Of a stretch of DNA of 64,000 bases, positions 1-64,000 are shown in pieces. Within the stretch, counting starts at the first letter, position 1, and the number at the start of each line of letters is the position of its first letter. A program made the translations under genes and the position numbers. The notes under the pieces were generated by a model. That model saw nothing but the letters and a program-made list of their open reading frames with translations. It made no database searches and was not told the origin of the DNA. Origin of the DNA: Asticcacaulis sp. ZE23SCel15 (GTDB taxonomy: Bacteria; Pseudomonadota; Alphaproteobacteria; Caulobacterales; Caulobacteraceae); assembly GCF_030505395.1 (NCBI RefSeq), contig NZ_CP130044.1, positions 1,845,001 through 1,909,000 on the forward strand. The letters run 5' to 3'.

Positions 1-6
1 AAAATT

Positions 7-264
7 ATGCCAAGCTCCTCCCCGGATGTGGCATCGCGCCTTTATGCCTTGGCAGTGGCGCGTGACACAGCGAATTTAGTAGATATGGATGCCGCCCTGG
101 CCATGGCGCGGGCATCTGTGCGTACCCTTATGGCCCTGTCGCCTCAGGCGGCCCTTCTGATGCGCTCATTTGCGCAAGAAGAAATTGACCGCTTGTCGAT
201 GGAGTGCACCGAAGAAGCCGAAGGTGCTATCGCGCTGGTGCGCGAGGCCCTTGATCGAGTGTAA
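7..264 (+). CDS. Small hypothetical protein, possibly 5'-partial
   Basis: An 85-residue acidic, alanine-rich and probably helical protein that I do not recognise. It has no signal peptide, membrane segment or cysteine. The frame is open up to the left edge of the window, so the ATG at 7 may be internal to a longer gene. Two stops in the next few bases (TAA, then TAG) close it, and a palindrome and a terminator follow. Alanine/leucine/glutamate composition would suit a small helical bundle, but no function can be given. Confidence 0.55.
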   Translation: MPSSSPDVASRLYALAVARDTANLVDMDAALAMARASVRTLMALSPQAALLMRSFAQEEIDRLSMECTEEAEGAIALVREALDRV

Positions 265-289
265 TAGAGTTTAGTTCGCGTCACACATT

Positions 290-334
290 AGAGCACGTCC
301 CGAAAACCGTTTCATACTTTTCGGGACGTGCTCT
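290..334. repeat. Perfect 17-bp inverted repeat (AGAGCACGTCCCGAAAA type)
   Basis: Arms 290-306 and 318-334 are perfectly complementary around an 11-nt loop. The AGAGCA...TGCTCT ends with an inner CGAAAA/TTTTCG resemble intergenic palindromes scattered in many alphaproteobacterial genomes. It sits directly in front of the bidirectional terminator at 335-368. Confidence 0.7.
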
Positions 335-368
335 AAAAAACGCCCCGGCATCAACCGGGGCGTTTTTT
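335..368. terminator. Bidirectional rho-independent terminator
   Basis: A GC-rich stem (CGCCCCGG/CCGGGGCG, about 341-362) has A6 before it and T6 after it, so it can end transcription from both sides. The last codons of the minus-strand acyltransferase lie inside the stem. Confidence 0.85.
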
Positions 369-2255
369 GTGATTTATTGGGGGGGCTAATGACCCTCTCA
401 ACGGGGAATACAGAGGGAAGTAAAGTTTCACGGCGTCTCTGCTGCCGCTGTTTGAGAAATGGCCATTATCGTTGAACAAGAGCCGCTCGCCATCACGATA
501 GGTGCAGTGGGTGCCATTCGGGCACAACTGGGCAAGCGGGTCGATAAAGGGCACATTCCCGACTTCTTTACGCAACAGTTCGTTGATTTCCGGGCCGAAG
601 CTATTGGCGGCTACGCTTGGGCGGGGCACTTGCTTTGCCTGACGGTAGGCAATCACGCCGATGTCGGTCACGAACAGGGGGGACTGCCCGATGACATATG
701 TCTTGACGCCCATGGCGTTTAGCGCCGTGAGCGTCGATTGAATCTGATCCAGCCCGCGGCTTTTTACATCGATCCACCGTGCCGATAAAATAACCGTTTT
801 GATATTCAGGCGCTTGATGAGTTTCAGGGCATTGGCGTTGAAATTCTGGCAGTTCGGGCGGGCGTATGAGTAGTATGACAGAACGGGCGGGCAGCCGGCG
901 GCGGTATATTGATAGACGGTATAAGGGATGTAGGCCGCGCTGTCGGTGATGCCGGGCACATAATGGGCGGCGTAAGAATCTCCCCATAACATGACGGTTT
1001 CCGGCCCGTTGTTAACGATGCGACATGTATCGGCGGACCATTTCTCAAACGCAATGGGCGCTTCAAAGAAACAGGTGTCATTGTTCCAGGCGTTGGGGCG
1101 GGCATCCGCGACCATGACGGGGGCGTAGTCTGGAAAGCGATCCGGCATGCCTTTCATCGCAACGCCCGCGACGCCTACCGCAAACAGGGCGGCTAGACCG
1201 GCCAATGTTCCGCTTAACAACAGGGCGCGTGGTGGTGTGAACGTCGGTGAACGGAAAGGTTGCTCCACAAAGCGCCAGCTCAACACGGCAAGCACGAAGC
1301 TTACACTGATGATCAGACCGGCCCAAATCAGGGTGGGTGGCTCCAGCGTGACGTAACGCACGAATACGGTTACGGGCCAGTGAATGAGGTACAGCGAATA
1401 GGAAATCTTACCGATAAAGACCATAGGGGCCCACGACAGAATCCGCCCGCCAAGGCCTGCCGGAAAGGCACCGCTGTAGATCAGCAGAACCGCACCCAGA
1501 ACGGGCGGCAGGGCGGCCAGGCCCGGAAACGGTGTGGCTTCGGAATAGACGACGACGGGCACCAGTATCAGCGCCAGACCCAGTCCGCCCAGCGTATGCG
1601 CCACGACCGCCGTGCGCGGCGCAGGCAGGCGGGCTAAGGCCAGCAATGATCCGGCCAGTAACTCCCAGGCCCGTGTCGGCAGCATGAAGAAATTCGCGGT
1701 CGGGCCGACATTTGTCATATAGAGGCTGAGGCCAAATGAGCCTGCGGCGGCGGCGGCAAACAGCCAGAACCAATGCTTTTTGAACAGTTTGTAAGCGATC
1801 CACATGACGATGGGCATGAAGATGTAGAACTGCTCTTCGACCGCCAGAGACCAGGTATGAAGTAAGGGACGCAACTGAGCGCTGGCTTCAAAATAGCCTG
1901 AAAACTTCCAGAAATATAAATTGGAGATGAAGGCCGCTGTCGCCGCGACGCTTTTTGAGAAGTCCTGAAAATAGACCGGCAAGAACAGGAACCAGGCCGT
2001 GATCCAGGTTGCGATGATAACGGCGGCCAGCGCCGGTATTATGCGCCTTATGCGGCGCTCGTAAAATTGTGATATAGAAAAGCGTCCGGTCTCAAGATCA
2101 TCGCGCAATATGCCGGTGATCAGGTAGCCTGAGATGACGAAAAAGACATCGACCCCGATGAAGCCACCGGATACGCCCGGAACTCCGGCGTGAAACAGGA
2201 CCACGGGCAAAACCGCCAACGCCCTGATGCCATCTATATCCGCCCGGTATTTCAT
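351..2255 (-). CDS. Membrane O-acyltransferase, OafA/YrhL type with SGNH domain
   Basis: About 634 residues, in two parts. The N-terminal ~360 residues form a multi-span acyltransferase-3 domain: it opens RADIDGIRALAVLPVVLFH (the conserved histidine), then FFVISGYLI, RRIRRIIPA and HTWSLAVEEQFY. The periplasmic C-terminal part has an SGNH-like block with MLWGDSYAAHY (serine of block I). The family moves acetyl groups from cytoplasmic donors onto exported polysaccharide, peptidoglycan or LPS; the substrate cannot be read here. I start at the ATG at 2255, which has AAGGGG upstream and matches the family start, rather than 15 codons earlier. The 3' end overlaps the terminator. Confidence 0.9.
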   Translation of the reverse strand: MKYRADIDGIRALAVLPVVLFHAGVPGVSGGFIGVDVFFVISGYLITGILRDDLETGRFSISQFYERRIRRIIPALAAVIIATWITAWFLFLPVYFQDFSKSVAATAAFISNLYFWKFSGYFEASAQLRPLLHTWSLAVEEQFYIFMPIVMWIAYKLFKKHWFWLFAAAAAGSFGLSLYMTNVGPTANFFMLPTRAWELLAGSLLALARLPAPRTAVVAHTLGGLGLALILVPVVVYSEATPFPGLAALPPVLGAVLLIYSGAFPAGLGGRILSWAPMVFIGKISYSLYLIHWPVTVFVRYVTLEPPTLIWAGLIISVSFVLAVLSWRFVEQPFRSPTFTPPRALLLSGTLAGLAALFAVGVAGVAMKGMPDRFPDYAPVMVADARPNAWNNDTCFFEAPIAFEKWSADTCRIVNNGPETVMLWGDSYAAHYVPGITDSAAYIPYTVYQYTAAGCPPVLSYYSYARPNCQNFNANALKLIKRLNIKTVILSARWIDVKSRGLDQIQSTLTALNAMGVKTYVIGQSPLFVTDIGVIAYRQAKQVPRPSVAANSFGPEINELLRKEVGNVPFIDPLAQLCPNGTHCTYRDGERLLFNDNGHFSNSGSRDAVKLYFPLYSPLRGSLAPPINHKKRPG

Positions 2256-2293
2256 TCCAACCCCTTGATCGCACTGATTACAGGGGCGGATGC

Positions 2294-2331
2294 CCCTCAC
2301 AGAGGCGGTTGAACCGACGCATCTGTGAGGG
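2294..2331. repeat. Nested hairpin upstream of the acyltransferase gene
   Basis: CCCTCACAGA (2294-2303) pairs with TCTGTGAGGG (2322-2331). Inside it a second stem, CGGTT/AACCG (2306-2316), has a 1-base loop. There is no T-tract. It lies between the DUF1508 gene and the acyltransferase gene, both on the minus strand, so it could affect read-through. Confidence 0.5.
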
Positions 2332-2372
2332 ACAAATTAGAATCGCAAGATTTGATTTTTAGTGAATGGCGC

Positions 2373-2555
2373 TTAATCGGCTGTCGAATCGACGATTTCG
2401 GCGTTCGGGCCGTTCTTCAGGATCAATTCGATGGCATTTTTCGCGCCCGCTTTGGAGCTGTAGCCTTCGGTCCAGAAGATGCTCTCGGAATTATACTTGA
2501 AATAGGCGACGAATTCGCCGGCCTTGTTTTTCTTGATCTCGAATGTATGCGCCAT
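2373..2555 (-). CDS. DUF1508 (YegP-like) protein
   Basis: A 60-residue one-domain protein starting MAHTFEIKKNKAGEFVAYFK and continuing SIFWTEGYSSKAGAKNAIE. This is the DUF1508 pattern of a small beta-sheet domain ending in an alpha helix that follows the 'Y.sK..A..aI' motif. The domain often comes in tandem; here there is one copy. The molecular role of the family is not known to me. The start at 2555 has GGGGAT a few bases upstream and begins at the domain; a longer frame reaching 2621 adds 22 residues without similarity. Confidence 0.8.
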   Translation of the reverse strand: MAHTFEIKKNKAGEFVAYFKYNSESIFWTEGYSSKAGAKNAIELILKNGPNAEIVDSTAD

Positions 2556-2680
2556 GGCATCCCCGCTATGAAGTCTCTGAAAAGAGGGCTCAATTTCGCG
2601 CAAGGTAGTTAAGGCTGTCAAGTCGGTCCGGGGCGTGCAGGATCACAAAGCCTTGATAATTCGCATTGCCCGGAAATGGA

Positions 2681-3088
2681 TCAGCGCTGTTTCAGCCCGT
2701 GATGCCAGACCAGCCCCAGAAACCCGCCCTTGATATAGGGCAAAAGCCACAGCGTCAGCGCGCTCATGACCGCGATGGAGCTTGGGATCAAAATCTCAAA
2801 CGGGTAGTGCATAAATACGCTGTCGAACATGAACAGCGGTGCAATCACGATGTGGCCGACGATGATCATGGTGACATAGGCCGGGCCGTCATCGCACGGA
2901 TACAGCCCCAGCGGCGTATGGCAATGATCGCAGGCATCGACCACCTTTAGGTAACCCTTAAAGGCGCGGCCTTCGCCGCAGGCGGGGCAACGTCTGTGCA
3001 GGCCACGCTTGATCGCGGTCATAAGGGTGGGCTTTTCAGCGGTCATGGCGTGCTCAGATACGTTTGGCTCAGATGCGTTCTTGCTCAT
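2681..3088 (-). CDS. DUF983 zinc-ribbon membrane protein
   Basis: 135 residues. A cytoplasmic zinc-ribbon comes first (RRCPACGEGRAFKGY, then CDHCHTPLGLYPCDDGPAY), followed by two hydrophobic segments. This is the DUF983 architecture common in alphaproteobacteria; the biochemical function is unknown. The first ~15 residues are not conserved, so the methionine of MTAEK is an alternative start. It stands alone between a DUF1508 gene and a nitrilase-family gene. Confidence 0.85.
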   Translation of the reverse strand: MSKNASEPNVSEHAMTAEKPTLMTAIKRGLHRRCPACGEGRAFKGYLKVVDACDHCHTPLGLYPCDDGPAYVTMIIVGHIVIAPLFMFDSVFMHYPFEILIPSSIAVMSALTLWLLPYIKGGFLGLVWHHGLKQR

Positions 3089-3170
3089 AATAACCTAGTT
3101 GGCTTATCAGGATATAAAGATCAAGTCACGCGGCGTGTGCCATACGGTCGCAGGGTTTGCTGAGCGTTTA

Positions 3171-3983
3171 TCAGAAACGGGTCTTAGTCTCACTGCGTGG
3201 GTCACAAACCCAATTGTCACTATAAATGCTGCCCTCTCTCGCCGTTTTTCGCCACGGTCGGGCTTTGTTGAGGGCGATATCGAATGTGGGGGAATTACGA
3301 TCTAAGTGTGCGAAGCACAGGTCGGTAGCCGCGTCCGTTCGGCACTGACTAATCCAATAGCCATCCGGGCCGATAACGCCTGCGGGCAGGGCGTTTGCAA
3401 ACTGGGCGGGCACGGAAACGCTGAACCAGTAATTATTTGCGGCCGCATGACCCTGAGCCATAATGCCGAAAATTGGATTTTGTGAATAGGACGAAAATAG
3501 CAGGCAATCTATTCCAAGGCGTTCGTATTCGAGAAAGAGTTCCGGAAAATTGATCTCGATGCACAGGGCGCAGCCAAAAGTGAAATCTTCGATTGTAAAG
3601 ACGATGGGAGTGTTGCCGGGGTTGTAGTGATGAGTGATCTCATTATGTGAGCACAGGCGCTTATCGTACCGGGCCACCACGTTTCCGGAATCTGAGATGA
3701 CATAAAGACTGTTGTGCGGGCGGTTGGGGGCTGTCAGGCGATGTTCGCTGCCCAATATCGCCCAAAGATTCAAATTTCTGGCCAGCGCTGCGGTAAGTTC
3801 AAGTTCTTCGTGCAGGGCTTCCCATTGCGGGGCGGCAGAAACCTGATAGCCTGACATGGCGCCTTCGGGGAAGTGAATAAGGCGCGCTCCGGTGTCATGT
3901 GCCCGCTGCATCAGGGCGCGAATTTCCCGTCCATTCTGATGTGGATCGTGTGTTACAAGGCTTTGAGCGGTGGCCATCAGCAT
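3171..3983 (-). CDS. Carbon-nitrogen (nitrilase-superfamily) hydrolase
   Basis: About 270 residues with the whole catalytic set: Glu in FPEGAMSG, Lys in ARYDKRL, and Cys in CALCIEINFPEL. Enzymes of this fold cut non-peptide C-N bonds of amides, nitriles or carbamoyl compounds in the cytoplasm. The subfamily is not clear, and the YNPGNTPIVF stretch before the cysteine suits an amidohydrolase. I start at MLMATAQ because family proteins begin about there. A GTG at 4046 would add 21 residues; neither start has a strong Shine-Dalgarno. It is divergent from the ArsR/methyltransferase gene and shares its upstream region. Confidence 0.8.
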   Translation of the reverse strand: MLMATAQSLVTHDPHQNGREIRALMQRAHDTGARLIHFPEGAMSGYQVSAAPQWEALHEELELTAALARNLNLWAILGSEHRLTAPNRPHNSLYVISDSGNVVARYDKRLCSHNEITHHYNPGNTPIVFTIEDFTFGCALCIEINFPELFLEYERLGIDCLLFSSYSQNPIFGIMAQGHAAANNYWFSVSVPAQFANALPAGVIGPDGYWISQCRTDAATDLCFAHLDRNSPTFDIALNKARPWRKTAREGSIYSDNWVCDPRSETKTRF

Positions 3984-4083
3984 GTGGGTATTGTGCAGGC
4001 GGCGCGGTAATTTCGCAAGGCGGTGCGTTTTTTCATGCAAAATCACGTCTTAACGCGCCCAGCGAAAACAAATGCTTGCATAT

Positions 4084-4105
4084 CATATAAAGATATCTTT
4101 ATATG
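4084..4105. promoter_or_regulatory. Perfect 22-bp palindrome, probable SahR/ArsR-type operator
   Basis: Half-site CATATAAAGAT meets its exact complement ATCTTTATATG with no spacer. It lies 6 bp before the ATG of an ArsR-family regulator that heads a methionine operon. As I recall, this half-site resembles the operator assigned to SAH-responsive ArsR regulators (SahR) in proteobacteria. Autoregulation of the operon is inference. Confidence 0.8.
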
Positions 4106-4110
4106 ATTAT

Positions 4111-5076
4111 ATGAGATCGAAATCGAATCCTGTATTGGGGGCGGCGGCGCTGCTGGAGGCCTTGAAGGCCGCCGGTGAGCCGACGCGTCTGCGCCTGTTG
4201 CGGCTGCTGGCCGATGAGGAACTGTCGGTCATGGAGCTGGTGCAGATTCTAAACCAGAGCCAGCCGCGTGTCTCGCGCCATCTTAAGCTGATGAGTGAGG
4301 CGGGGCTAATTGATCGCTTTCCGGATGGTGCCTGGGTGTTTTACCGCGCATCAGACGCGCCCGCGATCCGTCCGCTGGTGACGGCGGTGCTGGACGCCCT
4401 GGGGGATGACTATGGCGACGATGTGCGCGCGCTGGATGATATCCATGCCCAGCGCCTGAAATCAGCCCAGAGCTATTTTGAAAATATCGCCGGACGGTGG
4501 GATGAAATCCGGTCGCACCACATTTCCGAAGCCGATGTCGAAGCGGCGATAGTGGGTATTTTGGGTGATCAGCCGTTTGATCATCTGGTCGATTTGGGCA
4601 CAGGTTCGGGGCGGATGCTGACATTGTTGGGGCCGCGCGCCAAGACCGCAACCGGCCTTGATCTGTCGCAGCAGATGCTCAATATCGCCCGCGCCCGAAC
4701 GGCGGAAAGCGGCCTGACGGGCGATATAAGGATCGACTTTCGCCACGGTGATATTGCCGATACGCGCCTAAGCGCGGACAGTGCTGATCTGGTGATTGTC
4801 CATCAGGTGCTGCACTTTCTGCCCGATCCGGTGCAGGCGGTGCGTGAGGCCGGACGTATCCTGAAATCGGGCGGGCGCTTGCTGGTCGTCGATTTCGCAC
4901 CCCACGGCCTGGAGCACATGCGTGAGCAATATCAGCACCGGCGCTTAGGCATCAGCGATGAGGATATGTCGGGCTGGCTGATGCGGGCGGGCCTGACGCT
5001 TAACAACGACACAGCCCTGCCGCCGGTGGACGGCGCGGGCCTTACAGTGCGCATCTGGCTGGCGCGCAAAGACTAA
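4111..5076 (+). CDS. ArsR-family regulator fused to SAM-dependent methyltransferase (SahR-like)
   Basis: 321 residues. Residues ~10-90 form an ArsR winged helix (EPTRLRLLRLLADEELSV, then NQSQPRVSRHLKLMSEAGL). Residues ~125-320 are a class I methyltransferase (motif I VDLGTGSGRM, then GLDLSQQML and LVIVHQVLHFLPDP). No ArsR metal-binding cysteines are visible, which fits a metabolite sensor. It heads an operon with metF and both metH halves, so sensing of SAM or SAH through the methyltransferase-like domain is a reasonable inference. The start at 4111 is only 5 bases downstream of the palindrome and has no Shine-Dalgarno. The ATG at 4072 would put the operator inside the gene. Confidence 0.85.
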   Translation: MRSKSNPVLGAAALLEALKAAGEPTRLRLLRLLADEELSVMELVQILNQSQPRVSRHLKLMSEAGLIDRFPDGAWVFYRASDAPAIRPLVTAVLDALGDDYGDDVRALDDIHAQRLKSAQSYFENIAGRWDEIRSHHISEADVEAAIVGILGDQPFDHLVDLGTGSGRMLTLLGPRAKTATGLDLSQQMLNIARARTAESGLTGDIRIDFRHGDIADTRLSADSADLVIVHQVLHFLPDPVQAVREAGRILKSGGRLLVVDFAPHGLEHMREQYQHRRLGISDEDMSGWLMRAGLTLNNDTALPPVDGAGLTVRIWLARKD

Positions 5077-5097
5077 TTCAAGAATAAAGATCACACT

Positions 5098-6030
5098 ATG
5101 ATAAGCCCCCATCTGCAAACCCGCCTAAGTTCCATTGCGCGTTCGGTATCGTCCGGCGGCAGTCATCTCAATATTTCGTTCGAGTTTTTTCCGCCCAAAT
5201 CGGAAGAGATGGAACTGAGCCTGTGGAACTCTATCCGTCGTCTTGAAGGGCTCAATCCGTCGTTTGTGTCGGTGACCTATGGGGCGGGCGGCTCGACCCG
5301 TGAGCGTACCCATAGGACAGTTAAACGTATTCTGGACGAGACTTCGCTGAAGCCTGCCGCCCACCTGACGTGCGTGGAGGCGTCACGCGAAGAGGTCGAT
5401 GAGGTCATCCGCGAATACTGGGATGCTGGTGTGCGCCATATCGTGGCCCTGCGTGGTGACCCGCCGACAGGGTTGGCCGACGGGCAATATACCCCGCGCG
5501 CTGATGGTTATCAGAACGCCACCGAACTGACGCAGGCCATCAAGCGCATTGCCGATTTCGAGGTCAGCGTGGGTGTCTATCCGGAAAAGCATCCGCAGTC
5601 GCCGTCGCTTGAGTTTGATCTCGATGTTCTGCGTCAAAAGGTCGATGCCGGGGCGACGCGCGGCATAAGCCAGTTCTTCTTTGAACCGGAAACCTATTTG
5701 CGCTTTCGCGATGCCGTGGCGGATGCCGGTATTGAGATTGAGCTAACGCCCGGCATTATGCCGGTCACCAACTTCAAGGGCTTAAAGCGCATGGCGCAGG
5801 CGTGCGAAGCCAATGTGCCGGACTGGCTGGCGGAACTGTTCGACGGGCTGGATGATGATGCCGAAACGCGCAAGCTTTTGGCATCCGCCGTGGCGGTCGA
5901 GCAGGTGCTGGAGCTTGAGCGCGAAGGGGTGACTAATTTCCATTTCTACACCCTCAACCGCGCTGAACTGGTCTATTCCATCTGCCGGGTACTTGGCGTA
6001 AAGGCTCATCAACCCGATATTAAAGCTTAA
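5098..6030 (+). CDS. metF: Methylenetetrahydrofolate reductase
   Basis: 310 residues, the normal bacterial MetF length. It reduces 5,10-methylene-THF to 5-methyl-THF using FAD and NADH, and so feeds methionine synthase. Visible motifs are SFEFFPPKSEEME (the Glu at ~29 is the expected catalytic acid), VTYGAGGSTRERT, ALRGDPP, GVYPEKHPQSP and FFFEPETYLRF. It follows the ArsR/methyltransferase gene by 21 bp and precedes metH, so it is probably in the same transcript. Confidence 0.97.
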   Translation: MISPHLQTRLSSIARSVSSGGSHLNISFEFFPPKSEEMELSLWNSIRRLEGLNPSFVSVTYGAGGSTRERTHRTVKRILDETSLKPAAHLTCVEASREEVDEVIREYWDAGVRHIVALRGDPPTGLADGQYTPRADGYQNATELTQAIKRIADFEVSVGVYPEKHPQSPSLEFDLDVLRQKVDAGATRGISQFFFEPETYLRFRDAVADAGIEIELTPGIMPVTNFKGLKRMAQACEANVPDWLAELFDGLDDDAETRKLLASAVAVEQVLELEREGVTNFHFYTLNRAELVYSICRVLGVKAHQPDIKA

Positions 6031-6045
6031 GCTAATCCCTGATCA

Positions 6046-6067
6046 CCTCCCCTGTTTACGGGGGAGG
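6046..6067. repeat. Solo half of the CCTCCCC palindromic repeat family
   Basis: CCTCCCC (6046-6052) and GGGGAGG (6061-6067) form the outer hairpin seen in the paired repeats elsewhere in the window, but there is no second hairpin or partner copy here. The GGGGAGGAG run lies 15-20 bp before the metH ATG and may help ribosome binding. Confidence 0.65.
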
Positions 6068-6082
6068 AGAAAGAGACCTGTT

Positions 6083-7147
6083 ATGAATCGATCTGAACGT
6101 GTTCAAGCGCTGTATGCGGCCTCAAAAGAGCGCATCCTGATCCTTGATGGCTCATGGGGCGTGATGATCCAGCGCCGTGAATTGTCCGAAGAAGACTTCC
6201 GCGGCGAGCGGTTTAAGGATCACATCGGCCAGATGAAGGGCAATAATGATATCCTGTGCCTGACGCGGCCCGATATCATCACCGACCTGCATAATCAGTA
6301 TTTCGAGGCGGGCGCGGATATCAGCGAGACCAACACCTTTTCGGCCACGACCATCGCGCAGGATGACTATCATCTGGACGCTCAGGCGTGCTGGGACATC
6401 AACTATGAAGGCGCCAAACTCGCCCGCGCCGCCGCCGATGCCTGGACGGCCAAAGAGCCGCACAAGCCGCGCTTTGCCGCAGGCTCGATTGGGCCGCTCA
6501 ATAAGATGCTCAGCATGTCGTCGGATGTGAACGATCCGGGCGCGCGGTTGGTGACCTTTGATCAGGTCTATGAGGCCTATAAGCAGCAGGTGAGGGCGCT
6601 CTATCAGGGCGGCGTTGATCTCTATCTGATTGAAACCATCACCGATACGCTCAATTGCAAGGCCGCGCTCAAGGCAATTCTGGACCTTGAAGACGAGGAG
6701 CAGGAAAAGCTGCCGATCTGGATTTCCGGCACGATTACTGACCGTTCGGGGCGCACGCTGTCGGGACAAACCGCCGAAGCCTTCTGGAACTCGGTCAAGC
6801 ACGCCAAGCCGTTTGCCATTGGCTTTAACTGCGCGCTCGGGGCCGATCTGATGCGCCCGCACATCGCGGAGTTATCGCGCGTGGCCGATACTCTGGTGGC
6901 GGCCTATCCCAATGCCGGTTTGCCCAATGCAATGGGCCAGTATGACGAACAGCCGCACGAAACGGCCCATGAACTGCATGAATGGGCAAAAGACGGCATC
7001 GTCAATATCCTTGGCGGCTGCTGCGGCACGACGCCGGATCACATTCGCCATGTCGCCGACGAAGTGCGCGGCATTAAACCCCGTCAGGTGCCTGAACGCC
7101 CCAAGGCGATGCGCCTTGCCGGGCTTGAGCCGTTTGAGTTGATCTGA
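6083..7147 (+). CDS. metH: Methionine synthase, homocysteine-binding half (split MetH)
   Basis: 354 residues, equal to the N-terminal barrel of cobalamin-dependent MetH. It binds Zn and homocysteine through the cysteine of FNCALGAD and the pair in [12 protein letters not shown]. It also shows [17 protein letters not shown] and [13 protein letters not shown]. The folate, cobalamin and reactivation domains are encoded separately at 7869, so the enzyme must assemble from two chains. Its stop codon overlaps the ATG of the next methyltransferase gene (ATGA-type overlap at 7145-7149). Confidence 0.95.
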
Positions 7148-7827
7148 TGACTGACAAAATGGCCGACCTGTTCAAAGACCCGGAGCACGCCCGCACCTAT
7201 GCCGAGCGGCCACGGAAGATCATTCCCGGCTTTGATGGCCTGCACCGCATCATGGCGCAACTGATTGGTGAGGCGTCACCGGCGCAGACACTGGTGCTGG
7301 GCGGTGGCGGCGGGCTGGAGCTAAAAACCCTGAGTGATGCCTTGCCGAATGGGCAATTCTGCGCGGTTGATCCGTCGGCAGAAATGATCGCGCAGGGCAA
7401 GGCTTACTTAGGCGATCCGGCCTCAGTGGAGTGGGTTGAAGGCCTGATCTTTGAGGCGCCGGAAGGGCCGTTTGATGCCGCGACCTGCATGTTGACCCTG
7501 CATTTTGTGCCTGATGAGGGTGCAAAGCTGGAGACGCTAAAGGCGGTTAAGGCGCGGCTGAAACCCGGCGCACCATTCTTTATCGCGCACATGAGCGTCG
7601 ATAAGGATGACCCAAAATCTGGTCAGAAGTTCGACCGCTACCTTCGCTACGCTCAGGACAGCCAGCTTGACCCGCAGGTGCTGAAAGAAGCCCATGAGCG
7701 GGTGCGCACCGGACTAAATACGGTCGGCCCGGAACGCGATGAGCAGCTTTTGCGCGAGGCCGGTTTCAGCGGGATTGAGCTTGTCTTCAAAGGCTTGTAC
7801 TGGTGCGGATGGATCGCTTACGCCTGA
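7147..7827 (+). CDS. Class I SAM-dependent methyltransferase lodged between metH halves
   Basis: 226 residues with a Rossmann methyltransferase core: TLVLGGGGGLELKTL (motif I), FCAVDPSAEM, then DAATCMLTLHFVPD (motif IV) and RLKPGAPFFIAHMSV. The substrate is unknown. It is translationally coupled to the upstream metH half and followed 41 bp later by the second half. The position suggests a job tied to SAM turnover or the methionine cycle, but this is inference from context only. Confidence 0.85.
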   Translation: MTDKMADLFKDPEHARTYAERPRKIIPGFDGLHRIMAQLIGEASPAQTLVLGGGGGLELKTLSDALPNGQFCAVDPSAEMIAQGKAYLGDPASVEWVEGLIFEAPEGPFDAATCMLTLHFVPDEGAKLETLKAVKARLKPGAPFFIAHMSVDKDDPKSGQKFDRYLRYAQDSQLDPQVLKEAHERVRTGLNTVGPERDEQLLREAGFSGIELVFKGLYWCGWIAYA

Positions 7828-7868
7828 TAATGCCTTGCGCGATCTTTAATTAGGACCACCAGCCACTC

Positions 7869-10532
7869 ATGAGACCTTCTTTTATCAATATCGGTGAACG
7901 CACCAACGTCACCGGCTCCGCCAAGTTCAAGAAACTCGTCATCGAGGGCAATTATTCCGCCGCGCTCGATGTGGCGCGTCAGCAGGTCGAGGCCGGGGCC
8001 GCGATTATCGACGTCAATATGGACGAAGGGCTGCTGGATTCAGTGGTCGCCATGCGCACCTACTTAAACTTGCTGGCCGCCGAGCCTGATATCGCGCGCG
8101 TGCCGGTGATGATCAACTCATCCAAATGGGAGGTGATCGAAACCGGCCTGAAATGTGTGCAGGGCAAGGCGATCGTCAACTCGATCTCCATGAAGGAAGG
8201 CGAGGATAAGTTCCGCGCCGAAGCCATAAAATGCCTGCGCTACGGGGCTGCGGTCGTGGTCATGGCCTTTGACGAAGTGGGCCAGGCCGATACGGCTCAG
8301 CGCAAGATCGAAATCTGCACCCGCGCCTACAATATTCTGGTGAACGAGGTCGGCTTTCCGGCCGAAGACATCATTTTCGACCCCAATATCTTTGCCGTGG
8401 CGACCGGCATCGAAGAACACGATAACTACGCCGTCGATTTCATTGAGGCCGTCAAGGTCATCAAAGCGACCCTGCCCTATGCGCGCATATCGGGGGGGGT
8501 GTCGAACGTGTCGTTTTCCTTCCGCGGTAATGAGCCGGTCAGGCGCGCGATCCACTCGGTGTTTCTCTATCACGCCATCAATGCCGGCATGGATATGGGT
8601 ATTGTCAATGCCGGTGACTTGCCGGTCTATGACGACATCGACCCGGAACTGCGCGAGGCCGTTGAGGACGTGATCCTGAACCGCTCTCAGCGCCATAATG
8701 TGTCGAACACTGAATATCTGGTTGATCTGGCGCCCAAATACAAAGGCGAAAAAGGTCAGGTCGAGGCCAAGACCTTAGCCTGGCGCGAAGGCACGGTCGA
8801 TGAACGCCTGAAACACGCTTTGGTCAACGGCATCACCGAATTTATCGACGCCGACACCGAAGAAGCCCGCCTGCAAGCCGCGCGGCCTTTGCATGTCATC
8901 GAAGGCCCGCTGATGGCCGGGATGAACGTGGTCGGTGATCTGTTCGGGGCCGGTAAGATGTTCCTGCCGCAGGTCGTCAAATCGGCCCGCGTCATGAAGC
9001 AATCCGTGGCCTATCTGATGCCGTTTATGGAAGAAGAAAAACAGCAGCATGTGGCCGACGGCGGCACCTATCAGGCGGCGGGTAAGATCCTGATGGCGAC
9101 GGTCAAGGGCGATGTCCACGATATCGGCAAAAACATCGTTGGCGTGGTGCTGCAATGTAATAATTACGAGGTTATTGACCTTGGGGTGATGGTGCCCGCT
9201 GACCGGATTTTGGCTGAGGCCAAAGAGCATAAGGTTGATATGATCGGCCTGAGCGGTCTGATCACGCCGAGCCTCGATGAGATGGTGTTTGTGGCGCGTG
9301 AAATGCAGCGCACCGGCTTTGATATTCCGCTGCTGATCGGCGGAGCGACAACCTCCAAAACCCACACAGCGGTCAAGATCGAACCGGGCTATAGCAACGA
9401 TCAGGTCGTCTATGTGCTGGATGCCTCTCGCGCCGTCGGCGTGGTGTCGCAACTGCTGAGCGAAACTGATAAGCCGAAATTTGTGGCTGATACCAAGGCC
9501 GATTACGTCAAGGTGCGCGACGCCTATGGCAAGGGCGATAACAAACCGCGCTCCGATCTGGTTGAGGCCCGCGCGCGCAAATTCAACATCGATTTTGCGG
9601 CGGAATCGCCGGTCGCCCCGTCGTTTCTGGGCGTGCGCACGTTTAGTCCCTATGACCTGAACGATCTGGCCGAACACATCGACTGGACGCCGTTCTTTGC
9701 GACCTGGGAACTGGCCGGACGGTTTCCTGATATTTTGGATGATGACATCGTCGGTGAGGCCGCGCGTGGGCTCTATAAAGATGCGCAGGAAATGCTGGCG
9801 CGGATTCTGACCGAAAAGTGGTTTGAAGCGCGCGGCGTGGTCGGATTCTGGCCGGCTAATGCGACCGAGGATGACGATATCGAAGTCTATGGGGACGAGA
9901 CGCGCTCAAAGGTCATCGCCAAGTTCCACACCCTGCGCCAGCAGATGAAAAAGCCGCGCGCCGACCAAAGCAATCTGGCGCTGTCTGACTTCATCGCACC
10001 CAAGGGCACGCCTGACTGGATCGGCGGCTTTGCGGTCACTGCGGGGCATGGCGAGCTGGAAATCGCCAAAAAATTCAAAGACGCTGGCGATGACTATAAT
10101 GCCATTCTGGCCACCGCTCTGGCTGACCGTCTGGCCGAAGCCTTTGCCGAAAGCCTGCACAAAAAGGTGCGGCGCGAACTGTGGGCCTATGCGGCCGACG
10201 AAGACCTCGATATCGCGGGCCTGATTGCCGAGCAGTATAAAGGTATCCGTCCGGCGCCCGGCTATCCGGCCCAGCCTGACCATACCGAAAAATGGACGCT
10301 GTTTGACCTCTTGGATGCGCGGTCACGGACGGGTATGGAACTGACCGAAAGCCTGGCCATGACCCCGCCGGCCTCGGTGTCGGGCATGTATTTCGCCCAT
10401 CCGAAAGCCCACTATTTCGGCGTCGGCAAGATCGAAAAGGATCAGGTTGAAGACTATGCCCGCCGCAAAGGCTGGCCCATTGATCAGGCCGAGCGGTGGT
10501 TGTCGCCGATCCTGAATTATGTGCCCTCTTAG
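7869..10532 (+). CDS. metH: Methionine synthase, folate/cobalamin/activation half (split MetH)
   Basis: 887 residues. The order is a pterin-binding barrel ([16 protein letters not shown] start, ~1-290), a four-helix cap (~300-400), the B12-binding Rossmann domain with GDVHDIGKN (the DxHxxG cobalamin histidine, near residue 413) and [13 protein letters not shown], then the SAM-binding reactivation domain ending with [12 protein letters not shown] and [11 protein letters not shown]. Together with the 6083-7147 product it transfers the methyl of 5-methyl-THF to homocysteine. The stop codon TAG lies within the first bases (TTAGAAC) of the palindromic repeat that follows. Confidence 0.96.
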
Positions 10533-10597
10533 AACTCCCCCTGTTGCAGGGGGAGCTTCTCTTTGATCATACTGATCAAAGAGAAGAGGGGGTAAAA
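10530..10597. repeat. Left inverted repeat of the DUF559 unit
   Basis: After AGAA comes an outer hairpin CTCCCCCTG/CAGGGGGAG (10535-10555, 3-nt loop). An inner hairpin with perfect 14-bp arms follows (10556-10569 and 10573-10586, loop TAC), then AGGGGGTAAAA directly before the DUF559 ATG. AGGGGG at 10587-10592 is a well-spaced Shine-Dalgarno. The copy at 10965-11035 is the same unit in opposite orientation. Confidence 0.9.
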
Positions 10598-10963
10598 ATG
10601 ACCGACGAAATGCGCCGTGCTGCTAAGTCATTACGCGCTGACATGTCCCTTCCGGAAATGCTGGTTTGGACGCGCCTTAAACAGCGTCAACCCGGAAAAC
10701 CTGTCTTCCGCAGGCAATATCCTATCGGCCCTTATGTTGCGGATTTCTACTGTTCCAAGGCGCGGCTGGTCATCGAAATTGACGGTATGGCGCATGATAT
10801 CGGCGACCGTCCAGAGCGCGATATTATGCGCGACAAATGGCTTAAGTATAAAGGTCTTGAGGTTTACAGGATAGCGGCAAGGGATGTATTGGCTGATCCC
10901 GAAGAGGCGGTTGAAGGGATTATTATTGTAACCTTGAACCGTCTGAAATTGTTCATGCCATAA
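10598..10963 (+). CDS. DUF559 endonuclease-like protein framed by inverted repeats
   Basis: 121 residues of DUF559, a family that I place in the Vsr-like PD-(D/E)XK nuclease fold. Visible motifs are RRAAKSLRADMSLPEMLVW, FRRQYPIGPYVADFYC (Asp), RLVIEIDGMAHD (Glu, Asp, His) and RDKWLKYKGLEVYR. It carries no transmembrane or DNA-binding domain of known type. The ATG has AGGGGG 5 bp upstream, supplied by the left repeat, and the stop is followed after one base by the right repeat. The gene is thus exactly enclosed by terminal inverted repeats that recur without the gene at other junctions. A role in moving or copying these repeats is my inference; a DNA-repair or restriction role is the alternative. 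Confidence 0.85.
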   Translation: MTDEMRRAAKSLRADMSLPEMLVWTRLKQRQPGKPVFRRQYPIGPYVADFYCSKARLVIEIDGMAHDIGDRPERDIMRDKWLKYKGLEVYRIAARDVLADPEEAVEGIIIVTLNRLKLFMP

Positions 10964-10964
10964 G

Positions 10965-11035
10965 TTTACCCCCTCTTTTATTTGATGAGAAATCATCAAA
11001 TAAAAGCTCCCCTGCAACAGGGGGAGTTCTTAAGA
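10965..11035. repeat. Right inverted repeat of the DUF559 unit
   Basis: In opposite orientation to the left copy: TTTACCCCCT, an inner hairpin with perfect 14-bp arms (10975-10988 and 10993-11006, loop GAAA), an outer hairpin CTCCCC.TG/CAGGGGGAG (11007-11026), then TTCTTAAGA. The inner arms differ from the left copy at several positions, yet both remain fully self-complementary. The distal end supplies AAGAAGA in front of the DUF4272 gene. Confidence 0.9.
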
Positions 11036-11044
11036 AGATACTCA

Positions 11045-11683
11045 ATGTCCGAATCCGAAACCCGCAAACAAAAATCCATAGCCTTTCTGACCGCCAAAGG
11101 GGTGCCGGTGCTGGACACCCTGCCGGAGATCGAAGAGGCCGCTGACGTTAAAATCCGCTCAGGCGCAGACATTGTCCGCCGCGCAATGTGCCTGACCACC
11201 GTGGCCAATGCGGCTATCAAGAATGATATCTCGGTGGCGCGGGCCTATGTCAAAAAACATGATCTGGCCGAACACCTGTCGCCCGAAGAACAGGCGTTCT
11301 TAGAGGCCGACGAAATCTCTGAAAAAGCCGCCATTCAGTTTTCGTGGCGCATCGAAGCGGCCATTCCGTTGATGTGGGCGATCGGTATGTATCCTGAACT
11401 ATGGTTCCCCGATGATGAGGTCGATGTGTCATATGTCATTGACTACTGGATCGGGTTCAATCATCCAGATATCACCCGCATCAGCCACCGCAATGTCCAC
11501 GAAATCTTAGATGAAGCCGACCTGATCTACCGCCTGCACTGGGCCGTGTGTCAGGCCAAAATCGATGGCACGAAACCGCCCGCCAACCTGCATCCCGGTG
11601 TGGTGCGGGAGCGGCATCAGGCGCTGAACTGGCTGATCAATTACGAAGATGACGACTGGGACGATGTAGGCACCGACACCTGA
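11045..11683 (+). CDS. DUF4272 domain-containing protein
   Basis: 212 residues. The DUF4272 pattern is seen in RRAMCLTTVANAA near residue 40, then FSWRIEAAIPLMWAIGMY (the W.iEa...L.WALG core) and the acidic C-terminal tail (NYEDDDWDDVGTDT). It is a soluble cytoplasmic protein of unknown function. The ATG at 11045 has AAGAAGA upstream; earlier methionines would lie in the repeat. It converges on the minus-strand glycosyltransferase gene, with the two stop codons directly adjacent. Confidence 0.8.
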   Translation: MSESETRKQKSIAFLTAKGVPVLDTLPEIEEAADVKIRSGADIVRRAMCLTTVANAAIKNDISVARAYVKKHDLAEHLSPEEQAFLEADEISEKAAIQFSWRIEAAIPLMWAIGMYPELWFPDDEVDVSYVIDYWIGFNHPDITRISHRNVHEILDEADLIYRLHWAVCQAKIDGTKPPANLHPGVVRERHQALNWLINYEDDDWDDVGTDT

Positions 11684-12472
11684 TTATTTCCTGCGTTCCT
11701 CGAACAATATCGCCTCATACATCTTGGCGTCGCGCAGCCAGCGCATATAGGCCGACAGGAGCGCGAAAATCAGGCCGTAAGTCCCCGCCCGCCACAGGCC
11801 ACGACCGGCGAACTGTTTCAGGAAATAGACCGGCAGCCCAAACCACAGGCGCAGCTTCAGCGACGCCTTTGATTTGCGCTTACCATCGCGGGCGCGGGCG
11901 GTCGAGCGGCCATTATATTTGGCGACCACATGCTCCACGTCCTTAAAGGCATAGTGCAGCAAAATGCCTTTCAGCGTCTGCACCGTTTCACTTTTAGCGA
12001 TGGGCAACTGATCCCAGATCTTATGCTCCGGCATCCGGTATTTGCGCCGGTCATAGAGCTTGCGGCGGAACGACGGATTGAAATCCCACCACGGCTCACC
12101 GGCAGGTGGGGCATGGACCATCTTGATCTCATAGACCGAGGCGGCAGGTTCGCCATGTGCAAATAACGCGCGGATTTCGGCAGCCAGTTCCGGCGTGATG
12201 ACCTCATCTCCGTCTATATCGAGCAACCAGTCATGGCGGCAGGCCTCTTCGCCGATGCGCTTTTGAAAGCCATTGCCGGGCCAGGGATTGTTGATGACGC
12301 GCGCGCCCGCCGCCTCAGCGATTTGGGCCGTGCCATCGTTTGAGCCCGCATCGATGACGATGACTTCGTCCGCCACGGTCAGAGCCGCGCGCACGACGTT
12401 TTCGATATTGCGCGCTTCATTGTGGGTACGGATATAGCAGGACAGGGGCAGGGCGTTGGGTGCGTCGGTCAT
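11684..12472 (-). CDS. Glycosyltransferase family 2 (WaaE/KdtX-like)
   Basis: 262 residues. A GT-A nucleotide-sugar fold begins with LSCYIRTHNEARNIENVV, followed by VIDAGSNDGT and the DxD-type LLDIDGDEV. The later HYAFKDVEHVVAKYN, an RKSKASLKLRLW basic stretch and a C-terminal amphipathic/hydrophobic segment match the WaaE/KdtX group, which adds sugars to the LPS inner core at the cytoplasmic face. Donor and acceptor are not determinable here. No other LPS gene is close. Confidence 0.85.
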   Translation of the reverse strand: MTDAPNALPLSCYIRTHNEARNIENVVRAALTVADEVIVIDAGSNDGTAQIAEAAGARVINNPWPGNGFQKRIGEEACRHDWLLDIDGDEVITPELAAEIRALFAHGEPAASVYEIKMVHAPPAGEPWWDFNPSFRRKLYDRRKYRMPEHKIWDQLPIAKSETVQTLKGILLHYAFKDVEHVVAKYNGRSTARARDGKRKSKASLKLRLWFGLPVYFLKQFAGRGLWRAGTYGLIFALLSAYMRWLRDAKMYEAILFEERRK

Positions 12473-12510
12473 GACGCATCCATATCAGCAAACCGTAGTT
12501 TTACAATAAC

Positions 12511-12798
12511 CTAAACGGCGGCGATGGCGTACCAGGTCAGCCCCCCAAGGCTGCCGATTTGCAGGACAATCAACGCGTACATCTTGAGCAGAAAGGAGGG
12601 CTTTGAAGATTTATGACGCAGCCTGTAGGTGCCGATCAGGGCCGATGGCCACCCGCCCAGCAGGCATAACCCCAGAAGGCGCCGCTCCGATACGCGGCGT
12701 GCACCGTGGATCGCGTATTTCTTGTCCATAGCCCAGACCACATAGGTCAGAAAATTGACCATGCCCAGATATAGAGCCAGATAGAACCATATCGTCAT
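12511..12798 (-). CDS. DUF1294 membrane protein
   Basis: 95 residues with about three hydrophobic segments and the DUF1294 signature: NFLTYVVWAMDKKYA, then RVSERRLLGLCLLGGWPSAL and RLRHKSSKPSF. Family function is not known; in other bacteria the domain is sometimes fused to a cold-shock domain, which is absent here. It lies 38 bp from the glycosyltransferase gene start on the same strand. Confidence 0.85.
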   Translation of the reverse strand: MTIWFYLALYLGMVNFLTYVVWAMDKKYAIHGARRVSERRLLGLCLLGGWPSALIGTYRLRHKSSKPSFLLKMYALIVLQIGSLGGLTWYAIAAV

Positions 12799-12868
12799 AA
12801 AGGGTTATATGACCCAGAATGCTGAAAATAGGGTTTAAAATCAGGGATAACAAACTATTATGCGGTAT

Positions 12869-13627
12869 TTAGTTCTTTTTCTTGCCCCAGCCCAGACGCG
12901 CCTTGAGGCCGTCCGCCCATGACGGCTTACCCTCAGCGGGTGCCGCTTCGGCAGTCAGGCTGGCGGGTTCAGGGGCCGCAGGCGCGGCAGCGACAGGCTC
13001 ATCGCCCAGCACACGCAATTCGCGCGCCTTGGGTTGATGGACATCCAGCGCCGTCCGCTCTGACGCGGGCTTGAGCGCTTCGGTCACAATGCGGGCCTCA
13101 TCTTCGGTCTGCAGTTCCGAAAACAGTTTTGGGCGGCCGGAAATGTTGAGCGCTGCCGTCTCACACACGCCGGGCAGGGACCAGGTGACATAGGCCCCGA
13201 CCGCCTTATCCAGATCAGCACGGCGGGCCTCTTCCCAGCCGTCGTAACCGCTCTGGCGGGCCAATTCGGCGCGCTCGCGGCCTTTTTCAGTCTTGCCGTC
13301 TTTGGACAGGGTAAGGGCCGCCTCATAGGCGCGCAGGTAGGATTGACCAATCGCCTGCATATCGGCGCTTAAGGGTTCAACCGCGCTGATGCGCTCGGCC
13401 ATCATCATATGACCCGACAGGGCGCCGTGGCACCACGCCACCTTGGCGAAGTCATCGGCGGGGGCGTCCTCGATCTGCGGCGTGTGCAGCAGTTGCGCCT
13501 TGATGCCGCTGACATTGGTCGAAATCGGGCCGTCGGTTGACTGTGTGGCGTCCTGTGCCAGCAACGGAGACGTTGCCGCTGTGGCGATCAGCAGGGCAAG
13601 GCAGGAGGATTTCAGCGCAAAAGACAA
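12869..13627 (-). CDS. Hypothetical exported protein
   Basis: 252 residues with a clear signal peptide (MSFALKSSCLALLIATAATS, cleavage near AQD). The mature part is alanine- and glutamate-rich and mostly helical, with a conserved-looking AKVAWCHGALSGHMMMAER segment. A proline/alanine-rich linker and a basic tail (KARLGWGKKKN) close it. I do not recognise a domain. It is probably periplasmic. It is divergent from the TerB/DnaJ gene, with a 172-bp promoter region between them. Confidence 0.65.
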   Translation of the reverse strand: MSFALKSSCLALLIATAATSPLLAQDATQSTDGPISTNVSGIKAQLLHTPQIEDAPADDFAKVAWCHGALSGHMMMAERISAVEPLSADMQAIGQSYLRAYEAALTLSKDGKTEKGRERAELARQSGYDGWEEARRADLDKAVGAYVTWSLPGVCETAALNISGRPKLFSELQTEDEARIVTEALKPASERTALDVHQPKARELRVLGDEPVAAAPAAPEPASLTAEAAPAEGKPSWADGLKARLGWGKKKN

Positions 13628-13799
13628 CTTAGGGAACTCCGGTGATTATAAATGCGACACTATTACACAGGCAGGGCCTGCAAAAGCTATGATTTATTAT
13701 GCGTGTAATTACGGCGAAAATATAAGCGCCTAATAAAATGACAGTCTTACAAAAACTTAAGTTCGCGCCTGCGAAAAAAGCCGCTATGATGGTGAGGAT

Positions 13800-14477
13800 A
13801 TGTCATTCTGGAAGAACCTCGCGCAGTTGGCCGTCCGGCAGTTTGATCCGGCCGAATGTCCTGACTGCCCCAAAGGCCCGCCGGGCCGTGATCCGGCCTT
13901 TGCGACGGCCGTAACGGCTTTGGGTGCAAAGCTGGCCAAGGCTGACGGGCTGGCGCACGACATCGAGCAGCAGGCCTTTCTGGACGTCTTCAGTCCCGAA
14001 GCCAGGTCTGAGCGCGATGTGTTGCGGCTGTACGATCTGGCGCGTCAGACCTCTATCGGGTTTGAAGCCTATGCCCAGCGTCTGGCGCGGCGGTATGCCC
14101 GCCTGCCGCACATATTGGAAAACGTGCTGGAGGGGTTGTTTCATATTGCCCTCAGCGACGGCACGCTCAACCATGCCGAAGAGACCTATCTGGAAACCGT
14201 GGCGCGGTTGTTCGGCATTGAAACGCCCATCTATCGGCGGATCAAATCGTCATATGTCGCCCTTAATGATAACGATCCCTATGTGATTTTAGGTCTCAAT
14301 CCGGATGCTCATGACGGGGAAATCAGGGTGGCGCGAAACAAACGCCTGTCAGAATTCCATCCGGATAAGATCGCCGGACGCGGTCTACCGCCTGAATATA
14401 TTACGCTGTATAACCACAAATCCGCAGCCATCAATCAGGCCTATGCCCAGATCATGGGCGAGCGCGGTTTGAACTGA
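13800..14477 (+). CDS. TerB/DjlA-like J-domain protein
   Basis: 225 residues. A TerB-like helical domain covers ~35-150 (VTALGAKLAKADGLAH, then ALSDGTLNHAEETYL, the acidic metal-binding type repeats). A C-terminal J domain covers ~160-225 (DPYVILGLNPDAHDGEIR, then EFHPDKIAGRG with the essential HPD). It lacks the N-terminal membrane segment of E. coli DjlA, so it should be a cytoplasmic DnaK co-chaperone. A pair CPDC near the N-terminus is unexplained. Confidence 0.88.
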   Translation: MSFWKNLAQLAVRQFDPAECPDCPKGPPGRDPAFATAVTALGAKLAKADGLAHDIEQQAFLDVFSPEARSERDVLRLYDLARQTSIGFEAYAQRLARRYARLPHILENVLEGLFHIALSDGTLNHAEETYLETVARLFGIETPIYRRIKSSYVALNDNDPYVILGLNPDAHDGEIRVARNKRLSEFHPDKIAGRGLPPEYITLYNHKSAAINQAYAQIMGERGLN

Positions 14478-14513
14478 TGGGGGGCTGATTTTGTCCGCAT
14501 ACGGGACATGCGG

Positions 14514-14536
14514 CACAAAAATAGCGCACTTTTGTG
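14514..14536. promoter_or_regulatory. Inverted repeat CACAAAA-N9-TTTTGTG
   Basis: Perfect 7-bp arms at 14514-14520 and 14530-14536 lie in the 215-bp gap after the J-domain gene. A second small hairpin (CCGCAT/ATGCGG, 14495-14513) touches it. It could be an operator for the downstream small membrane protein or part of a terminator. No regulator is identified. Confidence 0.4.
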
Positions 14537-14692
14537 AATATCACGGTAAAAATTCTGTAAAAACGAAGTTAAGGCCGCCGTGCATGGTTGACGTTTGCCT
14601 CATTCATGCCAATCTGATGGCTTAAGAGGTTTGTGAGTGTCCCAGACAGCGGCGGGGCATGTGTGTTTAGGCTTTGTTTTAGGGGTACACCG

Positions 14693-15040
14693 ATGAACGG
14701 TTACACAAAAACATTCGAAGCTATTCATCGGGTTGGTGGCGTATTTGGTAATCGCTATCAGCCCTGGGGCCGCCTGCGCCGGAGAAACCTCATGTCAAGA
14801 CTTACCCATATCGCGTTCATGACCTTGCTGGGGCTGGGGGCACTCGGTGCGCTCGCCGTCATGCTGGTCTTTGCCTCCGCTCTGGCGGTGCTGGCGGTGA
14901 TCGGTTTGGGGGCGGCGACGCTGGTGGCCCTGTTTACCCGTAAGCCTCTGCGCGTTACGGTGCGCTGTAAGTCCGATCAGGCTGCCAACGGCGTCTTTGA
15001 GGCCAAGAAAGAGGGCAATACCTGGGTGGCGTACAAGTAA
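14693..15040 (+). CDS. Hypothetical small membrane protein
   Basis: 115 residues. A basic N-terminus is followed by one long hydrophobic stretch at ~40-80 (two helices or a hairpin) and a short basic soluble C-terminus (RKPLRVTVRCKSD...). I do not recognise a family. AGGGG precedes the ATG at 14693 by 7 bp. A second candidate start at 14792 (MSRLTH) has GGAGA upstream and would give an 82-residue protein that begins at the membrane segment. Confidence 0.6.
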   Translation: MNGYTKTFEAIHRVGGVFGNRYQPWGRLRRRNLMSRLTHIAFMTLLGLGALGALAVMLVFASALAVLAVIGLGAATLVALFTRKPLRVTVRCKSDQAANGVFEAKKEGNTWVAYK

Positions 15041-15065
15041 CCTCTGGTCAGATTTAAGAATTTTG

Positions 15066-15095
15066 AAAACGGAAGGTTCTGCCTTCCGTTTTTTT
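15066..15095 (+). terminator. Rho-independent terminator
   Basis: Stem AACGGAAGG/CCTTCCGTT with a short loop, then seven T residues (15089-15095). It closes the small membrane protein gene just before the amidase gene. Confidence 0.85.
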
Positions 15096-15112
15096 GTGTT
15101 TAAACAGCGGCC

Positions 15113-15868
15113 ATGATCGAATTACCGTCCCCCAACTTTAACGAACGCACCGCACCGGTGGATATGATCGTGCTGCACTACACCGGCATGGAAACGGCAG
15201 GCGCCGCGCTGGATCGGCTGTGCGACCCGCAGGCCAAGGTGTCGGCGCACTATGTGATCGACGAAGACGGCACGGTTTACCGCCTTGTGGCCGAAGCGCG
15301 CCGCGCCTGGCACGCAGGCGTGTCATTCTGGAAGGGCGAGACCGATATTAACGGGGCTTCGATCGGCATTGAGATCGTCAATCCTGGCCATGAGTTCGGC
15401 TACCGCGACTTTCCGCCGGAGCAGATTGAGGCGCTGGTGCTGCTGCTGGATGATATTCGCGACCGATGGGATATTCCCGATCACCGTATCTTAGGCCATT
15501 CCGATGTCGCCCCTGAACGCAAAGAAGACCCCGGTGAATTTTTCCCGTGGGCGTACCTTGCGCAACGCGGCCATGGCCTGTGGGTTGAGCCGGATTTGCC
15601 GCCCGCCAAACCTTCTGGGGAGAGCGTGATGGGCCCGCCGCTCGATATCGGCGATGTCGGCCTTGGGGTGTTTTCCCTGCAAAGCGCGCTGGGTAAGCTC
15701 GGCTATAATATCCTCGCAGGCGGCCCCTATGACGATCAGACCAAGTCGATCGTTACGGCCTTTCAGCGTCACTGGCGGCCGGAAAATATCGATGGTCGCG
15801 CCGATGCGGAAACCCGCGTGCGCCTGATGGCGCTGCTGCGGCATGTAACATTACTGGATGTGTCATGA
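15113..15868 (+). CDS. N-acetylmuramoyl-L-alanine amidase (AmpD/AmiD type) with peptidoglycan-binding domain
   Basis: 251 residues. The amidase-2 domain (~1-155) has zinc ligands in IVLHYTGM and ILGHSDVAPERKEDPGEFFPW, and a SAHYVIDEDGTVYRLV segment. A peptidoglycan-binding-1 domain follows at ~180-245 (FSLQSALGKLGYNI, then FQRHWRPENIDGRAD). It would cut the lactyl-alanine bond of muropeptides. I see no signal peptide or lipobox, so cytoplasmic recycling (AmpD role) is more likely than envelope remodelling. Its stop overlaps the ATG of the next gene at 15865. Confidence 0.9.
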   Translation: MIELPSPNFNERTAPVDMIVLHYTGMETAGAALDRLCDPQAKVSAHYVIDEDGTVYRLVAEARRAWHAGVSFWKGETDINGASIGIEIVNPGHEFGYRDFPPEQIEALVLLLDDIRDRWDIPDHRILGHSDVAPERKEDPGEFFPWAYLAQRGHGLWVEPDLPPAKPSGESVMGPPLDIGDVGLGVFSLQSALGKLGYNILAGGPYDDQTKSIVTAFQRHWRPENIDGRADAETRVRLMALLRHVTLLDVS

Positions 15869-16275
15869 TAAAGCGCAAAACCGCAATCTTCGCTGTTATC
15901 GCTGCGGTGCTTATCGGTGCTGGCATCTCTTTGGCAATGTTCTATTTCAGTTGGCATAAAGCTACGCAAGGCGTCGTCGAAATTCACAACAGCGATAGTG
16001 GGTGGCGGGTCAGTCTGGACAACTCAAAAGGTATTGGGAAAGCCGTATACCTCTATCAAGATGATGGTGTTGTGATCGCTTTCGATAGCAATGATGGTTA
16101 TTTTTTGGGCCTAACGGATGCTCCGGATAAGGCTTTGGCCGTTAAGGTTGTCAAGCCTGATAGCGGCCAATTGAAGCCAGAGATCATTGATTTGGCGCGG
16201 GAACGTGTACGGAATGCGGTGTCTAAGGACATAAAGATCGGGCTTATTCCGGAAGAAAGTCGTTATGATAAATAA
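15865..16275 (+). CDS. Hypothetical single-span membrane protein
   Basis: 136 residues with an N-terminal basic patch and one membrane helix (~7-28), then a ~105-residue soluble domain predicted to lie outside (YLYQDDGVVIAFDSNDGYF). I do not recognise the family. It overlaps both neighbours (4 bp with the amidase gene, 11 bp with the DUF423 gene), so the three genes are probably one transcript. It is richer in A+T than its neighbours. Confidence 0.6.
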   Translation: MIKRKTAIFAVIAAVLIGAGISLAMFYFSWHKATQGVVEIHNSDSGWRVSLDNSKGIGKAVYLYQDDGVVIAFDSNDGYFLGLTDAPDKALAVKVVKPDSGQLKPEIIDLARERVRNAVSKDIKIGLIPEESRYDK

Positions 16276-16654
16276 AGTGGCCACCAAAGGCTTTGATGCC
16301 ATTTTGCTGATGATTGCGGGTCTGTGGGGGCTGGCGGGGGTTATGCTGCTGGCGGCGGGAGCCCATGCTGATCCGCGGCTTACGACGGCGGGATCGTTTC
16401 TGCTGTTTCATGCCGCAGCGGGTATGGGGCTGATGGGCGTGCCGTTCATGGGGCCGAAACTGAAACTAGCGGCGGCGTTTTTGTTGCTGGCCGGGGCCGG
16501 ACTGTTTGCCGGTGACATTGTGATGCGGGTGACGCGGGGCGCGGGCCTGTTACCGATGATGGCGCCGGTTGGCGGGACGCTGACCATGATCGGCTGGCTT
16601 GGGGTTGTTGTGGGTGCCTGGCTTAAGCTGTTTGAAAAGCCGCAGAACCCTTGA
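16265..16654 (+). CDS. DUF423 (YgdD-like) membrane protein
   Basis: 129 residues with four hydrophobic helices. The C-terminal half shows the DUF423 pattern: a small-residue LFAGD turn, then MMAPVGGTLTMIGWLGVV. Family members are small inner-membrane proteins without an established role. It is the last gene before rnpB. Confidence 0.75.
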   Translation: MINKVATKGFDAILLMIAGLWGLAGVMLLAAGAHADPRLTTAGSFLLFHAAAGMGLMGVPFMGPKLKLAAAFLLLAGAGLFAGDIVMRVTRGAGLLPMMAPVGGTLTMIGWLGVVVGAWLKLFEKPQNP

Positions 16655-16684
16655 TTTCAGTCTGGTTTACGCGCAAAAGAGCTT

Positions 16685-17061
<377 letters not shown>

Positions 17062-17077
17062 ATATTACTCACCTTAT

Positions 17078-17210
17078 AGAACCTCCCCTGATTTCAGGGG
17101 AGGGGGACCATCAAGCGTAGCGAAGATGGTGGTGGGGTTAAACCCCGCGCCGATTAACCCCACCTCCGGCCCTACGGGCCTCCTCCTCCCCTGAAATCAG
17201 GGGAGGTTCT
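17078..17210. repeat. Inverted pair of two-hairpin repeats after rnpB
   Basis: Left unit: AGAACCTCCCCTGATTTCAGGGGAGG is cut here to its parts: CCTCCCCTGA/TCAGGGGAGG as outer hairpin, then ACCATC/GATGGT (17107-17130) as inner hairpin, then GGTGGGGTTAA. The right unit is the reverse complement pattern with an unrelated inner stem (GGCCC/GGGCC, 17168-17180). The conserved outer ends point outward, as in the DUF559 unit, but only ~12 bp lie between the inner ends. Confidence 0.88.
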
Positions 17211-17218
17211 AATCTTTT

Positions 17219-17509
17219 TTACAAACCCATTCCGCCGACGGGTTCGGTGATCGTATGCTGGCCAAAGCTGGCGATCAGCGGCATGGCCTTTTTGATGGTT
17301 TCCGCCACGGCTGGGATTTGCAGTGAGGCCTTATGGCTTTCAGCCGTGTCCCACACTTCGGTGATCCAGATTATGTCGGCATCTTCCGGGTCTTTGGCGA
17401 TGATGTAGCTGATACATCCCGGCATGGCACCGGTCGAGGCTGTCATTAAGCTGATCAATTCATCGCGTTTGCCGGGATGAGCGCTGAAGCTGCCGATAAG
17501 TCCGTACAT
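17219..17509 (-). CDS. Antibiotic biosynthesis monooxygenase (ABM) family protein
   Basis: 96 residues of the dimeric alpha/beta ABM fold: MYGLIGSFSAHPGKRDEL, then GCISYIIAKDPEDAD, IWITEVWDTAESHKASL and the final barrel strand. Such proteins include YgiN-like quinol monooxygenases and heme-degrading enzymes; many have no known substrate. It lies next to the repeat pair at 17.1 kb and is divergent from mraZ. Confidence 0.85.
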   Translation of the reverse strand: MYGLIGSFSAHPGKRDELISLMTASTGAMPGCISYIIAKDPEDADIIWITEVWDTAESHKASLQIPAVAETIKKAMPLIASFGQHTITEPVGGMGL

Positions 17510-17684
17510 GTCATGATCTCCTGCGGTTGGGCTTATGGCGTCTTCGTGCCCGAATTTGTCAGCATATTAACGCCGATTCAATCTGTTACGCCGAAAATAG
17601 CCGTGAAGCGCCGTGTTCCTAATTTGTTCCAAGTTGTTGTTTTTGGGTCGAAATTCCCCGAAAGTGTCATTTGGAGTCATTGCA

Positions 17685-17709
17685 TCCCAGTTCATCCCAT
17701 GTTAACCCT
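17685..17709 (-). promoter_or_regulatory. Candidate MraZ box (three repeats, 10-bp period)
   Basis: TCCCA at 17685 and 17695 and ACCCT at 17705 are spaced exactly 10 bp apart, i.e. TGGGA/TGGGA/AGGGT with 5-bp gaps on the minus strand. MraZ is known to bind TGGGN repeats separated by 5 bp in its own promoter. The box lies ~90 bp before mraZ, in reverse orientation. Confidence 0.6.
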
Positions 17710-17716
17710 ATATTAG
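17702..17716. promoter_or_regulatory. CtrA-like site TTAA-N7-TTAG
   Basis: TTAA (17702-17705), seven bases, TTAG (17713-17716): one mismatch from the CtrA consensus TTAA-N7-TTAA. It overlaps the last MraZ repeat, in the region expected to hold the dcw promoter. Confidence 0.4.
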
Positions 17717-17792
17717 TCGTCGGATGAGGTGCGCCGGGCGGGCTGGCGCGCACCGTAGGTTGTGAAAAGGGAGCGGGCAGATTTTAGCCTGA

Positions 17793-18269
17793 GTGCGAGG
17801 GGTGTTTCTCTCACATGTTGAGAAGCAGCTTGATGCCAAGCGGAGATTGCTGATCCCGCAGGACTTCCGCACGACCGCGAATTCAAGTGCCGCAGGCCCA
17901 AAGGTCGCCACCCCTGATGCTTTTGAGGGCGTCTATTGCTTTGCCTCGATCGAAGCCGACTGCTTAGAGGGCGGCGGCACAGAATTTTTTGACCGTTATC
18001 GCCAGCTTATCGAAAGTTACGCCGTGGGATCGCCGGCCCGTCGGGCATTGGAACACAAGATTTATGGGGGGATGCACCGCTTAAGCTTTGATGCGGCGGG
18101 CCGCATTACCTTGCCGGACAGCCTGTGCGTGAAGTTCGGTCTGAGCGATAAGGCGTTGATCGTCGGCCTTTATGATCGCTTCCAGATCTGGGAGCCCACG
18201 GCTTACGCTGCCTATCAGGCTGAGCAGGATGCATTGGCTCGCGAAGTCCTGTCGCAGAGGGGGGCTTAA
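17793..18269 (+). CDS. mraZ: Transcriptional regulator MraZ
   Basis: 158 residues with two SpoVT/AbrB-like half domains: VFLSHVEKQLDAKRRLLIP near the start and MHRLSFDAAGRITLPDSL in the second half. It binds its own promoter as a ring-shaped oligomer and sets dcw expression in other bacteria. The GTG at 17793 is drawn, but the family start corresponds to the GTG at 17802 (VFLS); neither has a convincing Shine-Dalgarno. It is the first gene of the cluster and is followed after 1 bp by rsmH. Confidence 0.9.
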   Translation: MRGVFLSHVEKQLDAKRRLLIPQDFRTTANSSAAGPKVATPDAFEGVYCFASIEADCLEGGGTEFFDRYRQLIESYAVGSPARRALEHKIYGGMHRLSFDAAGRITLPDSLCVKFGLSDKALIVGLYDRFQIWEPTAYAAYQAEQDALAREVLSQRGA

Positions 18270-18270
18270 G

Positions 18271-19260
18271 ATGTCCCAATCTGTGCATATGTCGGTGCTG
18301 CTCGATGAAGTTTTGGCGGCCCTGGGTGATATCAAGGACAAGCTGGTCGTCGATGGCACGTTTGGCGCGGGTGGCTATACGCGCGCGTTTCTGGAGCGCG
18401 GTGCCAAGGTCATCGGCTTTGATCGCGATGCGCGGGTAAAGACCTATGTCGACGCGGTGTCGGCGGATTTCCCTGGTAAATTCCAGTGGATCAATCGCCC
18501 GTTCTCGGAAATGGCCGAAGGGCTGGCGGATGTGGGTGTTGAGGCCGTCGATGCGGTTGTGCTCGATATCGGTGTCTCGTCCATGCAGCTTGATGAGGCC
18601 GAGCGCGGGTTTTCGTTTATGCGTGACGGGCCGCTCGATATGCGTATGAGTATCGATGGCCGCTCAGCCGCCGATATCGTCAACGAAGACAGCGCCGAGG
18701 ATATCGCCCACGTTATCTGGCTCTACGGTGAGGAGCGTAAATCGCGTGGTATTGCTGCTGCCATCGTGCGCCGCCGCGCCGAGCAAAAGTTTGAGCGCAC
18801 ACTCGATCTGGCTGAGGTGGTCGAGCGGGCTCTGGGTGGGCGCAGAGGGGCTCCGGTCCATCCGGCGACGCGCACCTTTCAGGGCTTGCGTATTGCGGTC
18901 AATGACGAACTGGGTGAGCTTGAGCGCGCCCTCGAAGTGTCTGAAGCGGTTATCAAAACGGGCGGCGTTCTGGCGGTGGTCACCTTCCACTCGCTCGAAG
19001 ACCGGATCGTCAAAAACTTCTTTGCCGAGCGTTGCGGTAAGCTGCCGTCGGGATCGCGTTATGCCCCGGAAGTCAAGGCGGCCAATGATCCGACTTACGA
19101 ACTGGTCACCCATAAGGCGCAGGGGCCGTCAGACGCTGAACTGGCGCGCAATCCGCGGTCGCGTTCGGCCAAGCTGAGGGCCGGACGGCGCACGGCGGCG
19201 GCAACGTGGTCTGAACAAACTGTTTCCGGCAAACCTTCGACGAATAAGGTGCGGTCATGA
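18271..19260 (+). CDS. rsmH: 16S rRNA (cytosine-1402-N4) methyltransferase
   Basis: 329 residues, formerly MraW. It methylates N4 of C1402 in the ribosomal P site. Motifs are HMSVLLDEVLAAL, VVDGTFGAGGYTRAFLE (SAM motif I), VLDIGVSSMQLDEAERGFSF, RTFQGLRIAVNDEL and VTFHSLEDRIVKNFF. The ATG at 18271 has a GAGGGGG run upstream. Its stop overlaps the ftsL start. Confidence 0.96.
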   Translation: MSQSVHMSVLLDEVLAALGDIKDKLVVDGTFGAGGYTRAFLERGAKVIGFDRDARVKTYVDAVSADFPGKFQWINRPFSEMAEGLADVGVEAVDAVVLDIGVSSMQLDEAERGFSFMRDGPLDMRMSIDGRSAADIVNEDSAEDIAHVIWLYGEERKSRGIAAAIVRRRAEQKFERTLDLAEVVERALGGRRGAPVHPATRTFQGLRIAVNDELGELERALEVSEAVIKTGGVLAVVTFHSLEDRIVKNFFAERCGKLPSGSRYAPEVKAANDPTYELVTHKAQGPSDAELARNPRSRSAKLRAGRRTAAATWSEQTVSGKPSTNKVRS

Positions 19261-19730
19261 ACGGCCTGTTGAATGTGTTCGAGCAACGCGTGCGCGGAGT
19301 CCGGCTGGTGGAACTGGTCGGCATTGTGCTGTGTCTGGCGATGATGTTTGGCCTCGGCTGGATCAAGATGCGCGAAGACGCCGACGTAAAACGCCTTGAA
19401 GCCCTCAAGCGCGATATCGTGGCTGAGGCCGAGCAGGTGCAAACTCTGCGCGCGGCGGTCGCTCAGCTTGAACAACCGAAACGGATTGAGGCGCTGGCCT
19501 CGGTCTATCTGGGCATGAAGCCGGTCGATTCCCGCCACGAAGCCAATCTTGATTCATTGGTGGAAATCTCACGCGGGCAGGGTGCAGGTGTGCGCGGTGT
19601 TGAACGGCCAGCCTCGCCTGTGCCGCCCATGCCGGAAGCGCCTTCGGCAGTGCCGCCGGTAGCGCCCACGACGGATACAACCACCACAGAACCGCTGGTG
19701 ATCGAACATACGGTGGAGGGCACGCGATGA
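19257..19730 (+). CDS. ftsL: Cell division protein FtsL
   Basis: 157 residues: short cytoplasmic tail, one membrane helix (~17-37) and a heptad-type coiled coil (~42-85), ending in PKRIEALASVYLGMKPV, the usual FtsL end motif. A ~65-residue Pro/Thr/Val-rich tail is added. FtsL joins FtsB and FtsQ to activate FtsWI at the septum. It overlaps both rsmH and ftsI by 4 bp. Position and topology identify it more than sequence. Confidence 0.85.
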   Translation: MNGLLNVFEQRVRGVRLVELVGIVLCLAMMFGLGWIKMREDADVKRLEALKRDIVAEAEQVQTLRAAVAQLEQPKRIEALASVYLGMKPVDSRHEANLDSLVEISRGQGAGVRGVERPASPVPPMPEAPSAVPPVAPTTDTTTTEPLVIEHTVEGTR

Positions 19731-21547
19731 AATATTCTATTCCGTTTGTCCCATCGTCTGGTGGCTTTCAGTGGGTGGCCGACAGCGTCTGGAAGGTCGA
19801 GCACGCCTTTGAGCGCGCCCATGTCGAAGGGCAGACCCAGGAAAATACCGCCCAGCGCATCTTTTTCATTCTGGCGCTCATCGCCTGCATGTTTGCAGTG
19901 CTGATGATTTTTGCTGTTAAGGCGGCGCTGTTTAGCGGCGTCGATGGGGTCTCTGGTGCGCCGGTGTCGCCGGGGGCGCGCTCTGAACTGGTCGATCGCA
20001 ACGGCGCGCTGCTGGCCGCTGACGGCGAAAACTTCATTCTCTATGTCGATCCGACCGATATGATGGCGTCTGACCGGCCGCTGGTAAAGCGGGCGCTGAT
20101 CCAGCTTTTGCCGGATGTGTCGCTGGAGACGATCGATAAGGCCCTGCGCGGCGATGGCCGGGCGCGGGTCGCGGGCTGGCTGAAACCTTCGGATCGGGCG
20201 CGTATTCTGAACTATGGCCTGCCGGGTCTGATTTTTGAGCCGGTGCGGGTACGCACCTATCCGCTGGGCATCACGGGTGCCAGCTATATCGGGGCGACGG
20301 AACGCGGCGGCAAGGGGGTCGCCGGTGCCGAACGTGCGCTCAATGACGACATTGACCTCAGCATCGCCGCGCACGGCGGGGTGCCCGTTGAACTGGCTAT
20401 GGACCTGCGGGTGCAGGGCGCGCTGGAGAACGAACTACGCGCGGCAGCCGTCGATCAGCAGGCACAGGCCGCCATTGGCATCGTCACCAATGTGCGCACG
20501 GGTGAGATTTTGGGCATGGCAAGCTGGCCGGAATATGATCCGAACCGCGCCGGCAGCTTTTCCGAGAACGAAAAGAAGAACCGTGCGGCGGCGGCGGTCT
20601 ATGAAATGGGGTCTATCTTTAAGGTGATTTCGGTGGCCATCGGGTTGGAGACAGGCACCGCCTCGATCAATTCAGTCTTTGATGCCCGCGCGCCGTTTAA
20701 GATCGGCAGCCGTAAGATTTCCGACTATCACGCTGAGAATCGCGTCATGACGCTGGAGGATGTGTTTATCCATTCCTCCAACATCGGGGTGTCGCAACTG
20801 GCCGAAAGTGTCGGCATCGATACCATGACCAAGTTCTATGATAATCTGGGCCTGTTCCGGGCGGCGGATACCGAACTTTATGAATCGGCCCGCCCGATCA
20901 TTGCTAAAAAATGGACGGCCAGCACGCTGGCATCGACCTCTTTCGGTCATGCCATGTCGATTTCACCTCTCGCCTATGCTCAGGCCTTTGGGGCGGTGGC
21001 TAATGGCGGCTATTTGCGGCCGCTGACGGTGCGCAAACACCAGCCGGGTCAGGTGCTGGACGGGGCGCGGGTCTTTTCGGCCAATACCTCGCGCCAGATG
21101 CTGGATCTGATGCGCATCAACGGCATCCGCGGCACGGGTACGCGTGCCAATGCGCCGGGTCTTCGGGTCGGCGGCAAGACCGGCTCTGCGGAACGGGTGG
21201 TTGATGGCCGTTACCTGCGCTCCAGCCTGTTCTCCAGCTATGTGGCCGTGTTCCCAACCGATGGGGCCATTGAGGACGACCGCTACATGGTGCTGATCAT
21301 GGTCGATGACCCCAAGGGCTCAAAAGCCTCATCCGGCCTGCGCACCGGCGGGTTTGTGGCGGCACCTGTTGCGGGCCGTGTCATTGACCGCATAGCACCG
21401 TTTGTCGGCGTGGCCCGCAAGGAAGATAAGTTTACTCAGGCGGAGTGGGACAAGGCTCCGGTCGTGGCCGAAGTCCAAAGCGGCGCTCAATCTGTTCCGA
21501 CTCCGGTGGCCGCTGTAGCGCCCTTACCTGTATCGGGAGGTCAGTAA
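19727..21547 (+). CDS. ftsI: Septal peptidoglycan transpeptidase FtsI (PBP3)
   Basis: 606 residues. A cytoplasmic head and one membrane helix (~45-67) precede the class B PBP dimerisation region (RSELVDRNGALLA) and the transpeptidase domain. Active-site motifs are SIFK (serine near 296), SSN in IHSSNIG and KTG in GGKTGSAERV. It cross-links septal peptidoglycan as partner of FtsW. The tail is Pro/Val/Ala-rich. The stop overlaps the murE ATG by one base. Confidence 0.96.
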   Translation: MKYSIPFVPSSGGFQWVADSVWKVEHAFERAHVEGQTQENTAQRIFFILALIACMFAVLMIFAVKAALFSGVDGVSGAPVSPGARSELVDRNGALLAADGENFILYVDPTDMMASDRPLVKRALIQLLPDVSLETIDKALRGDGRARVAGWLKPSDRARILNYGLPGLIFEPVRVRTYPLGITGASYIGATERGGKGVAGAERALNDDIDLSIAAHGGVPVELAMDLRVQGALENELRAAAVDQQAQAAIGIVTNVRTGEILGMASWPEYDPNRAGSFSENEKKNRAAAAVYEMGSIFKVISVAIGLETGTASINSVFDARAPFKIGSRKISDYHAENRVMTLEDVFIHSSNIGVSQLAESVGIDTMTKFYDNLGLFRAADTELYESARPIIAKKWTASTLASTSFGHAMSISPLAYAQAFGAVANGGYLRPLTVRKHQPGQVLDGARVFSANTSRQMLDLMRINGIRGTGTRANAPGLRVGGKTGSAERVVDGRYLRSSLFSSYVAVFPTDGAIEDDRYMVLIMVDDPKGSKASSGLRTGGFVAAPVAGRVIDRIAPFVGVARKEDKFTQAEWDKAPVVAEVQSGAQSVPTPVAAVAPLPVSGGQ

Positions 21548-23034
21548 TGGGTAAGGCCGGAATGAAGCTGTCCGACATCCTGCGCCGCGATCTGGACCAC
21601 GATCCGGTCGTCACCGGCATCACCGCCGATAGCCGTAAGGTTGGCGAAGGCGTGCTGTTCTGTGCGTTGCCCGGCACCAAGGTTGATGGCCGTGAGTTTA
21701 TCCCCCAGGCCCTCGCGGCGGGGGCGGCGGCGATTTTGACGCCGGATGATGGTGCAAAGTCTCAACTGAAAACTGTCGTTGATAATATCGACAGCCTGAT
21801 TAAGGTCGCTGATGTGCGCCGCGCCTATGCTCTGGCGGCCAAGACATTCTACGGCACCCAGCCCAAAACCTGCGTCGCGATCACCGGCACCAACGGTAAG
21901 ACATCGGTGGCCACATTCTGTCGGCAGATGTTTGCCCATATGGGCCGCAAATCGGCCAGCATGGGGACCCTCGGCGTTGTCAAGCAGGATGGCATAGTCG
22001 AGACCGCCATCACCGCACCGGGGCTTACGACGCCGGACGCCGCCGATGTGGCGCGCTATATGTCAGAGCTTGCCGCCGATGGTGTCACCCATATGGCGCT
22101 TGAGGCGTCATCGCATGGTATTGATCAGCGTAGGCTTGACGGCGTAACGCTTACAGCAGCCGGTTTCACCAACCTGACGCAGGATCACCTCGATTACCAC
22201 GCCACGATGGACAGCTATCGTCAGGCGAAGTTGCGTTTGTTTGAGCAACTGCTGCCCCGTGGGCGGCAAGCCGTGTTGAACGCCAATTCAGAGGCCTATA
22301 ACGCCTTTGCAGCGACCGCGATCCTGTCGGGTGCCAATGTGATGAGTGTGGGCGAACGTGGGCAACACCTGACCCTGATCCAGCGCGACCTGATCGCCAA
22401 CGGTCAGGTTCTGCACCTTGATCATTTCGGCAAGCGTTATGAGGTCAAGCTGCCACTGGCTGGGCTGTTTCAGGCGTCGAACGCACTGGTGGCGGCGGGC
22501 TTATGTCTGGCCGCCGGTGAGGCGATTGACGATGTGCTGGCGTCGCTCACCCATCTTATTGGTGCGCGCGGGCGTCTTGAGCGGGTCGGCACGAAACCCA
22601 ATGGCGCGGAAATCTATGTCGATTATGCCCACACCCCTGATGGGCTGGAAACGGTCTTAAAGGCCCTGCGCCCCCATACCAAAGGCCGGTTGTTGTGTGT
22701 GTTTGGTTGCGGCGGTGACCGCGACAAGACCAAGCGTCCGATCATGGGCGGTATTGCCCAGCGCCTGTCGGACCTGAGCTTTGTTACCGATGATAATCCG
22801 CGTTCCGAAGTGGCTGAGGTGATCCGGGCTGAGGTCATCGCGGGCATGACCGGCACCGGAGCCTATCAGGACATTGGTGATCGCCGTGCCGCCATTTTTG
22901 AGGCGGTCAGTCAGTTGCAAACCGGTGATGTGCTGGTGGTGGCCGGAAAAGGTCACGAGCAGGGCCAGATTATCAAGGGCGACATCTTGCCTTTCGATGA
23001 CGCCGGTGTAGTGCTTGAGGCGCTTAATCAATAA
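21547..23034 (+). CDS. murE: UDP-MurNAc-tripeptide synthetase MurE
   Basis: 495 residues. It adds the third stem residue to UDP-MurNAc-L-Ala-D-Glu. The ATP loop is ITGTNGKTSVATF, and ITADSRKVGEGVLFCAL and NLTQDHLDYH are seen. The DDNPRSE motif is the signature of enzymes that choose meso-diaminopimelate. The start at 21547 has GGGAGGTC upstream. Confidence 0.96.
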   Translation: MGKAGMKLSDILRRDLDHDPVVTGITADSRKVGEGVLFCALPGTKVDGREFIPQALAAGAAAILTPDDGAKSQLKTVVDNIDSLIKVADVRRAYALAAKTFYGTQPKTCVAITGTNGKTSVATFCRQMFAHMGRKSASMGTLGVVKQDGIVETAITAPGLTTPDAADVARYMSELAADGVTHMALEASSHGIDQRRLDGVTLTAAGFTNLTQDHLDYHATMDSYRQAKLRLFEQLLPRGRQAVLNANSEAYNAFAATAILSGANVMSVGERGQHLTLIQRDLIANGQVLHLDHFGKRYEVKLPLAGLFQASNALVAAGLCLAAGEAIDDVLASLTHLIGARGRLERVGTKPNGAEIYVDYAHTPDGLETVLKALRPHTKGRLLCVFGCGGDRDKTKRPIMGGIAQRLSDLSFVTDDNPRSEVAEVIRAEVIAGMTGTGAYQDIGDRRAAIFEAVSQLQTGDVLVVAGKGHEQGQIIKGDILPFDDAGVVLEALNQ

Positions 23035-23050
23035 AGGCGCGTAGCTTGGC

Positions 23051-24472
23051 ATGACCGAAGTTTTATGGACGGCAAAGGAATGGGCGCAGGCCGTGGGCGG
23101 ACGTCTGGTCGATGCGACGGGTGCGCTTTTAAGTGACAGCGACGCCATCGCGCTCCATGCCTCCAACGTCAATTTCGACAGCCGTGCCATTGAGGTCGGC
23201 GATGTATTTCTGGCCCTCAAAGGCGTGCGCGACGGCCATGAATTTGTGGCCTCGGCATACAAAGCGGGGGCTGCCTTTTGCGTAACCGAACGGGCCATAG
23301 ACGGCGCGGTGTGTTGTGTGGTCGACGATGTGCAAACCGCGTTAGAGGTCGCTGCCGTCTATGCCCGCGACCGGGCCATTGGCTGCAAACGCGGGGCAGT
23401 GACCGGCAGCGTTGGTAAGACCTCGGTCACCCAGATGGTCATGGCGACGTTGAAGCGCGCAGGCCACGCCCATTCGGCCATCAAGAGCTTTAACAACCAT
23501 ATCGGCGTGCCCTTAACCCTGGTGCGGATGCCACGCGAGACTGAGCGGGCGGTGTTTGAAATCGGCATGAACCATGCTGATGAAATCACACCGTTGTCGA
23601 AATTCGTGGCCCCCGATGCGGTCATCATCACCACGGTCGGGGCGGTCCATACCGAAAACTTTCCTGACGGTGAACTGGGGATCGTCAAGGCCAAGGCCGA
23701 GATTTTTGACGGGCTGCAACCGGGTGGGTGCGCGATCCTCAATGCCGACAATAAGTGGTTCGATGACCTTAAGGCGCGGGCCGAGGGCATAGGGGCGAAG
23801 GTAGCCTCATTCGGCGAAAGCGTCGGGGCCGATGCCTTGCTGACCGGCTATGATGTTATAAGCACACCGGACGGCGACTATGCCCGCGTTCAGGCCGAAA
23901 TCCACGGCCAAAGCTATGACTTCAAACTCTATACGACCGGAAAGCATCAGGCGGTCAACGCCATGTCGGTGCTGCTGATGGCCGAGGCTTTGGGGGTTGA
24001 TCTGAAAGTCGCCATTGCCGCGTTGGAGGATTTTCGCCCACTGGCCGGACGCGGCAGCGTGCGCCATGTCACGGTGGACGGCAAGGCCATCACGGTCATC
24101 GACGAAAGCTATAATGCCAACCCGATCTCGATGACCGCGACCATCGAATCGCTGGGGGCGCGTGCTATTTCCCCCGGTCTGCGTAAAATCGTCGTCCTGA
24201 CCGACATGCTGGAGCTTGGGCCGGATGAGGCTGCCTTCCATGCCGGACTTTTGGGTGTGATTGAGGCGCAAGCCATTGATAAGGTTTACTGCGCGGGGCC
24301 GCTGATGGCGAACCTGTGGCAGATAGTACCGCCCGCCATGAAAGGTGGCTATGCTGCCACGGCGTCCGAATTGATCGCGCCGTTAAAAGCGGACTTGCAA
24401 AGCGGTGATGTGGTCATGATAAAGGGCTCCAACGGCTCAAAAGCGGGGCTGATTGCCGCGTCTCTCGTATAA
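23051..24472 (+). CDS. murF: UDP-MurNAc-tripeptide:D-Ala-D-Ala ligase MurF
   Basis: 473 residues. It attaches D-Ala-D-Ala to complete the UDP-MurNAc-pentapeptide. It shows NFDSRAIEVGDVFLALKG, a P-loop of the form VTGSVGKTSVTQM (Ser-Val instead of the usual Thr-Asn before Gly-Lys-Thr), EIGMNHADEI and DESYNANPISM. It lies 16 bp after murE. Confidence 0.95.
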   Translation: MTEVLWTAKEWAQAVGGRLVDATGALLSDSDAIALHASNVNFDSRAIEVGDVFLALKGVRDGHEFVASAYKAGAAFCVTERAIDGAVCCVVDDVQTALEVAAVYARDRAIGCKRGAVTGSVGKTSVTQMVMATLKRAGHAHSAIKSFNNHIGVPLTLVRMPRETERAVFEIGMNHADEITPLSKFVAPDAVIITTVGAVHTENFPDGELGIVKAKAEIFDGLQPGGCAILNADNKWFDDLKARAEGIGAKVASFGESVGADALLTGYDVISTPDGDYARVQAEIHGQSYDFKLYTTGKHQAVNAMSVLLMAEALGVDLKVAIAALEDFRPLAGRGSVRHVTVDGKAITVIDESYNANPISMTATIESLGARAISPGLRKIVVLTDMLELGPDEAAFHAGLLGVIEAQAIDKVYCAGPLMANLWQIVPPAMKGGYAATASELIAPLKADLQSGDVVMIKGSNGSKAGLIAASLV

Positions 24473-24498
24473 TTCTGGTTTAAGGTTTCAGACGGTTC

Positions 24499-25611
24499 AT
24501 GTTTTACTGGCTTTACGAACAATATGCGGGGATGGCGAACCATATTCCGCTGCTGAACCTGCTGAAATATCTGACGGTGCGCATTGCGCTGGCGCTGGCG
24601 ACGTCATGGATCGTGGCGGTGGCCCTGGGGTCGCGCTTCATCCGCTGGATGCGCTCCAAGCAGGGTAAGGGCCAGCCGATCCGCGAAGACGGCCCCGCCG
24701 GACACCTGCTGACCAAAAAAGGCACGCCGACCATGGGCGGGCTGATGATTCTGGCCGGTATTTTAGTGGCAACCCTGCTGTGGGCAGACCTTAGCAACCC
24801 GGCGGTCTGGGTCGTGCTGGGGGTGACGTTGGCGTTCGGGGGCTTGGGCTTCATCGACGACTACGCCAAGGTCACCAAACAATCGTCGGCCGGTTTATCA
24901 TCGATCCAGAAGCTGATCGCGCAAACGGTTGTGGCGGTGATTGCCGTGTGGGTTTTGGTGGCGTTCGGGCCGCAATCACCAACCTCGCCGGAACTTCATA
25001 CGTCCCTGGCTGTGCCGGTGTTCAAGAATTTCCTGCTTAATCTCGGCTGGTTCTATGTGGTGTTTGGCGCCGTGGTCATTATCGGCGCGTCCAATGCGGT
25101 CAACCTGACCGATGGGCTGGACGGTCTCGCGATCGTGCCGGTGATTTTTGCGGCAGGAGCGTTTGCGCTGATTTCCTACCTCGTCGGCAACTATGTGTTT
25201 GCCGGTTATCTTAACGTCCATTTTGTGCCGCGCGTCGGCGATGTGGCGGTGATCTGCGCGGCCATTATCGGCGGGGGTATGGGCTTTTTGTGGTACAATG
25301 CGCCACCAGCCAAGATATTCATGGGCGATACAGGATCGCTCGCTTTAGGCGGCGGTTTGGGCGCGGTTGCCGTGACCACCAAGCATGAGATCGTGCTGGC
25401 GATTGTCGGCGGCCTGTTTGTGATGGAAGCTTTGTCGGTCATGATTCAGGTCGGCTATTTCAAGCTGACGGGTAAGCGCGTGTTCCTGATGGCGCCGATC
25501 CACCACCATTTTGAGAAGCTAGGCTGGGCGGAATCGACAGTGGTTATTCGTTTCTGGATCATTGCGGCATTGCTGGCCATGATCGGTCTGGCGACGCTGA
25601 AGTTACGGTAA
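24499..25611 (+). CDS. mraY: Phospho-MurNAc-pentapeptide transferase MraY
   Basis: 370 residues with ten membrane helices. It makes lipid I from UDP-MurNAc-pentapeptide and undecaprenyl phosphate. Catalytic and signature motifs are [15 protein letters not shown] (Mg-binding Asp pair), [22 protein letters not shown] and [13 protein letters not shown]. It precedes a repeat pair that separates it from murD. Confidence 0.97.
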
Positions 25612-25616
25612 GCAAG

Positions 25617-25759
25617 GGCCCCCACCACCACGACCATAAATGGTCGCGGTCCCCCTCCCCAGTAAACTGGGGAGGTATAACAAAATAATACCTCCCCAAC
25701 TCGGTTGGGGAGGGGGACCGCACGAGATCGCGAAGCGATTGAGATGTGGTGGTGGGGGC
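25617..25759. repeat. Inverted pair of two-hairpin repeats between mraY and murD
   Basis: Two units face each other with their CCTCCCC ends at the centre (spacer ~8-10 bp AT-rich) and their GGTGGTGGGGGC ends outward. Outer hairpins are CCCCAGT/ACTGGGG (left) and CCTCCCCAAC/GTTGGGGAGG (right). Inner stems are ACGACCAT/ATGGTCG (left) and a looser GAGATCGCG...TTGAGAT region (right). The orientation is opposite to that at 17.1 kb. Confidence 0.87.
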
Positions 25760-25767
25760 ATCTTTAT

Positions 25768-25782
25768 GGAGAGTTCGGTTTG
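25768..25782 (+). promoter_or_regulatory. murD: Shine-Dalgarno and TTG start deciding murD
   Basis: GGAGAG at 25768-25773 is spaced correctly for a TTG at 25780-25782, whose frame gives IPVKGFEGKRVAIFG, the family N-terminus. The upstream ATG at 25705 would translate part of the repeat. Confidence 0.75.
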
Positions 25783-27189
25783 ATTCCGGTTAAAGGTTTT
25801 GAAGGCAAACGGGTGGCCATTTTCGGTCTGGGGCGCTCAGGCTTAACCGCCGCGCGCGCGCTCAAGGCCGGTGGGGCTGAGCCGCTGTTGTGGGACGATA
25901 AGCCCCAGAACATGCTGGCCGCGACTAAAGAAGGCTTCACTATCGAGAACCTGAAATCCGCCGACTGGTCAGAGATTGATGCCCTGATGCTGTCGCCGGG
26001 GGTACCGCTGACCCACCCTGAGCCGCACTGGTCGGTGGTGGCGGCAAATGCCGCAAACGTGCCGGTGCTGGGCGATATCGAACTGTTTGCCCGCACCATC
26101 AATGCCTTGCCGGAGCGCAAACGCCCGAAAACCATCGCCATTACCGGCACCAACGGCAAATCTACGACCACGGCCCTGATTGGCCACATCCTGAAAAGCG
26201 CCGGGAAAAATGTCCATGTTGGCGGCAATATCGGCATTGGCGTGCTCGATCTGCCGGCGATTGAGCCGGGCAGTATCTATGTCATTGAAACCTCCAGCTA
26301 CCAGCTTGACCTGACCCATAGTTTCAAGCCCGACGTGTCGGTGCTGATGAATTTTTCGCCGGATCATCTGGATCGTCACGGCGATATGGACGGCTATATC
26401 AAGGCCAAACTGCGCATTTTTGCTAATCAGGGGCCTGATGAGACGGCGGTGATCGGCGCGGACGATCAGTGGACGCAAAGCGTGCTGACCGAGATGAACT
26501 CTCATCCGTCGGTTAAGCTGATCCCGATTTCCGCGCGCCGGACCTTGGGGCGCGGGGTCTATGCCCTGAACGGCATGATCTATGACGCTACGACCGACCG
26601 CGCCAAGGCGGTGTTCGACCTGAAAACCGCCCGCTCACTGGTTGGGCGCCACAACTGGCAAAACGCCTGCGCGGCCTATAGTGCCTGTAAGGCGCTGGGG
26701 CTTTCGGCAGAGGTGATCGCGACGGGGCTAAAATCCTTTCCCGGCCTTGATCACCGCATGCAGGAAGTGGGGCGGATCGGGAAGGTGCGTTTCGTTAATG
26801 ACTCCAAGGCGACCAATGCTGATGCGGCCCGTCAGGCTATGTCGAGCTATGATCAGTTTTACTGGATCGCCGGTGGCCGCGCCAAGGCCGGCGGGGTTGA
26901 GAGCCTGTCTGATCTGTTCCCGCGTGTGAAGGCGGCCTTTCTGATCGGGGAGGCGGCGGAATTGTTTGAAAAAACGATCGGATCGGCTGCGCCCTGTGTC
27001 CAGTCGCGCCACCTGTTTACCGCTGTGGCGCAGGCCTATGCCGAGGCCGAGAAAACCGGAAAGCCAGAGGTCGTGCTGCTGTCGCCCGCCTGTGCGTCCT
27101 TCGATCAGTTTCCGGATTTCGAAGCGCGCGGTGATGCGTTCAAGGACGCGGTGGCGGAGATATCAAAGTCGATTATTGCCGCCAGTTAA
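25780..27189 (+). CDS. murD: UDP-MurNAc-L-alanine:D-glutamate ligase MurD
   Basis: 469 residues. It adds D-glutamate to UDP-MurNAc-L-Ala. Motifs are VAIFGLGRSGLTAARAL, LSPGVPLTHP, ITGTNGKSTTTALIGH (ATP loop), ETSSYQLD, NFSPDHLDRHGD and FVNDSKATNADAA. The TTG start is chosen because of the Shine-Dalgarno and family alignment. The repeat pair between mraY and murD does not interrupt the reading direction. Confidence 0.95.
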   Translation: MIPVKGFEGKRVAIFGLGRSGLTAARALKAGGAEPLLWDDKPQNMLAATKEGFTIENLKSADWSEIDALMLSPGVPLTHPEPHWSVVAANAANVPVLGDIELFARTINALPERKRPKTIAITGTNGKSTTTALIGHILKSAGKNVHVGGNIGIGVLDLPAIEPGSIYVIETSSYQLDLTHSFKPDVSVLMNFSPDHLDRHGDMDGYIKAKLRIFANQGPDETAVIGADDQWTQSVLTEMNSHPSVKLIPISARRTLGRGVYALNGMIYDATTDRAKAVFDLKTARSLVGRHNWQNACAAYSACKALGLSAEVIATGLKSFPGLDHRMQEVGRIGKVRFVNDSKATNADAARQAMSSYDQFYWIAGGRAKAGGVESLSDLFPRVKAAFLIGEAAELFEKTIGSAAPCVQSRHLFTAVAQAYAEAEKTGKPEVVLLSPACASFDQFPDFEARGDAFKDAVAEISKSIIAAS

Positions 27190-27287
27190 AAAAGAATCTG
27201 CCCGTATGGGGTTCTGGTTAACATCCGTTAACCCTCATCCTCTACACCTGAAGCCTCACGCATAATCCGTCATTTTCAGGTGAGATC

Positions 27288-28451
27288 ATGGCCACCGGTT
27301 TCGCTCAGGCTTTTTCCCGCACCGACCGCAGGCCGATGGCCATGTGGTGGTGGACGGTTGACCGCGCCACCATGGTCATGGTCGCGTCGCTGATCATTGT
27401 CGGGCTGTTGTTTTCGTTCTCGTCATCGCCGGTGGCGGCGGCCAAGATCGGGGCGCATTCGCCGATCTATTTCACCCAGCGCCATATCCTGTTTGCTGTG
27501 GCGGCGATATCGGTGATGATGGCGATTTCCATGCTGTCACTGAAAGGCGTCAAGCGCGTCAGTGCCGCTATCTACAGCGTCTCGATCCTGATTATGCTGC
27601 TGCTGCCGTTCATCGGCCACACCTCAAAGGGTGGGCAGCGCTGGCTCAACCTCGGCTTTTTCAAGCTGCAACCGTCCGAGTTCCTCAAGCCCGCCTTGAT
27701 AATCCTGATCGCCTGGATGTTTGCCGAAGGGCAAAAGGGCAAGGGCGTGCCGGGGGTGACCATCGCCTTTTGCCTTTATGTGCTGGCGGTGGCGCTGCTG
27801 CTTATTCAGCCGGATGTGGGGCAATCCCTGCTGATTACCATCGCGTTCGGAGCCTGTTTCTTTATCTCTGGCGTGCCGGTGCGCTGGATTGTCGGGCTGG
27901 GCGCCAGTGTCATGGCGGCCTTGGTTGGATTGTTTTTCGTGCAGCCGCACTTTCGCAACCGCATCATGGGCTTTATCAATCCGGACGGTGACAAATATCA
28001 GGTCAATGCGGGTCTATCGGCGATTTCCAACGGCGGTTTGTGGGGGCAGGGTATCAACGAAGGCACGCAAAAGCGCTTCATCCCCGACCTGCATACCGAT
28101 TTTATCTATTCCGTGATCGGCGAAGAGGCGGGGTTATTCTGGTCGCTGGCGATCATTCTGGTCTTTGGGATCATCGTTATTCGCGGCCTGATCAAGGCCA
28201 TGTCGATGAGCGATCCGTTCCGTCAGATCGCCACATCAGGCCTCTACATCATGTTGGGTACGCAGGTATTTATCAATATCAGCGTCAACTTAGGGGTTAT
28301 TCCGCCAAAAGGCATGACCTTGCCGTTTATTTCTTATGGTGGGTCGTCCTTGCTGGCCATGGGCCTGACGATGGGCTTTATTCTGGCCCTGACCCGCAAG
28401 CGGTCAGGGGAATTGCCGGTCAATGACGACAAAGACCCGACCAAGTGGTAG
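27288..28451 (+). CDS. ftsW: Septal peptidoglycan polymerase FtsW
   Basis: 387 residues of the SEDS family with about ten membrane helices. It polymerises lipid II glycan strands with FtsI at the septum. Motifs are GGQRWLNLGFFKLQPSEFLK, QPDVGQSLL, FIYSVIGEEAGLFW and PPKGMTLPFISYGGSS. The 98-bp gap after murD holds GGTTAAC-N4-GTTAACC. Confidence 0.96.
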   Translation: MATGFAQAFSRTDRRPMAMWWWTVDRATMVMVASLIIVGLLFSFSSSPVAAAKIGAHSPIYFTQRHILFAVAAISVMMAISMLSLKGVKRVSAAIYSVSILIMLLLPFIGHTSKGGQRWLNLGFFKLQPSEFLKPALIILIAWMFAEGQKGKGVPGVTIAFCLYVLAVALLLIQPDVGQSLLITIAFGACFFISGVPVRWIVGLGASVMAALVGLFFVQPHFRNRIMGFINPDGDKYQVNAGLSAISNGGLWGQGINEGTQKRFIPDLHTDFIYSVIGEEAGLFWSLAIILVFGIIVIRGLIKAMSMSDPFRQIATSGLYIMLGTQVFINISVNLGVIPPKGMTLPFISYGGSSLLAMGLTMGFILALTRKRSGELPVNDDKDPTKW

Positions 28452-28458
28452 GTTCGCT

Positions 28459-28485
28459 CACCTTAAAATTTCCAATTTTAAGGTG
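28459..28485. repeat. Perfect 12-bp inverted repeat between ftsW and murG
   Basis: CACCTTAAAATT and AATTTTAAGGTG are separated by 3 bases. There is no T-tract, so it is not a standard terminator. It lies 20 bp before the murG start and could sequester or protect that leader. Confidence 0.7.
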
Positions 28486-28504
28486 GTATTAAGTTAAGAA
28501 AGTA

Positions 28505-29626
28505 GTGACCGTGGCCGATAAGCAAAAATCCGAATCTAAACTCGCGGTCGTAGCGGCGGGTGGCACCGGCGGTCATATGTTTCCGGCGGAAGCTCTGGCG
28601 CGGGAGCTGATTGATCGCGGCTGGCGGATCGTCTTGGCGTCGGATACGCGCGGTGCGGTTTATGCCGAGAATTTTCCGGCCATTGAACGGTTATCGCTGG
28701 AGGCGGCGACCTTTAAGCGCGGCGATATCATCGGCATGATCCGCGCAGGGATCAAGATCGCCACCGGCGTGCTTCAGGCCCGCAAAGCCTTTGCGCGCTT
28801 GAAACCTGATGCGGTTATTGGCTTTGGCGGTTACCCGTCCTATCCCGCCCTGATCGCCGCCATTACCCGCTCAGATACCACGCTGATCCACGAACAAAAT
28901 TCGGTGCTGGGCCGTTCAAACCGCGAACTGGTGACTCGCGTCGATGCGGTCGCCTGTGCGTTCCCGACCTTGAAGATGGCCCCCGAAGCCCTGACCGGTA
29001 AGGTCGAGGTGGTCGGCAATCCGGTGCGCCCTGACATTCGCGCGCTTTTTGACAAACCCTATCCGGATAATTTCAAACCGATCCGGATTCTGGTCACCGG
29101 CGGCTCACAGGGGGCGAAGATCCTGTCGGAGACCGTGCCGCAGGCTCTGGCCCTGTTGCCTGCGTCGTTGCGGATACGCTTAAGTGTCGAACAGCAGACC
29201 CGCGCCGAACAGGTCGATGAAGCGAAAAAAATCTATGCCGAGGCGGGCATTGAGGCTGATATCGCGCCGTTTTTCAGCAATATGGCCGAACGTCTCGAGC
29301 GCGCCCATCTGGTCATTGGCCGGGCCGGGGCCTCGACCTGCTGTGAACTGGCGGTGGCCGGAAAACCGTCCGTCCTGATCCCGCTTAAGATCGCGGCGGA
29401 TAATCATCAGTTCTACAATGCCGAAGTGCTGAAAGAAGCCGGTGGCGCGATTGTCATCAATGAAGACGACGCCGATGCCGAAACCCTGGCCGAGGCGATC
29501 AAGACCCTGATTGACCAGCCGGTGCGTCTCAAAGGCATGGCCGTCTGCGCACGGTCAGTCGCGCGCGCCGACGCTGCCAAACGGCTGGCCGATCTGGTCG
29601 AACGTACCGTGGCGAAAAAGACCTGA
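28505..29626 (+). CDS. murG: UDP-GlcNAc:lipid I N-acetylglucosaminyltransferase MurG
   Basis: 373 residues. It makes lipid II at the inner face of the membrane (GT28, GT-B fold). Motifs are AAGGTGGHMFPAEALA, FGGYPSYPAL, LIHEQNSVLGRSNR, TGGSQGAKIL and VIGRAGASTCCELAV. The start is a GTG, with a second GTG six bases later; AAGAAAG is upstream. Confidence 0.96.
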   Translation: MTVADKQKSESKLAVVAAGGTGGHMFPAEALARELIDRGWRIVLASDTRGAVYAENFPAIERLSLEAATFKRGDIIGMIRAGIKIATGVLQARKAFARLKPDAVIGFGGYPSYPALIAAITRSDTTLIHEQNSVLGRSNRELVTRVDAVACAFPTLKMAPEALTGKVEVVGNPVRPDIRALFDKPYPDNFKPIRILVTGGSQGAKILSETVPQALALLPASLRIRLSVEQQTRAEQVDEAKKIYAEAGIEADIAPFFSNMAERLERAHLVIGRAGASTCCELAVAGKPSVLIPLKIAADNHQFYNAEVLKEAGGAIVINEDDADAETLAEAIKTLIDQPVRLKGMAVCARSVARADAAKRLADLVERTVAKKT

Positions 29627-29687
29627 TTTCACTAGCGCGTCTTTATGCGTTGCGTGATAGTTTTATCGGGCAAGATTAGGGGATTCT

Positions 29688-30794
29688 ATGTCCAAGCATG
29701 ACAGCAACGGCGTGACCGCGGGTTTCATTCAGCGTGTGCTGTTCATTTTGTTGATCGTGGCCTTAAGCGCATTGGCGCTCAAGCTGGTCAGCATCTGGCT
29801 TTTGATTTTTGGGGCGATCATTGTCGCGGTCATTTTGCGGGCTGTGTCCGAGCCGCTCATCCGTTATCTTAAAGTACCGGAACCTGTATCCATTTTGCTG
29901 GCGCTGGTGATTTTGATCGCGGGTTTAACCGGCGCGTTTTATTTCTTTGGCTGGCAGATATCGCGCCAGATCGAGGATCTGTGGCAACAGATGCCCGCGG
30001 CCTGGGACCGGCTTGAGGTTCAGATCAATGGTACGCCGACGGGCACGTTTGTGCATGAGCAGATCGATAGTCTGGGGCAAAAAGCCGGTCAGTTGATCTC
30101 TATGGCGCCCAAGATCGCCGGTGAGGTGTTCGCGACTCTGGCCAATCTGGTGGTGGCGATCGTCGGTGGTATATTTCTGGCCATGCGTCCGGGCAGCTAT
30201 CGTGACGGCATTGTGATGCTGTTCCCCAAGTCGCAACGCGCCCTGACTAAGGAGTGCCTGAACGATAGTGGCAAATCCCTTCAGATGTGGTTGCTGGCTC
30301 AGGCGTTTTCTATGGTGCTGGTGGGGTCGCTGACCGCTATTGGCTTGTCGATTGTCGGCGTTAAGTCGGCGCTGGCGCTGGGGCTTATTTCGGGCTTGGC
30401 GCAGTTCGTGCCGATTGTGGGGCCCATCGTCTCCGCCGGACCGGGGCTGTTGCTGGCGGGGTCTGAGGGCCTGCCGACGTTTCTGTGGGCGCTGCTGATC
30501 TATGTCGGGGTGTCGCAACTGGAAAGCAATGTGATTACGCCTATGGTGCAAAAGCATGTCGCCTCGATCCCCACCGTTGTCACCCTGTTTGCGGTGATCG
30601 CGTTTGGCACTCTGCTGGGGCCGATGGGCATCCTGTTTGCCACCCCGCTGACGGTGGTGATCTACACGCTGGTGCTTAAGCTCTATGTGGGGAAGGTTCT
30701 GGATGATCCGCTGAGTGCCGCCCGCAGCGAACCGGACATCAAAGAGGGCAAAGCGCCGGGGATTTTCGGGTTTTTAAGGGGGCTTGAAAAGTAG
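29688..30794 (+). CDS. AI-2E/PerM family transporter
   Basis: 368 residues. Hydrophobic helices form the usual N-terminal group, a soluble amphipathic segment (SRQIEDLWQQMPAAWDRLE), and the C-terminal conserved core (GLISGLAQFVPIVGPIVSA, ESNVITPMVQKHVASIP). Family members export AI-2, ions or other small solutes; the substrate here is unknown. The gene lies inside the dcw cluster between murG and murC, which is not standard. Confidence 0.88.
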   Translation: MSKHDSNGVTAGFIQRVLFILLIVALSALALKLVSIWLLIFGAIIVAVILRAVSEPLIRYLKVPEPVSILLALVILIAGLTGAFYFFGWQISRQIEDLWQQMPAAWDRLEVQINGTPTGTFVHEQIDSLGQKAGQLISMAPKIAGEVFATLANLVVAIVGGIFLAMRPGSYRDGIVMLFPKSQRALTKECLNDSGKSLQMWLLAQAFSMVLVGSLTAIGLSIVGVKSALALGLISGLAQFVPIVGPIVSAGPGLLLAGSEGLPTFLWALLIYVGVSQLESNVITPMVQKHVASIPTVVTLFAVIAFGTLLGPMGILFATPLTVVIYTLVLKLYVGKVLDDPLSAARSEPDIKEGKAPGIFGFLRGLEK

Positions 30795-30802
30795 ATTAAG
30801 GG

Positions 30803-31096
30803 TCAGGTTAGATGGCGTCTGGCGTCCATACTTTGGTGTAAGATCCGGACAATCAGAATGCCTTTGTCTTCAAGTATGTAATAAAGGCTGTGGCTTGCGA
30901 CATGAAGGCAGCGCAAGCCGTCACCTAAATCATGGCGTTCAAAGCCCACGAAAGGCCGCTCGCTCAAGCGATCAAACGCGGTTATCAGATTTGCAGCATA
31001 GGTATCAGCTTGGCGCGCTCCAAAAAGCTCAATGCCCGCTTCGTACAGTTTTGCGAAATCACTGTCAGCCTTGGCGCTTAGTCTGTAACGGGTCAT
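30803..31096 (-). CDS. parE: ParE-family toxin
   Basis: 97 residues with the RelE/ParE fold: YRLSAKADSDFAKLYEAGIE, FDRLSERPFVGFERHDLG, RCLHVASHSLYYILEDKGILIVRILHQ. ParE toxins poison DNA gyrase. It overlaps the 3' end of the antitoxin gene by about 30 bp. It is transcribed against the dcw genes. Confidence 0.9.
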   Translation of the reverse strand: MTRYRLSAKADSDFAKLYEAGIELFGARQADTYAANLITAFDRLSERPFVGFERHDLGDGLRCLHVASHSLYYILEDKGILIVRILHQSMDARRHLT

Positions 31097-31331
31097 TCGC
31101 TATCCTGTCTTTCACAGCCTGCATGATTTCCTGTGGCGTTCTCGGACTTATCCCGCTATCCAGCCCGTCCTGAATGGCTTGTTTCAGGGCCGTATATTTG
31201 GCCGCATTTTCCTGATCCCGCCGGACCAGATCGCGGAAATATTCAGACGTGTTGTTATATTCCCCGGCCTTGACGCGCGCCTGAACATAGTCGTTCATGC
31301 CATCGGTCATGGAAATTGAAATCTTGGCCAT
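31065..31331 (-). CDS. parD: ParD-family antitoxin
   Basis: 88 residues. A ribbon-helix-helix DNA-binding N-terminus (AKISISMTDGMNDYVQARV, then YNNTSEYFRDLVRRDQE) is followed by a toxin-binding tail (GLDSGISPRTPQEIMQAVK). It neutralises ParE and represses the pair. The ATG at 31331 has GGGAG 8 bp upstream; a start five codons earlier is less likely. Confidence 0.9.
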   Translation of the reverse strand: MAKISISMTDGMNDYVQARVKAGEYNNTSEYFRDLVRRDQENAAKYTALKQAIQDGLDSGISPRTPQEIMQAVKDRIANDPLQTKRQG

Positions 31332-31348
31332 ATCAAAAACTCCCATAC

Positions 31349-31373
31349 ATATATGCCTTACCGTAGCATATAT
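31349..31373. promoter_or_regulatory. Candidate ParD operator
   Basis: ATATATGC (31349-31356) and GCATATAT (31366-31373) are perfect inverted arms 9 bp apart, 18 bp before the parD start, as expected for autoregulation by a ribbon-helix-helix antitoxin. Confidence 0.65.
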
Positions 31374-31495
31374 TCCGAACTATTCCTACCTGTTCCGATC
31401 ATTGGGCTGGCCAAAAATCGCAAGTGACACCTCATGCGCTATGGTTTAAACGCAAACCCCACCTTCAAATTCATAATAGTGATGTTAAGCCTTAC

Positions 31496-32920
31496 ATGAC
31501 CGCTTCAAAGCTCCGCCCGACCCCGTTTGATCTTGGCCCCGTCCACTTCGTCGGCATCGGCGGCATCGGCATGAGCGGCATCGCTGAGATCATGCTGAAA
31601 ATCGGCTATGCCGTGCAGGGCTCGGATGCCAAGGCCTCTGCCAATACCGAACGGCTGGAAAAGCTGGGCGCGAAAATCTTCATCGGCCACGCACCGGAGC
31701 ATGTCACGGACGGCGTGTGTGCGCTGGTCTATTCGACGGCGGTCAAAGCCGATAATCCTGAGATGGTGGAAGCCCGCAAACGCCGCATCCCGCAGGTGCG
31801 CCGTGCCGAAATGCTGGCTGAACTGATGCGGTTGCAGTTTTCGATCGCGGTTGGCGGCACCCACGGTAAGACGACGACAACCTCGATGGTGGCGACCCTG
31901 TTGGATGCCGGCGGGCTTGATCCCACGGTCGTCAATGGCGGCATCATCAACGCCTACGGCACCAATGCCAAGGTCGGCGACGGCGACTGGATCGTGGTTG
32001 AGGCCGATGAATCTGACGGCTCGTTCCTGCGCCTGAAATCGACGCTCGCCATTGTCACCAATATCGACGCCGAACACCTCGACCACTGGGGCGATTTCGA
32101 AGCCGTCAAAAAAGGCTTTGTCGATTTCGTGGAGAATATTCCCTTCTACGGCTTTGCCTGTGTGTGCATCGACCACCCCGAAGTGCAGGCCCTGGCGGCC
32201 AAGGTCGATAACCGCCGCCTGATCCCCTACGGTGAAAGCCCGCAGGCTGAGGTGCGCTGTGCCAATATCGAGTTCAGTGCCGACGGCGCGTGTTTTGATG
32301 TGGTCTTCACCCCGCGCGAGGCGGAATCCTTTACCTGGGAAAAACTGAAGCTGCCGATGACCGGCAACCACAATGTCTCCAACGCCACCGCAGCCATCGC
32401 TGTGGCCCGTGAGTTGGGCGTCAGCGAGGCCGATGTGCGTAAGGGCCTTGGCGGGTTCGGCGGGGTCAAGCGCCGCTTTACCACGACCGGTGTGACCAAA
32501 GACGGCATCCGCGTGATCGACGACTACGGCCACCATCCGGTCGAGATTGCGGCTGTGCTTAAGGCCGCCCGTCAGGTGACCACAAACCGCGTCATCGCCG
32601 TCGTGCAGCCTCACCGCTATACCCGTCTGCGCGACCTGATGGCTGAGTTCTCAAGCTGCTTCCATGATGCCGATACGGTGATTGTCGCGGATGTCTATAG
32701 TGCCGGTGAAGCGCCGATTGAGGGTGTGTCGAAGGACGCGCTGGTTGACGGTCTGCACCGCTTTGGCCACCGCAATGCTATCGCTCTCGAAAGCCCGGCG
32801 GCCTTGCCTGACCTGATCCGGGCGGAGGCCAAGCCGGGCGATCTGGTCGTGCTGCTGGGCGCCGGTGATATCACCCAGTGGGCCTATGCCCTGCCTGGGC
32901 AGTTGGATGCGGGCGAATGA
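31496..32920 (+). CDS. murC: UDP-MurNAc:L-alanine ligase MurC
   Basis: 474 residues. It adds the first L-alanine to UDP-MurNAc. Motifs are [32 protein letters not shown] (ATP loop), [24 protein letters not shown] and [10 protein letters not shown]. The ATG at 31496 begins [14 protein letters not shown] and matches the family start; a longer frame from 31424 is not conserved. The stop overlaps the murB ATG. Confidence 0.96.
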
Positions 32921-33810
32921 CCTGGACTGACAATCTCCCTCCCGTGCGCGGGCGGATCATGACCCATGCCGACATGGCGCCGTTCACCTGGTTTCGGGTC
33001 GGCGGGCCTGCGGATGTGATCTTCCTACCCGCCGACGAAGCTGATCTGGAAGCCTTTTTAAAGGCACTCGATCCTGCTGTGCCGGTCATGACGGTCGGTG
33101 TCGGCTCCAACCTTCTGGTGCGTGACGGCGGCGTCGACGGTGTGGTCATCCGGCTGGGTAAGGGCTTCGCCGACATCCGCCCGATGGATCACAACCGCAT
33201 CTATGCCGGAGCGGCAGCGCTGGACAAACAGGTCGCCAAGGTCGCTGCGCAAAACGGCATAGGTGATCTGGAGTTCTATACCGGCGTGCCGGGGACGATA
33301 GGCGGGGCGATTGTTATGAACGCGGGCTGCTATGGCTCGGAAACCAAGGACGTGCTGGTCGAAGCCTATGCCTTAACGCGGGCCGGTGAGCGGGTGATTT
33401 TGTCGAACACAGACATGGGCTACACCTATCGGCATTCAGTTCCCGAAAACCTTATTTATACGGGCGCGCTCTATCAGGGGACGCACGATGATCCGGTGGC
33501 GGTCATGGATCGCATGGACGAAATCACGGCGCGGCGAGAAACGACCCAGCCGATCCGCGAAAAGACCGGTGGCTCGACCTTCAAAAACCCCGAAGGTCAC
33601 TCGGCGTGGAAGCTGGTCGATGAGGCGGGTTGGCGCGGCAAACTGTTCGGCGGTGCCAAGTTTTCGGAACTGCATTCCAACTTCCTGATCAATACCGGTG
33701 AAGCCACCGCCGCCGACCTTGAAGGCTTAGGCGATACCGTCCGAGCCGAGGTCAAAGACAAGTTCGGCGTTGATCTCAATTGGGAAATCAAGCGGGTGGG
33801 GCGGAAGTGA
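32917..33810 (+). CDS. murB: UDP-N-acetylenolpyruvoylglucosamine reductase MurB
   Basis: 297 residues, type I/II FAD enzyme that reduces enolpyruvyl-UDP-GlcNAc to UDP-MurNAc with NADPH. Motifs are [61 protein letters not shown] (proton-donor Ser) and [11 protein letters not shown]. It is the last dcw gene here; the expected ddl-ftsQ-ftsA-ftsZ do not follow. The stop touches the next repeat. Confidence 0.96.
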
Positions 33811-33934
33811 TTTACCCCCTCTTGATGTCAATATTGCTATTGCCATCAAGCTCCCCCTGCAACAGGGGGAGTTCTTAAGATTAGAACCTCCCCTGTTGCA
33901 GGGGAGGGTGCCCGAAGGGCGGGTGGGGTAAAAA
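33811..33934. repeat. Inverted pair of two-hairpin repeats between murB and folP
   Basis: Left unit: TTTACCCCCT, inner stem CTTGATG/CATCAAG (33821-33850, one inner mismatch), outer hairpin CTCCCCCTG/CAGGGGGAG (33851-33871), TTCTTAAGA. Right unit: TTAGAA, outer hairpin CCTCCCCTG/CAGGGGAGG (33887-33907), inner GCCC/GGGC, GGTGGGGTAAAA. The left unit matches the right end of the DUF559 unit closely. The right end reads straight into the folP ATG and gives its Shine-Dalgarno. Confidence 0.9.
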
Positions 33935-34765
33935 ATGACGCTCAGTGATTTAAACGACCAAACCGGCCCGCTGATCATGGGGGTGGTCAATGTCACGCCC
34001 GACAGCTTTTCCGATGGCGGGCGGTTTTTCCTGCATGCGTCGGCCATTGAACAGGCTAAGTCCCTGATCGAAGCGGGGGCCGATGTGCTCGATATCGGCG
34101 GCGAGTCCACCCGTCCGGGGGCCATTCCGGTTAGCATTGCCGATGAAATCGCCCGCGTCGTGCCGGTGATCGAGGGGTTGCGTAAGGACTATGGCGTCCC
34201 GATCAGCATCGACACCTTCAAACAGGAAGTCGCACGCGCCGCGGTGGCCGCAGGCGCCACCATCTGGAACGATATCCGCGCCCTGGAAGGTGAGGGCAGT
34301 CTTGAGGCCGCCACGGAATTAAACTGTGACATCATCCTGATGCACATGAAGGGCGATCCCCAAACCATGCAGTCTGAGCCACGCTATGACGATGTGGTGG
34401 CGGAGGTCAAAGCATACCTCTTGGCCCGTGCCGAAGCCGCGATGTCAGCGGGGGTAGCGCGGGAACGTATCTGGCTTGATCCCGGCATCGGCTTTGGCAA
34501 AACGCTGGATCATAACCTGAGTCTGATCCGCGCCACAGGGCGACTGGCCGCTCACGGTTTTCCGCTGCTGATGGCCGCGTCGCGTAAGCGCTTTATCGCC
34601 GCCCTCGAAGAACGCGAAGGGGCCGATCCCTCGACGGCCGATGAGCGCATCGGCGGCACGATTGCGGTCCATCTTAAGGCGCTCGAACTGGGCGCAAAGA
34701 TGGTTCGTGTGCATGACGTGAAGGCGATGAAACAAGCCATTAGAACGTGGAAAGCCTGCCTTTAG
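33935..34765 (+). CDS. folP: Dihydropteroate synthase
   Basis: 276 residues. It condenses hydroxymethyl-dihydropterin pyrophosphate with p-aminobenzoate in folate synthesis. Motifs are MGVVNVTPDSFSDGG, DIGGESTRPGA, ISIDTFKQEVA, LMHMKGDP and DPGIGFGKT. The Shine-Dalgarno (GTGGGG) belongs to the repeat unit ahead of it. The last codons lie in a large stem structure. Confidence 0.96.
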   Translation: MTLSDLNDQTGPLIMGVVNVTPDSFSDGGRFFLHASAIEQAKSLIEAGADVLDIGGESTRPGAIPVSIADEIARVVPVIEGLRKDYGVPISIDTFKQEVARAAVAAGATIWNDIRALEGEGSLEAATELNCDIILMHMKGDPQTMQSEPRYDDVVAEVKAYLLARAEAAMSAGVARERIWLDPGIGFGKTLDHNLSLIRATGRLAAHGFPLLMAASRKRFIAALEEREGADPSTADERIGGTIAVHLKALELGAKMVRVHDVKAMKQAIRTWKACL

Positions 34766-34856
34766 GCGATCTACGTCGTTGTTGTCGCTTGGCTGTATAT
34801 TCAATACAGCCGTCGCTAAACGCCTAGTATCTCATCCAAAATTCAGGCTTTCCGCG
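34746..34856. repeat. Large nested inverted-repeat structure at the end of folP
   Basis: Outer arms 34746-34758 and 34844-34856 (13 bp, one G-T pair), middle TAGGCG/CGCCTA (34763-34768 and 34821-34826), inner GGCTGTAT/ATACAGCC (34791-34798 and 34804-34811). The last folP codons and stop are in the left arm. No T-tract follows, so it may be a structured RNA end or a decayed element. Confidence 0.55.
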
Positions 34857-34935
34857 GAAGTGAAGAAATAGCCTTGCGTCCTTATTGGGGGGCTTTTATA
34901 GCCTTGTGATAACTCAATATTTGAACAGGTGACCC

Positions 34936-35661
34936 ATGCCCAAGCTTATCCTTCTGCGCCACGGCCAAAGCCAGTGGAATCTGGAAAACCGCTTTACCGG
35001 CTGGGTTGATGTCAACCTGACCGCTGAGGGCGAAGCACAGGCCACCCGCGGCGGTGAACTGATCAAGGAACAGGGCATTGATATTGACCTGGCCTTCACC
35101 TCGGTGCTGACGCGCGCCATACGCACCTGCAATCTGGCGCTGGATGCGGCGGGTCAATCCTACGTGCCGGTGATCAAGGACTGGCGCCTGAATGAGCGCC
35201 ATTACGGCGGCCTGACGGGCCTTGATAAGGCCGAAACGGCAGCCTTGCACGGCGAAGATCAGGTCAAGATCTGGCGTCGGTCTTATGATGTGCCGCCGCC
35301 GCAGCTTGAGGCCGGTAGCGACTATGATTTCGCCGCTGACCGCCGCTATGCGGGCTCAGTGCTGCCGCTGACCGAAAGCCTGAAAACCACGCTCGACCGC
35401 GTGTTGCCGTTCTGGGAAGCGACGATTGTGCCGGAACTGCAAAAGGGTGAGACGGTTCTGGTCGCCGCTCACGGCAACTCGATCCGCGCCATTATCAAGC
35501 TGTTGTTTGATCTGGGCGATGCGGCCATTCTTGAGGTTGAAGTCCCGACCGGCAATCCGCTGGTGATCGAACTGGATGACAATCTGCGGCCAATGTCGGC
35601 GCATTATCTGGATGTCGACCGCGCTAATACTTTGCCGGTCTTAGGCGCGTTGTCGTCGTAA
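34936..35661 (+). CDS. gpmA: 2,3-bisphosphoglycerate-dependent phosphoglycerate mutase
   Basis: 241 residues of the dPGM histidine-phosphatase family, which interconverts 3- and 2-phosphoglycerate. Motifs are [20 protein letters not shown] (phospho-histidine), [37 protein letters not shown] and [13 protein letters not shown]. Its stop is directly followed by the ATG of the deaminase gene. Confidence 0.96.
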
Positions 35662-36294
35662 ATGACGCGTGAGGTCTACATGCGCCGGGCGATCGCGTTG
35701 GCGCGGCCGGGGACGACCTGGCCCAATCCGGCGGTCGGTTGTGTGATCGTTAAGGATGGTGCCGTCGTCGGCGAAGGCTTTACCGGCTCCGGCGGGCGGC
35801 CCCATGCCGAAGAGATGGCGCTGGAGCAGGCCGGTGACGTCGCTCATGGGGCCACCGCCTATGTCACGCTGGAACCGTGTGGGCAAAGATCAGCGGGCGG
35901 CGTGTCGTGTTCTGAGAAACTGGTCGCGGCGGGGGTGGTCAGGGTCATTTTTGCTTGCCCCGATCCGTCACCCTTTGCCGCCCACACCGGGGTGCATCGT
36001 CTGCAAAACGCAGGCGTTGAGGTCGAGGCCGGGCTGTTGAACGACGAAGCCTATCCGCTCATTGCCGGTTTCGTGCATTTTCTGGAAACGGGCCGTCCGC
36101 GTATAGCTGAAAGCCATGGCGGGACTGGCTTTGACGGGGAATATGAACCCGACCCGTGCATATCTTACGAAGAAGGACTGGCGGCGCTGGGGCTAAAAGG
36201 CTACCGCAACCTCTTTGTGCGTCCCGGTACTGAGGTGGCAAAGGCGCTGCATGAGCTTGGCTATTTGTCCGAAGGCAGCGCTTTTAAAGCCTAA
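35662..36294 (+). CDS. Stand-alone RibD-like cytidine/pyrimidine deaminase
   Basis: 210 residues. The N-terminal ~145 residues match the deaminase half of RibD: MRRAIALARPGTTWPNPAVG, GGRPHAEEMALEQAG (Zn His and catalytic Glu) and VTLEPCGQRSAGGVSC (two Zn cysteines). The NADPH reductase half of RibD is absent; instead there is a ~60-residue tail without a known domain. The usual CSH.G.T.PC is altered to CGQRSAGGVSC. It may deaminate the riboflavin precursor or another pyrimidine. It is coupled to gpmA, with no riboflavin genes near. Confidence 0.75.
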   Translation: MTREVYMRRAIALARPGTTWPNPAVGCVIVKDGAVVGEGFTGSGGRPHAEEMALEQAGDVAHGATAYVTLEPCGQRSAGGVSCSEKLVAAGVVRVIFACPDPSPFAAHTGVHRLQNAGVEVEAGLLNDEAYPLIAGFVHFLETGRPRIAESHGGTGFDGEYEPDPCISYEEGLAALGLKGYRNLFVRPGTEVAKALHELGYLSEGSAFKA

Positions 36295-36345
36295 GTTAAG
36301 ACTTCTTACCTATGCTTAACGCCTGAAACTTTTAGGAAAGTTGGC

Positions 36346-37605
36346 GTGAGTATGAGCGCTGCGGCGGCCGATTATAGCTTTACCCGCATGACTCAAGCGG
36401 AACTGGATCAGGTCTGCCTGAAGCATGAGCGGCTGATGAAGGGCATACCCGGCGGTATGCGCGCCAAGCTGGCGTGGTGTGACCTGTCGGGCCTGTCGAT
36501 GAAGGGGCGCATCCTGAAAGACGCCGATTTTACCGGCGCCATCATGGTCGATTGCGACCTGACCGGCGCGGTGCTGGATGGCTCAAACCTCTACTGTGTC
36601 GATATCCAGTTGTCCTGCCTTAAGGGGGCGAGTTTGCGGCGTGTCGATCTGCGCGGGGCCTGTCTGCGTGGGGCCAATCTCGAAGGCGTCGATATGTTCG
36701 AGGCTGACCTGCGCGAAGGCGCCATGGCCATGCCGGACAAGAAAACGGGGCTTGTTTACCGCGAAATCTCCGAACGGGCCTCAGAAGCCGCCTATGCCAA
36801 CCTGCGCGGTGCCAATCTTGAGCGCTCCAAGCTGACCGGCATTCAGGCCATGAAGGCCGATTTCACCGACGCCATCATGAAATCGTGCAACCTGTCGCGG
36901 GCCAACCTGAAACAGGCGATCATGGACAATGTCGACCTGGAAGGGGCCAATCTGTCGGGGGCGGATGTTTCAGGCGCGTCGCTGAAAGACGCCGTGCTGA
37001 TCGGGGCCAAGACCGACATGTGGCGGGTGTCGCAAACCGATATGACCGGCGTTCTGACCGACAAACCGGTGGGGCAGGACATCACCGATTTGCCTTATGG
37101 CAACATGTTGCGCCAGCATGCCCTGTGGGTCAGCACGATCGGTAAGGAGGGCACGCCGTCGGTGTTCGATAAGGCGGATCTGCGTGGTCTGAAATCGATC
37201 AAGGGCTTTAATCTGGCGGCTTTGTCGGCCAAGGGGGCTGTGTTTTACGGTCTGGATATGCGCGGCATTCAGCTTCAGGGCTCGCAGCTTGACGGAGCGG
37301 ATATGCGTAACTGCGACCTTAGCGGCGCTGACCTGCGCGGGGCCCGCATGGCTAAGGTGCGCATGGACGGGGCCAACCTTGAGGGGGCGAAACTCGGCGC
37401 GCTGATGATCGCCAAGGACCGCTATATGCCTGCGGATTTGTCGGACGGACGGATGCGCAACGTCAATTTCACTCATGCTGACCTGCGTATGGCCAAGCTG
37501 GACGGAGCCGATATTTCGCGCTCCAACCTTGAGGGGGCGCAGCTTAAGCTTGAGGCGCTGGAGAATGTCACCTGCATGGGCCTGCGCGGAAAAATCGCGG
37601 AATAG
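36346..37605 (+). CDS. Pentapeptide-repeat protein
   Basis: 419 residues. A short N-terminal helix region (~1-45) is followed by two blocks of A(D/N)LXX repeats (~45-225 and ~285-410) that should fold as right-handed beta-helices, with an insert between them (QDITDLPYGNMLRQHALWV). No membrane segment. Function unknown; some family members mimic DNA and bind gyrase, but nothing here shows that. A GTG at 36346 with AGGAAAG 5 bp upstream is preferred to the ATG at 36352. Confidence 0.85.
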   Translation: MSMSAAAADYSFTRMTQAELDQVCLKHERLMKGIPGGMRAKLAWCDLSGLSMKGRILKDADFTGAIMVDCDLTGAVLDGSNLYCVDIQLSCLKGASLRRVDLRGACLRGANLEGVDMFEADLREGAMAMPDKKTGLVYREISERASEAAYANLRGANLERSKLTGIQAMKADFTDAIMKSCNLSRANLKQAIMDNVDLEGANLSGADVSGASLKDAVLIGAKTDMWRVSQTDMTGVLTDKPVGQDITDLPYGNMLRQHALWVSTIGKEGTPSVFDKADLRGLKSIKGFNLAALSAKGAVFYGLDMRGIQLQGSQLDGADMRNCDLSGADLRGARMAKVRMDGANLEGAKLGALMIAKDRYMPADLSDGRMRNVNFTHADLRMAKLDGADISRSNLEGAQLKLEALENVTCMGLRGKIAE

Positions 37606-37670
37606 CTAAATTCTGCTTTTGTTCTCATTTAAATGCGGTAAAACAGACGCGGCTATTCAGGAACTCTCCC

Positions 37671-38432
37671 ATGTCGCGCACGCAAAGGCTTTTTGATCTG
37701 CTGCAAATTTTGCGCAGGCACCGCTATCCGGTGTCGGGGGAGTTTCTGGCGCAGGAACTGGGTATTTCGCTGCGCACCCTCTACCGCGATATGGGCGAAC
37801 TGCGCGCGCAAGGGGCTGATATAGAAGCCGAAGCCGGGGTTGGCTTTGTGCTGCGGCCAGGGTTTATGTTGCCGCCGCTGATGCTGTCGCTGGAGGAGAT
37901 CGAGGCGCTGGCGCTGGGGGCGCAGTGGGTGGCGGGCCGGGTCGATAAATCCTTAAGTGCCGCCGCCACCAACGCTCTGGCCAAGATTTCCGCCGTCCTG
38001 CCCGAAGATGTCCGCGACGGTTTGCAGACATCGGGCCTGATGGTCTCGAACTGGAAGGAACTGGCCCCGTCTGAGCAGGAAGATAAGCATCTGGCGATGA
38101 TCCGGCAGGCCATGCGCCATGAGCGCAAGCTCGATATACTCTATAGTGATGTCAATGAGGTGGTGACTAACCGCGTCATCTGGCCGGTGGCGCTGGGGTT
38201 TTGGGAGCGAGCGCGCGTGCTTGTGGCGTGGTGCGAAACGCGCAGCAATTTCCGTCACTTCCGCTCTGACCGTATCCAAAGCCTGACGGTGGGCACGGAA
38301 CGCTATCCGCGCCGTCGGTTGTCGCTGCTCAAGGACTGGCGCGACGAAGAAGCCTGCACGCAGGCGAAATGGGATACTCGCGGTGGTGGACGCGAACCGA
38401 TGCCTGATGCTGCTGACAAAAGCTGGCATTAG
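37671..38432 (+). CDS. HTH/WYL-domain transcriptional regulator (YafY type)
   Basis: 253 residues. HTH-11 domain at ~1-60 (RLFDLLQILRRHRYPVSGE, LGISLRTLYRDMGELRAQG), then a WYL domain at ~130-225 (RKLDILYSDVNEVVTNRVIWP, VLVAWCETRSNFRHFRSDRI). WYL proteins sense ligands such as nucleic acids or small molecules and act as activators or repressors. The next gene, a VOC protein 39 bp downstream, may be its target. Confidence 0.88.
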   Translation: MSRTQRLFDLLQILRRHRYPVSGEFLAQELGISLRTLYRDMGELRAQGADIEAEAGVGFVLRPGFMLPPLMLSLEEIEALALGAQWVAGRVDKSLSAAATNALAKISAVLPEDVRDGLQTSGLMVSNWKELAPSEQEDKHLAMIRQAMRHERKLDILYSDVNEVVTNRVIWPVALGFWERARVLVAWCETRSNFRHFRSDRIQSLTVGTERYPRRRLSLLKDWRDEEACTQAKWDTRGGGREPMPDAADKSWH

Positions 38433-38471
38433 GTTTGGTTAGGGTCGCTCTGTTCATTATGAGGGGCAATC

Positions 38472-38816
38472 ATGGAACCGGTCAAATTACAGGTGTGCGA
38501 TGTGGCCATAAGTGCCCGGTTTTATGCCACTTTGCTGGGGTGTGAGGCCGCCCGCCATTCGGCTGACCTCGCCGTCTTTGTTACCGAAGATATGCGGCTG
38601 GAACTCGTGCCTGCCAGTCTCCTGGTCACGCGTCAGGTCGACATTGTCATGACCGATGCCGACAGGGTGGTGCGAACCTATGAGCATCTGTGGGATGCCT
38701 GTGTGCGGTTGCCGCAAATACCGACCGATCTGGGCTTTGGCCTAGGGTTTGAAGCGCTTGATCCCGATGGTCACCGGTTGCGGGTGTTTTGCCTCTATAA
38801 GGCCGAAGCTGCCTGA
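38472..38816 (+). CDS. VOC/glyoxalase-fold protein
   Basis: 114 residues with one vicinal-oxygen-chelate module pair: KLQVCDVAISARFYATLLGCE at the start and FGLGFEALDPDGHRLRVFCL at the end. The metal ligands are not complete (no early His/Gln, late His in DGHRLRVF), so catalysis is uncertain. It is probably co-transcribed with the WYL regulator. Confidence 0.75.
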   Translation: MEPVKLQVCDVAISARFYATLLGCEAARHSADLAVFVTEDMRLELVPASLLVTRQVDIVMTDADRVVRTYEHLWDACVRLPQIPTDLGFGLGFEALDPDGHRLRVFCLYKAEAA

Positions 38817-39163
38817 CCGATGCGATCTGACAAAAAGAAACCCTGCCGCCGGTTAAAGGCCGCAAGGTTATGAAGGTTAGGGGACTAAGGGAAGAAAACA
38901 ACGAACACACGGTAAACGGAGGACGCAACCGTTAGCGGCGGTGCGCCCTCCGTCAGGCCAGCGTAAAGCCAGCCTTGGGAATGGCGGTAAGTTTTCGCAA
39001 ATCGTCATTCCCATAATGCCAAAAGTTGGCGACGAGCCTTTGGGGCAATCTCATCTATCGCGGTAAATGCGACGTGGGGAATGTCAGCTAACTTCTGGCG
39101 GGCCGCGACCGGAGAGAGGCCGACGCGGCCTGACGCGTAAGCTATGCTACATACAAAAACGCT
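38817..39163. other. 347-bp non-coding gap with strong stem-loops
   Basis: No credible gene is seen. Three hairpins are evident: ACGGAGG/CCTCCGT with inner CGC/GCG (38916-38953), GGGAATG/CATTCCC (38977-39012) and GGCCGCG/CGCGGCC (39101-39130). It lies at the 3' ends of two converging genes. It could be a structured small RNA or repeat debris. I compared it with tmRNA and SRP RNA by eye and found no signature. Confidence 0.5.
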
Positions 39164-39652
39164 TTATTCGGCGGCTTCGAGCACCTGGGTCACATTGGCC
39201 GAAGTCTTGATGGCGATTTGTTTGGCCTTCTTGGCTTCGGGCACTTCAAGGGCCAGGGTTACCGATAGCAGGCCGTTCGCCAGTTCAGCTTCAGTCACCT
39301 TGACATGATCGGCAAGCTGGAAGCGGCGCTCGAAATTACGCTCGGCCAGACCACGGTGCAGGAAGGTGCGCTCCGTTGTGTCTTCGTCCTTCTTGCCCGA
39401 CACGGTCAGGACATTGTCCTTGACTTCGAGGGTCAGTTGATCGGGACGAAAACCGGCGACGGCCAGTTCGATACGATAGGAATCAAGCGTGCCCAACTCA
39501 TCGTCGCGCTTAGACAGGCGCTCAATGTTGTAGGGCGGCCAGCCAGGGGTAGTGTCGTAACGGGCGGCGCTGTCGAGCAGGCCCACCAGACGGTCAAAGC
39601 CGACAGCCGAACGATAAAGGGGGGAAAAATCGATTTGAGTACGCATAGTCAT
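39164..39652 (-). CDS. Small heat-shock protein Hsp20 (IbpA type)
   Basis: 162 residues. An alpha-crystallin domain at ~50-150 (YRIELAVAGFRPDQLTLEVKD, VLTVSGKKDED, FLHRGLAERNFERRFQLADHV, ANGLLSVTLALEVPEAKK) has flanking arms, and the N-terminus is of the FSPLYRSAVGFDRL type. It is an ATP-independent holdase chaperone. The gene is preceded by a ROSE-like leader and a possible sigma-32 promoter, so it should be heat-induced. Confidence 0.93.
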   Translation of the reverse strand: MTMRTQIDFSPLYRSAVGFDRLVGLLDSAARYDTTPGWPPYNIERLSKRDDELGTLDSYRIELAVAGFRPDQLTLEVKDNVLTVSGKKDEDTTERTFLHRGLAERNFERRFQLADHVKVTEAELANGLLSVTLALEVPEAKKAKQIAIKTSANVTQVLEAAE

Positions 39653-39655
39653 TGG

Positions 39656-39711
39656 CTCCTTAATCTAAAGCGAGACCTCAGCGGGAAACTATTAATCCGC
39701 AAAGGGTTTCC
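39656..39711 (-). promoter_or_regulatory. ROSE-type RNA thermometer upstream of hsp20
   Basis: On the minus strand CUCGCUU (39674-39668) pairs with the Shine-Dalgarno AAGGAG (39661-39656), leaving one G unpaired. This is the UYGCU-against-SD motif of ROSE thermometers. A second hairpin GGAAAC/GTTTCC (39711-39684) lies before it. Heat should melt the SD stem and allow translation. Confidence 0.8.
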
Positions 39712-39795
39712 GTGAAGGTTCAGATCCGGTTTCGTCCCCATGCTGGGCAACGGCGTGATCCGAAGAAGGCCCGTCATCGGCACCTTCGCTATTAG

Positions 39796-39823
39796 ATTTG
39801 GGGAGGGTTTTGCGTCTTACAAG
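39796..39823 (-). promoter_or_regulatory. Possible sigma-32 promoter for hsp20
   Basis: On the minus strand CTTGTA (39823-39818) and CCCCAAAT (39803-39796) are ~14 bp apart and partly match heat-shock -35 and -10 elements. The spacing suits sigma-32, but the -10 is imperfect. Confidence 0.35.
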
Positions 39824-39831
39824 AGGGCTTT

Positions 39832-39862
39832 AAATAAAAAACGGCGGAGCCTGTGCTCCGCC
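39832..39862 (-). terminator. Rho-independent terminator of the RTX gene
   Basis: On the minus strand GGCGGAGC/GCTCCGCC with a 4-nt loop (39862-39843) is followed by TTTTTTATTT. It lies just after the RTX stop codon. Confidence 0.85.
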
Positions 39863-39876
39863 GCCTCATGTGAAGT

Positions 39877-42800
39877 TTAAACGAATATGAAGTCCGAAGC
39901 GGTGAGCGTCGGGGTGTTAAGCAGGAAGGCGATAACATTGCCGCCCTGCGCTCCGGTGCCATCAGCGTCAAACCACAAGGCCTTAGTGGACGTGTCAAAA
40001 TAGAAGGTTGCCGTTGCGGCTACCGGTACGGCACCGGCGCCCGAAACAAAGCCAACGCCCTGAGTTAATTGAAAGCCTGCGGGTGCGCTAAAGGCGCCGC
40101 CACTCAGGACAAACTTATCTCCCTGCGCGCGGTCAAAATCGTAGATGAAGTCGGCAGCGCCTACGCGGCTATCGTAGTAGAAATTATCTGAGCCCGCCCC
40201 ACCGGTCAGGTTATCAGCGTCCGCGCCGCCGATGATGAAGTCACCGCCCGCGCCGCCGTCGATCGTATCCTGTCCGGCCTCACCAAACAGAGTGTCTTCG
40301 TTGTCCTGTCCGTAGAGGCGGTCATTCCCTATGCCGCCGATCAGAGTATCGTTGCCGGCCTCGCCAAACAAGGTGTCCACGCCTTCGACGCCGCGCAGGG
40401 TATCATTGCCGCTGCCGCCGACCAGGGTGTCGTCACCCAGTTCACCGATCAGGGTGTCGTCACCATCCTGTCCATAAAGCGTATCGTTGTCGTTGCCGCC
40501 ATAGAGCGTGTCGTTGCCGACTTCACCGAACAGGGTGTCAGTGCCATCCTGGCCATACATGGTGTCATGACCCGTGCCGCCAACCAGAGTGTCGTTGCCG
40601 GTTTCGCCGAACAGCTTATCGTCGCCATCCTGACCATAGAGAGTGTCATTACCTGTGCCGCCAACCATATAGTCAACGCCGGTGCCCCCTTCGAGGATAT
40701 CGTTGCCGTCCTGACCATACAGGGAGTCGTTGCCGGCGCCGCCATTCAGGTTGTCGTTACCGATTTCCCCGAACAGGGTATCGTTACCGTCCTGACCGTA
40801 CAGCCCGTCATCTCCGTGCCCGCCGATCAGGATATCGTCACCGAATTCGCCGAACAGGGTATCTGCATCGTTTTCGCCATAAAGCGTGTCATTGCCGAAG
40901 CCACCAATGAGCCGGTCAAGGCCGATTGAGCCGTAGAGCGTATCGTTCCCGTCTTCACCGACCAGCGTGTCATAGCCTGCCTGACCATAGATGGTATCGT
41001 TGCCATTGCCGCCGGACAGGGTGTCGTGGCCGTCCTCGCCGAACAGGGTGTCGTTGCCATCTTGCCCGAACGCGATGTCGTCGCCATTGCCACCGACAAT
41101 AGTATCGTTGCCAAACTCGCCGAAAATTGTGTCGACGCCGTCCTGGCCGTAGAGCGCATCATTTCCAAAGCCGCCAATGATGGTGTCGTCGCCCGCACCG
41201 CCATAGACCAAGTCGTTTCCGTCCTTGGCGTAGATCGTATCATTGCCGCCGAGGCCAGAAATGAAATCATCTGAATTGCTACCGTTGAGCGTTTCGCCAT
41301 TATCCGTGCCCACAATGTCATTATCGTAGATGGCGGCGAGTATGTTCAATGTAGACGGCCCAATGCCAACGGTAACCGGCGTCACATCAAGGAAGAAGGA
41401 TTCCGCAAATTCCTGGAGATTATCCGTGAGCAGAGGGACGCGGATGATGGCTTTGGTCTGACCGGCGACAAAGGTGATGGTGCCGGAGGTCGTGGTGTAA
41501 TCGGCTCCGGCCAGCGCCGTGCCATCGCGGGTCGTATAGTTGGCGGTAATGGTGTAATCCGCAGGCCGGCTAAGCTCGACCGTGAAGACCATGACGTTAC
41601 CGTTCAGGCCGGATTCATTGATAACCATGCCGGTGCCATAAAAGGCGCGGTTATCGCCTGTGCCATCACCATCAAGGATAACGGCTGACGTTAGTAAGAT
41701 CGGCGCCGCATTGGCCAGTTCGGCATTGACAGGATCGAACAGCTCAAACGTAAAGGCTTCGTCGATTTCGTCAGTAGAGTCGGAATATGTATCGACCAGC
41801 ACCAGCTTGGTGGTTTCGCCGGGGGCGAAAGTAACAGTGCCCGCGCGGACATAGACGTCGCCACTGGCGGCTGCCGTTCCGAGGCCGCCAGTGGTCTCCC
41901 ACATATATTTTACGGTGACGGCTGAGGTTGATGGCCGGCTAAGACTGACGGCGAAAACGGCATTACCGCCTTCGGTGGTGTAGGTCGTGTCAACAGATAT
42001 CGATGGTAAGCCGGAGGTGGTGTCGTCGTTAACGATGGTGGCTTCGCCCACGGTGCCAAGCGTTGACGGTGCGTTTGCGGGTGGGGTGACCTTAAGCAGG
42101 AAGGTCTCAGCGGCTTCAATGGCGGTATCGCCAGAAACCGGGACGCTGACATAGGCGACGGTTTGGCCAGCCGCAAACGACAGGGTGCCGGAGGTGGCGG
42201 TATAGTCCGATCCGGCCTGAGCCGTGCCGTCCATGGTCGTATAGGCCATAGTGACCGCCGCCGTCAGGGGCTGAGACAGTCTGACCTCGAAGACGGCCAT
42301 TTTTGAACCGCTGTCGCCTTCGGTGATGATGGGGGAGCCGACTAAGACGGCGGCATTGACTTCGACGCCGTCATCATCAAGCTTGACGCCCATATCGCGC
42401 AAGACTGTGGCGCCACCAGCAAATTCAGCATTGGTCGGATCGAATAGTTCGACGGTGAAAAATTCGTCAACCTCATCGAGGCTATCACCATAACCGCCAA
42501 TGGCAATGGTTTTAACGGTTTCGCCGGGGGCAAAGGTCAGGGTGTAGATGGTACCTGTGTCTGCCCAGTAGTTTAATTCTCCATCACTGTTTGTTCCCAG
42601 GGTCGCCCCGTTAATCACACGGTATTTTACCGTAATGGTGCTAAGTGAAGCTTCGTCAAGCCTTACCGTGAATACGGAATTCTCAGAACTCCGTGCTGGT
42701 TCCATCATCAATGGAAATTGAGGGCCGTGCCTGAGCCGTGTCGTCATTAATGATGATGGCTTCGCCGACCGTGCCCAGGGTTGAGGGGGCATTGGCCGGC

Positions 42801-44878
42801 GGCGTGACCTTAAGTAAGAAAGTCTCCGCGGCTTCAATAGCGGTATCGCCGGAGACGGAAACGCTGACGTAGGCTACGGTCTGTCCGGCGGCAAAGGAAA
42901 GTGTGCCGGAGGTGGCCGTATAGTCTGAACCGGCCAAAGCGGTGCCGTCGACTGTGGTATAGGCCATTGTGGTGGCAACATCCAAAGGCTGAGACAGCCT
43001 GACTTCGAATACGGCTATCTTGGTGCCATTATCGCCTTCGGTAATGACGGGCGATCCTACGAATACAGCGGCATTTACACCGACGCCGTCGTTATCAAGC
43101 TTAATGCCCATATCGCGCAAGACCGTGGCGCCACCGGCAAATTCAGCGTTAGTCGGATCGAACAGTTCGACGGTGAAAAACTCATCAACCTCGTCGGTAC
43201 TTTCGTTATAACCGCCCACGGCAATCGTCTTGACGGTTTCACCGGGAGCAAAGGTGAGGGTGTAGATATTGGACGTATTGGCCCAGTAATTCAGTTCACC
43301 ATCGCCATAGGTGCCAAGATTGGCACCGGTGACTACGCGGTATTTGACAGTGACTGTGGCCAGCGAGGCTTCGTCCAACCTAATGGTAAATACGGTGTTT
43401 TCAGCTTCTGAGCTTGTGCCTGAGTCAATAGAAATCGAGGGTCTGGCCTGAGTTGTATCATCGTTGATAATAGTGGCTTCGCCGACCGTGCCGAGCGTCG
43501 AGGGCGCATTGGCGGGTGGGGTGACCTTAAGCAGGAAGGTCTCAGCGGCTTCGATGGCGGTGTCGCCAGAGACGGGGACGCTGACATAGGCCACGGTCTG
43601 TCCGGCCGCAAACGACAGTGTGCCGGAAGTGGCGGTATAGTCCGATCCGGCTATGGCGGTGCCATTTGCCGTCGTATAGGCCATTGTGGTGGCGACATCT
43701 AAGGGCTGGGAAAGCCTGACCTCGAATATGGCCATTTTAGAGCCGCTGTCGCCTTCGGTAATGACGGGCGAGCCGACAAAGACGGCTGTGTTTACACCGG
43801 CGCCATCATTATCAAGCTTGATGCCCATGGCGCGCAGAACGGGAGCTCCCCCGGCAAATTCGGCATTGTTCGGGTCAAACAGTTCGACGGTAAAAAACTC
43901 ATCAACTTCGTCGGTGCTTTCATTATAGCCACCGATCGCAATCGTCTTTACCGTTTCGCCCGGTGCAAAAGTCAGCGTGTATATCGTCGCCGTATTCGCC
44001 CAGTAATTCAGTTCTCCGTCGCCATAGGTGCCAAGGTTTGAACCCGTTACCACGCGATATTTGATGGTAACTGTAGCGAGTGAAGCTTCATCAAGCCTGA
44101 CGGTCACTACGGTGTTTTCGGCTTCTGAGCTTGTGCCCGAGTCTATGGAAACGGAAGGTCGGGCCTGAAGGGTGTCATTATTGATGATGATGGCTTCGCC
44201 AACGGTGCCCAGGGTTGACGGTGCGCCTGCCGGCGGAGTGACCTTGAGCAGGAACGTCTCGGCGGCTTCAATAGCGGTATCGCCAGAAACCGGGACGCTG
44301 ACATAGGCAACCGTTTGGCCAGCCGAAAAAGACAATGTGCCGGAGGTAGCTGTGTAGTCGGAGCCGGCCTGAGCCGTGCCATTAATGGTCGTATAGGCCA
44401 TAGTCGTGGCCGATCCGAAAGCTTGCGACAGTCTGACCTCGAAGACGGCCATTTTAGAGCCGCTGTCGCCCTCGGTGATGACCGGTGAGCCGACAAAGAC
44501 GGCCGTGTTTACACCCGCACCATCGTTATCAAGCTTGATGCCCATGGTGCGAAGCACCGTCGCACCGCCTGCAAATTCGGCATTGGTTGGGTCAAAGAGC
44601 TCAATGGTGAAAAACTCGTCAACCTCGTCGGTGGTTTCGCTGTAGCCGCCAATGTTAAAAGTCTTGACGGTTTCACCGGGTGCGAAGGTCAAGGTGTATA
44701 TAGTCGCCGTATTGGCCCAATAGTTTAATTCGCTGTCGCCGTAGGTGCCAAGGTTGGCGCCCGTTACCACGCGATATTTAACGGTAACCGCTGCTAAAGA
44801 GGATTCACTAAGCGTCACGGTAACTGTGGAATCTGAAGCCTCAGTGATCGCGACCGTTGATACAATAATCTCAGCCAT
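39877..44878 (-). pseudogene. Giant RTX/Calx-beta protein gene, broken by a frameshift
   Basis: Two minus-strand frames form one ~1,660-residue protein if a single extra T at 42687-42688 is removed. The 5' part (44878-42683, SD AAGGGGG) has three nearly identical ~240-residue Calx-beta repeat blocks and ends prematurely in the fourth, at [10 protein letters not shown]. The 3' part (from ~42687 to 39877) continues that block ([15 protein letters not shown]), has a further Calx-beta domain and then dozens of GGxGNDxx[12 protein letters not shown] calcium-binding nonapeptides. It ends with the type I secretion-like [14 protein letters not shown]. As read, the truncated product lacks the secretion signal. 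No HlyB/HlyD/TolC genes lie in the window. Sequencing error must be excluded before calling it inactive. Confidence 0.85.
42000..44870 (-). repeat. Tandem ~720-bp Calx-beta coding repeats
   Basis: Four long direct repeats with a period of about 720 bp (block boundaries near 44.16, 43.44, 42.72 and 42.00 kb) code for paired Calx-beta domains. Lines such as [19 protein letters not shown] and [11 protein letters not shown] recur almost unchanged. Such similarity allows recombination and copy-number change. The frameshift falls at the start of the fourth block. Confidence 0.85.
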
Positions 44879-45101
44879 AGAAATTTCCCCCTTGGATATG
44901 AAATAAAAAATCCATAAATTTTAACGATATTTTAACTTTTAAGTAAATGCGCGCCGTGATCACAGAGCGTTATGGCTGCGGGATGTATCTATTGAGCAAC
45001 AGCTCTGAGTGGTGAGCTTTGGTATTTCCCTCAATGGCAAGCGCTTAAGGTGTGTTAGAAAAAAGCGGCTCGACACGCACGTTTGTGGCTATATATAGGC
45101 C

Positions 45102-47018
45102 GTGCGCTTTGATGATCATTTCCTTGAAGAACTGAAAACCCGTCTGCGGCCGTCGGAGGTCATAGGCAAGAGCGTCAAGTTGCGCAAAAATGGCCGCGAA
45201 TGGGTGGGGCTATCGCCGTTTTCCAAGGAGAAAACCCCGTCTTTCTACGTCAACGATGAGAAGGGGTTTTACCATGACTTCTCATCGGGTAAGCACGGCG
45301 ACATCATCTCATTTATTCAGGAGACTGAGCGCCTGAGTTTCATGGAGTCGGTTGAAAAACTGGCGCTCCAGGCCGGTATGTCCATGCCGGTGCAAACCCC
45401 GCAGGCGGCCGCCCAGGAGCAGAAAAAGCAGTCCCTGACCGACTGGATGGAACTGGCCGGAAAATGGTTTGCCGCGCGGCTGCACGACAAAAATCCGCAC
45501 GCTACGGCCGCCCGTGATTACCTCAAAAAACGCGGTCTGTCGGATGAGGATATCCATCATTTCGGCCTCGGCTATTCGCCCAAGGACCGCACGACGCTCA
45601 AAGACGCGCTGGTGCAAAAGGGCGCCAAGGTGGCTGATCTTGTGGAGTGCGGGCTGCTGATTTCGGTCGAAGGCGGCGGCGCCCCTTATGACCGTTTCCG
45701 CGACCGGCTGATGTTTCCGATCGAGGATCAGCGCTCAAAGATTGTCTCCTTCGGGGGGCGGGCACTTAATCCCGATGAGAAGGCCAAATACCTCAACGGG
45801 CCGGAAACGCCTTTGTTCCATAAGGGCCAGATGCTGTACGGCCTGCCGGGAGCGCTCAAAATCATGGGGGGCAACCAGACCAAGGACTATGCCAGTGATC
45901 TGGTGGTGGTCGAAGGCTATATGGACGTTATTGCCTGCCAGCGCGCCCATGTCCCGGCGGTCGCCCCCCTCGGCACGGCCCTGACCGAAGAGCAAATCGA
46001 TATTCTGTGGCGCAGACATAATGAGCCGACCCTATGTTTTGATGGCGATAAGGCCGGGATGCGGGCCGCGTCACGGGCGCTGGATCGCGCCCTGCCCAAG
46101 CTGAAACCCGGCCGGTCGTTCAAGGTCTGTTACCTGCCGAACGGCCAGGACCCGGACGATATGCTGCGCGAAAAGGGGGCTCTGGCCCTGCGTGAGGCGC
46201 TGACGGTCACCCAGCCGTTTGTTGAGGTGCTGTTCAGGCGGGAGGCGGAAGTTGAGCCGCTCGATACCCCGGAAAAAAAGGCCGGTTTGAAAAAACGCCT
46301 GCGGGCTTTGGCGGCCCAGATCGAAGACAAGGATCTGGCCGACAGCTACCGGCAGGATTTGCTGGAACGGCTGGATGCCCTGCTGGCCCCTAAGCGAGCC
46401 GCCACACCGGCGCGCACCCCCTGGCAGCCCAAGGCACCGTTCCGAAAGGGCGGCAAATATATGGAGCCGCCAATTCAGGCGACGCAGGAGGGACTGGCGG
46501 CGTCACAGAAGCTATCGCGTTCGCTCGATCCGATGGGGTCGGCTCTGGCGCAAGGTATAATCGAGCACCCCGACTGGCTGGGCGACGTGGTGGAGGTGCT
46601 GGAATCCTATGGTTTTGGCGATGAGGAACTGGAAAAACTGGCAAAGACTTTGGTGTCACTCAGTTTTATGCACGATATGGGCGAGGGGGGCCTTGACAGA
46701 GCGGCCTTAAACCGCCATCTGCAAAAGTCAGGACTTGGAGCATTGTTAAGCGAAGTACAGACGGCGGCCTTCAGATCAGGCGCGCCATTCCTCGCACCGG
46801 ACATATCTCTCGCTAATGCTCATGCCCGCTGGTTACGGACGTTAAATGCGCAAGCGCGTTTGACGGCGTTGGATCGCGAGTTTAAGGCTGGCTCAGGAGA
46901 ACTTTTAACAAAAGTAGGCACTGAGACATATATGCGTCTTAAAACTGAGCGTGATGCCCTGCGGCGAAGTCTCATGAGCGGACATATTTGGGCGGACGAC
47001 GTCGAAAAACCTTCTTAA
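45102..47018 (+). CDS. dnaG: DNA primase
   Basis: 638 residues. It makes RNA primers at the replication fork. The order is a zinc-binding-like domain (~1-100), the catalytic core with toprim (VVEGYMDVIACQ, LCFDGDKAGMRAA), and a C-terminal DnaB-binding region. In the first domain the usual Zn cysteines are replaced: VGLSPFSKEKTPSFYV has Ser-Pro where Cys-Pro is expected, and FYHDFSSGKHGD replaces FxCFGCGxxGD. As I recall, this is shared by related alphaproteobacteria. The start is a GTG. rpoD follows, but rpsU is absent. Confidence 0.96.
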   Translation: MRFDDHFLEELKTRLRPSEVIGKSVKLRKNGREWVGLSPFSKEKTPSFYVNDEKGFYHDFSSGKHGDIISFIQETERLSFMESVEKLALQAGMSMPVQTPQAAAQEQKKQSLTDWMELAGKWFAARLHDKNPHATAARDYLKKRGLSDEDIHHFGLGYSPKDRTTLKDALVQKGAKVADLVECGLLISVEGGGAPYDRFRDRLMFPIEDQRSKIVSFGGRALNPDEKAKYLNGPETPLFHKGQMLYGLPGALKIMGGNQTKDYASDLVVVEGYMDVIACQRAHVPAVAPLGTALTEEQIDILWRRHNEPTLCFDGDKAGMRAASRALDRALPKLKPGRSFKVCYLPNGQDPDDMLREKGALALREALTVTQPFVEVLFRREAEVEPLDTPEKKAGLKKRLRALAAQIEDKDLADSYRQDLLERLDALLAPKRAATPARTPWQPKAPFRKGGKYMEPPIQATQEGLAASQKLSRSLDPMGSALAQGIIEHPDWLGDVVEVLESYGFGDEELEKLAKTLVSLSFMHDMGEGGLDRAALNRHLQKSGLGALLSEVQTAAFRSGAPFLAPDISLANAHARWLRTLNAQARLTALDREFKAGSGELLTKVGTETYMRLKTERDALRRSLMSGHIWADDVEKPS

Positions 47019-47122
47019 GGTTAACGCCTTAACAAGATTTATCTGACCAAGTTCTTGAAATTCCTTTGGGAAATGGTGTGGCGTCGGACAGTTTCCGGCG
47101 TCACGGCGGAGATAAAATTTTT

Positions 47123-49231
47123 ATGAGCCAAGCTACGGACAAACCCGAAGCCGATACGCCTTCCGACGGCCCCTTGCTCGACCTAACCGATGCCGGGGTT
47201 AAAAAGTTCATCAAGCAGGCGAAAGCCCGCGGCTATGTGACGATGGATGAACTGAATAAGGTTCTGCCTTCGGAAGAATTTACGTCAGAACAAATCGAAG
47301 ACACCCTGGCCATGCTCACCGAGATGGGCGTGAATGTGGTCGATTCGGAAGAAGACGCCGCTGAAGGTGGTGAAATCGCCGTGCGCGAAGAGGCAGGCGC
47401 GGTCGTTGAGACTGCCAAGACCTCAGCCTATGACCGCACTGACGACCCTGTGCGCATGTACCTGCGCGAAATGGGCTCGGTTGAGCTGTTGTCGCGCGAA
47501 GGCGAAATCGCCATCGCCAAGCGCATCGAAGCGGGTCGCGACACCATGATCCGCGGGCTTTGTAAATCGGCCCTGACGTTCGAAGCCATTATGGTCTGGC
47601 GCGAAGAACTGGGCTCCGGCCGTATTCTGCTGCGCGAAATCATCGACCTCGAAGGCACCTACGGCGGCAATACCCCTGATGGTCCGCCGCCGGGTGTGCT
47701 CGATGGCTCCGACGAGGAGGAAGAGGTCGCGGATGATGGCGTGATTGCCCTCAAAGCCACGCCTGCGCCGGTCATCAAGGCACCGGAGCCTGTCAAAGCG
47801 CCTGAACCCGTCAAGACTGAAATCGTCGAAGCCAAACCCGTAGAGGCTAAGGCGCCCAAATCCGGCGACGACGATGACGACGATGACTACGTCCCGATGG
47901 ACGAAGAAGAGAAAAAGCCCGAAGTCGTCGAAGAAGAAGACGAAGATGACTTCGATGATGGCGCGGGCCCTACGGTTTCTGCCATGGAATCGGAACTGCG
48001 CGACGGCGTGATGGAAACGCTGGATGCGATTGCCGGTGAGTTCGAGACCTATCGCCGGACGCAGGAAAAGATGCTGACGGCCAAGCTTGAGGGCCTGCCG
48101 CTCGACCCCAAAGACCGCGCCGCCTATGACGAAGTGACCGCGACGATCACCCGTCACCTTAAGACGCTGAAGCTCAACAATCAGCGGATCGAAGCGCTGG
48201 TCGAGCAGCTTTATGCGATCAATAAGCGCCTGATGGGCCTTGAGGGGCGTTTGCTGCGGATGGCCAATTCCTACGGCATCTCGCGCACCGAATTTTTGCA
48301 ATCCTATTATGGGCGTGAGCTTGACCCGCAATGGGCCGAAAAAGTGCGCGACATGGGCGTGCGCTGGCAAAAGTTCATCGACAATGAAGGTAATGCGATT
48401 GCCCGTATTCGCGGCGATGTGATCCAGTTGGCGACCGATATGGGCGTGGCGGTCGATGATTACCGCCGCATCGTTCAGACCGTGCAAAAGGGTGAACGCG
48501 AAGCCCGTCAGGCCAAGACCGAAATGGTCGAAGCCAATCTGCGCCTCGTGATCTCGATTGCCAAGAAATATACCAACCGTGGCTTGCAGTTCCTCGATCT
48601 CATTCAGGAAGGCAATATCGGCCTGATGAAGGCGGTCGATAAGTTTGAATATCGCCGTGGCTATAAGTTCTCGACCTATGCGACCTGGTGGATACGTCAG
48701 GCGATTACGCGCTCTATTGCCGATCAGGCCCGTACCATCCGGATTCCGGTGCACATGATCGAAACGATCAATAAGATCGTGCGGACCTCGCGTCAGATGC
48801 TGCATGAAATCGGCCGCGAACCGACGCCGGAAGAACTGGCGGAAAAGCTGGCCATGCCGTTGGAGAAGGTGCGCAAGGTCTTAAAGATCGCCAAGGAGCC
48901 GATTTCGCTGGAAACCCCAATCGGGGACGAAGAGGATTCGCACCTTGGGGACTTCATCGAGGATAAGAACGCGATCCTGCCGATTGATGCGGCGATCCAG
49001 TCGAACCTTAGAGAGACCACCACGCGCGTTCTGGCGTCACTGACGCCGCGTGAAGAACGTGTCCTGCGGATGCGCTTTGGGATCGGGATGAACACCGACC
49101 ACACGCTGGAAGAAGTCGGCCAGCAGTTCTCGGTCACCCGCGAACGTATCCGTCAGATTGAGGCCAAGGCGCTGCGCAAGCTTAAGCACCCCAGCCGGTC
49201 GCGCAAACTGCGGTCGTTCCTCGACAGTTAA
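47123..49231 (+). CDS. rpoD: RNA polymerase primary sigma factor (sigma-70/73)
   Basis: 702 residues. Region 1.1 is at the N-terminus ([20 protein letters not shown]), region 1.2 begins at [22 protein letters not shown] in shortened form, and an acidic/proline non-conserved insert covers ~200-300 (repeated KAPEPVK, then runs of Asp/Glu). Region 2 has [16 protein letters not shown] and [16 protein letters not shown], region 3 follows, and region 4 ends [18 protein letters not shown]. It directs housekeeping transcription. The ATG at 47123 matches other RpoD starts. Confidence 0.97.
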
Positions 49232-49275
49232 GTTGTGGGGCGTGGGGTTCGTGACCCCACAAACCTTTGTACTTC

Positions 49276-49313
49276 AGAAGAAAAGCCTCATCTTAGATGG
49301 GGCTTTTCTTTTG
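49276..49313 (+). terminator. Rho-independent terminator after rpoD
   Basis: AAGAAAAGCCTCATC pairs with GATGGGGCTTTTCTT (one G-T pair or mismatch) over a 4-nt loop, followed by TTTT. It is also a plausible terminator for the opposite strand because of the flanking A-run. Confidence 0.8.
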
Positions 49314-49354
49314 AATATATAAGACTTGCGGCCGCAGGCCCCAAACCCCATGAG

Positions 49355-49639
49355 TTAATTGTCCGAAAACCGATCCCGCCGTGTATGCCAAACCCGAAGA
49401 ACATCAATGTTTTCGCCGCTTACTCTATATACAATGACATATGGCCAGCGCGGGATAGACCATTCGCGCGTGTTATCTTCAGGGTCGAACCGACCAATAA
49501 ACGGTTTTGTCTCGATCAGACTGATGGATTTTTGAATGGCTGTAATCAGTTTATCCGCCGACTGCGGATTTTCGGCGCGGATAAAGTTGAACGCCTGACG
49601 CATATCAGCGCGGGCATGAGCCAGAAGTTTGGCTGTCAT
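49355..49639 (-). CDS. ParE/RelE-family toxin
   Basis: 94 residues: HARADMRQAFNFIRAENPQS, LIETKPFIGRFDPED, WPYVIVYRVSGENIDVLRVWHTRRDR. The ending (VLRVWHTRRDR) is typical of RelE/ParE toxins. It overlaps the antitoxin gene by 4 bp and is the second such pair in this window; the two toxins are not close copies. Target (gyrase or ribosome) not determinable. Confidence 0.88.
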   Translation of the reverse strand: MTAKLLAHARADMRQAFNFIRAENPQSADKLITAIQKSISLIETKPFIGRFDPEDNTREWSIPRWPYVIVYRVSGENIDVLRVWHTRRDRFSDN

Positions 49640-49935
49640 GATCTGGTATCGGTCTCAGGGAATATGTCCGGTTCAGGATCGGGGGCGTCAGGGTTTGTGC
49701 GCAATTCCTCAAGCCAGGCCATGACCTTTTCGCCCGAAATAAACACGCCCTTGTCGGCCTCGACTATGGCCTCCTGAATGGCCGCCTTGTAGGCGCGGTG
49801 ATCTTCGACGTAGGCGGCGACGGCCTCTTTGATAACAAAGGCGCGCGACCGTTGGGTTGCCTCAGCGATGCGGGTCACCTCGGCCTTAAGATCGTCGGGC
49901 AGGCGAACGGAGAATGTATCGGCCTTGGCTGCCAT
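49636..49935 (-). CDS. Ribbon-helix-helix (CopG-type) antitoxin
   Basis: 99 residues. The N-terminus TFSVRLPDDLKAEVTRIAEA, followed by RSRAFVIKEAVAAYVEDH, is a CopG/ParD ribbon-helix-helix. The acidic C-terminal half should bind the toxin. The start at 49935 fits the family; a frame reaching 50058 adds 41 residues without similarity. It is transcribed against the SDR gene. Confidence 0.87.
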   Translation of the reverse strand: MAAKADTFSVRLPDDLKAEVTRIAEATQRSRAFVIKEAVAAYVEDHRAYKAAIQEAIVEADKGVFISGEKVMAWLEELRTNPDAPDPEPDIFPETDTRS

Positions 49936-49945
49936 GGGACACCTA

Positions 49946-49964
49946 TGTGTTGCAAGTGAACACA
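49946..49964. promoter_or_regulatory. Candidate antitoxin operator TGTGTT-N7-AACACA
   Basis: Perfect 6-bp inverted arms lie 11 bp before the antitoxin start, in the 126-bp gap shared with the divergent SDR gene. Autoregulation by the CopG-type protein is inferred. Confidence 0.5.
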
Positions 49965-50061
49965 ATGTACTGCCTCTAAGGGCTTGCGTCAAATACTGTA
50001 ATGTCGCTTTGGTTTTTGACGTGGGTACGTGCATAATAGACGAAACCCAAGGAGCCACACC

Positions 50062-50850
50062 ATGACCCGCCTAACCAACAAAATTGCCCTTGTCACCGGC
50101 GGGGCCAGCGGGATCGGGGAAGCGATCGTGCGGGCCTTTGTGGCGGAAGGGGCGACGGTCATTATCTCCGATATTGACCCGAAAGACGGCGAGGCGTTGG
50201 CGGCTGAACTGGGCGATCAGGCATCCTACATGCACCTGGATGTGGCGCTGGAATCCGAGTGGATCAATGTCACCGATATCATCGCCGCCAAGTTCGGGGC
50301 TTTGAATATCCTCGTCAATAATGCCGGCATTACCGGTAACGAAGGCGGTAGCGGGCGATCACATGATCCCGAACATACAGCCCTTGAAGACTGGCGCAAG
50401 GTCATGCACGTCAATCTGGACGGCACGTTTTTAGGCTGCAAGCACGCCATTCGCATCATGCGGGAAACGGGTTCAGACGGGTCGATCATCAATATGTCGT
50501 CGCGGTCTGGGCTGGTCGGTATTCCGCATCAGGCGGCCTATGCGGCCTCAAAAGCGGCGGTGCGCAATCACTCGAAAACCGTGGCGCTATACTGCGCCGA
50601 GCAGAACCTGAATATCCGCTGCAACTCGGTCCATCCGGCGGCAATTCAGACCGCCATGTGGGATGAGATCGTCAAGAAAAGTAATGCCGATAAGATGAAG
50701 GCCGCTGCCCCTTTGCACCGCTTTGGACGGCCGGAAGAGGTGGCCGCCCTTGTGCTGCTGCTGGCATCGGATGAGGCGACCTATATCACCGGGTCGGAGT
50801 TTAATATCGACGGCGGGATATTGGCCGGGTCGTCGGCGTCACCGGAGTAG
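50062..50850 (+). CDS. Short-chain dehydrogenase/reductase
   Basis: 262 residues, classical SDR. NAD(P) motif LVTGGASGIGEAIV, then NILVNNAGITG, catalytic Ser in NMSSRSGLVG and YAASK (Tyr, Lys), ending ITGSEFNIDGGILAGS. Acidic ISDIDPKDG after the second strand suggests preference for NAD. The substrate is unknown; BLAST-like matches to cyclopentanol or 3-hydroxyacyl dehydrogenases would be expected. AAGGAG precedes the ATG at 50062. Confidence 0.92.
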   Translation: MTRLTNKIALVTGGASGIGEAIVRAFVAEGATVIISDIDPKDGEALAAELGDQASYMHLDVALESEWINVTDIIAAKFGALNILVNNAGITGNEGGSGRSHDPEHTALEDWRKVMHVNLDGTFLGCKHAIRIMRETGSDGSIINMSSRSGLVGIPHQAAYAASKAAVRNHSKTVALYCAEQNLNIRCNSVHPAAIQTAMWDEIVKKSNADKMKAAAPLHRFGRPEEVAALVLLLASDEATYITGSEFNIDGGILAGSSASPE

Positions 50851-50980
50851 TATCTCCTCCCCAAAAGTTGGGGAGGTGGCTGCGAGCAAAGCGAGCAGAC
50901 GGAGGGGTATTTTAATGGCCGGTTATACCCCTCCGTCAGCCCTTTCGGTCTGACACCTCCCCATGAAATGGGGAGGTGGG
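50851..50980. repeat. Inverted pair of two-hairpin repeats after the SDR gene
   Basis: Outer hairpins CCTCCCCAA/TTGGGGAGG (left) and ACCTCCCCAT/ATGGGGAGGT (right) point outward. Inner stems are CTGC/GCAG (around 50880-50898) and GTCAG/CTGAC (50935-50955). The inner ends GGAGGGGTATTTTA and TTATACCCCTCC face each other over ~8 bp that include an ATG. It separates two converging genes. Confidence 0.87.
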
Positions 50981-51589
50981 TTAGCGCCAAACCAGTGCTA
51001 TAATCTGCCACACGCCAAAGCCGACAAACATCACCGACGCGGCCCAGCGGATGTAGGTCATCGGCACGACTTTCAGCACCTTATCGCCGAAGAACACAGC
51101 CGGTACATTGGCCAGCATCATGCCCAGCGTCGTCCCCAGCACCACGGCGATCAGATTGTCATACTGAGCCCCCAAGGCAACGGTCGCGATCTGGGTTTTA
51201 TCGCCCATTTCGGCCAGAAAGAACATGATCGTGGTGGTGACAAACGGGCCGTAGTCTTTTTTGATTTCGCCTTCACCCTCTTCGATTTTGTCGGGCACTA
51301 ATATCCACAAACCCAAGCCAATAAAGGCAATGGCGACCAACCACGGCATATAGGCTTCGATGCCCAGCCCGCCGACGAACGTGCCGACCCAGGCCGCAAA
51401 GGCATGGTTGATCAGGGTGGCTACGAAAATGCCGAAGATAATCGGGGCAGGTTTTTGATAACGCGCGGCCAGAATCAGCGCCAGAAGCTGAGTCTTATCG
51501 CCGATTTCGCTCAAGGCGACGAGGGTGGTGGAGTGGAGGAAGGCATCCATAAAGAGGTTCACAATCGTGACCGGCCGGTCATAAGACAT
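50981..51589 (-). CDS. GDT1/TMEM165 (UPF0016) family Mn2+ exporter
   Basis: 202 residues with six membrane helices in two repeats, each with the ExGDKT signature: VALSEIGDKTQLLALIL and FFLAEMGDKTQIATVAL. Family members export Mn2+ (MneA in Vibrio) or exchange Mn/Ca for protons. A yybP-ykoY riboswitch in the leader strongly supports manganese as substrate. The start at 51589 has AGAAG upstream; the next methionine (MDAFLHST) is closer to the conserved start and is an alternative. Confidence 0.92.
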   Translation of the reverse strand: MSYDRPVTIVNLFMDAFLHSTTLVALSEIGDKTQLLALILAARYQKPAPIIFGIFVATLINHAFAAWVGTFVGGLGIEAYMPWLVAIAFIGLGLWILVPDKIEEGEGEIKKDYGPFVTTTIMFFLAEMGDKTQIATVALGAQYDNLIAVVLGTTLGMMLANVPAVFFGDKVLKVVPMTYIRWAASVMFVGFGVWQIIALVWR

Positions 51590-51617
51590 AACGATCTTCT
51601 GACGGCGGCCAATCACA

Positions 51618-51755
51618 TCTGGCCGTCAGCGGATCGTTAGGTCTCACCTGATCTGCGCGAACAGATTGATAACGCCATGCCGATACCCGGCAAGTATGTT
51701 GACGTTATCCGCATTCAAAAGACGAACGCGCGGTTACTCCCCTAAAGGATGCGGG
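51618..51755 (-). promoter_or_regulatory. yybP-ykoY (manganese) riboswitch
   Basis: On the minus strand: GGGGAGTAACC near 51743-51733, then CGTCAACATACTTGCCGG, GGCATGGCGTTATC and GGTGAGACCTAACG near 51650-51631. These match the conserved loops of the Mn2+-sensing yybP-ykoY class. It lies in the leader of the GDT1-family exporter gene and should switch it on in high Mn2+. Confidence 0.9.
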
Positions 51756-51791
51756 CCTTATGAGGGATAAGGCCCGTGCCGTCAATACCCC

Positions 51792-52082
51792 TTAAACTTC
51801 GTAATCCACCATCAGGCGATCAACCACGACCGAACGCACAAAGGCGGCGGCTTCCTGATGGGCGGGGTGAACCTGATAGGCGTCAAGGGCTGCGCGTGAG
51901 GTGAATTCCGAATAGAGCACGATATCGCCGGAGACGCCCGTGGCAGAAAAATCGATGCCGACTTCGATCAGGGTCAGGCCATCGATCTTACCCATCAGGC
52001 CTTCCAGCACCTCTTTCACCTTAGCGGCGTTCTCGGCCTTGTTGTCGTCTTTTAGTTTCCACATGACGATGTGCTTGATCAT
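51792..52082 (-). CDS. Dabb (stress-responsive alpha/beta barrel) protein
   Basis: 96 residues: IKHIVMWKLKDDNKAENAAK, VGIDFSATGVSGDIVLYSEF, ALDAYQVHPAHQEAAAFVR, all typical of the dimeric Dabb ferredoxin-like fold. Function unknown in bacteria. It lies 10 bp from the AEC transporter gene on the same strand, so they are probably co-transcribed. Confidence 0.88.
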   Translation of the reverse strand: MIKHIVMWKLKDDNKAENAAKVKEVLEGLMGKIDGLTLIEVGIDFSATGVSGDIVLYSEFTSRAALDAYQVHPAHQEAAAFVRSVVVDRLMVDYEV

Positions 52083-52092
52083 GACAGTTCCT

Positions 52093-53013
52093 TTAATGGG
52101 TTAAGATTAGCGCGATAGCGCTGAGGGTAAACAGGCTGATGGCCGTGCTTTGGGAAATGGCGATGGCGGCATTTTCATACCAGGTGCCGTAGATTTTGGT
52201 CTGAATAAACACGCTGACCGCCGTGGGGGTGGCCGCCAGCAACACACCGGTTTTGAAAATGAGCGGCTCAGCGTTCACGGCCCACAGCGCCACGGCAACC
52301 ACAGCGGGGGCGAGGACAATCTTGGCGGCCACGGCCACGGCTGACGATTTCTCAAACCCGAACAAGGTCTTAGCCGGCATCATGGCCAGCATCCCGCCCA
52401 GGGCCACCAAGGCCACCGGCGGGCCGGACCGCCCCAGCATATCAAGGCCCGTTTGAAACACCGGCGGAAAGCGCACATGAAACAGCATGAGGATTAGCCC
52501 CACGGCGCTGGCGATGATGGTCGGGTTCATGGCTGTGCGTTTCAGGGCCGCGCGGATTTTATGGCCCGATGACCACGCCAGCGCCGCGCACCCCAGGCAA
52601 AACAGCAAAAGGAAATCGACGGCGACGATCAGCGCCCCGATCTGGCCCGCTGCTTGCCCGAACAGGCTGGTGGCGATGGGGATGCCGAGGAACGCCGAGT
52701 TATTGATAAAGCTGGCCATGCCCGCCCCGACGGCTTCGGTGCGCTGAGATTTCAGGGCGGTGAGGGTGATGACGCTGACCGCGGCGCACACGATCATGGC
52801 GCCGGCATAGGTCAGGATCATCAGGCTGGTGTGCACATCGGGCCGCGTCATCTGCGAGAAGTAGGACAGCAGAAACGCCGGAAAGCCCAGCCAGTAGAAA
52901 TAGGCCGATAAGCCATCAAGACCGTGCGCGGTCAGGCGTTTGGTCTTGACCAGCAGCCCGCCCAGCCCGATCAGGCTGAAAAAGATCAGGACGCGCGCGA
53001 CGGTTTCAAACAT
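52093..53013 (-). CDS. AEC-family (auxin efflux carrier type) transporter
   Basis: 306 residues with about ten hydrophobic helices in two halves. It has family features LIGLGGLLVKT at the start, SFINNSAFLGIPIATSLFG and the C-terminal LLAATPTAVSVFIQTKIYG. Related MleP/MdcF proteins carry malate or malonate; the substrate here is unknown. No signal for regulation is visible. Confidence 0.88.
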   Translation of the reverse strand: MFETVARVLIFFSLIGLGGLLVKTKRLTAHGLDGLSAYFYWLGFPAFLLSYFSQMTRPDVHTSLMILTYAGAMIVCAAVSVITLTALKSQRTEAVGAGMASFINNSAFLGIPIATSLFGQAAGQIGALIVAVDFLLLFCLGCAALAWSSGHKIRAALKRTAMNPTIIASAVGLILMLFHVRFPPVFQTGLDMLGRSGPPVALVALGGMLAMMPAKTLFGFEKSSAVAVAAKIVLAPAVVAVALWAVNAEPLIFKTGVLLAATPTAVSVFIQTKIYGTWYENAAIAISQSTAISLFTLSAIALILTH

Positions 53014-53131
53014 GGGATTTGGCGTAAACCACGCACGCTGTCAGGTAAAGTGTGCGTAGTGCCGCGCGGCAAAAAAACTTGCCGGATCGGTGTTTCAGTG
53101 AAAGGCTCAAGCTTCACATGAGGGGCAGGCC

Positions 53132-54442
53132 ATGACCATCCAATTTGATCGCCGTTTCGTTCTGATGGGGCTGACTGCGGCGGCCGTGCCCTTGCCCGCG
53201 TGGGCGCAAGGTCTTGAGGATCGCGTCGCCGCCTTAGCCGCGCAGTATCAGCCCAAGGTTGTCGCCTGGCGGCGTGATATCCATCAGAACCCGGAACTGT
53301 CCAACCGTGAGGTGCGCACCGGAAAACTGATTGCCAAGGAGCTTAAGCGCATGGGGCTGAGTGTGCGCACCGGCCTTGCGGGCAATGGCGTGGTTGGGGT
53401 GTTGAAAGGCGGGAAACCGGGGCCTGCGGTGGCCCTGCGCGCCGATATGGACGCCCTGCCGGTTGAAGATAAGACGGGCGAGCCGTTTGCCTCCAAAGCT
53501 ATGGGGGAATATGAGGGTAAGGCCGTGCCGGTCACCCACGCCTGCGGCCACGACGCCCATGTCGCCATGCTGCTAGGGGCGGCGGAGGTCTTAAGCCAGG
53601 TGAAGGCCGACATCGCGGGGGAAATTGTCTTTATCTTTCAACCGGCTGAGGAGGGCCCGCCCAAGGGTGAGGAAGGCGGCGCCGATGTCATGATCCGCGA
53701 CGGCGCGCTGGATAACCCCAAGGTTAAATCCATTTTCGGCATCCATGTCTGGCCGGGTAAGCCGGGGGAACTTTTGTATCGGCCCGAAGGCTTTATGGCC
53801 CAGACCGACCGGCTGGAGATCCAGCTAAAGGGCGTGCAGACCCACGGATCACGACCGTGGGACGGGGTCGATATTACCGCACTGGCGGCCGATATCACCC
53901 AGACCATCAACCAGATCACCTCGCGCCGGTTGAATATCACCAAGGAGCCGACGGTGGTGACGATTTCGATCATGGAAGGCGGCTTGCGCTATAATATCAT
54001 ACCTGAAACCCTGCGGCTGGCGGGGACCATGCGGACCTTTTCCAAGGCGCGCCGCGATGAAACTATCGATAAGGTGACCAAGGCAGTCGAGCAATTGGCG
54101 GCGTCCTATGGGGCGACGGCCAAGGTTGAATTCACCATGAACGCGCCGCTGACCTATAACGATCCGCAACTGTCGAAAGAGATATTTCCCGTGCTGGTCA
54201 AGGCGGCGGGGGAGGGTAAGGTCAGCGACAAGGCCACCCTTATTACCGGCGGTGAGGATTTCGCGGAGTACCAAAAGGTGGTGCCGGGCGTGTTTTGTTT
54301 CTTAGGGATTGCCAAGCCCGGCGAAGATCCTGAGAAAATCCCGCCCAACCATTCGCCCTATTTCAATATCTATGAACCGGCGATGGAGGTTGGTGTCCGC
54401 GCCCATGCTCTGGCGGCACTGTTTATGCTGACGCGGGCTTAG
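53132..54442 (+). CDS. Exported M20-family metallo-amidohydrolase
   Basis: 436 residues. A signal peptide with twin Arg (FDRRFVLMGLTAAAVPLPAWA) is followed by a mature M20D peptidase of the IAA-amino-acid/hippurate hydrolase group. Zn site motifs are RADMDALPV, HACGHDAHVAMLLG and PAEEGPPKGEEGGA, with ITGGEDFAEYQKVVPG. The dimerisation domain is at ~225-340 (THGSRPWDGVDITAL). It should remove acyl or aminoacyl groups from amino acids in the periplasm. Parts of a second copy survive 500 bp downstream. Confidence 0.93.
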   Translation: MTIQFDRRFVLMGLTAAAVPLPAWAQGLEDRVAALAAQYQPKVVAWRRDIHQNPELSNREVRTGKLIAKELKRMGLSVRTGLAGNGVVGVLKGGKPGPAVALRADMDALPVEDKTGEPFASKAMGEYEGKAVPVTHACGHDAHVAMLLGAAEVLSQVKADIAGEIVFIFQPAEEGPPKGEEGGADVMIRDGALDNPKVKSIFGIHVWPGKPGELLYRPEGFMAQTDRLEIQLKGVQTHGSRPWDGVDITALAADITQTINQITSRRLNITKEPTVVTISIMEGGLRYNIIPETLRLAGTMRTFSKARRDETIDKVTKAVEQLAASYGATAKVEFTMNAPLTYNDPQLSKEIFPVLVKAAGEGKVSDKATLITGGEDFAEYQKVVPGVFCFLGIAKPGEDPEKIPPNHSPYFNIYEPAMEVGVRAHALAALFMLTRA

Positions 54443-54603
54443 GGGTATCTGACGACTTCATACGCCTTGCGACCAGACGGTCGTTCATCAACGCCGGTGC
54501 CGTGGCCCCATGTTTGTTGCCAAAAACCTCTACATTCACACATACGGCAATATCGAGAGACAGATAGATGATCTTTTGCCGAGGGCATACATTGCCAATT
54601 CAG
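54443..54603. other. 161-bp gap between M20 gene and AT-rich gene
   Basis: I see no gene or clear signal. The composition shifts from GC-rich to AT-rich across it. It is the left edge of a patch that contains two unknown genes and an M20 scar. Confidence 0.4.
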
Positions 54604-54945
54604 TTAGTCGAAGTCCTCCCACCCCAATTCAACAGCTCGATTTAGAAGTTCCCCGGCCCGTGCATCGTTATGCTTTAGATAATTGAGGTGAAGGTTGTAG
54701 CAACCTGTTGCGTTTCCCATTTCGCAGGCAATTTCATAATGTTTATTGGCGATATCGTCGCTGTATTTGTATTCTTCATAAGAAATACAGTGCCCGTAAA
54801 GGATGTGCGCATCATCGTTATCGTGCTTAATTAAAATGGACAAGATACTCATACAGACGTCGATCATGTTCGCTTCATAAAGCCTCGCAGCCGCCCCCAT
54901 TAAGTCTCTTTGTGCAGCTTTATCAAATTTAACATCTTCACTCAT
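54604..54945 (-). CDS. Hypothetical TPR/Sel1-like protein
   Basis: 113 residues, all helical by composition. ANKHYEIACEMGNATGCYNL and ARAGELLNRAVELGW resemble Sel1-type repeats, which bind proteins. Start MSEDVKFDK has AAGGAAAGAAG upstream. The gene is much richer in A+T than its neighbours, which points to acquisition. Function unknown. Confidence 0.65.
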   Translation of the reverse strand: MSEDVKFDKAAQRDLMGAAARLYEANMIDVCMSILSILIKHDNDDAHILYGHCISYEEYKYSDDIANKHYEIACEMGNATGCYNLHLNYLKHNDARAGELLNRAVELGWEDFD

Positions 54946-54984
54946 TTTTCTTCTTTCCTTATGGGATTTCCTCAGGTTCAGGAG

Positions 54985-55098
54985 GGCGTTCTGGTGCGCG
55001 TAACCCTTTTCGACAGGGCGTACAGGCCGCGTATACGCCCTTGGGACGGTGCCGATATTACCGCGCTGGCGGCGTTGTTCATGATGACGCGGGGTTAG
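54985..55098 (+). pseudogene. Remnant of a second M20 amidohydrolase gene
   Basis: The segment codes RPWDGADITALAALFMMTRG and stops. The first part matches the internal SRPWDGVDITALAA of the intact M20 protein (nucleotides ~53830-53890) and the second matches its very end ALAALFMLTRA. About 500 bp between the two are missing, and the joint lies in CTGGCGGC, which occurs at both places in the intact gene. It is the scar of a duplicated, internally deleted copy. Confidence 0.75.
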
Positions 55099-55194
55099 GT
55101 CGCGGCAATTGCGTCGTGCACAATTAGGATGTTTATTGCATTGTAGTGGAAACTATTTGTATAACGCCGTTAAAATTCATTTATTTAGTCATTA

Positions 55195-55530
55195 TCATGG
55201 ATGTTTTATGAAGTAAAAAAATGCTCCCATCAAAATAAATGAAAAAAATGTGTAAAAATAGACTAAAGATTTATTCTGTTTAATTTCTACTGAAAATAAT
55301 ATTATCGCGTATCCAGCTATGTAAGAAAATATTGCCGTAAATGGGTGGTTTTCTTTTTCATGGCGTATATTCAAAATAAACAGTGCTATCGCTACGAATA
55401 TTAATGTTGAAAGCACTAATAATAAAGCTTTGGTGAAGGGATTATTCAATGCTGAGATTGTGTCTCGTACTGCACCCTTAATTTGTATCATAGGTAATTG
55501 TACTTGGATTGAAGAATGAGATGCCGCCAT
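55195..55530 (-). CDS. Hypothetical membrane protein, AT-rich
   Basis: 111 residues with three hydrophobic segments (~34-52, ~64-80, ~88-107) and no recognised domain. The base composition is much lower in GC than the window average, like the gene at 54604. It is followed 19 bp later on the map by a normal-composition gene, so the patch boundary is sharp. Could be recently acquired or fast-evolving. Confidence 0.5.
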   Translation of the reverse strand: MAASHSSIQVQLPMIQIKGAVRDTISALNNPFTKALLLVLSTLIFVAIALFILNIRHEKENHPFTAIFSYIAGYAIILFSVEIKQNKSLVYFYTFFSFILMGAFFYFIKHP

Positions 55531-55548
55531 GTTCGCAAGTCTGTAGGT

Positions 55549-56160
55549 TTATTCTACCGGCGATTTGGCAATCGCCTTATCTTCGGGCGAAGGCGCGACT
55601 AGCATAGTGGCGGGCAGGTCGTCCACGCCCGGCAGGCCGACGTGCATCAGTTGCCAGCCAAACAGGGTTTTGCGCTTCATGGTGAAGATGGTTTCGCCTT
55701 GCACCGGATGTGTGACCGACAGACGGGTGCGGTCGGGGCTCCAGTACAGCACGTCCGGCACCGGCGGTTTGTCGGTAAAAGTTCTGGGATCAACCTTATT
55801 GGCGTCCTTACCGGCCCCCAGCGTCAGCGCCCAAATAGCGCGGGCGGTCAGATACGAGTCGATATTGATGGTCGGTGCCGGCTTGGTCATGGGGGTAATC
55901 GCCGCAGCGACCGCGCCGATGGGGTCCTTCAGGAAACTGGGCGGCGGGGCGGCGATGCTGTCGCCGTCGATGGAGGTGATCAACTGGGCCTTAAGGCTTG
56001 TGCGTACATCATCAAACGCGACCAGTTCGGCAAGGCTTTGAATATCCTCGGCTTCGGCGGAGGAGCGCAGGTCGTAAAACGACCAGATCGGCCCGGCCAG
56101 AAAGGCTGCTACGAATGCCAGCAGCGCAAATATAACGGTAAGCGGCAGTATCCGTGACAC
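55549..56160 (-). CDS. DUF2939 protein
   Basis: 203 residues with an N-terminal hydrophobic signal-anchor (~4-27) and a DUF2939 core (SFYDLRSSAEAEDIQSLAEL, VAFDDVRTSLKAQL). The remaining part (RLSVTHPVQGETIFTMKRK) should be periplasmic. Family function unknown to me. It stands alone. Confidence 0.75.
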   Translation of the reverse strand: MSRILPLTVIFALLAFVAAFLAGPIWSFYDLRSSAEAEDIQSLAELVAFDDVRTSLKAQLITSIDGDSIAAPPPSFLKDPIGAVAAAITPMTKPAPTINIDSYLTARAIWALTLGAGKDANKVDPRTFTDKPPVPDVLYWSPDRTRLSVTHPVQGETIFTMKRKTLFGWQLMHVGLPGVDDLPATMLVAPSPEDKAIAKSPVE

Positions 56161-56240
56161 GAAGCGTCCCCCAATTTTGCCCGTTCAGGCATCCCACCCG
56201 TTAACCATATCAGCCGCAGCCGGTCTGCGCACCTGCTTTT

Positions 56241-57320
56241 TTACGCCATTTGCGGCGTTTGCATAAAGGGGCGCTGCACCGGCTGGCGGGTAATGATCTT
56301 ATGGACGAAGGCCAGCTTTTCCTTGACGCGCGGTGACAGGATAAACGGATAGAGCGGGCGCTCACCCATCGAGGCGTGGATGGAGTTGATCGCCACGCTT
56401 AAGGGTATCCAAGTCTCAGCCAGACGATCAAAATCCAGCACCGTATAGGGATCGAAATCGACATCGGCAGAAATATTGTCGTGGTGCGGGGCCTTGAGCG
56501 CCATGCCGTAACAATGAGCCGTTTCCAGCGCATCAATGATGTGCAGGCAGTGCGCAAACGATTCCGCGAAATCCTCCCACGGGTGCATCGAGGCGTAGGC
56601 CGAGATATATTCGTTTTGCCAGTTGGGCGGCGTGCCGTTGGCGTAGTGCTTCTGAATGGCCGTGTCGTAGTCGATGCGGTCGTCACCAAAGACGGCGCGG
56701 CATTCTTCCAGCAGCCCGCCGTCACGCACCATCTTGTTCCAGATAAAATGGCCGATTTCGTGCCGGAAATGGCCCAAAAGCGTGCGGTAATGCTCATTCA
56801 TCTGGCTGCGCACGGTCTCGCGCGTCAGGTCATCGGCTTCGGCGGCGCGGATGGAGATCAGGCCCTCATCGTGGCCGGTCATGGCCGCCTTATGGCGACC
56901 GTCGGAGGTGATCTGATCCTCAAGGAAATCAAAGGCCAGACCGCCGTGCGGGTCAACATCGCGGCCTTGTGCCGGCAGGTTCCATTTCAGAAACGAATAG
57001 AACAGATGGCGTTGAGCTTCGCCAATCCGGCGCCAGTTGTCGATGCTGTTGGGCACAAAGCGATTATAGCGGCAGGCGCGGCAAAAATCGTTAGGGTCTT
57101 CGGCCCCGACCGTCCAGTTACAAACATCGGTGACCGCATTGGCGCAGAAGCGCTGACTGGCCGAACCATTCACCGGCTTCCAGAACGGCTCGCTGACCGG
57201 CTCCATCGCGCACAGTTCCTGAAGCTGCGGGACAAAGCCCAGACGGTAGCCGCAGTTCACGCAATTACGGTTATGGAAATATACCGTATTCTGACAGTTG
57301 CTACAGGTGAAGATTTTCAT
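56241..57320 (-). CDS. Putative zinc-binding metallopeptidase (DUF2248/Mx type)
   Basis: 359 residues. An N-terminal zinc ribbon (MKIFTCSNCQNTVYFHNRNC, then VNCGYRLGF) and a second Cys set (CNWTVGAEDPNDFCRACRYN) precede a peptidase-like domain with the motif GHFRHEIGHFIWNKM (HExxH) and the later AYASMHPWEDFAESFAHCLH, which gives the third ligand region. No signal peptide; probably cytoplasmic. Substrate unknown. Confidence 0.85.
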   Translation of the reverse strand: MKIFTCSNCQNTVYFHNRNCVNCGYRLGFVPQLQELCAMEPVSEPFWKPVNGSASQRFCANAVTDVCNWTVGAEDPNDFCRACRYNRFVPNSIDNWRRIGEAQRHLFYSFLKWNLPAQGRDVDPHGGLAFDFLEDQITSDGRHKAAMTGHDEGLISIRAAEADDLTRETVRSQMNEHYRTLLGHFRHEIGHFIWNKMVRDGGLLEECRAVFGDDRIDYDTAIQKHYANGTPPNWQNEYISAYASMHPWEDFAESFAHCLHIIDALETAHCYGMALKAPHHDNISADVDFDPYTVLDFDRLAETWIPLSVAINSIHASMGERPLYPFILSPRVKEKLAFVHKIITRQPVQRPFMQTPQMA

Positions 57321-57437
57321 GGGTTGCGGTTATTTTCTGGCGGCTTGGGTTACATTTATTGCCTGTCTAAGGCGTATGATGCTCCTAAATCCATCTTTAC
57401 ACATCCTCTGTTTTGTAAGCAGTACGTAAGGACTAAC

Positions 57438-59288
57438 TCAGATAAACATAATGTCGCCCGCCTGAAGGGTCGGTGTATTCAGAAGGAACGCCACCACGCT
57501 TGCGCTTGATGCGCCATTGCCATCAATATCAAACCACAGGGCGCGCGTGGCGGTATCAAAATAAACCGTTGCCGTGGTCGCCGTTGGCGTGACACCTGCA
57601 CCCGTTAAGAAGCCAACACCTTGCGTAAGCTGAAATCCAGCCGGAACCCCAAAGGCAGACGCGCTTAGGGCCAGCCGGTCGCCTTGCGCGCGATCAAAAT
57701 CAAATACAAAATCGGCGGCCGTTGTGCGCGTATCGAAATAGAATATATCCCCACCCGCGCCGCCGGTCAGGTGATCCGCCTCCAGGCCCCCAATCAGGAA
57801 ATCGCCGCCATTGCCGCCATCCAGTATATCGGCGCCCCATTCGCCAAACAGAGTGTCTTCGTTTTCCTGACCGTAGAGCCGGTCGTCGCCGGTCCCCCCG
57901 GCCAGAAAGTCATTGCCGGCTTCCCCAAACAATACATCCACCGCGTCCTGACCATAGAGCGTGTCATTGCCAGTACCGGCAATCAGCGTATCCTGTCCGC
58001 CCTCGCCAAACAGCGTGTCGTTTCCGACCTGGCCATAAAGGGTGTCATTGCCAAATCCGCCAGCCAGAAAGTCGTGGCCATATTCTCCGAACAGGGTGTC
58101 GTCACCATCTTCTGAGTAGGCGGTGTCGTCATTATGTCCCAAGATAAGCGTATCGTTGCCGCCGCCGGCATAGACCAGATCGCGGCCATCCTGACCGTAC
58201 AGAAAGTTGGCGACCGAATTACCATAAAGGGTATCATTGCCTGATCCGCCGATGGCATTTTCGATGGTAGCGCCCCTGGCGATCGAGACATTGCCAATCA
58301 GAGCGCCAACGCTGGAAAAATGTTCCGCCCGCAGATCAATCAGGCAGGCGCTGGTGTAGCCGCTGAAATTAAAGGTGTCTGTTCCGCCGGCATCCCAGGC
58401 ACAGAATATCAGCGCCGAAGACGCGTTGGTGGCTGAAAACCACGGCAGGCTTGCATTACTGGCAAAGCCATAAACCGTATCACCGGTCCGGGTCGACATA
58501 TTGGCGCCGTAGCGGCTTTGGGCGGCGGCGATATCATCCAGCAAGGGGGCTGAGGCTGAGTAGTTCTGGAAATCGGCGCCGGTATTGCTTTCGTCCCAAT
58601 AGCTCATGGCCGTATATTGTCGGCTGTCTTCGTAGTAGGGGGCATGAGCACTATAGCTTAAGGTTTCCCCGCCGGTTGCGCTGTAATTGCCAGGATGGGA
58701 CAGGCCCAGAATATGGCCGACTTCGTGGGTCAGCGTCTGAAACGCATAGTTCAGGACTGCCGGCGTTCCATTGCCATAAGAGGTTGAGTTTATCCATACT
58801 CCGGCATTAACGGTAACCTGACTGCCCCAGGTGGAATACGAGCTTTGCGCAAAGCCTGCGGCACCATCCATTCCGGTTGAGTAATTGCCAAACAGAAGCG
58901 ACGCTAAGTCTGAATAGGCAGCCCCTCCGGATGTACCCGAACCAGCCCTGACGAAGGTCAGGTTGGCCACATCGGCCCAGGCTTGAAGGACCAGTTCTGT
59001 CGCCAAAATCTGTGCTTCGTTGAATACGGAAAAGCCGCCGGTGTCGTTGGGCATGGTGCCCGAGGTCGCACGGTAGCCATAGGTGATGGTCGCAGCCTGC
59101 CCGGAAACATTATACCCATTAAGCGCCCAGCCGCCGCGGATGAGTTGGGCGGCCGCTTCGTCAACCGTGAAGGAGGGCTTGGTGTTTGGCCCAGTATTGC
59201 CGCGCACATAGTTCGGATCGATTTGGCTGTACACAAAGCTTGAGGATTCGGGGGCGGCAGATGCGGAGGTAAACACGGCGGTCTCCAT
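57438..59288 (-). CDS. Serralysin-type (M10) RTX metalloprotease
   Basis: 616 residues. The Zn-protease domain (~1-290) has THEVGHILGLSHPGNYS (HExxHxxGxxH, first His near 188) and the Met-turn AMSYWDESN. The RTX block (~330-530) has many [11 protein letters not shown]/DGxD nonapeptides, and the C-terminus (LNTPTLQAGDIMFI) resembles that of the broken RTX gene at 39.9 kb. No N-terminal signal, so secretion by a type I system is expected; its transporter is not in the window. The start at 59288 (METAVF) is used; a TTG two codons earlier is possible. Neither has a clear Shine-Dalgarno. Confidence 0.9.
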   Translation of the reverse strand: METAVFTSASAAPESSSFVYSQIDPNYVRGNTGPNTKPSFTVDEAAAQLIRGGWALNGYNVSGQAATITYGYRATSGTMPNDTGGFSVFNEAQILATELVLQAWADVANLTFVRAGSGTSGGAAYSDLASLLFGNYSTGMDGAAGFAQSSYSTWGSQVTVNAGVWINSTSYGNGTPAVLNYAFQTLTHEVGHILGLSHPGNYSATGGETLSYSAHAPYYEDSRQYTAMSYWDESNTGADFQNYSASAPLLDDIAAAQSRYGANMSTRTGDTVYGFASNASLPWFSATNASSALIFCAWDAGGTDTFNFSGYTSACLIDLRAEHFSSVGALIGNVSIARGATIENAIGGSGNDTLYGNSVANFLYGQDGRDLVYAGGGNDTLILGHNDDTAYSEDGDDTLFGEYGHDFLAGGFGNDTLYGQVGNDTLFGEGGQDTLIAGTGNDTLYGQDAVDVLFGEAGNDFLAGGTGDDRLYGQENEDTLFGEWGADILDGGNGGDFLIGGLEADHLTGGAGGDIFYFDTRTTAADFVFDFDRAQGDRLALSASAFGVPAGFQLTQGVGFLTGAGVTPTATTATVYFDTATRALWFDIDGNGASSASVVAFLLNTPTLQAGDIMFI

Positions 59289-59383
59289 AGGCAATCGATG
59301 TTAGAGCATTACGCAGCTATAGATCTGAAACCTACGCTATATCCGCCCTTTGTAGAATAGGATGACAATAACTTGACCCGAAA

Positions 59384-61552
59384 TCAGTCCGTTGCCTGAC
59401 CCGGAAGCAGGCGGAAAACCGCAAATTCAGGGGCCGGGCTAATCCACTGATCGCTGATCGTCCATCCGGCGGCGGTGGCCAGACGGGTGAACGAGGCGAC
59501 GGTGAATTTGTGGGAGTTTTCGGTATGAAAGCACTCGTCAGCCTTGAAGGTAAAGAACTGACCGGCGGCGCGCACAGTTTGATCCGTGCGGCTAATCAGG
59601 TGCATTTCGATACGCTCATGATCAGGGTTCCACACCGCCAGATGATCAAAGCTGTCCACGTCGAAATCGCCGTCCAGTTCGCGGTTGATGCGGGTAAGCA
59701 GGTTTTTATTGAAGGCGGCGGTCACCCCTTGGGCGTCATCATAGGCGGTATGGAGTGTGGCCTCATCCTTGACCATATCGACGCCGACAATCATTTGGCT
59801 GCTGGCCCCCAGCACCTCACGCGCGCTTTTGAGGAAAGCTATGGCGGAGCCGTGGCTGAAGTTGCCGATGGTCGAGCCGGGGAAAAATCCGATCTTTTGG
59901 CGGTTGAGCACCGTGTCCGGCAGGTCGACGCGGGCGGTGAAGTCCCCGGCAACCGGCTGGATATCAAGCTGCGGGTAATCGGCCCTGAGCCGTGCTGTGG
60001 CCCCGTTTAAGGCCTCCACGCTGATGTCAATCGGGACATAGGCCGATATCTGCGGGGCAGCATCCAGCATGATCTTAGTCTTGGCGCTGGCGCCGCTGCC
60101 GAACTCGATCAGGGCAGCGCCCGCCGGAATATGGGCGGCGATGTCTGGCGCAATCCGTTGCAGCAGAGCGGTCTCCGTGCGGGTAGGGTAATATTCCGGC
60201 AGGTCGCAGATGGCCTCAAACAGCTCAGAGCCCGTCGCATCATAGAAATATTTGGGTGACAGGGATTTCGGCGTGGACGATAATCCGGCGATCACGTCGG
60301 CGGCAAACTCATTGCCTTCAAACTTTGCATCTTTCTGGCGAGCGTCTCTCGCCAGTCTTAAACCTGAAAACAGCCAGCGTTTATCGGGCGCAAAGAAATT
60401 GCGATAGGTCGGGCGGGCATGGCCCTTGGGGGTGACCGAAGCGCCGCCGCGTAAGACCATCTGACCCGACATGAACTTGCCATTGTATTCCCCGACCGCG
60501 CCGGTGCCGGGGGCGAAACCGGGATAGGGCAGGTAAGCGCTGGCCGTCCATTGCCAAGCGACATCGTGGGCTTGCTCTAGTGCGCCTGCCATCGCCGCCA
60601 ATTCCCATTCGGCTTCGGTCGGCAGGCGCGCACCTTTCCAATGGGCAAAGGCGGCGGCTTCATAGTGGCTGATGTTGGTAACGGGCGCGTCCGGTTGCAG
60701 CGGCTGCACACCGCGCAAACTCATGACCTGCCAGTCATCGCCATCGGCCTGCCAGTATAGCGGCGAATCCCAGCCCATTGTCTGCACCATAGCCCAGCCG
60801 TCCGATAGCCACAGGTCGGCGCGCTGATAACCGCCATCGGCCATAAACTCAAGCCATTCGCCGTTGGTCACCAGCCGGTCGGCGATCTCAAACGGTTCCA
60901 GCCAGACCTTATGGCGCGGGCGTTCATTATCAAACGCAAAGCCGCCATCGTCCGCGCCAATCTCAACCAGCCCGCCGTCTATGCGGATGAACCGCCCGCG
61001 CTGTCCGCCCTCCACGTTAGGCCAGCGCGGATTGTAGGCCGGTTTGAGCGGGGATTGGGCCAGCAGATGCAGCACATCCATGCACAGCAGCTCCTGATGC
61101 TGTTCTTCGTGGGCGAGCCCCAATTCAAGCAGATCCGTGACTTCCGGCGATAGATCCGACGACAGGAAAACCGACATATGGTCATCGACATAGCGGCGAT
61201 AGGACAGAACGGCCTCCAGAGACGGACGGGTCAGAAGACCCCGCTGCGCGCGCGGCTGGCGCGGGCCCAAGGCTTCGTAATAGGAATTGAACAGGTAGCC
61301 AAACGCAGGATCAAAAACCTGATAACCGGCCATTTGATTTAAGATAAAGGTCTCAAAAAACCAGGTCGTATGGGCCAGATGCCATTTAACCGGGCTGGCA
61401 TCCGGCATGGACTGCACCGCCATGTCCTCCGGCGTCAGGGGCGCGATCAGGCTGTGGGTGTGGGTGCGCATCTGAAGGTAGCGCTGAAGGCAGGGCGGGT
61501 TTACGCTTTGTGTTGTGGTGGCCGGGACGTAAAGCGTATCCATAACCTGCAT
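59384..61552 (-). CDS. egtBD: Fused ergothioneine enzymes EgtB-EgtD
   Basis: 722 residues in one frame. Residues ~1-403 are EgtB: a DinB-like domain with VKWHLAHTTWFFETF and AHEEQHQE (HX3HXE iron ligands His148, His152, Glu154), then a sulfatase-modifying-type domain (RLPTEAEWELAAMAG, YRNFFAPDKRWLFSGLRLA). Residues ~408-722 are EgtD: SLSPKYFYDATGSELFEAIC, LPEYYPTRTE and the SAM loop LIEFGSGASAKTKI. EgtD trimethylates histidine to hercynine; EgtB adds the sulfur donor oxidatively. The linker is only ~10 residues. Normally two adjacent genes; in fungal Egt1 the order is reversed. The start (61552) is the first of two close methionines. Confidence 0.93.
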   Translation of the reverse strand: MQVMDTLYVPATTTQSVNPPCLQRYLQMRTHTHSLIAPLTPEDMAVQSMPDASPVKWHLAHTTWFFETFILNQMAGYQVFDPAFGYLFNSYYEALGPRQPRAQRGLLTRPSLEAVLSYRRYVDDHMSVFLSSDLSPEVTDLLELGLAHEEQHQELLCMDVLHLLAQSPLKPAYNPRWPNVEGGQRGRFIRIDGGLVEIGADDGGFAFDNERPRHKVWLEPFEIADRLVTNGEWLEFMADGGYQRADLWLSDGWAMVQTMGWDSPLYWQADGDDWQVMSLRGVQPLQPDAPVTNISHYEAAAFAHWKGARLPTEAEWELAAMAGALEQAHDVAWQWTASAYLPYPGFAPGTGAVGEYNGKFMSGQMVLRGGASVTPKGHARPTYRNFFAPDKRWLFSGLRLARDARQKDAKFEGNEFAADVIAGLSSTPKSLSPKYFYDATGSELFEAICDLPEYYPTRTETALLQRIAPDIAAHIPAGAALIEFGSGASAKTKIMLDAAPQISAYVPIDISVEALNGATARLRADYPQLDIQPVAGDFTARVDLPDTVLNRQKIGFFPGSTIGNFSHGSAIAFLKSAREVLGASSQMIVGVDMVKDEATLHTAYDDAQGVTAAFNKNLLTRINRELDGDFDVDSFDHLAVWNPDHERIEMHLISRTDQTVRAAGQFFTFKADECFHTENSHKFTVASFTRLATAAGWTISDQWISPAPEFAVFRLLPGQATD

Positions 61553-61794
61553 CCTGTCGTTCGGTCTGCTGTCGCGTGGGGGACTATCGGCAGATAATCA
61601 TAAGTTTTAAATGGTGTCGTCAGTAGCCTTGAATACAGCCCACAATACTGGCCATCAGCGGCATGTCTGACCAGCGGCATCCCCCGAAATAATCTTTTTC
61701 GGGTGATACCAGCCCACTGCCGGCCGGTATAGGCTGAGGCGCTGCCCGTTTCTGGCAGCATGTTTTGGCAGCAGAGCACCGGAGATTTTCTATC

Positions 61795-62253
61795 ATGATA
61801 TTTGTAGTGACGCTTTTGATGGGTGTGGTGGCGGGCTTAAGGGCCATGACGCCGCTGGCGGCTGCCTCATGGGCGGCGCATCTGGGCTGGGTCAGCGTGG
61901 CCGGTACGCCGCTTGAGTTTATGGGCAATCAGTGGACGCCGTGGATATTTACCGTGCTGGCCATTGCTGAGCTTATTACCGATCAGTTGCCGCAAACCCC
62001 CAGCCGTAAGGTGCCGGTGCAGTTCGGGGCACGGTTGGTCTCCGGCGCTCTGGCCGGGGCCACGCTGGCGATTGGTGTTGGCGCGCTTATCCCCGGTATC
62101 GTTCTGGGCGTTGTTGGGGCGGTTGTCGGAACCTTTGGCGGGGCGGCGGCCCGTGGGAAATTGGCGGCGCGGTTTGGCAAGGATTTGCCCGCAGCACTTA
62201 TTGAGGACGCGGTGGCGGTGTTTGGGGCTTTGGCTCTGATCCATTTGGTGTAA
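61795..62253 (+). CDS. DUF4126 membrane protein
   Basis: 152 residues with four hydrophobic segments: MIFVVTLLMGVVAGLRAMTP, WTPWIFTVLAIAELITDQLP, then GALIPGIVLGVVGAVVGTFG and the end. GxRxxxP and ELxxDxxPxxPxR patterns fit DUF4126. Function unknown. GGAG lies 10 bp before the ATG at 61795. It is 9 bp from the flavin reductase gene and probably co-transcribed. Confidence 0.82.
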   Translation: MIFVVTLLMGVVAGLRAMTPLAAASWAAHLGWVSVAGTPLEFMGNQWTPWIFTVLAIAELITDQLPQTPSRKVPVQFGARLVSGALAGATLAIGVGALIPGIVLGVVGAVVGTFGGAAARGKLAARFGKDLPAALIEDAVAVFGALALIHLV

Positions 62254-62262
62254 GGGGGGCAG

Positions 62263-63627
62263 ATGGCAGAGTTTGACGCGATCATTATCGGCGCCGGGCA
62301 GGCCGGACCGTCTCTGGCCGGGCGGCTGACGCAGTCGGGGCAAAAGGTCGCCATTGTTGAGCGTAAGCTGTTCGGCGGCACCTGCGTCAACACCGGCTGC
62401 ATGCCGACCAAGGCGCTGGTCGCCAGCGCCTATGCCGCCCATCTGGCGCGGCGTGGTGCGGATTACGGTATCAGTGTGGGCGAGGTGTCGGTCGATATGA
62501 AGGCCGTCGCGGCCCGCAGTCACAAGGTCACGATCGATGCGCGCGGCAATGTCGAGGGCTGGCTCAAAGGCATGGACGGCTGCACGGTCATTGAGGGCCA
62601 TGCGCGCTTTACCGGCCCCAAGACCCTGAGTATTAGCGGACAGGACATTACCGCACCAAAGATTTTCCTCAATGTCGGCGGACGGGCGGCGATACCCGGT
62701 ATTCCGGGCCTTGATGGGGTTCCATATCTCACCAACAGCTCGATCGTGACGCTGGATCATCTGCCGACGCATCTGATCGTCATCGGCGGCAGCTATATTG
62801 CGCTGGAGTTCGCGCAGATGTACCGCCGGTTTGGGGCACAGGTCACGGTCATCGAGCGCGGTACCCGCCTGATTGCGCGCGAGGATGCCGATATTTCCGA
62901 CGCCGTGCGTGATATCCTTGAGGGCGAAGGGATCGTGGTTCACACTGGCATCGAAGACATGGCCGTCTCCCAAACCGGCGGCGTCATCAGTGTGGTTATG
63001 GGGACGCAGACGGTAAGCGGCTCCCACCTGCTGGTCGCCACAGGGCGCAGGCCCAATACCGATGATCTGGGGCTGGAGGCGGCGGGCATAAAAACCGATC
63101 CGCGCGGCTATATTACGGTCGATGACAGCTTGATGACTTCGGTTGACGGTATCTGGGCGATGGGCGATTGCAACGGGCGCGGGGCGTTCACCCATACCGC
63201 CTATAATGATTTTGAAATTATCGCCGCCAATCTGCTTGACGGCGCGGCACGTAAGGTCAGCGACCGGATTTTGGGCTATGCGCTCTATATCGATCCGCCG
63301 CTGGGACGGGTGGGCATGACGGTGGCCGAGGCCAAAAAAACCGGCCGCCCACTGCTGGTTGCGACCCGATCCATGACAAAAGTTGGACGCGCGATTGAAA
63401 AAGGCGAAACGAAAGGCTTTATGAAGGTGGTGGCCGATGCGGAAACCAAAAAAATCCTGGGCGCGGCGATTTTGGGCACCGGTGGGGACGAAGCCATTCA
63501 CGGTATTCTGGATATGATGAACGTGGGCGCGACTGTCGATCAACTACAATGGGCGGTGCCGATACACCCCACCGTGTCTGAGCTTATTCCGACCCTGTTG
63601 GGGGATTTAAAACCGCTGGGCGGTTGA
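62263..63627 (+). CDS. FAD-dependent pyridine nucleotide-disulfide oxidoreductase
   Basis: 454 residues, class I flavoprotein disulfide reductase. FAD loop DAIIIGAGQAGPSLAGRL, redox pair in GGTCVNTGCMPTKALVASA, NAD loop VIGGSYIALEFAQMYRRFG, second FAD motif IWAMGDCNGRGAFTHTAYND and the C-terminal interface ending AVPIHPTVSELIPTLL (HPT, catalytic His). It resembles mercuric reductase-like proteins but lacks the extra C-terminal Cys pair and the N-terminal metal-binding domain. Substrate unknown. Confidence 0.9.
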   Translation: MAEFDAIIIGAGQAGPSLAGRLTQSGQKVAIVERKLFGGTCVNTGCMPTKALVASAYAAHLARRGADYGISVGEVSVDMKAVAARSHKVTIDARGNVEGWLKGMDGCTVIEGHARFTGPKTLSISGQDITAPKIFLNVGGRAAIPGIPGLDGVPYLTNSSIVTLDHLPTHLIVIGGSYIALEFAQMYRRFGAQVTVIERGTRLIAREDADISDAVRDILEGEGIVVHTGIEDMAVSQTGGVISVVMGTQTVSGSHLLVATGRRPNTDDLGLEAAGIKTDPRGYITVDDSLMTSVDGIWAMGDCNGRGAFTHTAYNDFEIIAANLLDGAARKVSDRILGYALYIDPPLGRVGMTVAEAKKTGRPLLVATRSMTKVGRAIEKGETKGFMKVVADAETKKILGAAILGTGGDEAIHGILDMMNVGATVDQLQWAVPIHPTVSELIPTLLGDLKPLGG

Positions 63628-63683
63628 AATAAATCTTAAAACCATGATCTAAGAAGGGATACTCAATTTCATCAGGAGTTCCC

Positions 63684-64000
63684 ATGAAGACGGTTGCTGG
63701 TTTTGCCTTGGTGGGCGCACTTGTGATGGGCGCATCATCCGTTTTGGCTCAAGCGCCTGCGACCGATCCGTTAGCGGCGGGCCAGAGGGTGTTTCTGGCG
63801 TGTAAGACCTGCCACAGCTTAGAGGCCGGCGGTAAGGACGGGGCAGGGCCAAACCTGAATGGCCTGTTCGGCAAAAAAGCGGGCACGGTCTCCAAGGGCT
63901 TCAACTATTCACCGGCCCTGCAAGCCTATGGGGTGGTATGGACTGACGCTACGCTGGATGCCTACCTCATGAACCCGACCAAGGCGGTGCCGGGCACCAA
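63684..64000 (+). CDS. Cytochrome c (c2/c550 type), truncated by the window edge
   Basis: At least 105 residues. Signal peptide MKTVAGFALVGALVMGASSV (cleaved near LAQ), then the heme site FLACKTCHSLEAGG (CxxCH), AGPNLNGLFGKKAGT and WTDATLDAYLMNPTKAVPGT. The sixth-ligand methionine of the KAVPGTKM type lies beyond the edge. It is a small periplasmic electron carrier. AGGAGTTCCC precedes the ATG. Confidence 0.9.
   Translation, partial: MKTVAGFALVGALVMGASSVLAQAPATDPLAAGQRVFLACKTCHSLEAGGKDGAGPNLNGLFGKKAGTVSKGFNYSPALQAYGVVWTDATLDAYLMNPTKAVPGT

Follow-up and report, generated by a model that had tools for sequence, protein, structure and literature searches.

A DUF559 gene enclosed by inverted double-hairpin repeats in Asticcacaulis: a probable gene-bearing member of a REP/REPIN-like family

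In this study, we report a gene for a DUF559 protein enclosed by two inverted copies of a double-hairpin repeat in a 64,000-nucleotide stretch of Asticcacaulis sp. ZE23SCel15 (the window). The unit is probably a gene-bearing member of a REP/REPIN-like family, with the DUF559 protein as the dedicated nuclease of its repeat subtype. Because the window gene and most of the relatives examined sit inside such repeats, the arrangement resembles REP/RAYT in a second version that is unrelated to the first. The best reading is of a system run by a nuclease of the homing-endonuclease/Vsr fold, which would cleave and mobilise its repeats.

Background

REP and REPIN sequences are dispersed extragenic palindromes that form inverted doublets, in which the stretch separating the two copies is under constraint as to its length and its ability to form hairpins, and carries compensatory changes; in REP/RAYT systems the nuclease gene adjoins its own repeat group, and a genome may hold several such pairs (excerpts of PMC3116915). 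TnpA_REP processes REP in single-stranded form, each enzyme its cognate repeat, and the two co-evolve (excerpt of PMC8266576). In the alphaproteobacteria, CGTC-tagged REPs are frequent and mostly dimeric, have one stem of 8-9 bp next to the CGTC tag and a CCA-type tail, and 'apparently lack a dedicated transposase' (excerpts of PMC3733652), and the CIR repeats of Caulobacter and Brucella are GANTC-bearing two-arm intergenic repeats of about 110 bp (excerpt of PMC2229807). In C. crescentus, the DUF559 protein VsrA has a DNA-damage phenotype (excerpt of PMC12907096).

Results

Organisation of the unit

The whole unit, consisting of a repeat, the gene and an inverted repeat, occupies 500 bp (10531..11030) between metH and a DUF4272 gene. 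The open reading frame (10598..10963, plus strand) runs from an ATG through 121 codons to a TAA, and is bracketed by two inverted double-hairpin repeats of about 67 bp, the left at 10531-10597 and the right at 10964/5-11030. The left copy (plus strand) comprises an outer hairpin, CTCCCCCTGTTGCAGGGGGAG (10535..10555; sequence, repeat search and folding), an inner hairpin with a perfect 14-bp stem (10556..10586; repeat search and folding) and a G-rich tail, AGGGGGTAAAA (10587..10597), the likely ribosome-binding region of the gene. It ends in GAGGGGGTAAAA immediately 5' of the ATG, which is plausibly the Shine-Dalgarno sequence. On the minus strand, the G-rich tail of the right copy (10965..10974) begins one base past the stop, and is followed by an inner hairpin with a perfect 14-bp stem unlike the left one in sequence (10975..11006) and an outer hairpin one base shorter than the left (11007..11026). 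The inverted arms extend over 22 nt at 100% (10531-10552/11009-11030), 21 nt at 86% (10550-10570/10992-11012) and 25 nt at 88% (10572-10596/10965-10989).

A sequence-only reading of this DNA had described the gene as exactly enclosed, with the right copy starting one base after the stop and with an outer CTCCCC hairpin and an inner 14-bp hairpin in each copy; the coordinates of the arms, the ATG and the stop (10963, with the copy at 10965) agree with this. Its statement that the repeat occurs elsewhere without the gene also held, as pattern searches located an extra copy of the window subtype, lacking a DUF559 gene, at 33814..33871 (minus strand). The only open reading frames of at least 90 aa within the unit were the DUF559 frame and an antisense frame overlapping it (10631-11017). 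An Rfam search of 10400-11200 gave nothing near the gathering score (best rmf, 20.9 of 45) and no intron family, and GANTC was absent from both window copies by reading.

The DUF559 protein

In a profile search, residues 5-109 of the 121-aa window protein matched PF04480 (DUF559) with E=1.5e-25 and 89.6 bits against a cut-off of 20.6. Foldseek placed the fold of 3hrl best and the homing endonuclease I-Bth0305I second (E 5e-4, with a profile match also at E 5e-4); the structural match to 1vsr was weak (E 0.29). Judged from conservation, D49, E60, D62 and H66 are candidate catalytic residues. Searches of NCBI, defence and phage families returned a below-cut-off match to PRK09767 (DUF559) and weak partial matches, and nothing else. 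Window-like DUF559 proteins were rare in plasmid (37 of 72,556) and phage (4 of 50,697) records, so a reading of the gene as phage or plasmid cargo was dropped.

Enclosure of DUF559 genes in relatives

Seven DUF559 genes were found in the window genome, all beside related repeats and six with repeats on both sides. Enclosure elsewhere was scored free of any motif, as the best inverted alignment of the 200-bp left and right flanks with a threshold score of at least 16. Inverted flanking repeats were detected at 47 of 62 short-type loci of the genus (further-out control 0/60), 9 of 13 ribD-linked loci (0/13), 69 of 77 named loci (0/73), 24 of 29 family loci (0/28) and 16 of 30 class-wide loci (0/30). 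Loci with short flanks were dropped (one of 63 in the genus, three of 80 in the named set and one of 30 in the family), and the named set overlaps the genus set in that 12 of its 80 loci are Asticcacaulis. Flanks taken 500 bp further out at the genus, named and class-wide loci reached the threshold in 0 of 163 cases, and none of 94 other gene calls had inverted flanking repeats; in the latter control the caller gave the window DUF559 gene a longer start, and hence no score. That relatives' DUF559 genes normally lack flanking repeats, a condition which the sequence-only reading had named as refuting it, is contradicted by the genus, named and class-wide counts, and the enclosure proved much more general than that reading could show.

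The loci below threshold (15 of 62 in the genus, 14 of 30 in the class) included some with one-sided or direct repeats. Flanks mixed between different loci reached 16 fairly often (11/185, 16/35, 56/231 and 33/82), so that part of the flank likeness reflects membership of one repeat superfamily. By motif count, the genes linked to ribD (class B) appeared repeat-free (1/13 and 0/13), a view rejected when the motif-free test and reading showed another palindrome. Units in Sphingomonas separate sufB from sufC and also lie between genes for transhydrogenase subunits. In E. coli, the relative ycjD has superfamily repeats on one side only; CCCTCTCCC and GGGGAGAGGGTTAGGGTGAGGGG repeats, presumably boxC, come after this DUF559 gene, and the median number of GGGGAGAGGGTTAGGGTGAGGGG places in a genome is 19.

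Repeat structure and stem mismatches

The dispersed elements are double hairpins with an outer CTCCCC...GGGGAG stem, a variable inner stem and a G-rich tail, and are found alone or paired as inverted doublets across a short gap. Copies across the genome differ widely in the sequence of the inner hairpin, which is nonetheless palindromic. Allowing two mismatches, the outer-hairpin pattern matched twice in the 64 kb (left copy and 33849-33871) and never in 100 shuffles; in the window genome the strict repeat pattern gave 23 matches, including the left copy and 33814-33871, and the superfamily pattern 113. As single-stranded DNA, the G-rich strand folded at -23.6 kcal/mol (z -7.9) in the left copy and at -17.6 kcal/mol (z -6.1) in the right, and 0 of 200 shuffles folded as well. 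At loci with a strict repeat match, out of 224 scanned, the G-rich end of the nearest copy faced the DUF559 gene in 68 of 77 cases on the left and 51 of 64 on the right.

G-T exceeded A-C stem mismatches by 15:0, 39:1 and 15:0 in three repeat types (69:1 overall); much of the G-A count, and of the G-T count in type II, reflects consensus positions and not independent changes, and the CCCTCTCCC type had no usable stems. By side of the gene the counts were 14:0 for left copies and 6:0 for right copies (p=0.03); whichever side a copy occupies, the bias is carried by the G-rich strand of that copy. When every inner pair of the window subtype was counted, the ratio was 29:6, from 89 distinct repeats out of 116 matches with several others left out. 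This strand-specific bias points, indirectly, to folded single-stranded DNA.

Copy number and protein-repeat pairing

Across 199 genomes of the family, those richer in DUF559 tend to have more repeats (Spearman 0.64, against at most 0.46 in 2000 within-genus shuffles); within the window genus the two are uncorrelated (rho 0.13, p 0.54, n=25). Net pattern matches had a median of 1 in the 41 genomes without a DUF559 match and 46 in the 158 with one. The sequence-only reading had counted repeats just as common without DUF559 as a refutation; the medians mostly do not show this, with the reservations that 10 of the 41 genomes still hold at least 20 net repeats and that the genus shows no correlation.

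Where related DUF559 proteins are encoded at separate sites, their repeats are related too, and the repeat subtype follows the protein subclade, not the genome. The test comprised 2197 pairs drawn from different sites, with flanks compared in both orientations and 8 of 76 loci dropped. A left-flank score of at least 20 was attained by 15 of 21 different-genome pairs with protein identity of at least 0.7, versus 2 of 598 below 0.4. Among all pairs with identity of at least 0.6 the proportion was 31 of 85 (0.365), and it did not exceed 0.129 in 1000 overall shuffles or 0.212 in 1000 within-genome shuffles. Repeats of the window subtype numbered 23, 17, 36, 14 and 16 in the five genomes with an at least 78%-identical protein, 8 and 2 in two others and 0 in 18 (25 genomes; 16 of 113 genus DUF559 matches left out), and since the five are near relatives this comparison comes near to counting one evolutionary event. 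In genome G018, one of the five, the matching protein is present as two broken copies; among the 96 loci compared, the next best protein reached 60%.

Doublet gaps and site dynamics

Gap length within inverted doublets is conserved, in discrete classes. In genome G001 the gaps were 18-26 (five doublets), 44-49 (nine), 64-65 (four) and 396 bp (one, the DUF559 unit), based on 96 of 100 listed matches (133 in all), four overlapping or degenerate ones being dropped. Among these 96, no plus-minus gap other than the DUF559 one measures more than 65 bp and less than 3 kb; the DUF559 unit forms a gap class of about 400 bp. Genome G000 has one other long plus-minus gap, of 745 bp, holding further repeats and an unrelated ORF. 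Gap sequences differ between doublets, which leaves an origin of the short doublets as MITEs, by internal deletion of DUF559 units, unsupported; a shared terminal extension, seen in 6 of 14 DUF559 units and 8 of 27 others, was not decisive on this point.

Orthologous sites differed in the presence or absence of repeats, and the DUF559 unit at locus L033 is inverted in place relative to L064 and L363, with both flanks shared. No clear target-site duplication was found at polymorphic repeat sites, filled versus empty (four comparisons, in two of which some genomes failed anchoring), and no transposition event or intermediate was seen in the genomes compared. A Y1 transposase (PF01797, E <= 0.001) was not found in the window genome and 20 of the other 24 (21 of 25); loci L379-L386 of this search were set aside.

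Discussion

As in REP/RAYT, the window gene is flanked by palindromes dispersed elsewhere in the genome, and the protein subclade pairs with a repeat subtype (at genome level the test amounts to one clade); as in REPINs, the DUF559-linked inverted doublets have length-conserved gaps. Unlike REP/RAYT, the window protein has the PF04480 fold and not HUH/Y1 (PF01797), there is no conserved GTAG tag (among window-subtype copies read with flanks, GTAG stood beside L266 alone), each unit has two hairpins, of which the inner is hypervariable, and the gaps fall into several classes. The comparison with REP/RAYT drawn by the sequence-only reading, which took a PD-(D/E)XK protein as the mobilising or maintaining factor, is supported as a likeness of working and not as membership, given a protein that is not HUH and a genome in which no Y1 transposase was found; the protein may act as the mobilising factor. 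By their descriptions, CGTC-tagged REPs appear to differ from these CTCCCC/GGGGAG double hairpins, and CIR shares the two-arm intergenic form and alphaproteobacterial hosts but differs in GANTC, absent from the window copies. The Vsr repair endonuclease nicks T-G mismatches and is tied to a cytosine methylase, whereas the window DUF559 is linked to repeats and has metH and DUF4272 as neighbours. I-Bth0305I, which it resembles in fold and profile, is listed as a mobile-intron protein, whereas the DUF559 gene is a free-standing intergenic ORF between repeats. No earlier report of a DUF559-palindrome system was found in the literature.

We propose that the DUF559 protein, encoded in the gap of one inverted doublet, would recognise the G-rich strand when it is single-stranded and folded, for instance at replication forks or in repair, and would nick or cut it near the hairpin or tail. 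The cut could allow copying or conversion of the repeat, or of the entire unit, into other repeats and into new sites, the joining presumably being done by host recombination. A wider proposal, which we hold tentatively and at somewhat less than even credence, is that DUF559 forms a second great palindrome-associated nuclease class, independent of HUH/RAYT, which drives the abundant alphaproteobacterial CTCCC/GGGAG palindromes and reaches E. coli (ycjD), acts on the folded G-rich single strand with its G-T and G-A mismatches, a substrate that would suit a Vsr-fold nuclease, and rewrites inner hairpins; such rewriting would account for inner hairpins that are hypervariable yet well paired.

The gene might instead be a homing-type invader, which cuts the doublet gaps of another system's repeats and copies itself in by repair with the repeats as homology arms. 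The likeness to I-Bth0305I in fold (second-best match) and profile, the short empty doublets of the same repeats and the in-place inversion of the unit between genomes, expected if symmetric arms act as homology, all fit this account. We nevertheless consider it unlikely, as a passive homing site need not produce a repeat subtype that tracks protein subclade or a repeat number that tracks DUF559 number, and units also occur in operons, where an older doublet is neither shown nor excluded. More doubtful still is that DUF559 is an ordinary Vsr-type repair gene caught between repeats that another agent moves or that are recombination hot spots. The DNA-damage phenotype of VsrA in C. crescentus (excerpt of PMC12907096), the repeats in genomes without a DUF559 match and the unrelated ORF in the long G000 gap would agree with such hitchhiking; against it, no other gene call among 94 was enclosed likewise, the DUF559 gap was alone in its size range among the 96 listed G001 matches compared, and the search for Y1 transposases found none in 21 of 25 genomes. 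An RNA-level role, with the hairpins as terminators or mRNA-stability elements of the DUF559 gene and its neighbours, is very improbable and already disfavoured, even though the left copy likely supplies the Shine-Dalgarno sequence and the hairpins, folded here as DNA, should also be stable as RNA. Coding-strand (14:0) and template-strand (6:0) copies alike show the mismatch bias on their own G-rich strand, so one transcript cannot explain both, and the 113 superfamily matches in the genome stand against seven DUF559 genes.

Conclusions

The reading of DUF559 as the dedicated nuclease of its repeats offers a function hypothesis for a widespread family still named a 'domain of unknown function', and a candidate enzyme for abundant alphaproteobacterial repeats. 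It is directly testable, as several protein-repeat pairs exist in many genomes and the gene can be removed in E. coli K-12 as well as in laboratory Caulobacter. The reading is also relevant to recent work on VsrA, a DUF559 protein responsible for a DNA-damage response (excerpt of PMC12907096). If true, nuclease-plus-palindrome pairs would have arisen at least twice, from unrelated enzymes.

The DUF559 unit of the window

The window gene at 10598-10963 encodes a DUF559 protein of 121 aa (profile match) and has metH on one side and a DUF4272 gene on the other. The sequence-only reading had described a DUF559-like gene enclosed by two inverted double-hairpin copies, and this was confirmed as accurate by sequence, repeat search and folding: the gene lies between two inverted copies of a single unit, each consisting of an outer hairpin, an inner 14-bp hairpin and a G-rich tail directed toward the gene. 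More copies of the repeat superfamily were seen at 33888-33928 and 50857-50975.

The AlphaFold2 model of the protein had a pLDDT of 91.6. The best solved relatives of the protein were 3hrl, a Neisseria 'endonuclease-like protein', and the catalytic domain of the homing endonuclease I-Bth0305I, and Vsr was a weak match. Among 64 sequences, D49, E60 and H66 were invariant and D62 was conserved in >90%, residues that would fit a predicted metal-dependent nuclease.

Flanking repeats of DUF559 genes

The genome of the window (G000, 3.77 Mb) contains seven DUF559 matches. Reading of the flanks identified CTCCCC/GGGGAG-type palindromes adjoining all seven genes, on both sides in six; at locus L009 the palindrome was upstream only, and at L013 the final part of the reading frame consists of the right repeat. 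DUF559 was present in 23 of the 25 genomes of the genus, with 113 matches in total, of which 97 were fetched. Flanks were compared by a motif-free score, taken from the best inverted alignment of one 200-bp flank with the other, with a threshold of 16. A score of at least 16 was obtained for 47/62 short-type genus loci, 9/13 ribD-linked, 69/77 named and 24/29 family loci, and in control flanks 500 bp further out for 0/60, 0/13, 0/73 and 0/28 of the same sets; of 94 other gene calls, taken from the window and from four syntenic stretches, none reached 16. When flanks were swapped between different loci, 11/185, 16/35, 56/231 and 33/82 reached the threshold, and therefore part of the flank likeness is due to one repeat superfamily common to many loci.

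Class-wide, 16/30 loci scored at least 16 as against 0/30 in the control, and many carried, by reading, a CCCTCTCCC/GGGAGAGGG variant. The threshold was also reached by six of nine loci examined from 37 plasmid-collection records, namely those of Sphingobium, Novosphingobium, Qipengyuania, S. meliloti and S. parapaucimobilis (two), while those of E. coli, Azospirillum and Synechocystis scored below 16. In a scan of 224 loci for strict matches within about 220 bp (47 loci matched on both sides), the G-rich end of the nearest strict copy faced the gene in 68/77 left and 51/64 right cases.

In a second DUF559 group (L016-L025, L030, L031, L052), the gene was fused to or overlapped a deaminase-domain gene (Pfam check for L052 only), which we take to be ribD-like. 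A CCCTCTCCC/GGGAGAGGG/GGTGAGGGG palindrome was seen in most flanks of this group, and several of its loci had a reading frame that continued through the repeat. Downstream of the DUF559 gene ycjD of E. coli K-12 MG1655 (L396, 2690-2925), a decayed CCCTCTCCC repeat was seen at the ycjD stop, with a full GGGGAGAGGGTTAGGGTGAGGGG palindrome ~170 bp beyond it; a different hairpin lies immediately upstream of ycjD. Of 5426 E. coli genomes, 5375 contain the GGGGAGAGGGTTAGGGTGAGGGG palindrome, with a per-genome median of 19 places.

Association of repeats with DUF559 proteins

Across 199 family genomes, the DUF559 count correlated with the net repeat count, taken as pattern matches minus a reversed-pattern control (Spearman 0.64; maximum of 2000 within-genus shuffles, 0.46). 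Median net matches were 1 with no DUF559 gene (n=41), 7.5 with one (n=34), 37.5 with two to three (n=50), 59 with four to six (n=47) and 83 with seven or more (n=27), counts that include the genes' own flanks, which can add about two per gene. The correlation held inside genera g3, g7, g21 and g22; none was detected in the genus of the window (rho 0.13, n=25), and 10 genomes lacking a DUF559 match had at least 20 net repeats.

Left-flank likeness increased with protein identity among the 2197 pairs from 68 loci that were left after removal of same-site pairs, recognised in either orientation. Scores of at least 20 were found in 15/21 different-genome pairs at identity >=0.7 vs 2/598 below 0.4. 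For all pairs at identity >=0.6 the proportion was 31/85, and the maximum was 0.129 in 1000 shuffles and 0.212 in 1000 within-genome shuffles; the repeat therefore goes with the protein and not merely with the genome. The strict pattern of the window subtype matched 23 times in G000, 17 in G005, 36 in G008, 14 in G014 and 16 in G018, as well as eight in G023 and two in G017; the other 18 genomes had no match. Proteins 78-100% identical to that of the window were confined, among the 96 genus loci fetched and compared, to G000, G005, G008, G014 and G018 (next best, 60%). Both G018 copies were broken: the one at the metH site carries an internal deletion, the other a frameshift. Since these five genomes are near relatives, the distribution represents roughly one event.

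Variation at unit and doublet sites

In G000 and G008 the unit at the metH site follows metH immediately; in G005 and G018 an extra gene intervenes, the G018 unit being broken; in G001 and G013 the unit is absent and the DUF4272 gene lies close behind metH. No unit was seen in the bases read from the remaining 19 genomes. A second site with the window subtype was found in G008, G018 and G014; the G014 copy has the entire unit inverted in place between common flanks. Sphingomonas units were located between transhydrogenase subunit genes and also between sufB and sufC. In several Sphingomonadales (L117, L131, L148, L178, L389), units precede a transhydrogenase subunit gene that seems to be the same one each time, annotated in L389 and recognised by DNA likeness in the others; this recurrence may reflect either site preference or descent from an old insertion.

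Close relatives differ in which repeat doublets they have around the window gene. At 25606-25770 and the orthologous L275 and L277, G000, G005 and G014 keep the outer hairpins but have different inner ones, a pattern resembling block replacement of inner stems. At 17083-17205, G000 and G014 have a mixed doublet and G008 one 22-bp outer palindrome, which suggests loss or gain between outer hairpins.

Among 96 of 100 listed matches in G001 (133 in all; four overlapping or degenerate matches left out; neighbours within 3 kb), plus-minus gaps were 18-26 bp (5), 44-49 (9), 64-65 (4) and 396 (1, the DUF559 unit). Those of G000 were mostly 8-24 bp, with two longer, one being a DUF559 unit and the other, of 745 bp, containing further repeats and an unrelated ORF. 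Gap sequences of 20 doublets from G001 and G002 were mutually unrelated. REPINs, inverted REP doublets, are described in similar terms (PMC3116915).

Folding strand

The 89 distinct window-subtype repeats had five loop variants of the outer hairpin and 88 different inner hairpins, of whose 1046 pairs 92.8% were Watson-Crick. If both DNA strands counted equally, G-T and A-C stem mismatches would be expected alike. Three repeat types had ratios of 15:0, 39:1 and 15:0 on the CTCCCC-to-GGGGG strand (distinct inner hairpins only, mismatches flanked by pairs), and the window subtype had 29:6 with all inner pairs counted. The type I and II excess lies partly at consensus positions, which still indicate one strand and are not independent evidence per copy. 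On each copy's own G-rich strand, the bias was 14:0 in left and 6:0 in right copies (p=0.03). One transcript is unable to explain the bias in both left and right copies, and the folded molecule is therefore read as single-stranded DNA.

Relation to known systems

CGTC REPs, found mostly in alphaproteobacteria, 'apparently lack a dedicated transposase', according to one study (PMC3733652). The DUF559 protein VsrA has been reported as responsible for a DNA-damage response in C. crescentus cells without a cytosine methylase, in an account whose available sections do not mention these repeats (PMC12907096). No earlier report linking DUF559 with palindromic repeats was found in titles and abstract openings (preprints and most subscription papers lay outside the scope), and as far as searched the link is unpublished. 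Because the DUF559 nuclease is not HUH, unlike that of REP/RAYT, and the search for Y1 transposases was negative in G000 and in 20 of the 24 other genus genomes, the DUF559-repeat system is not a member of REP/RAYT, yet it would operate like it.
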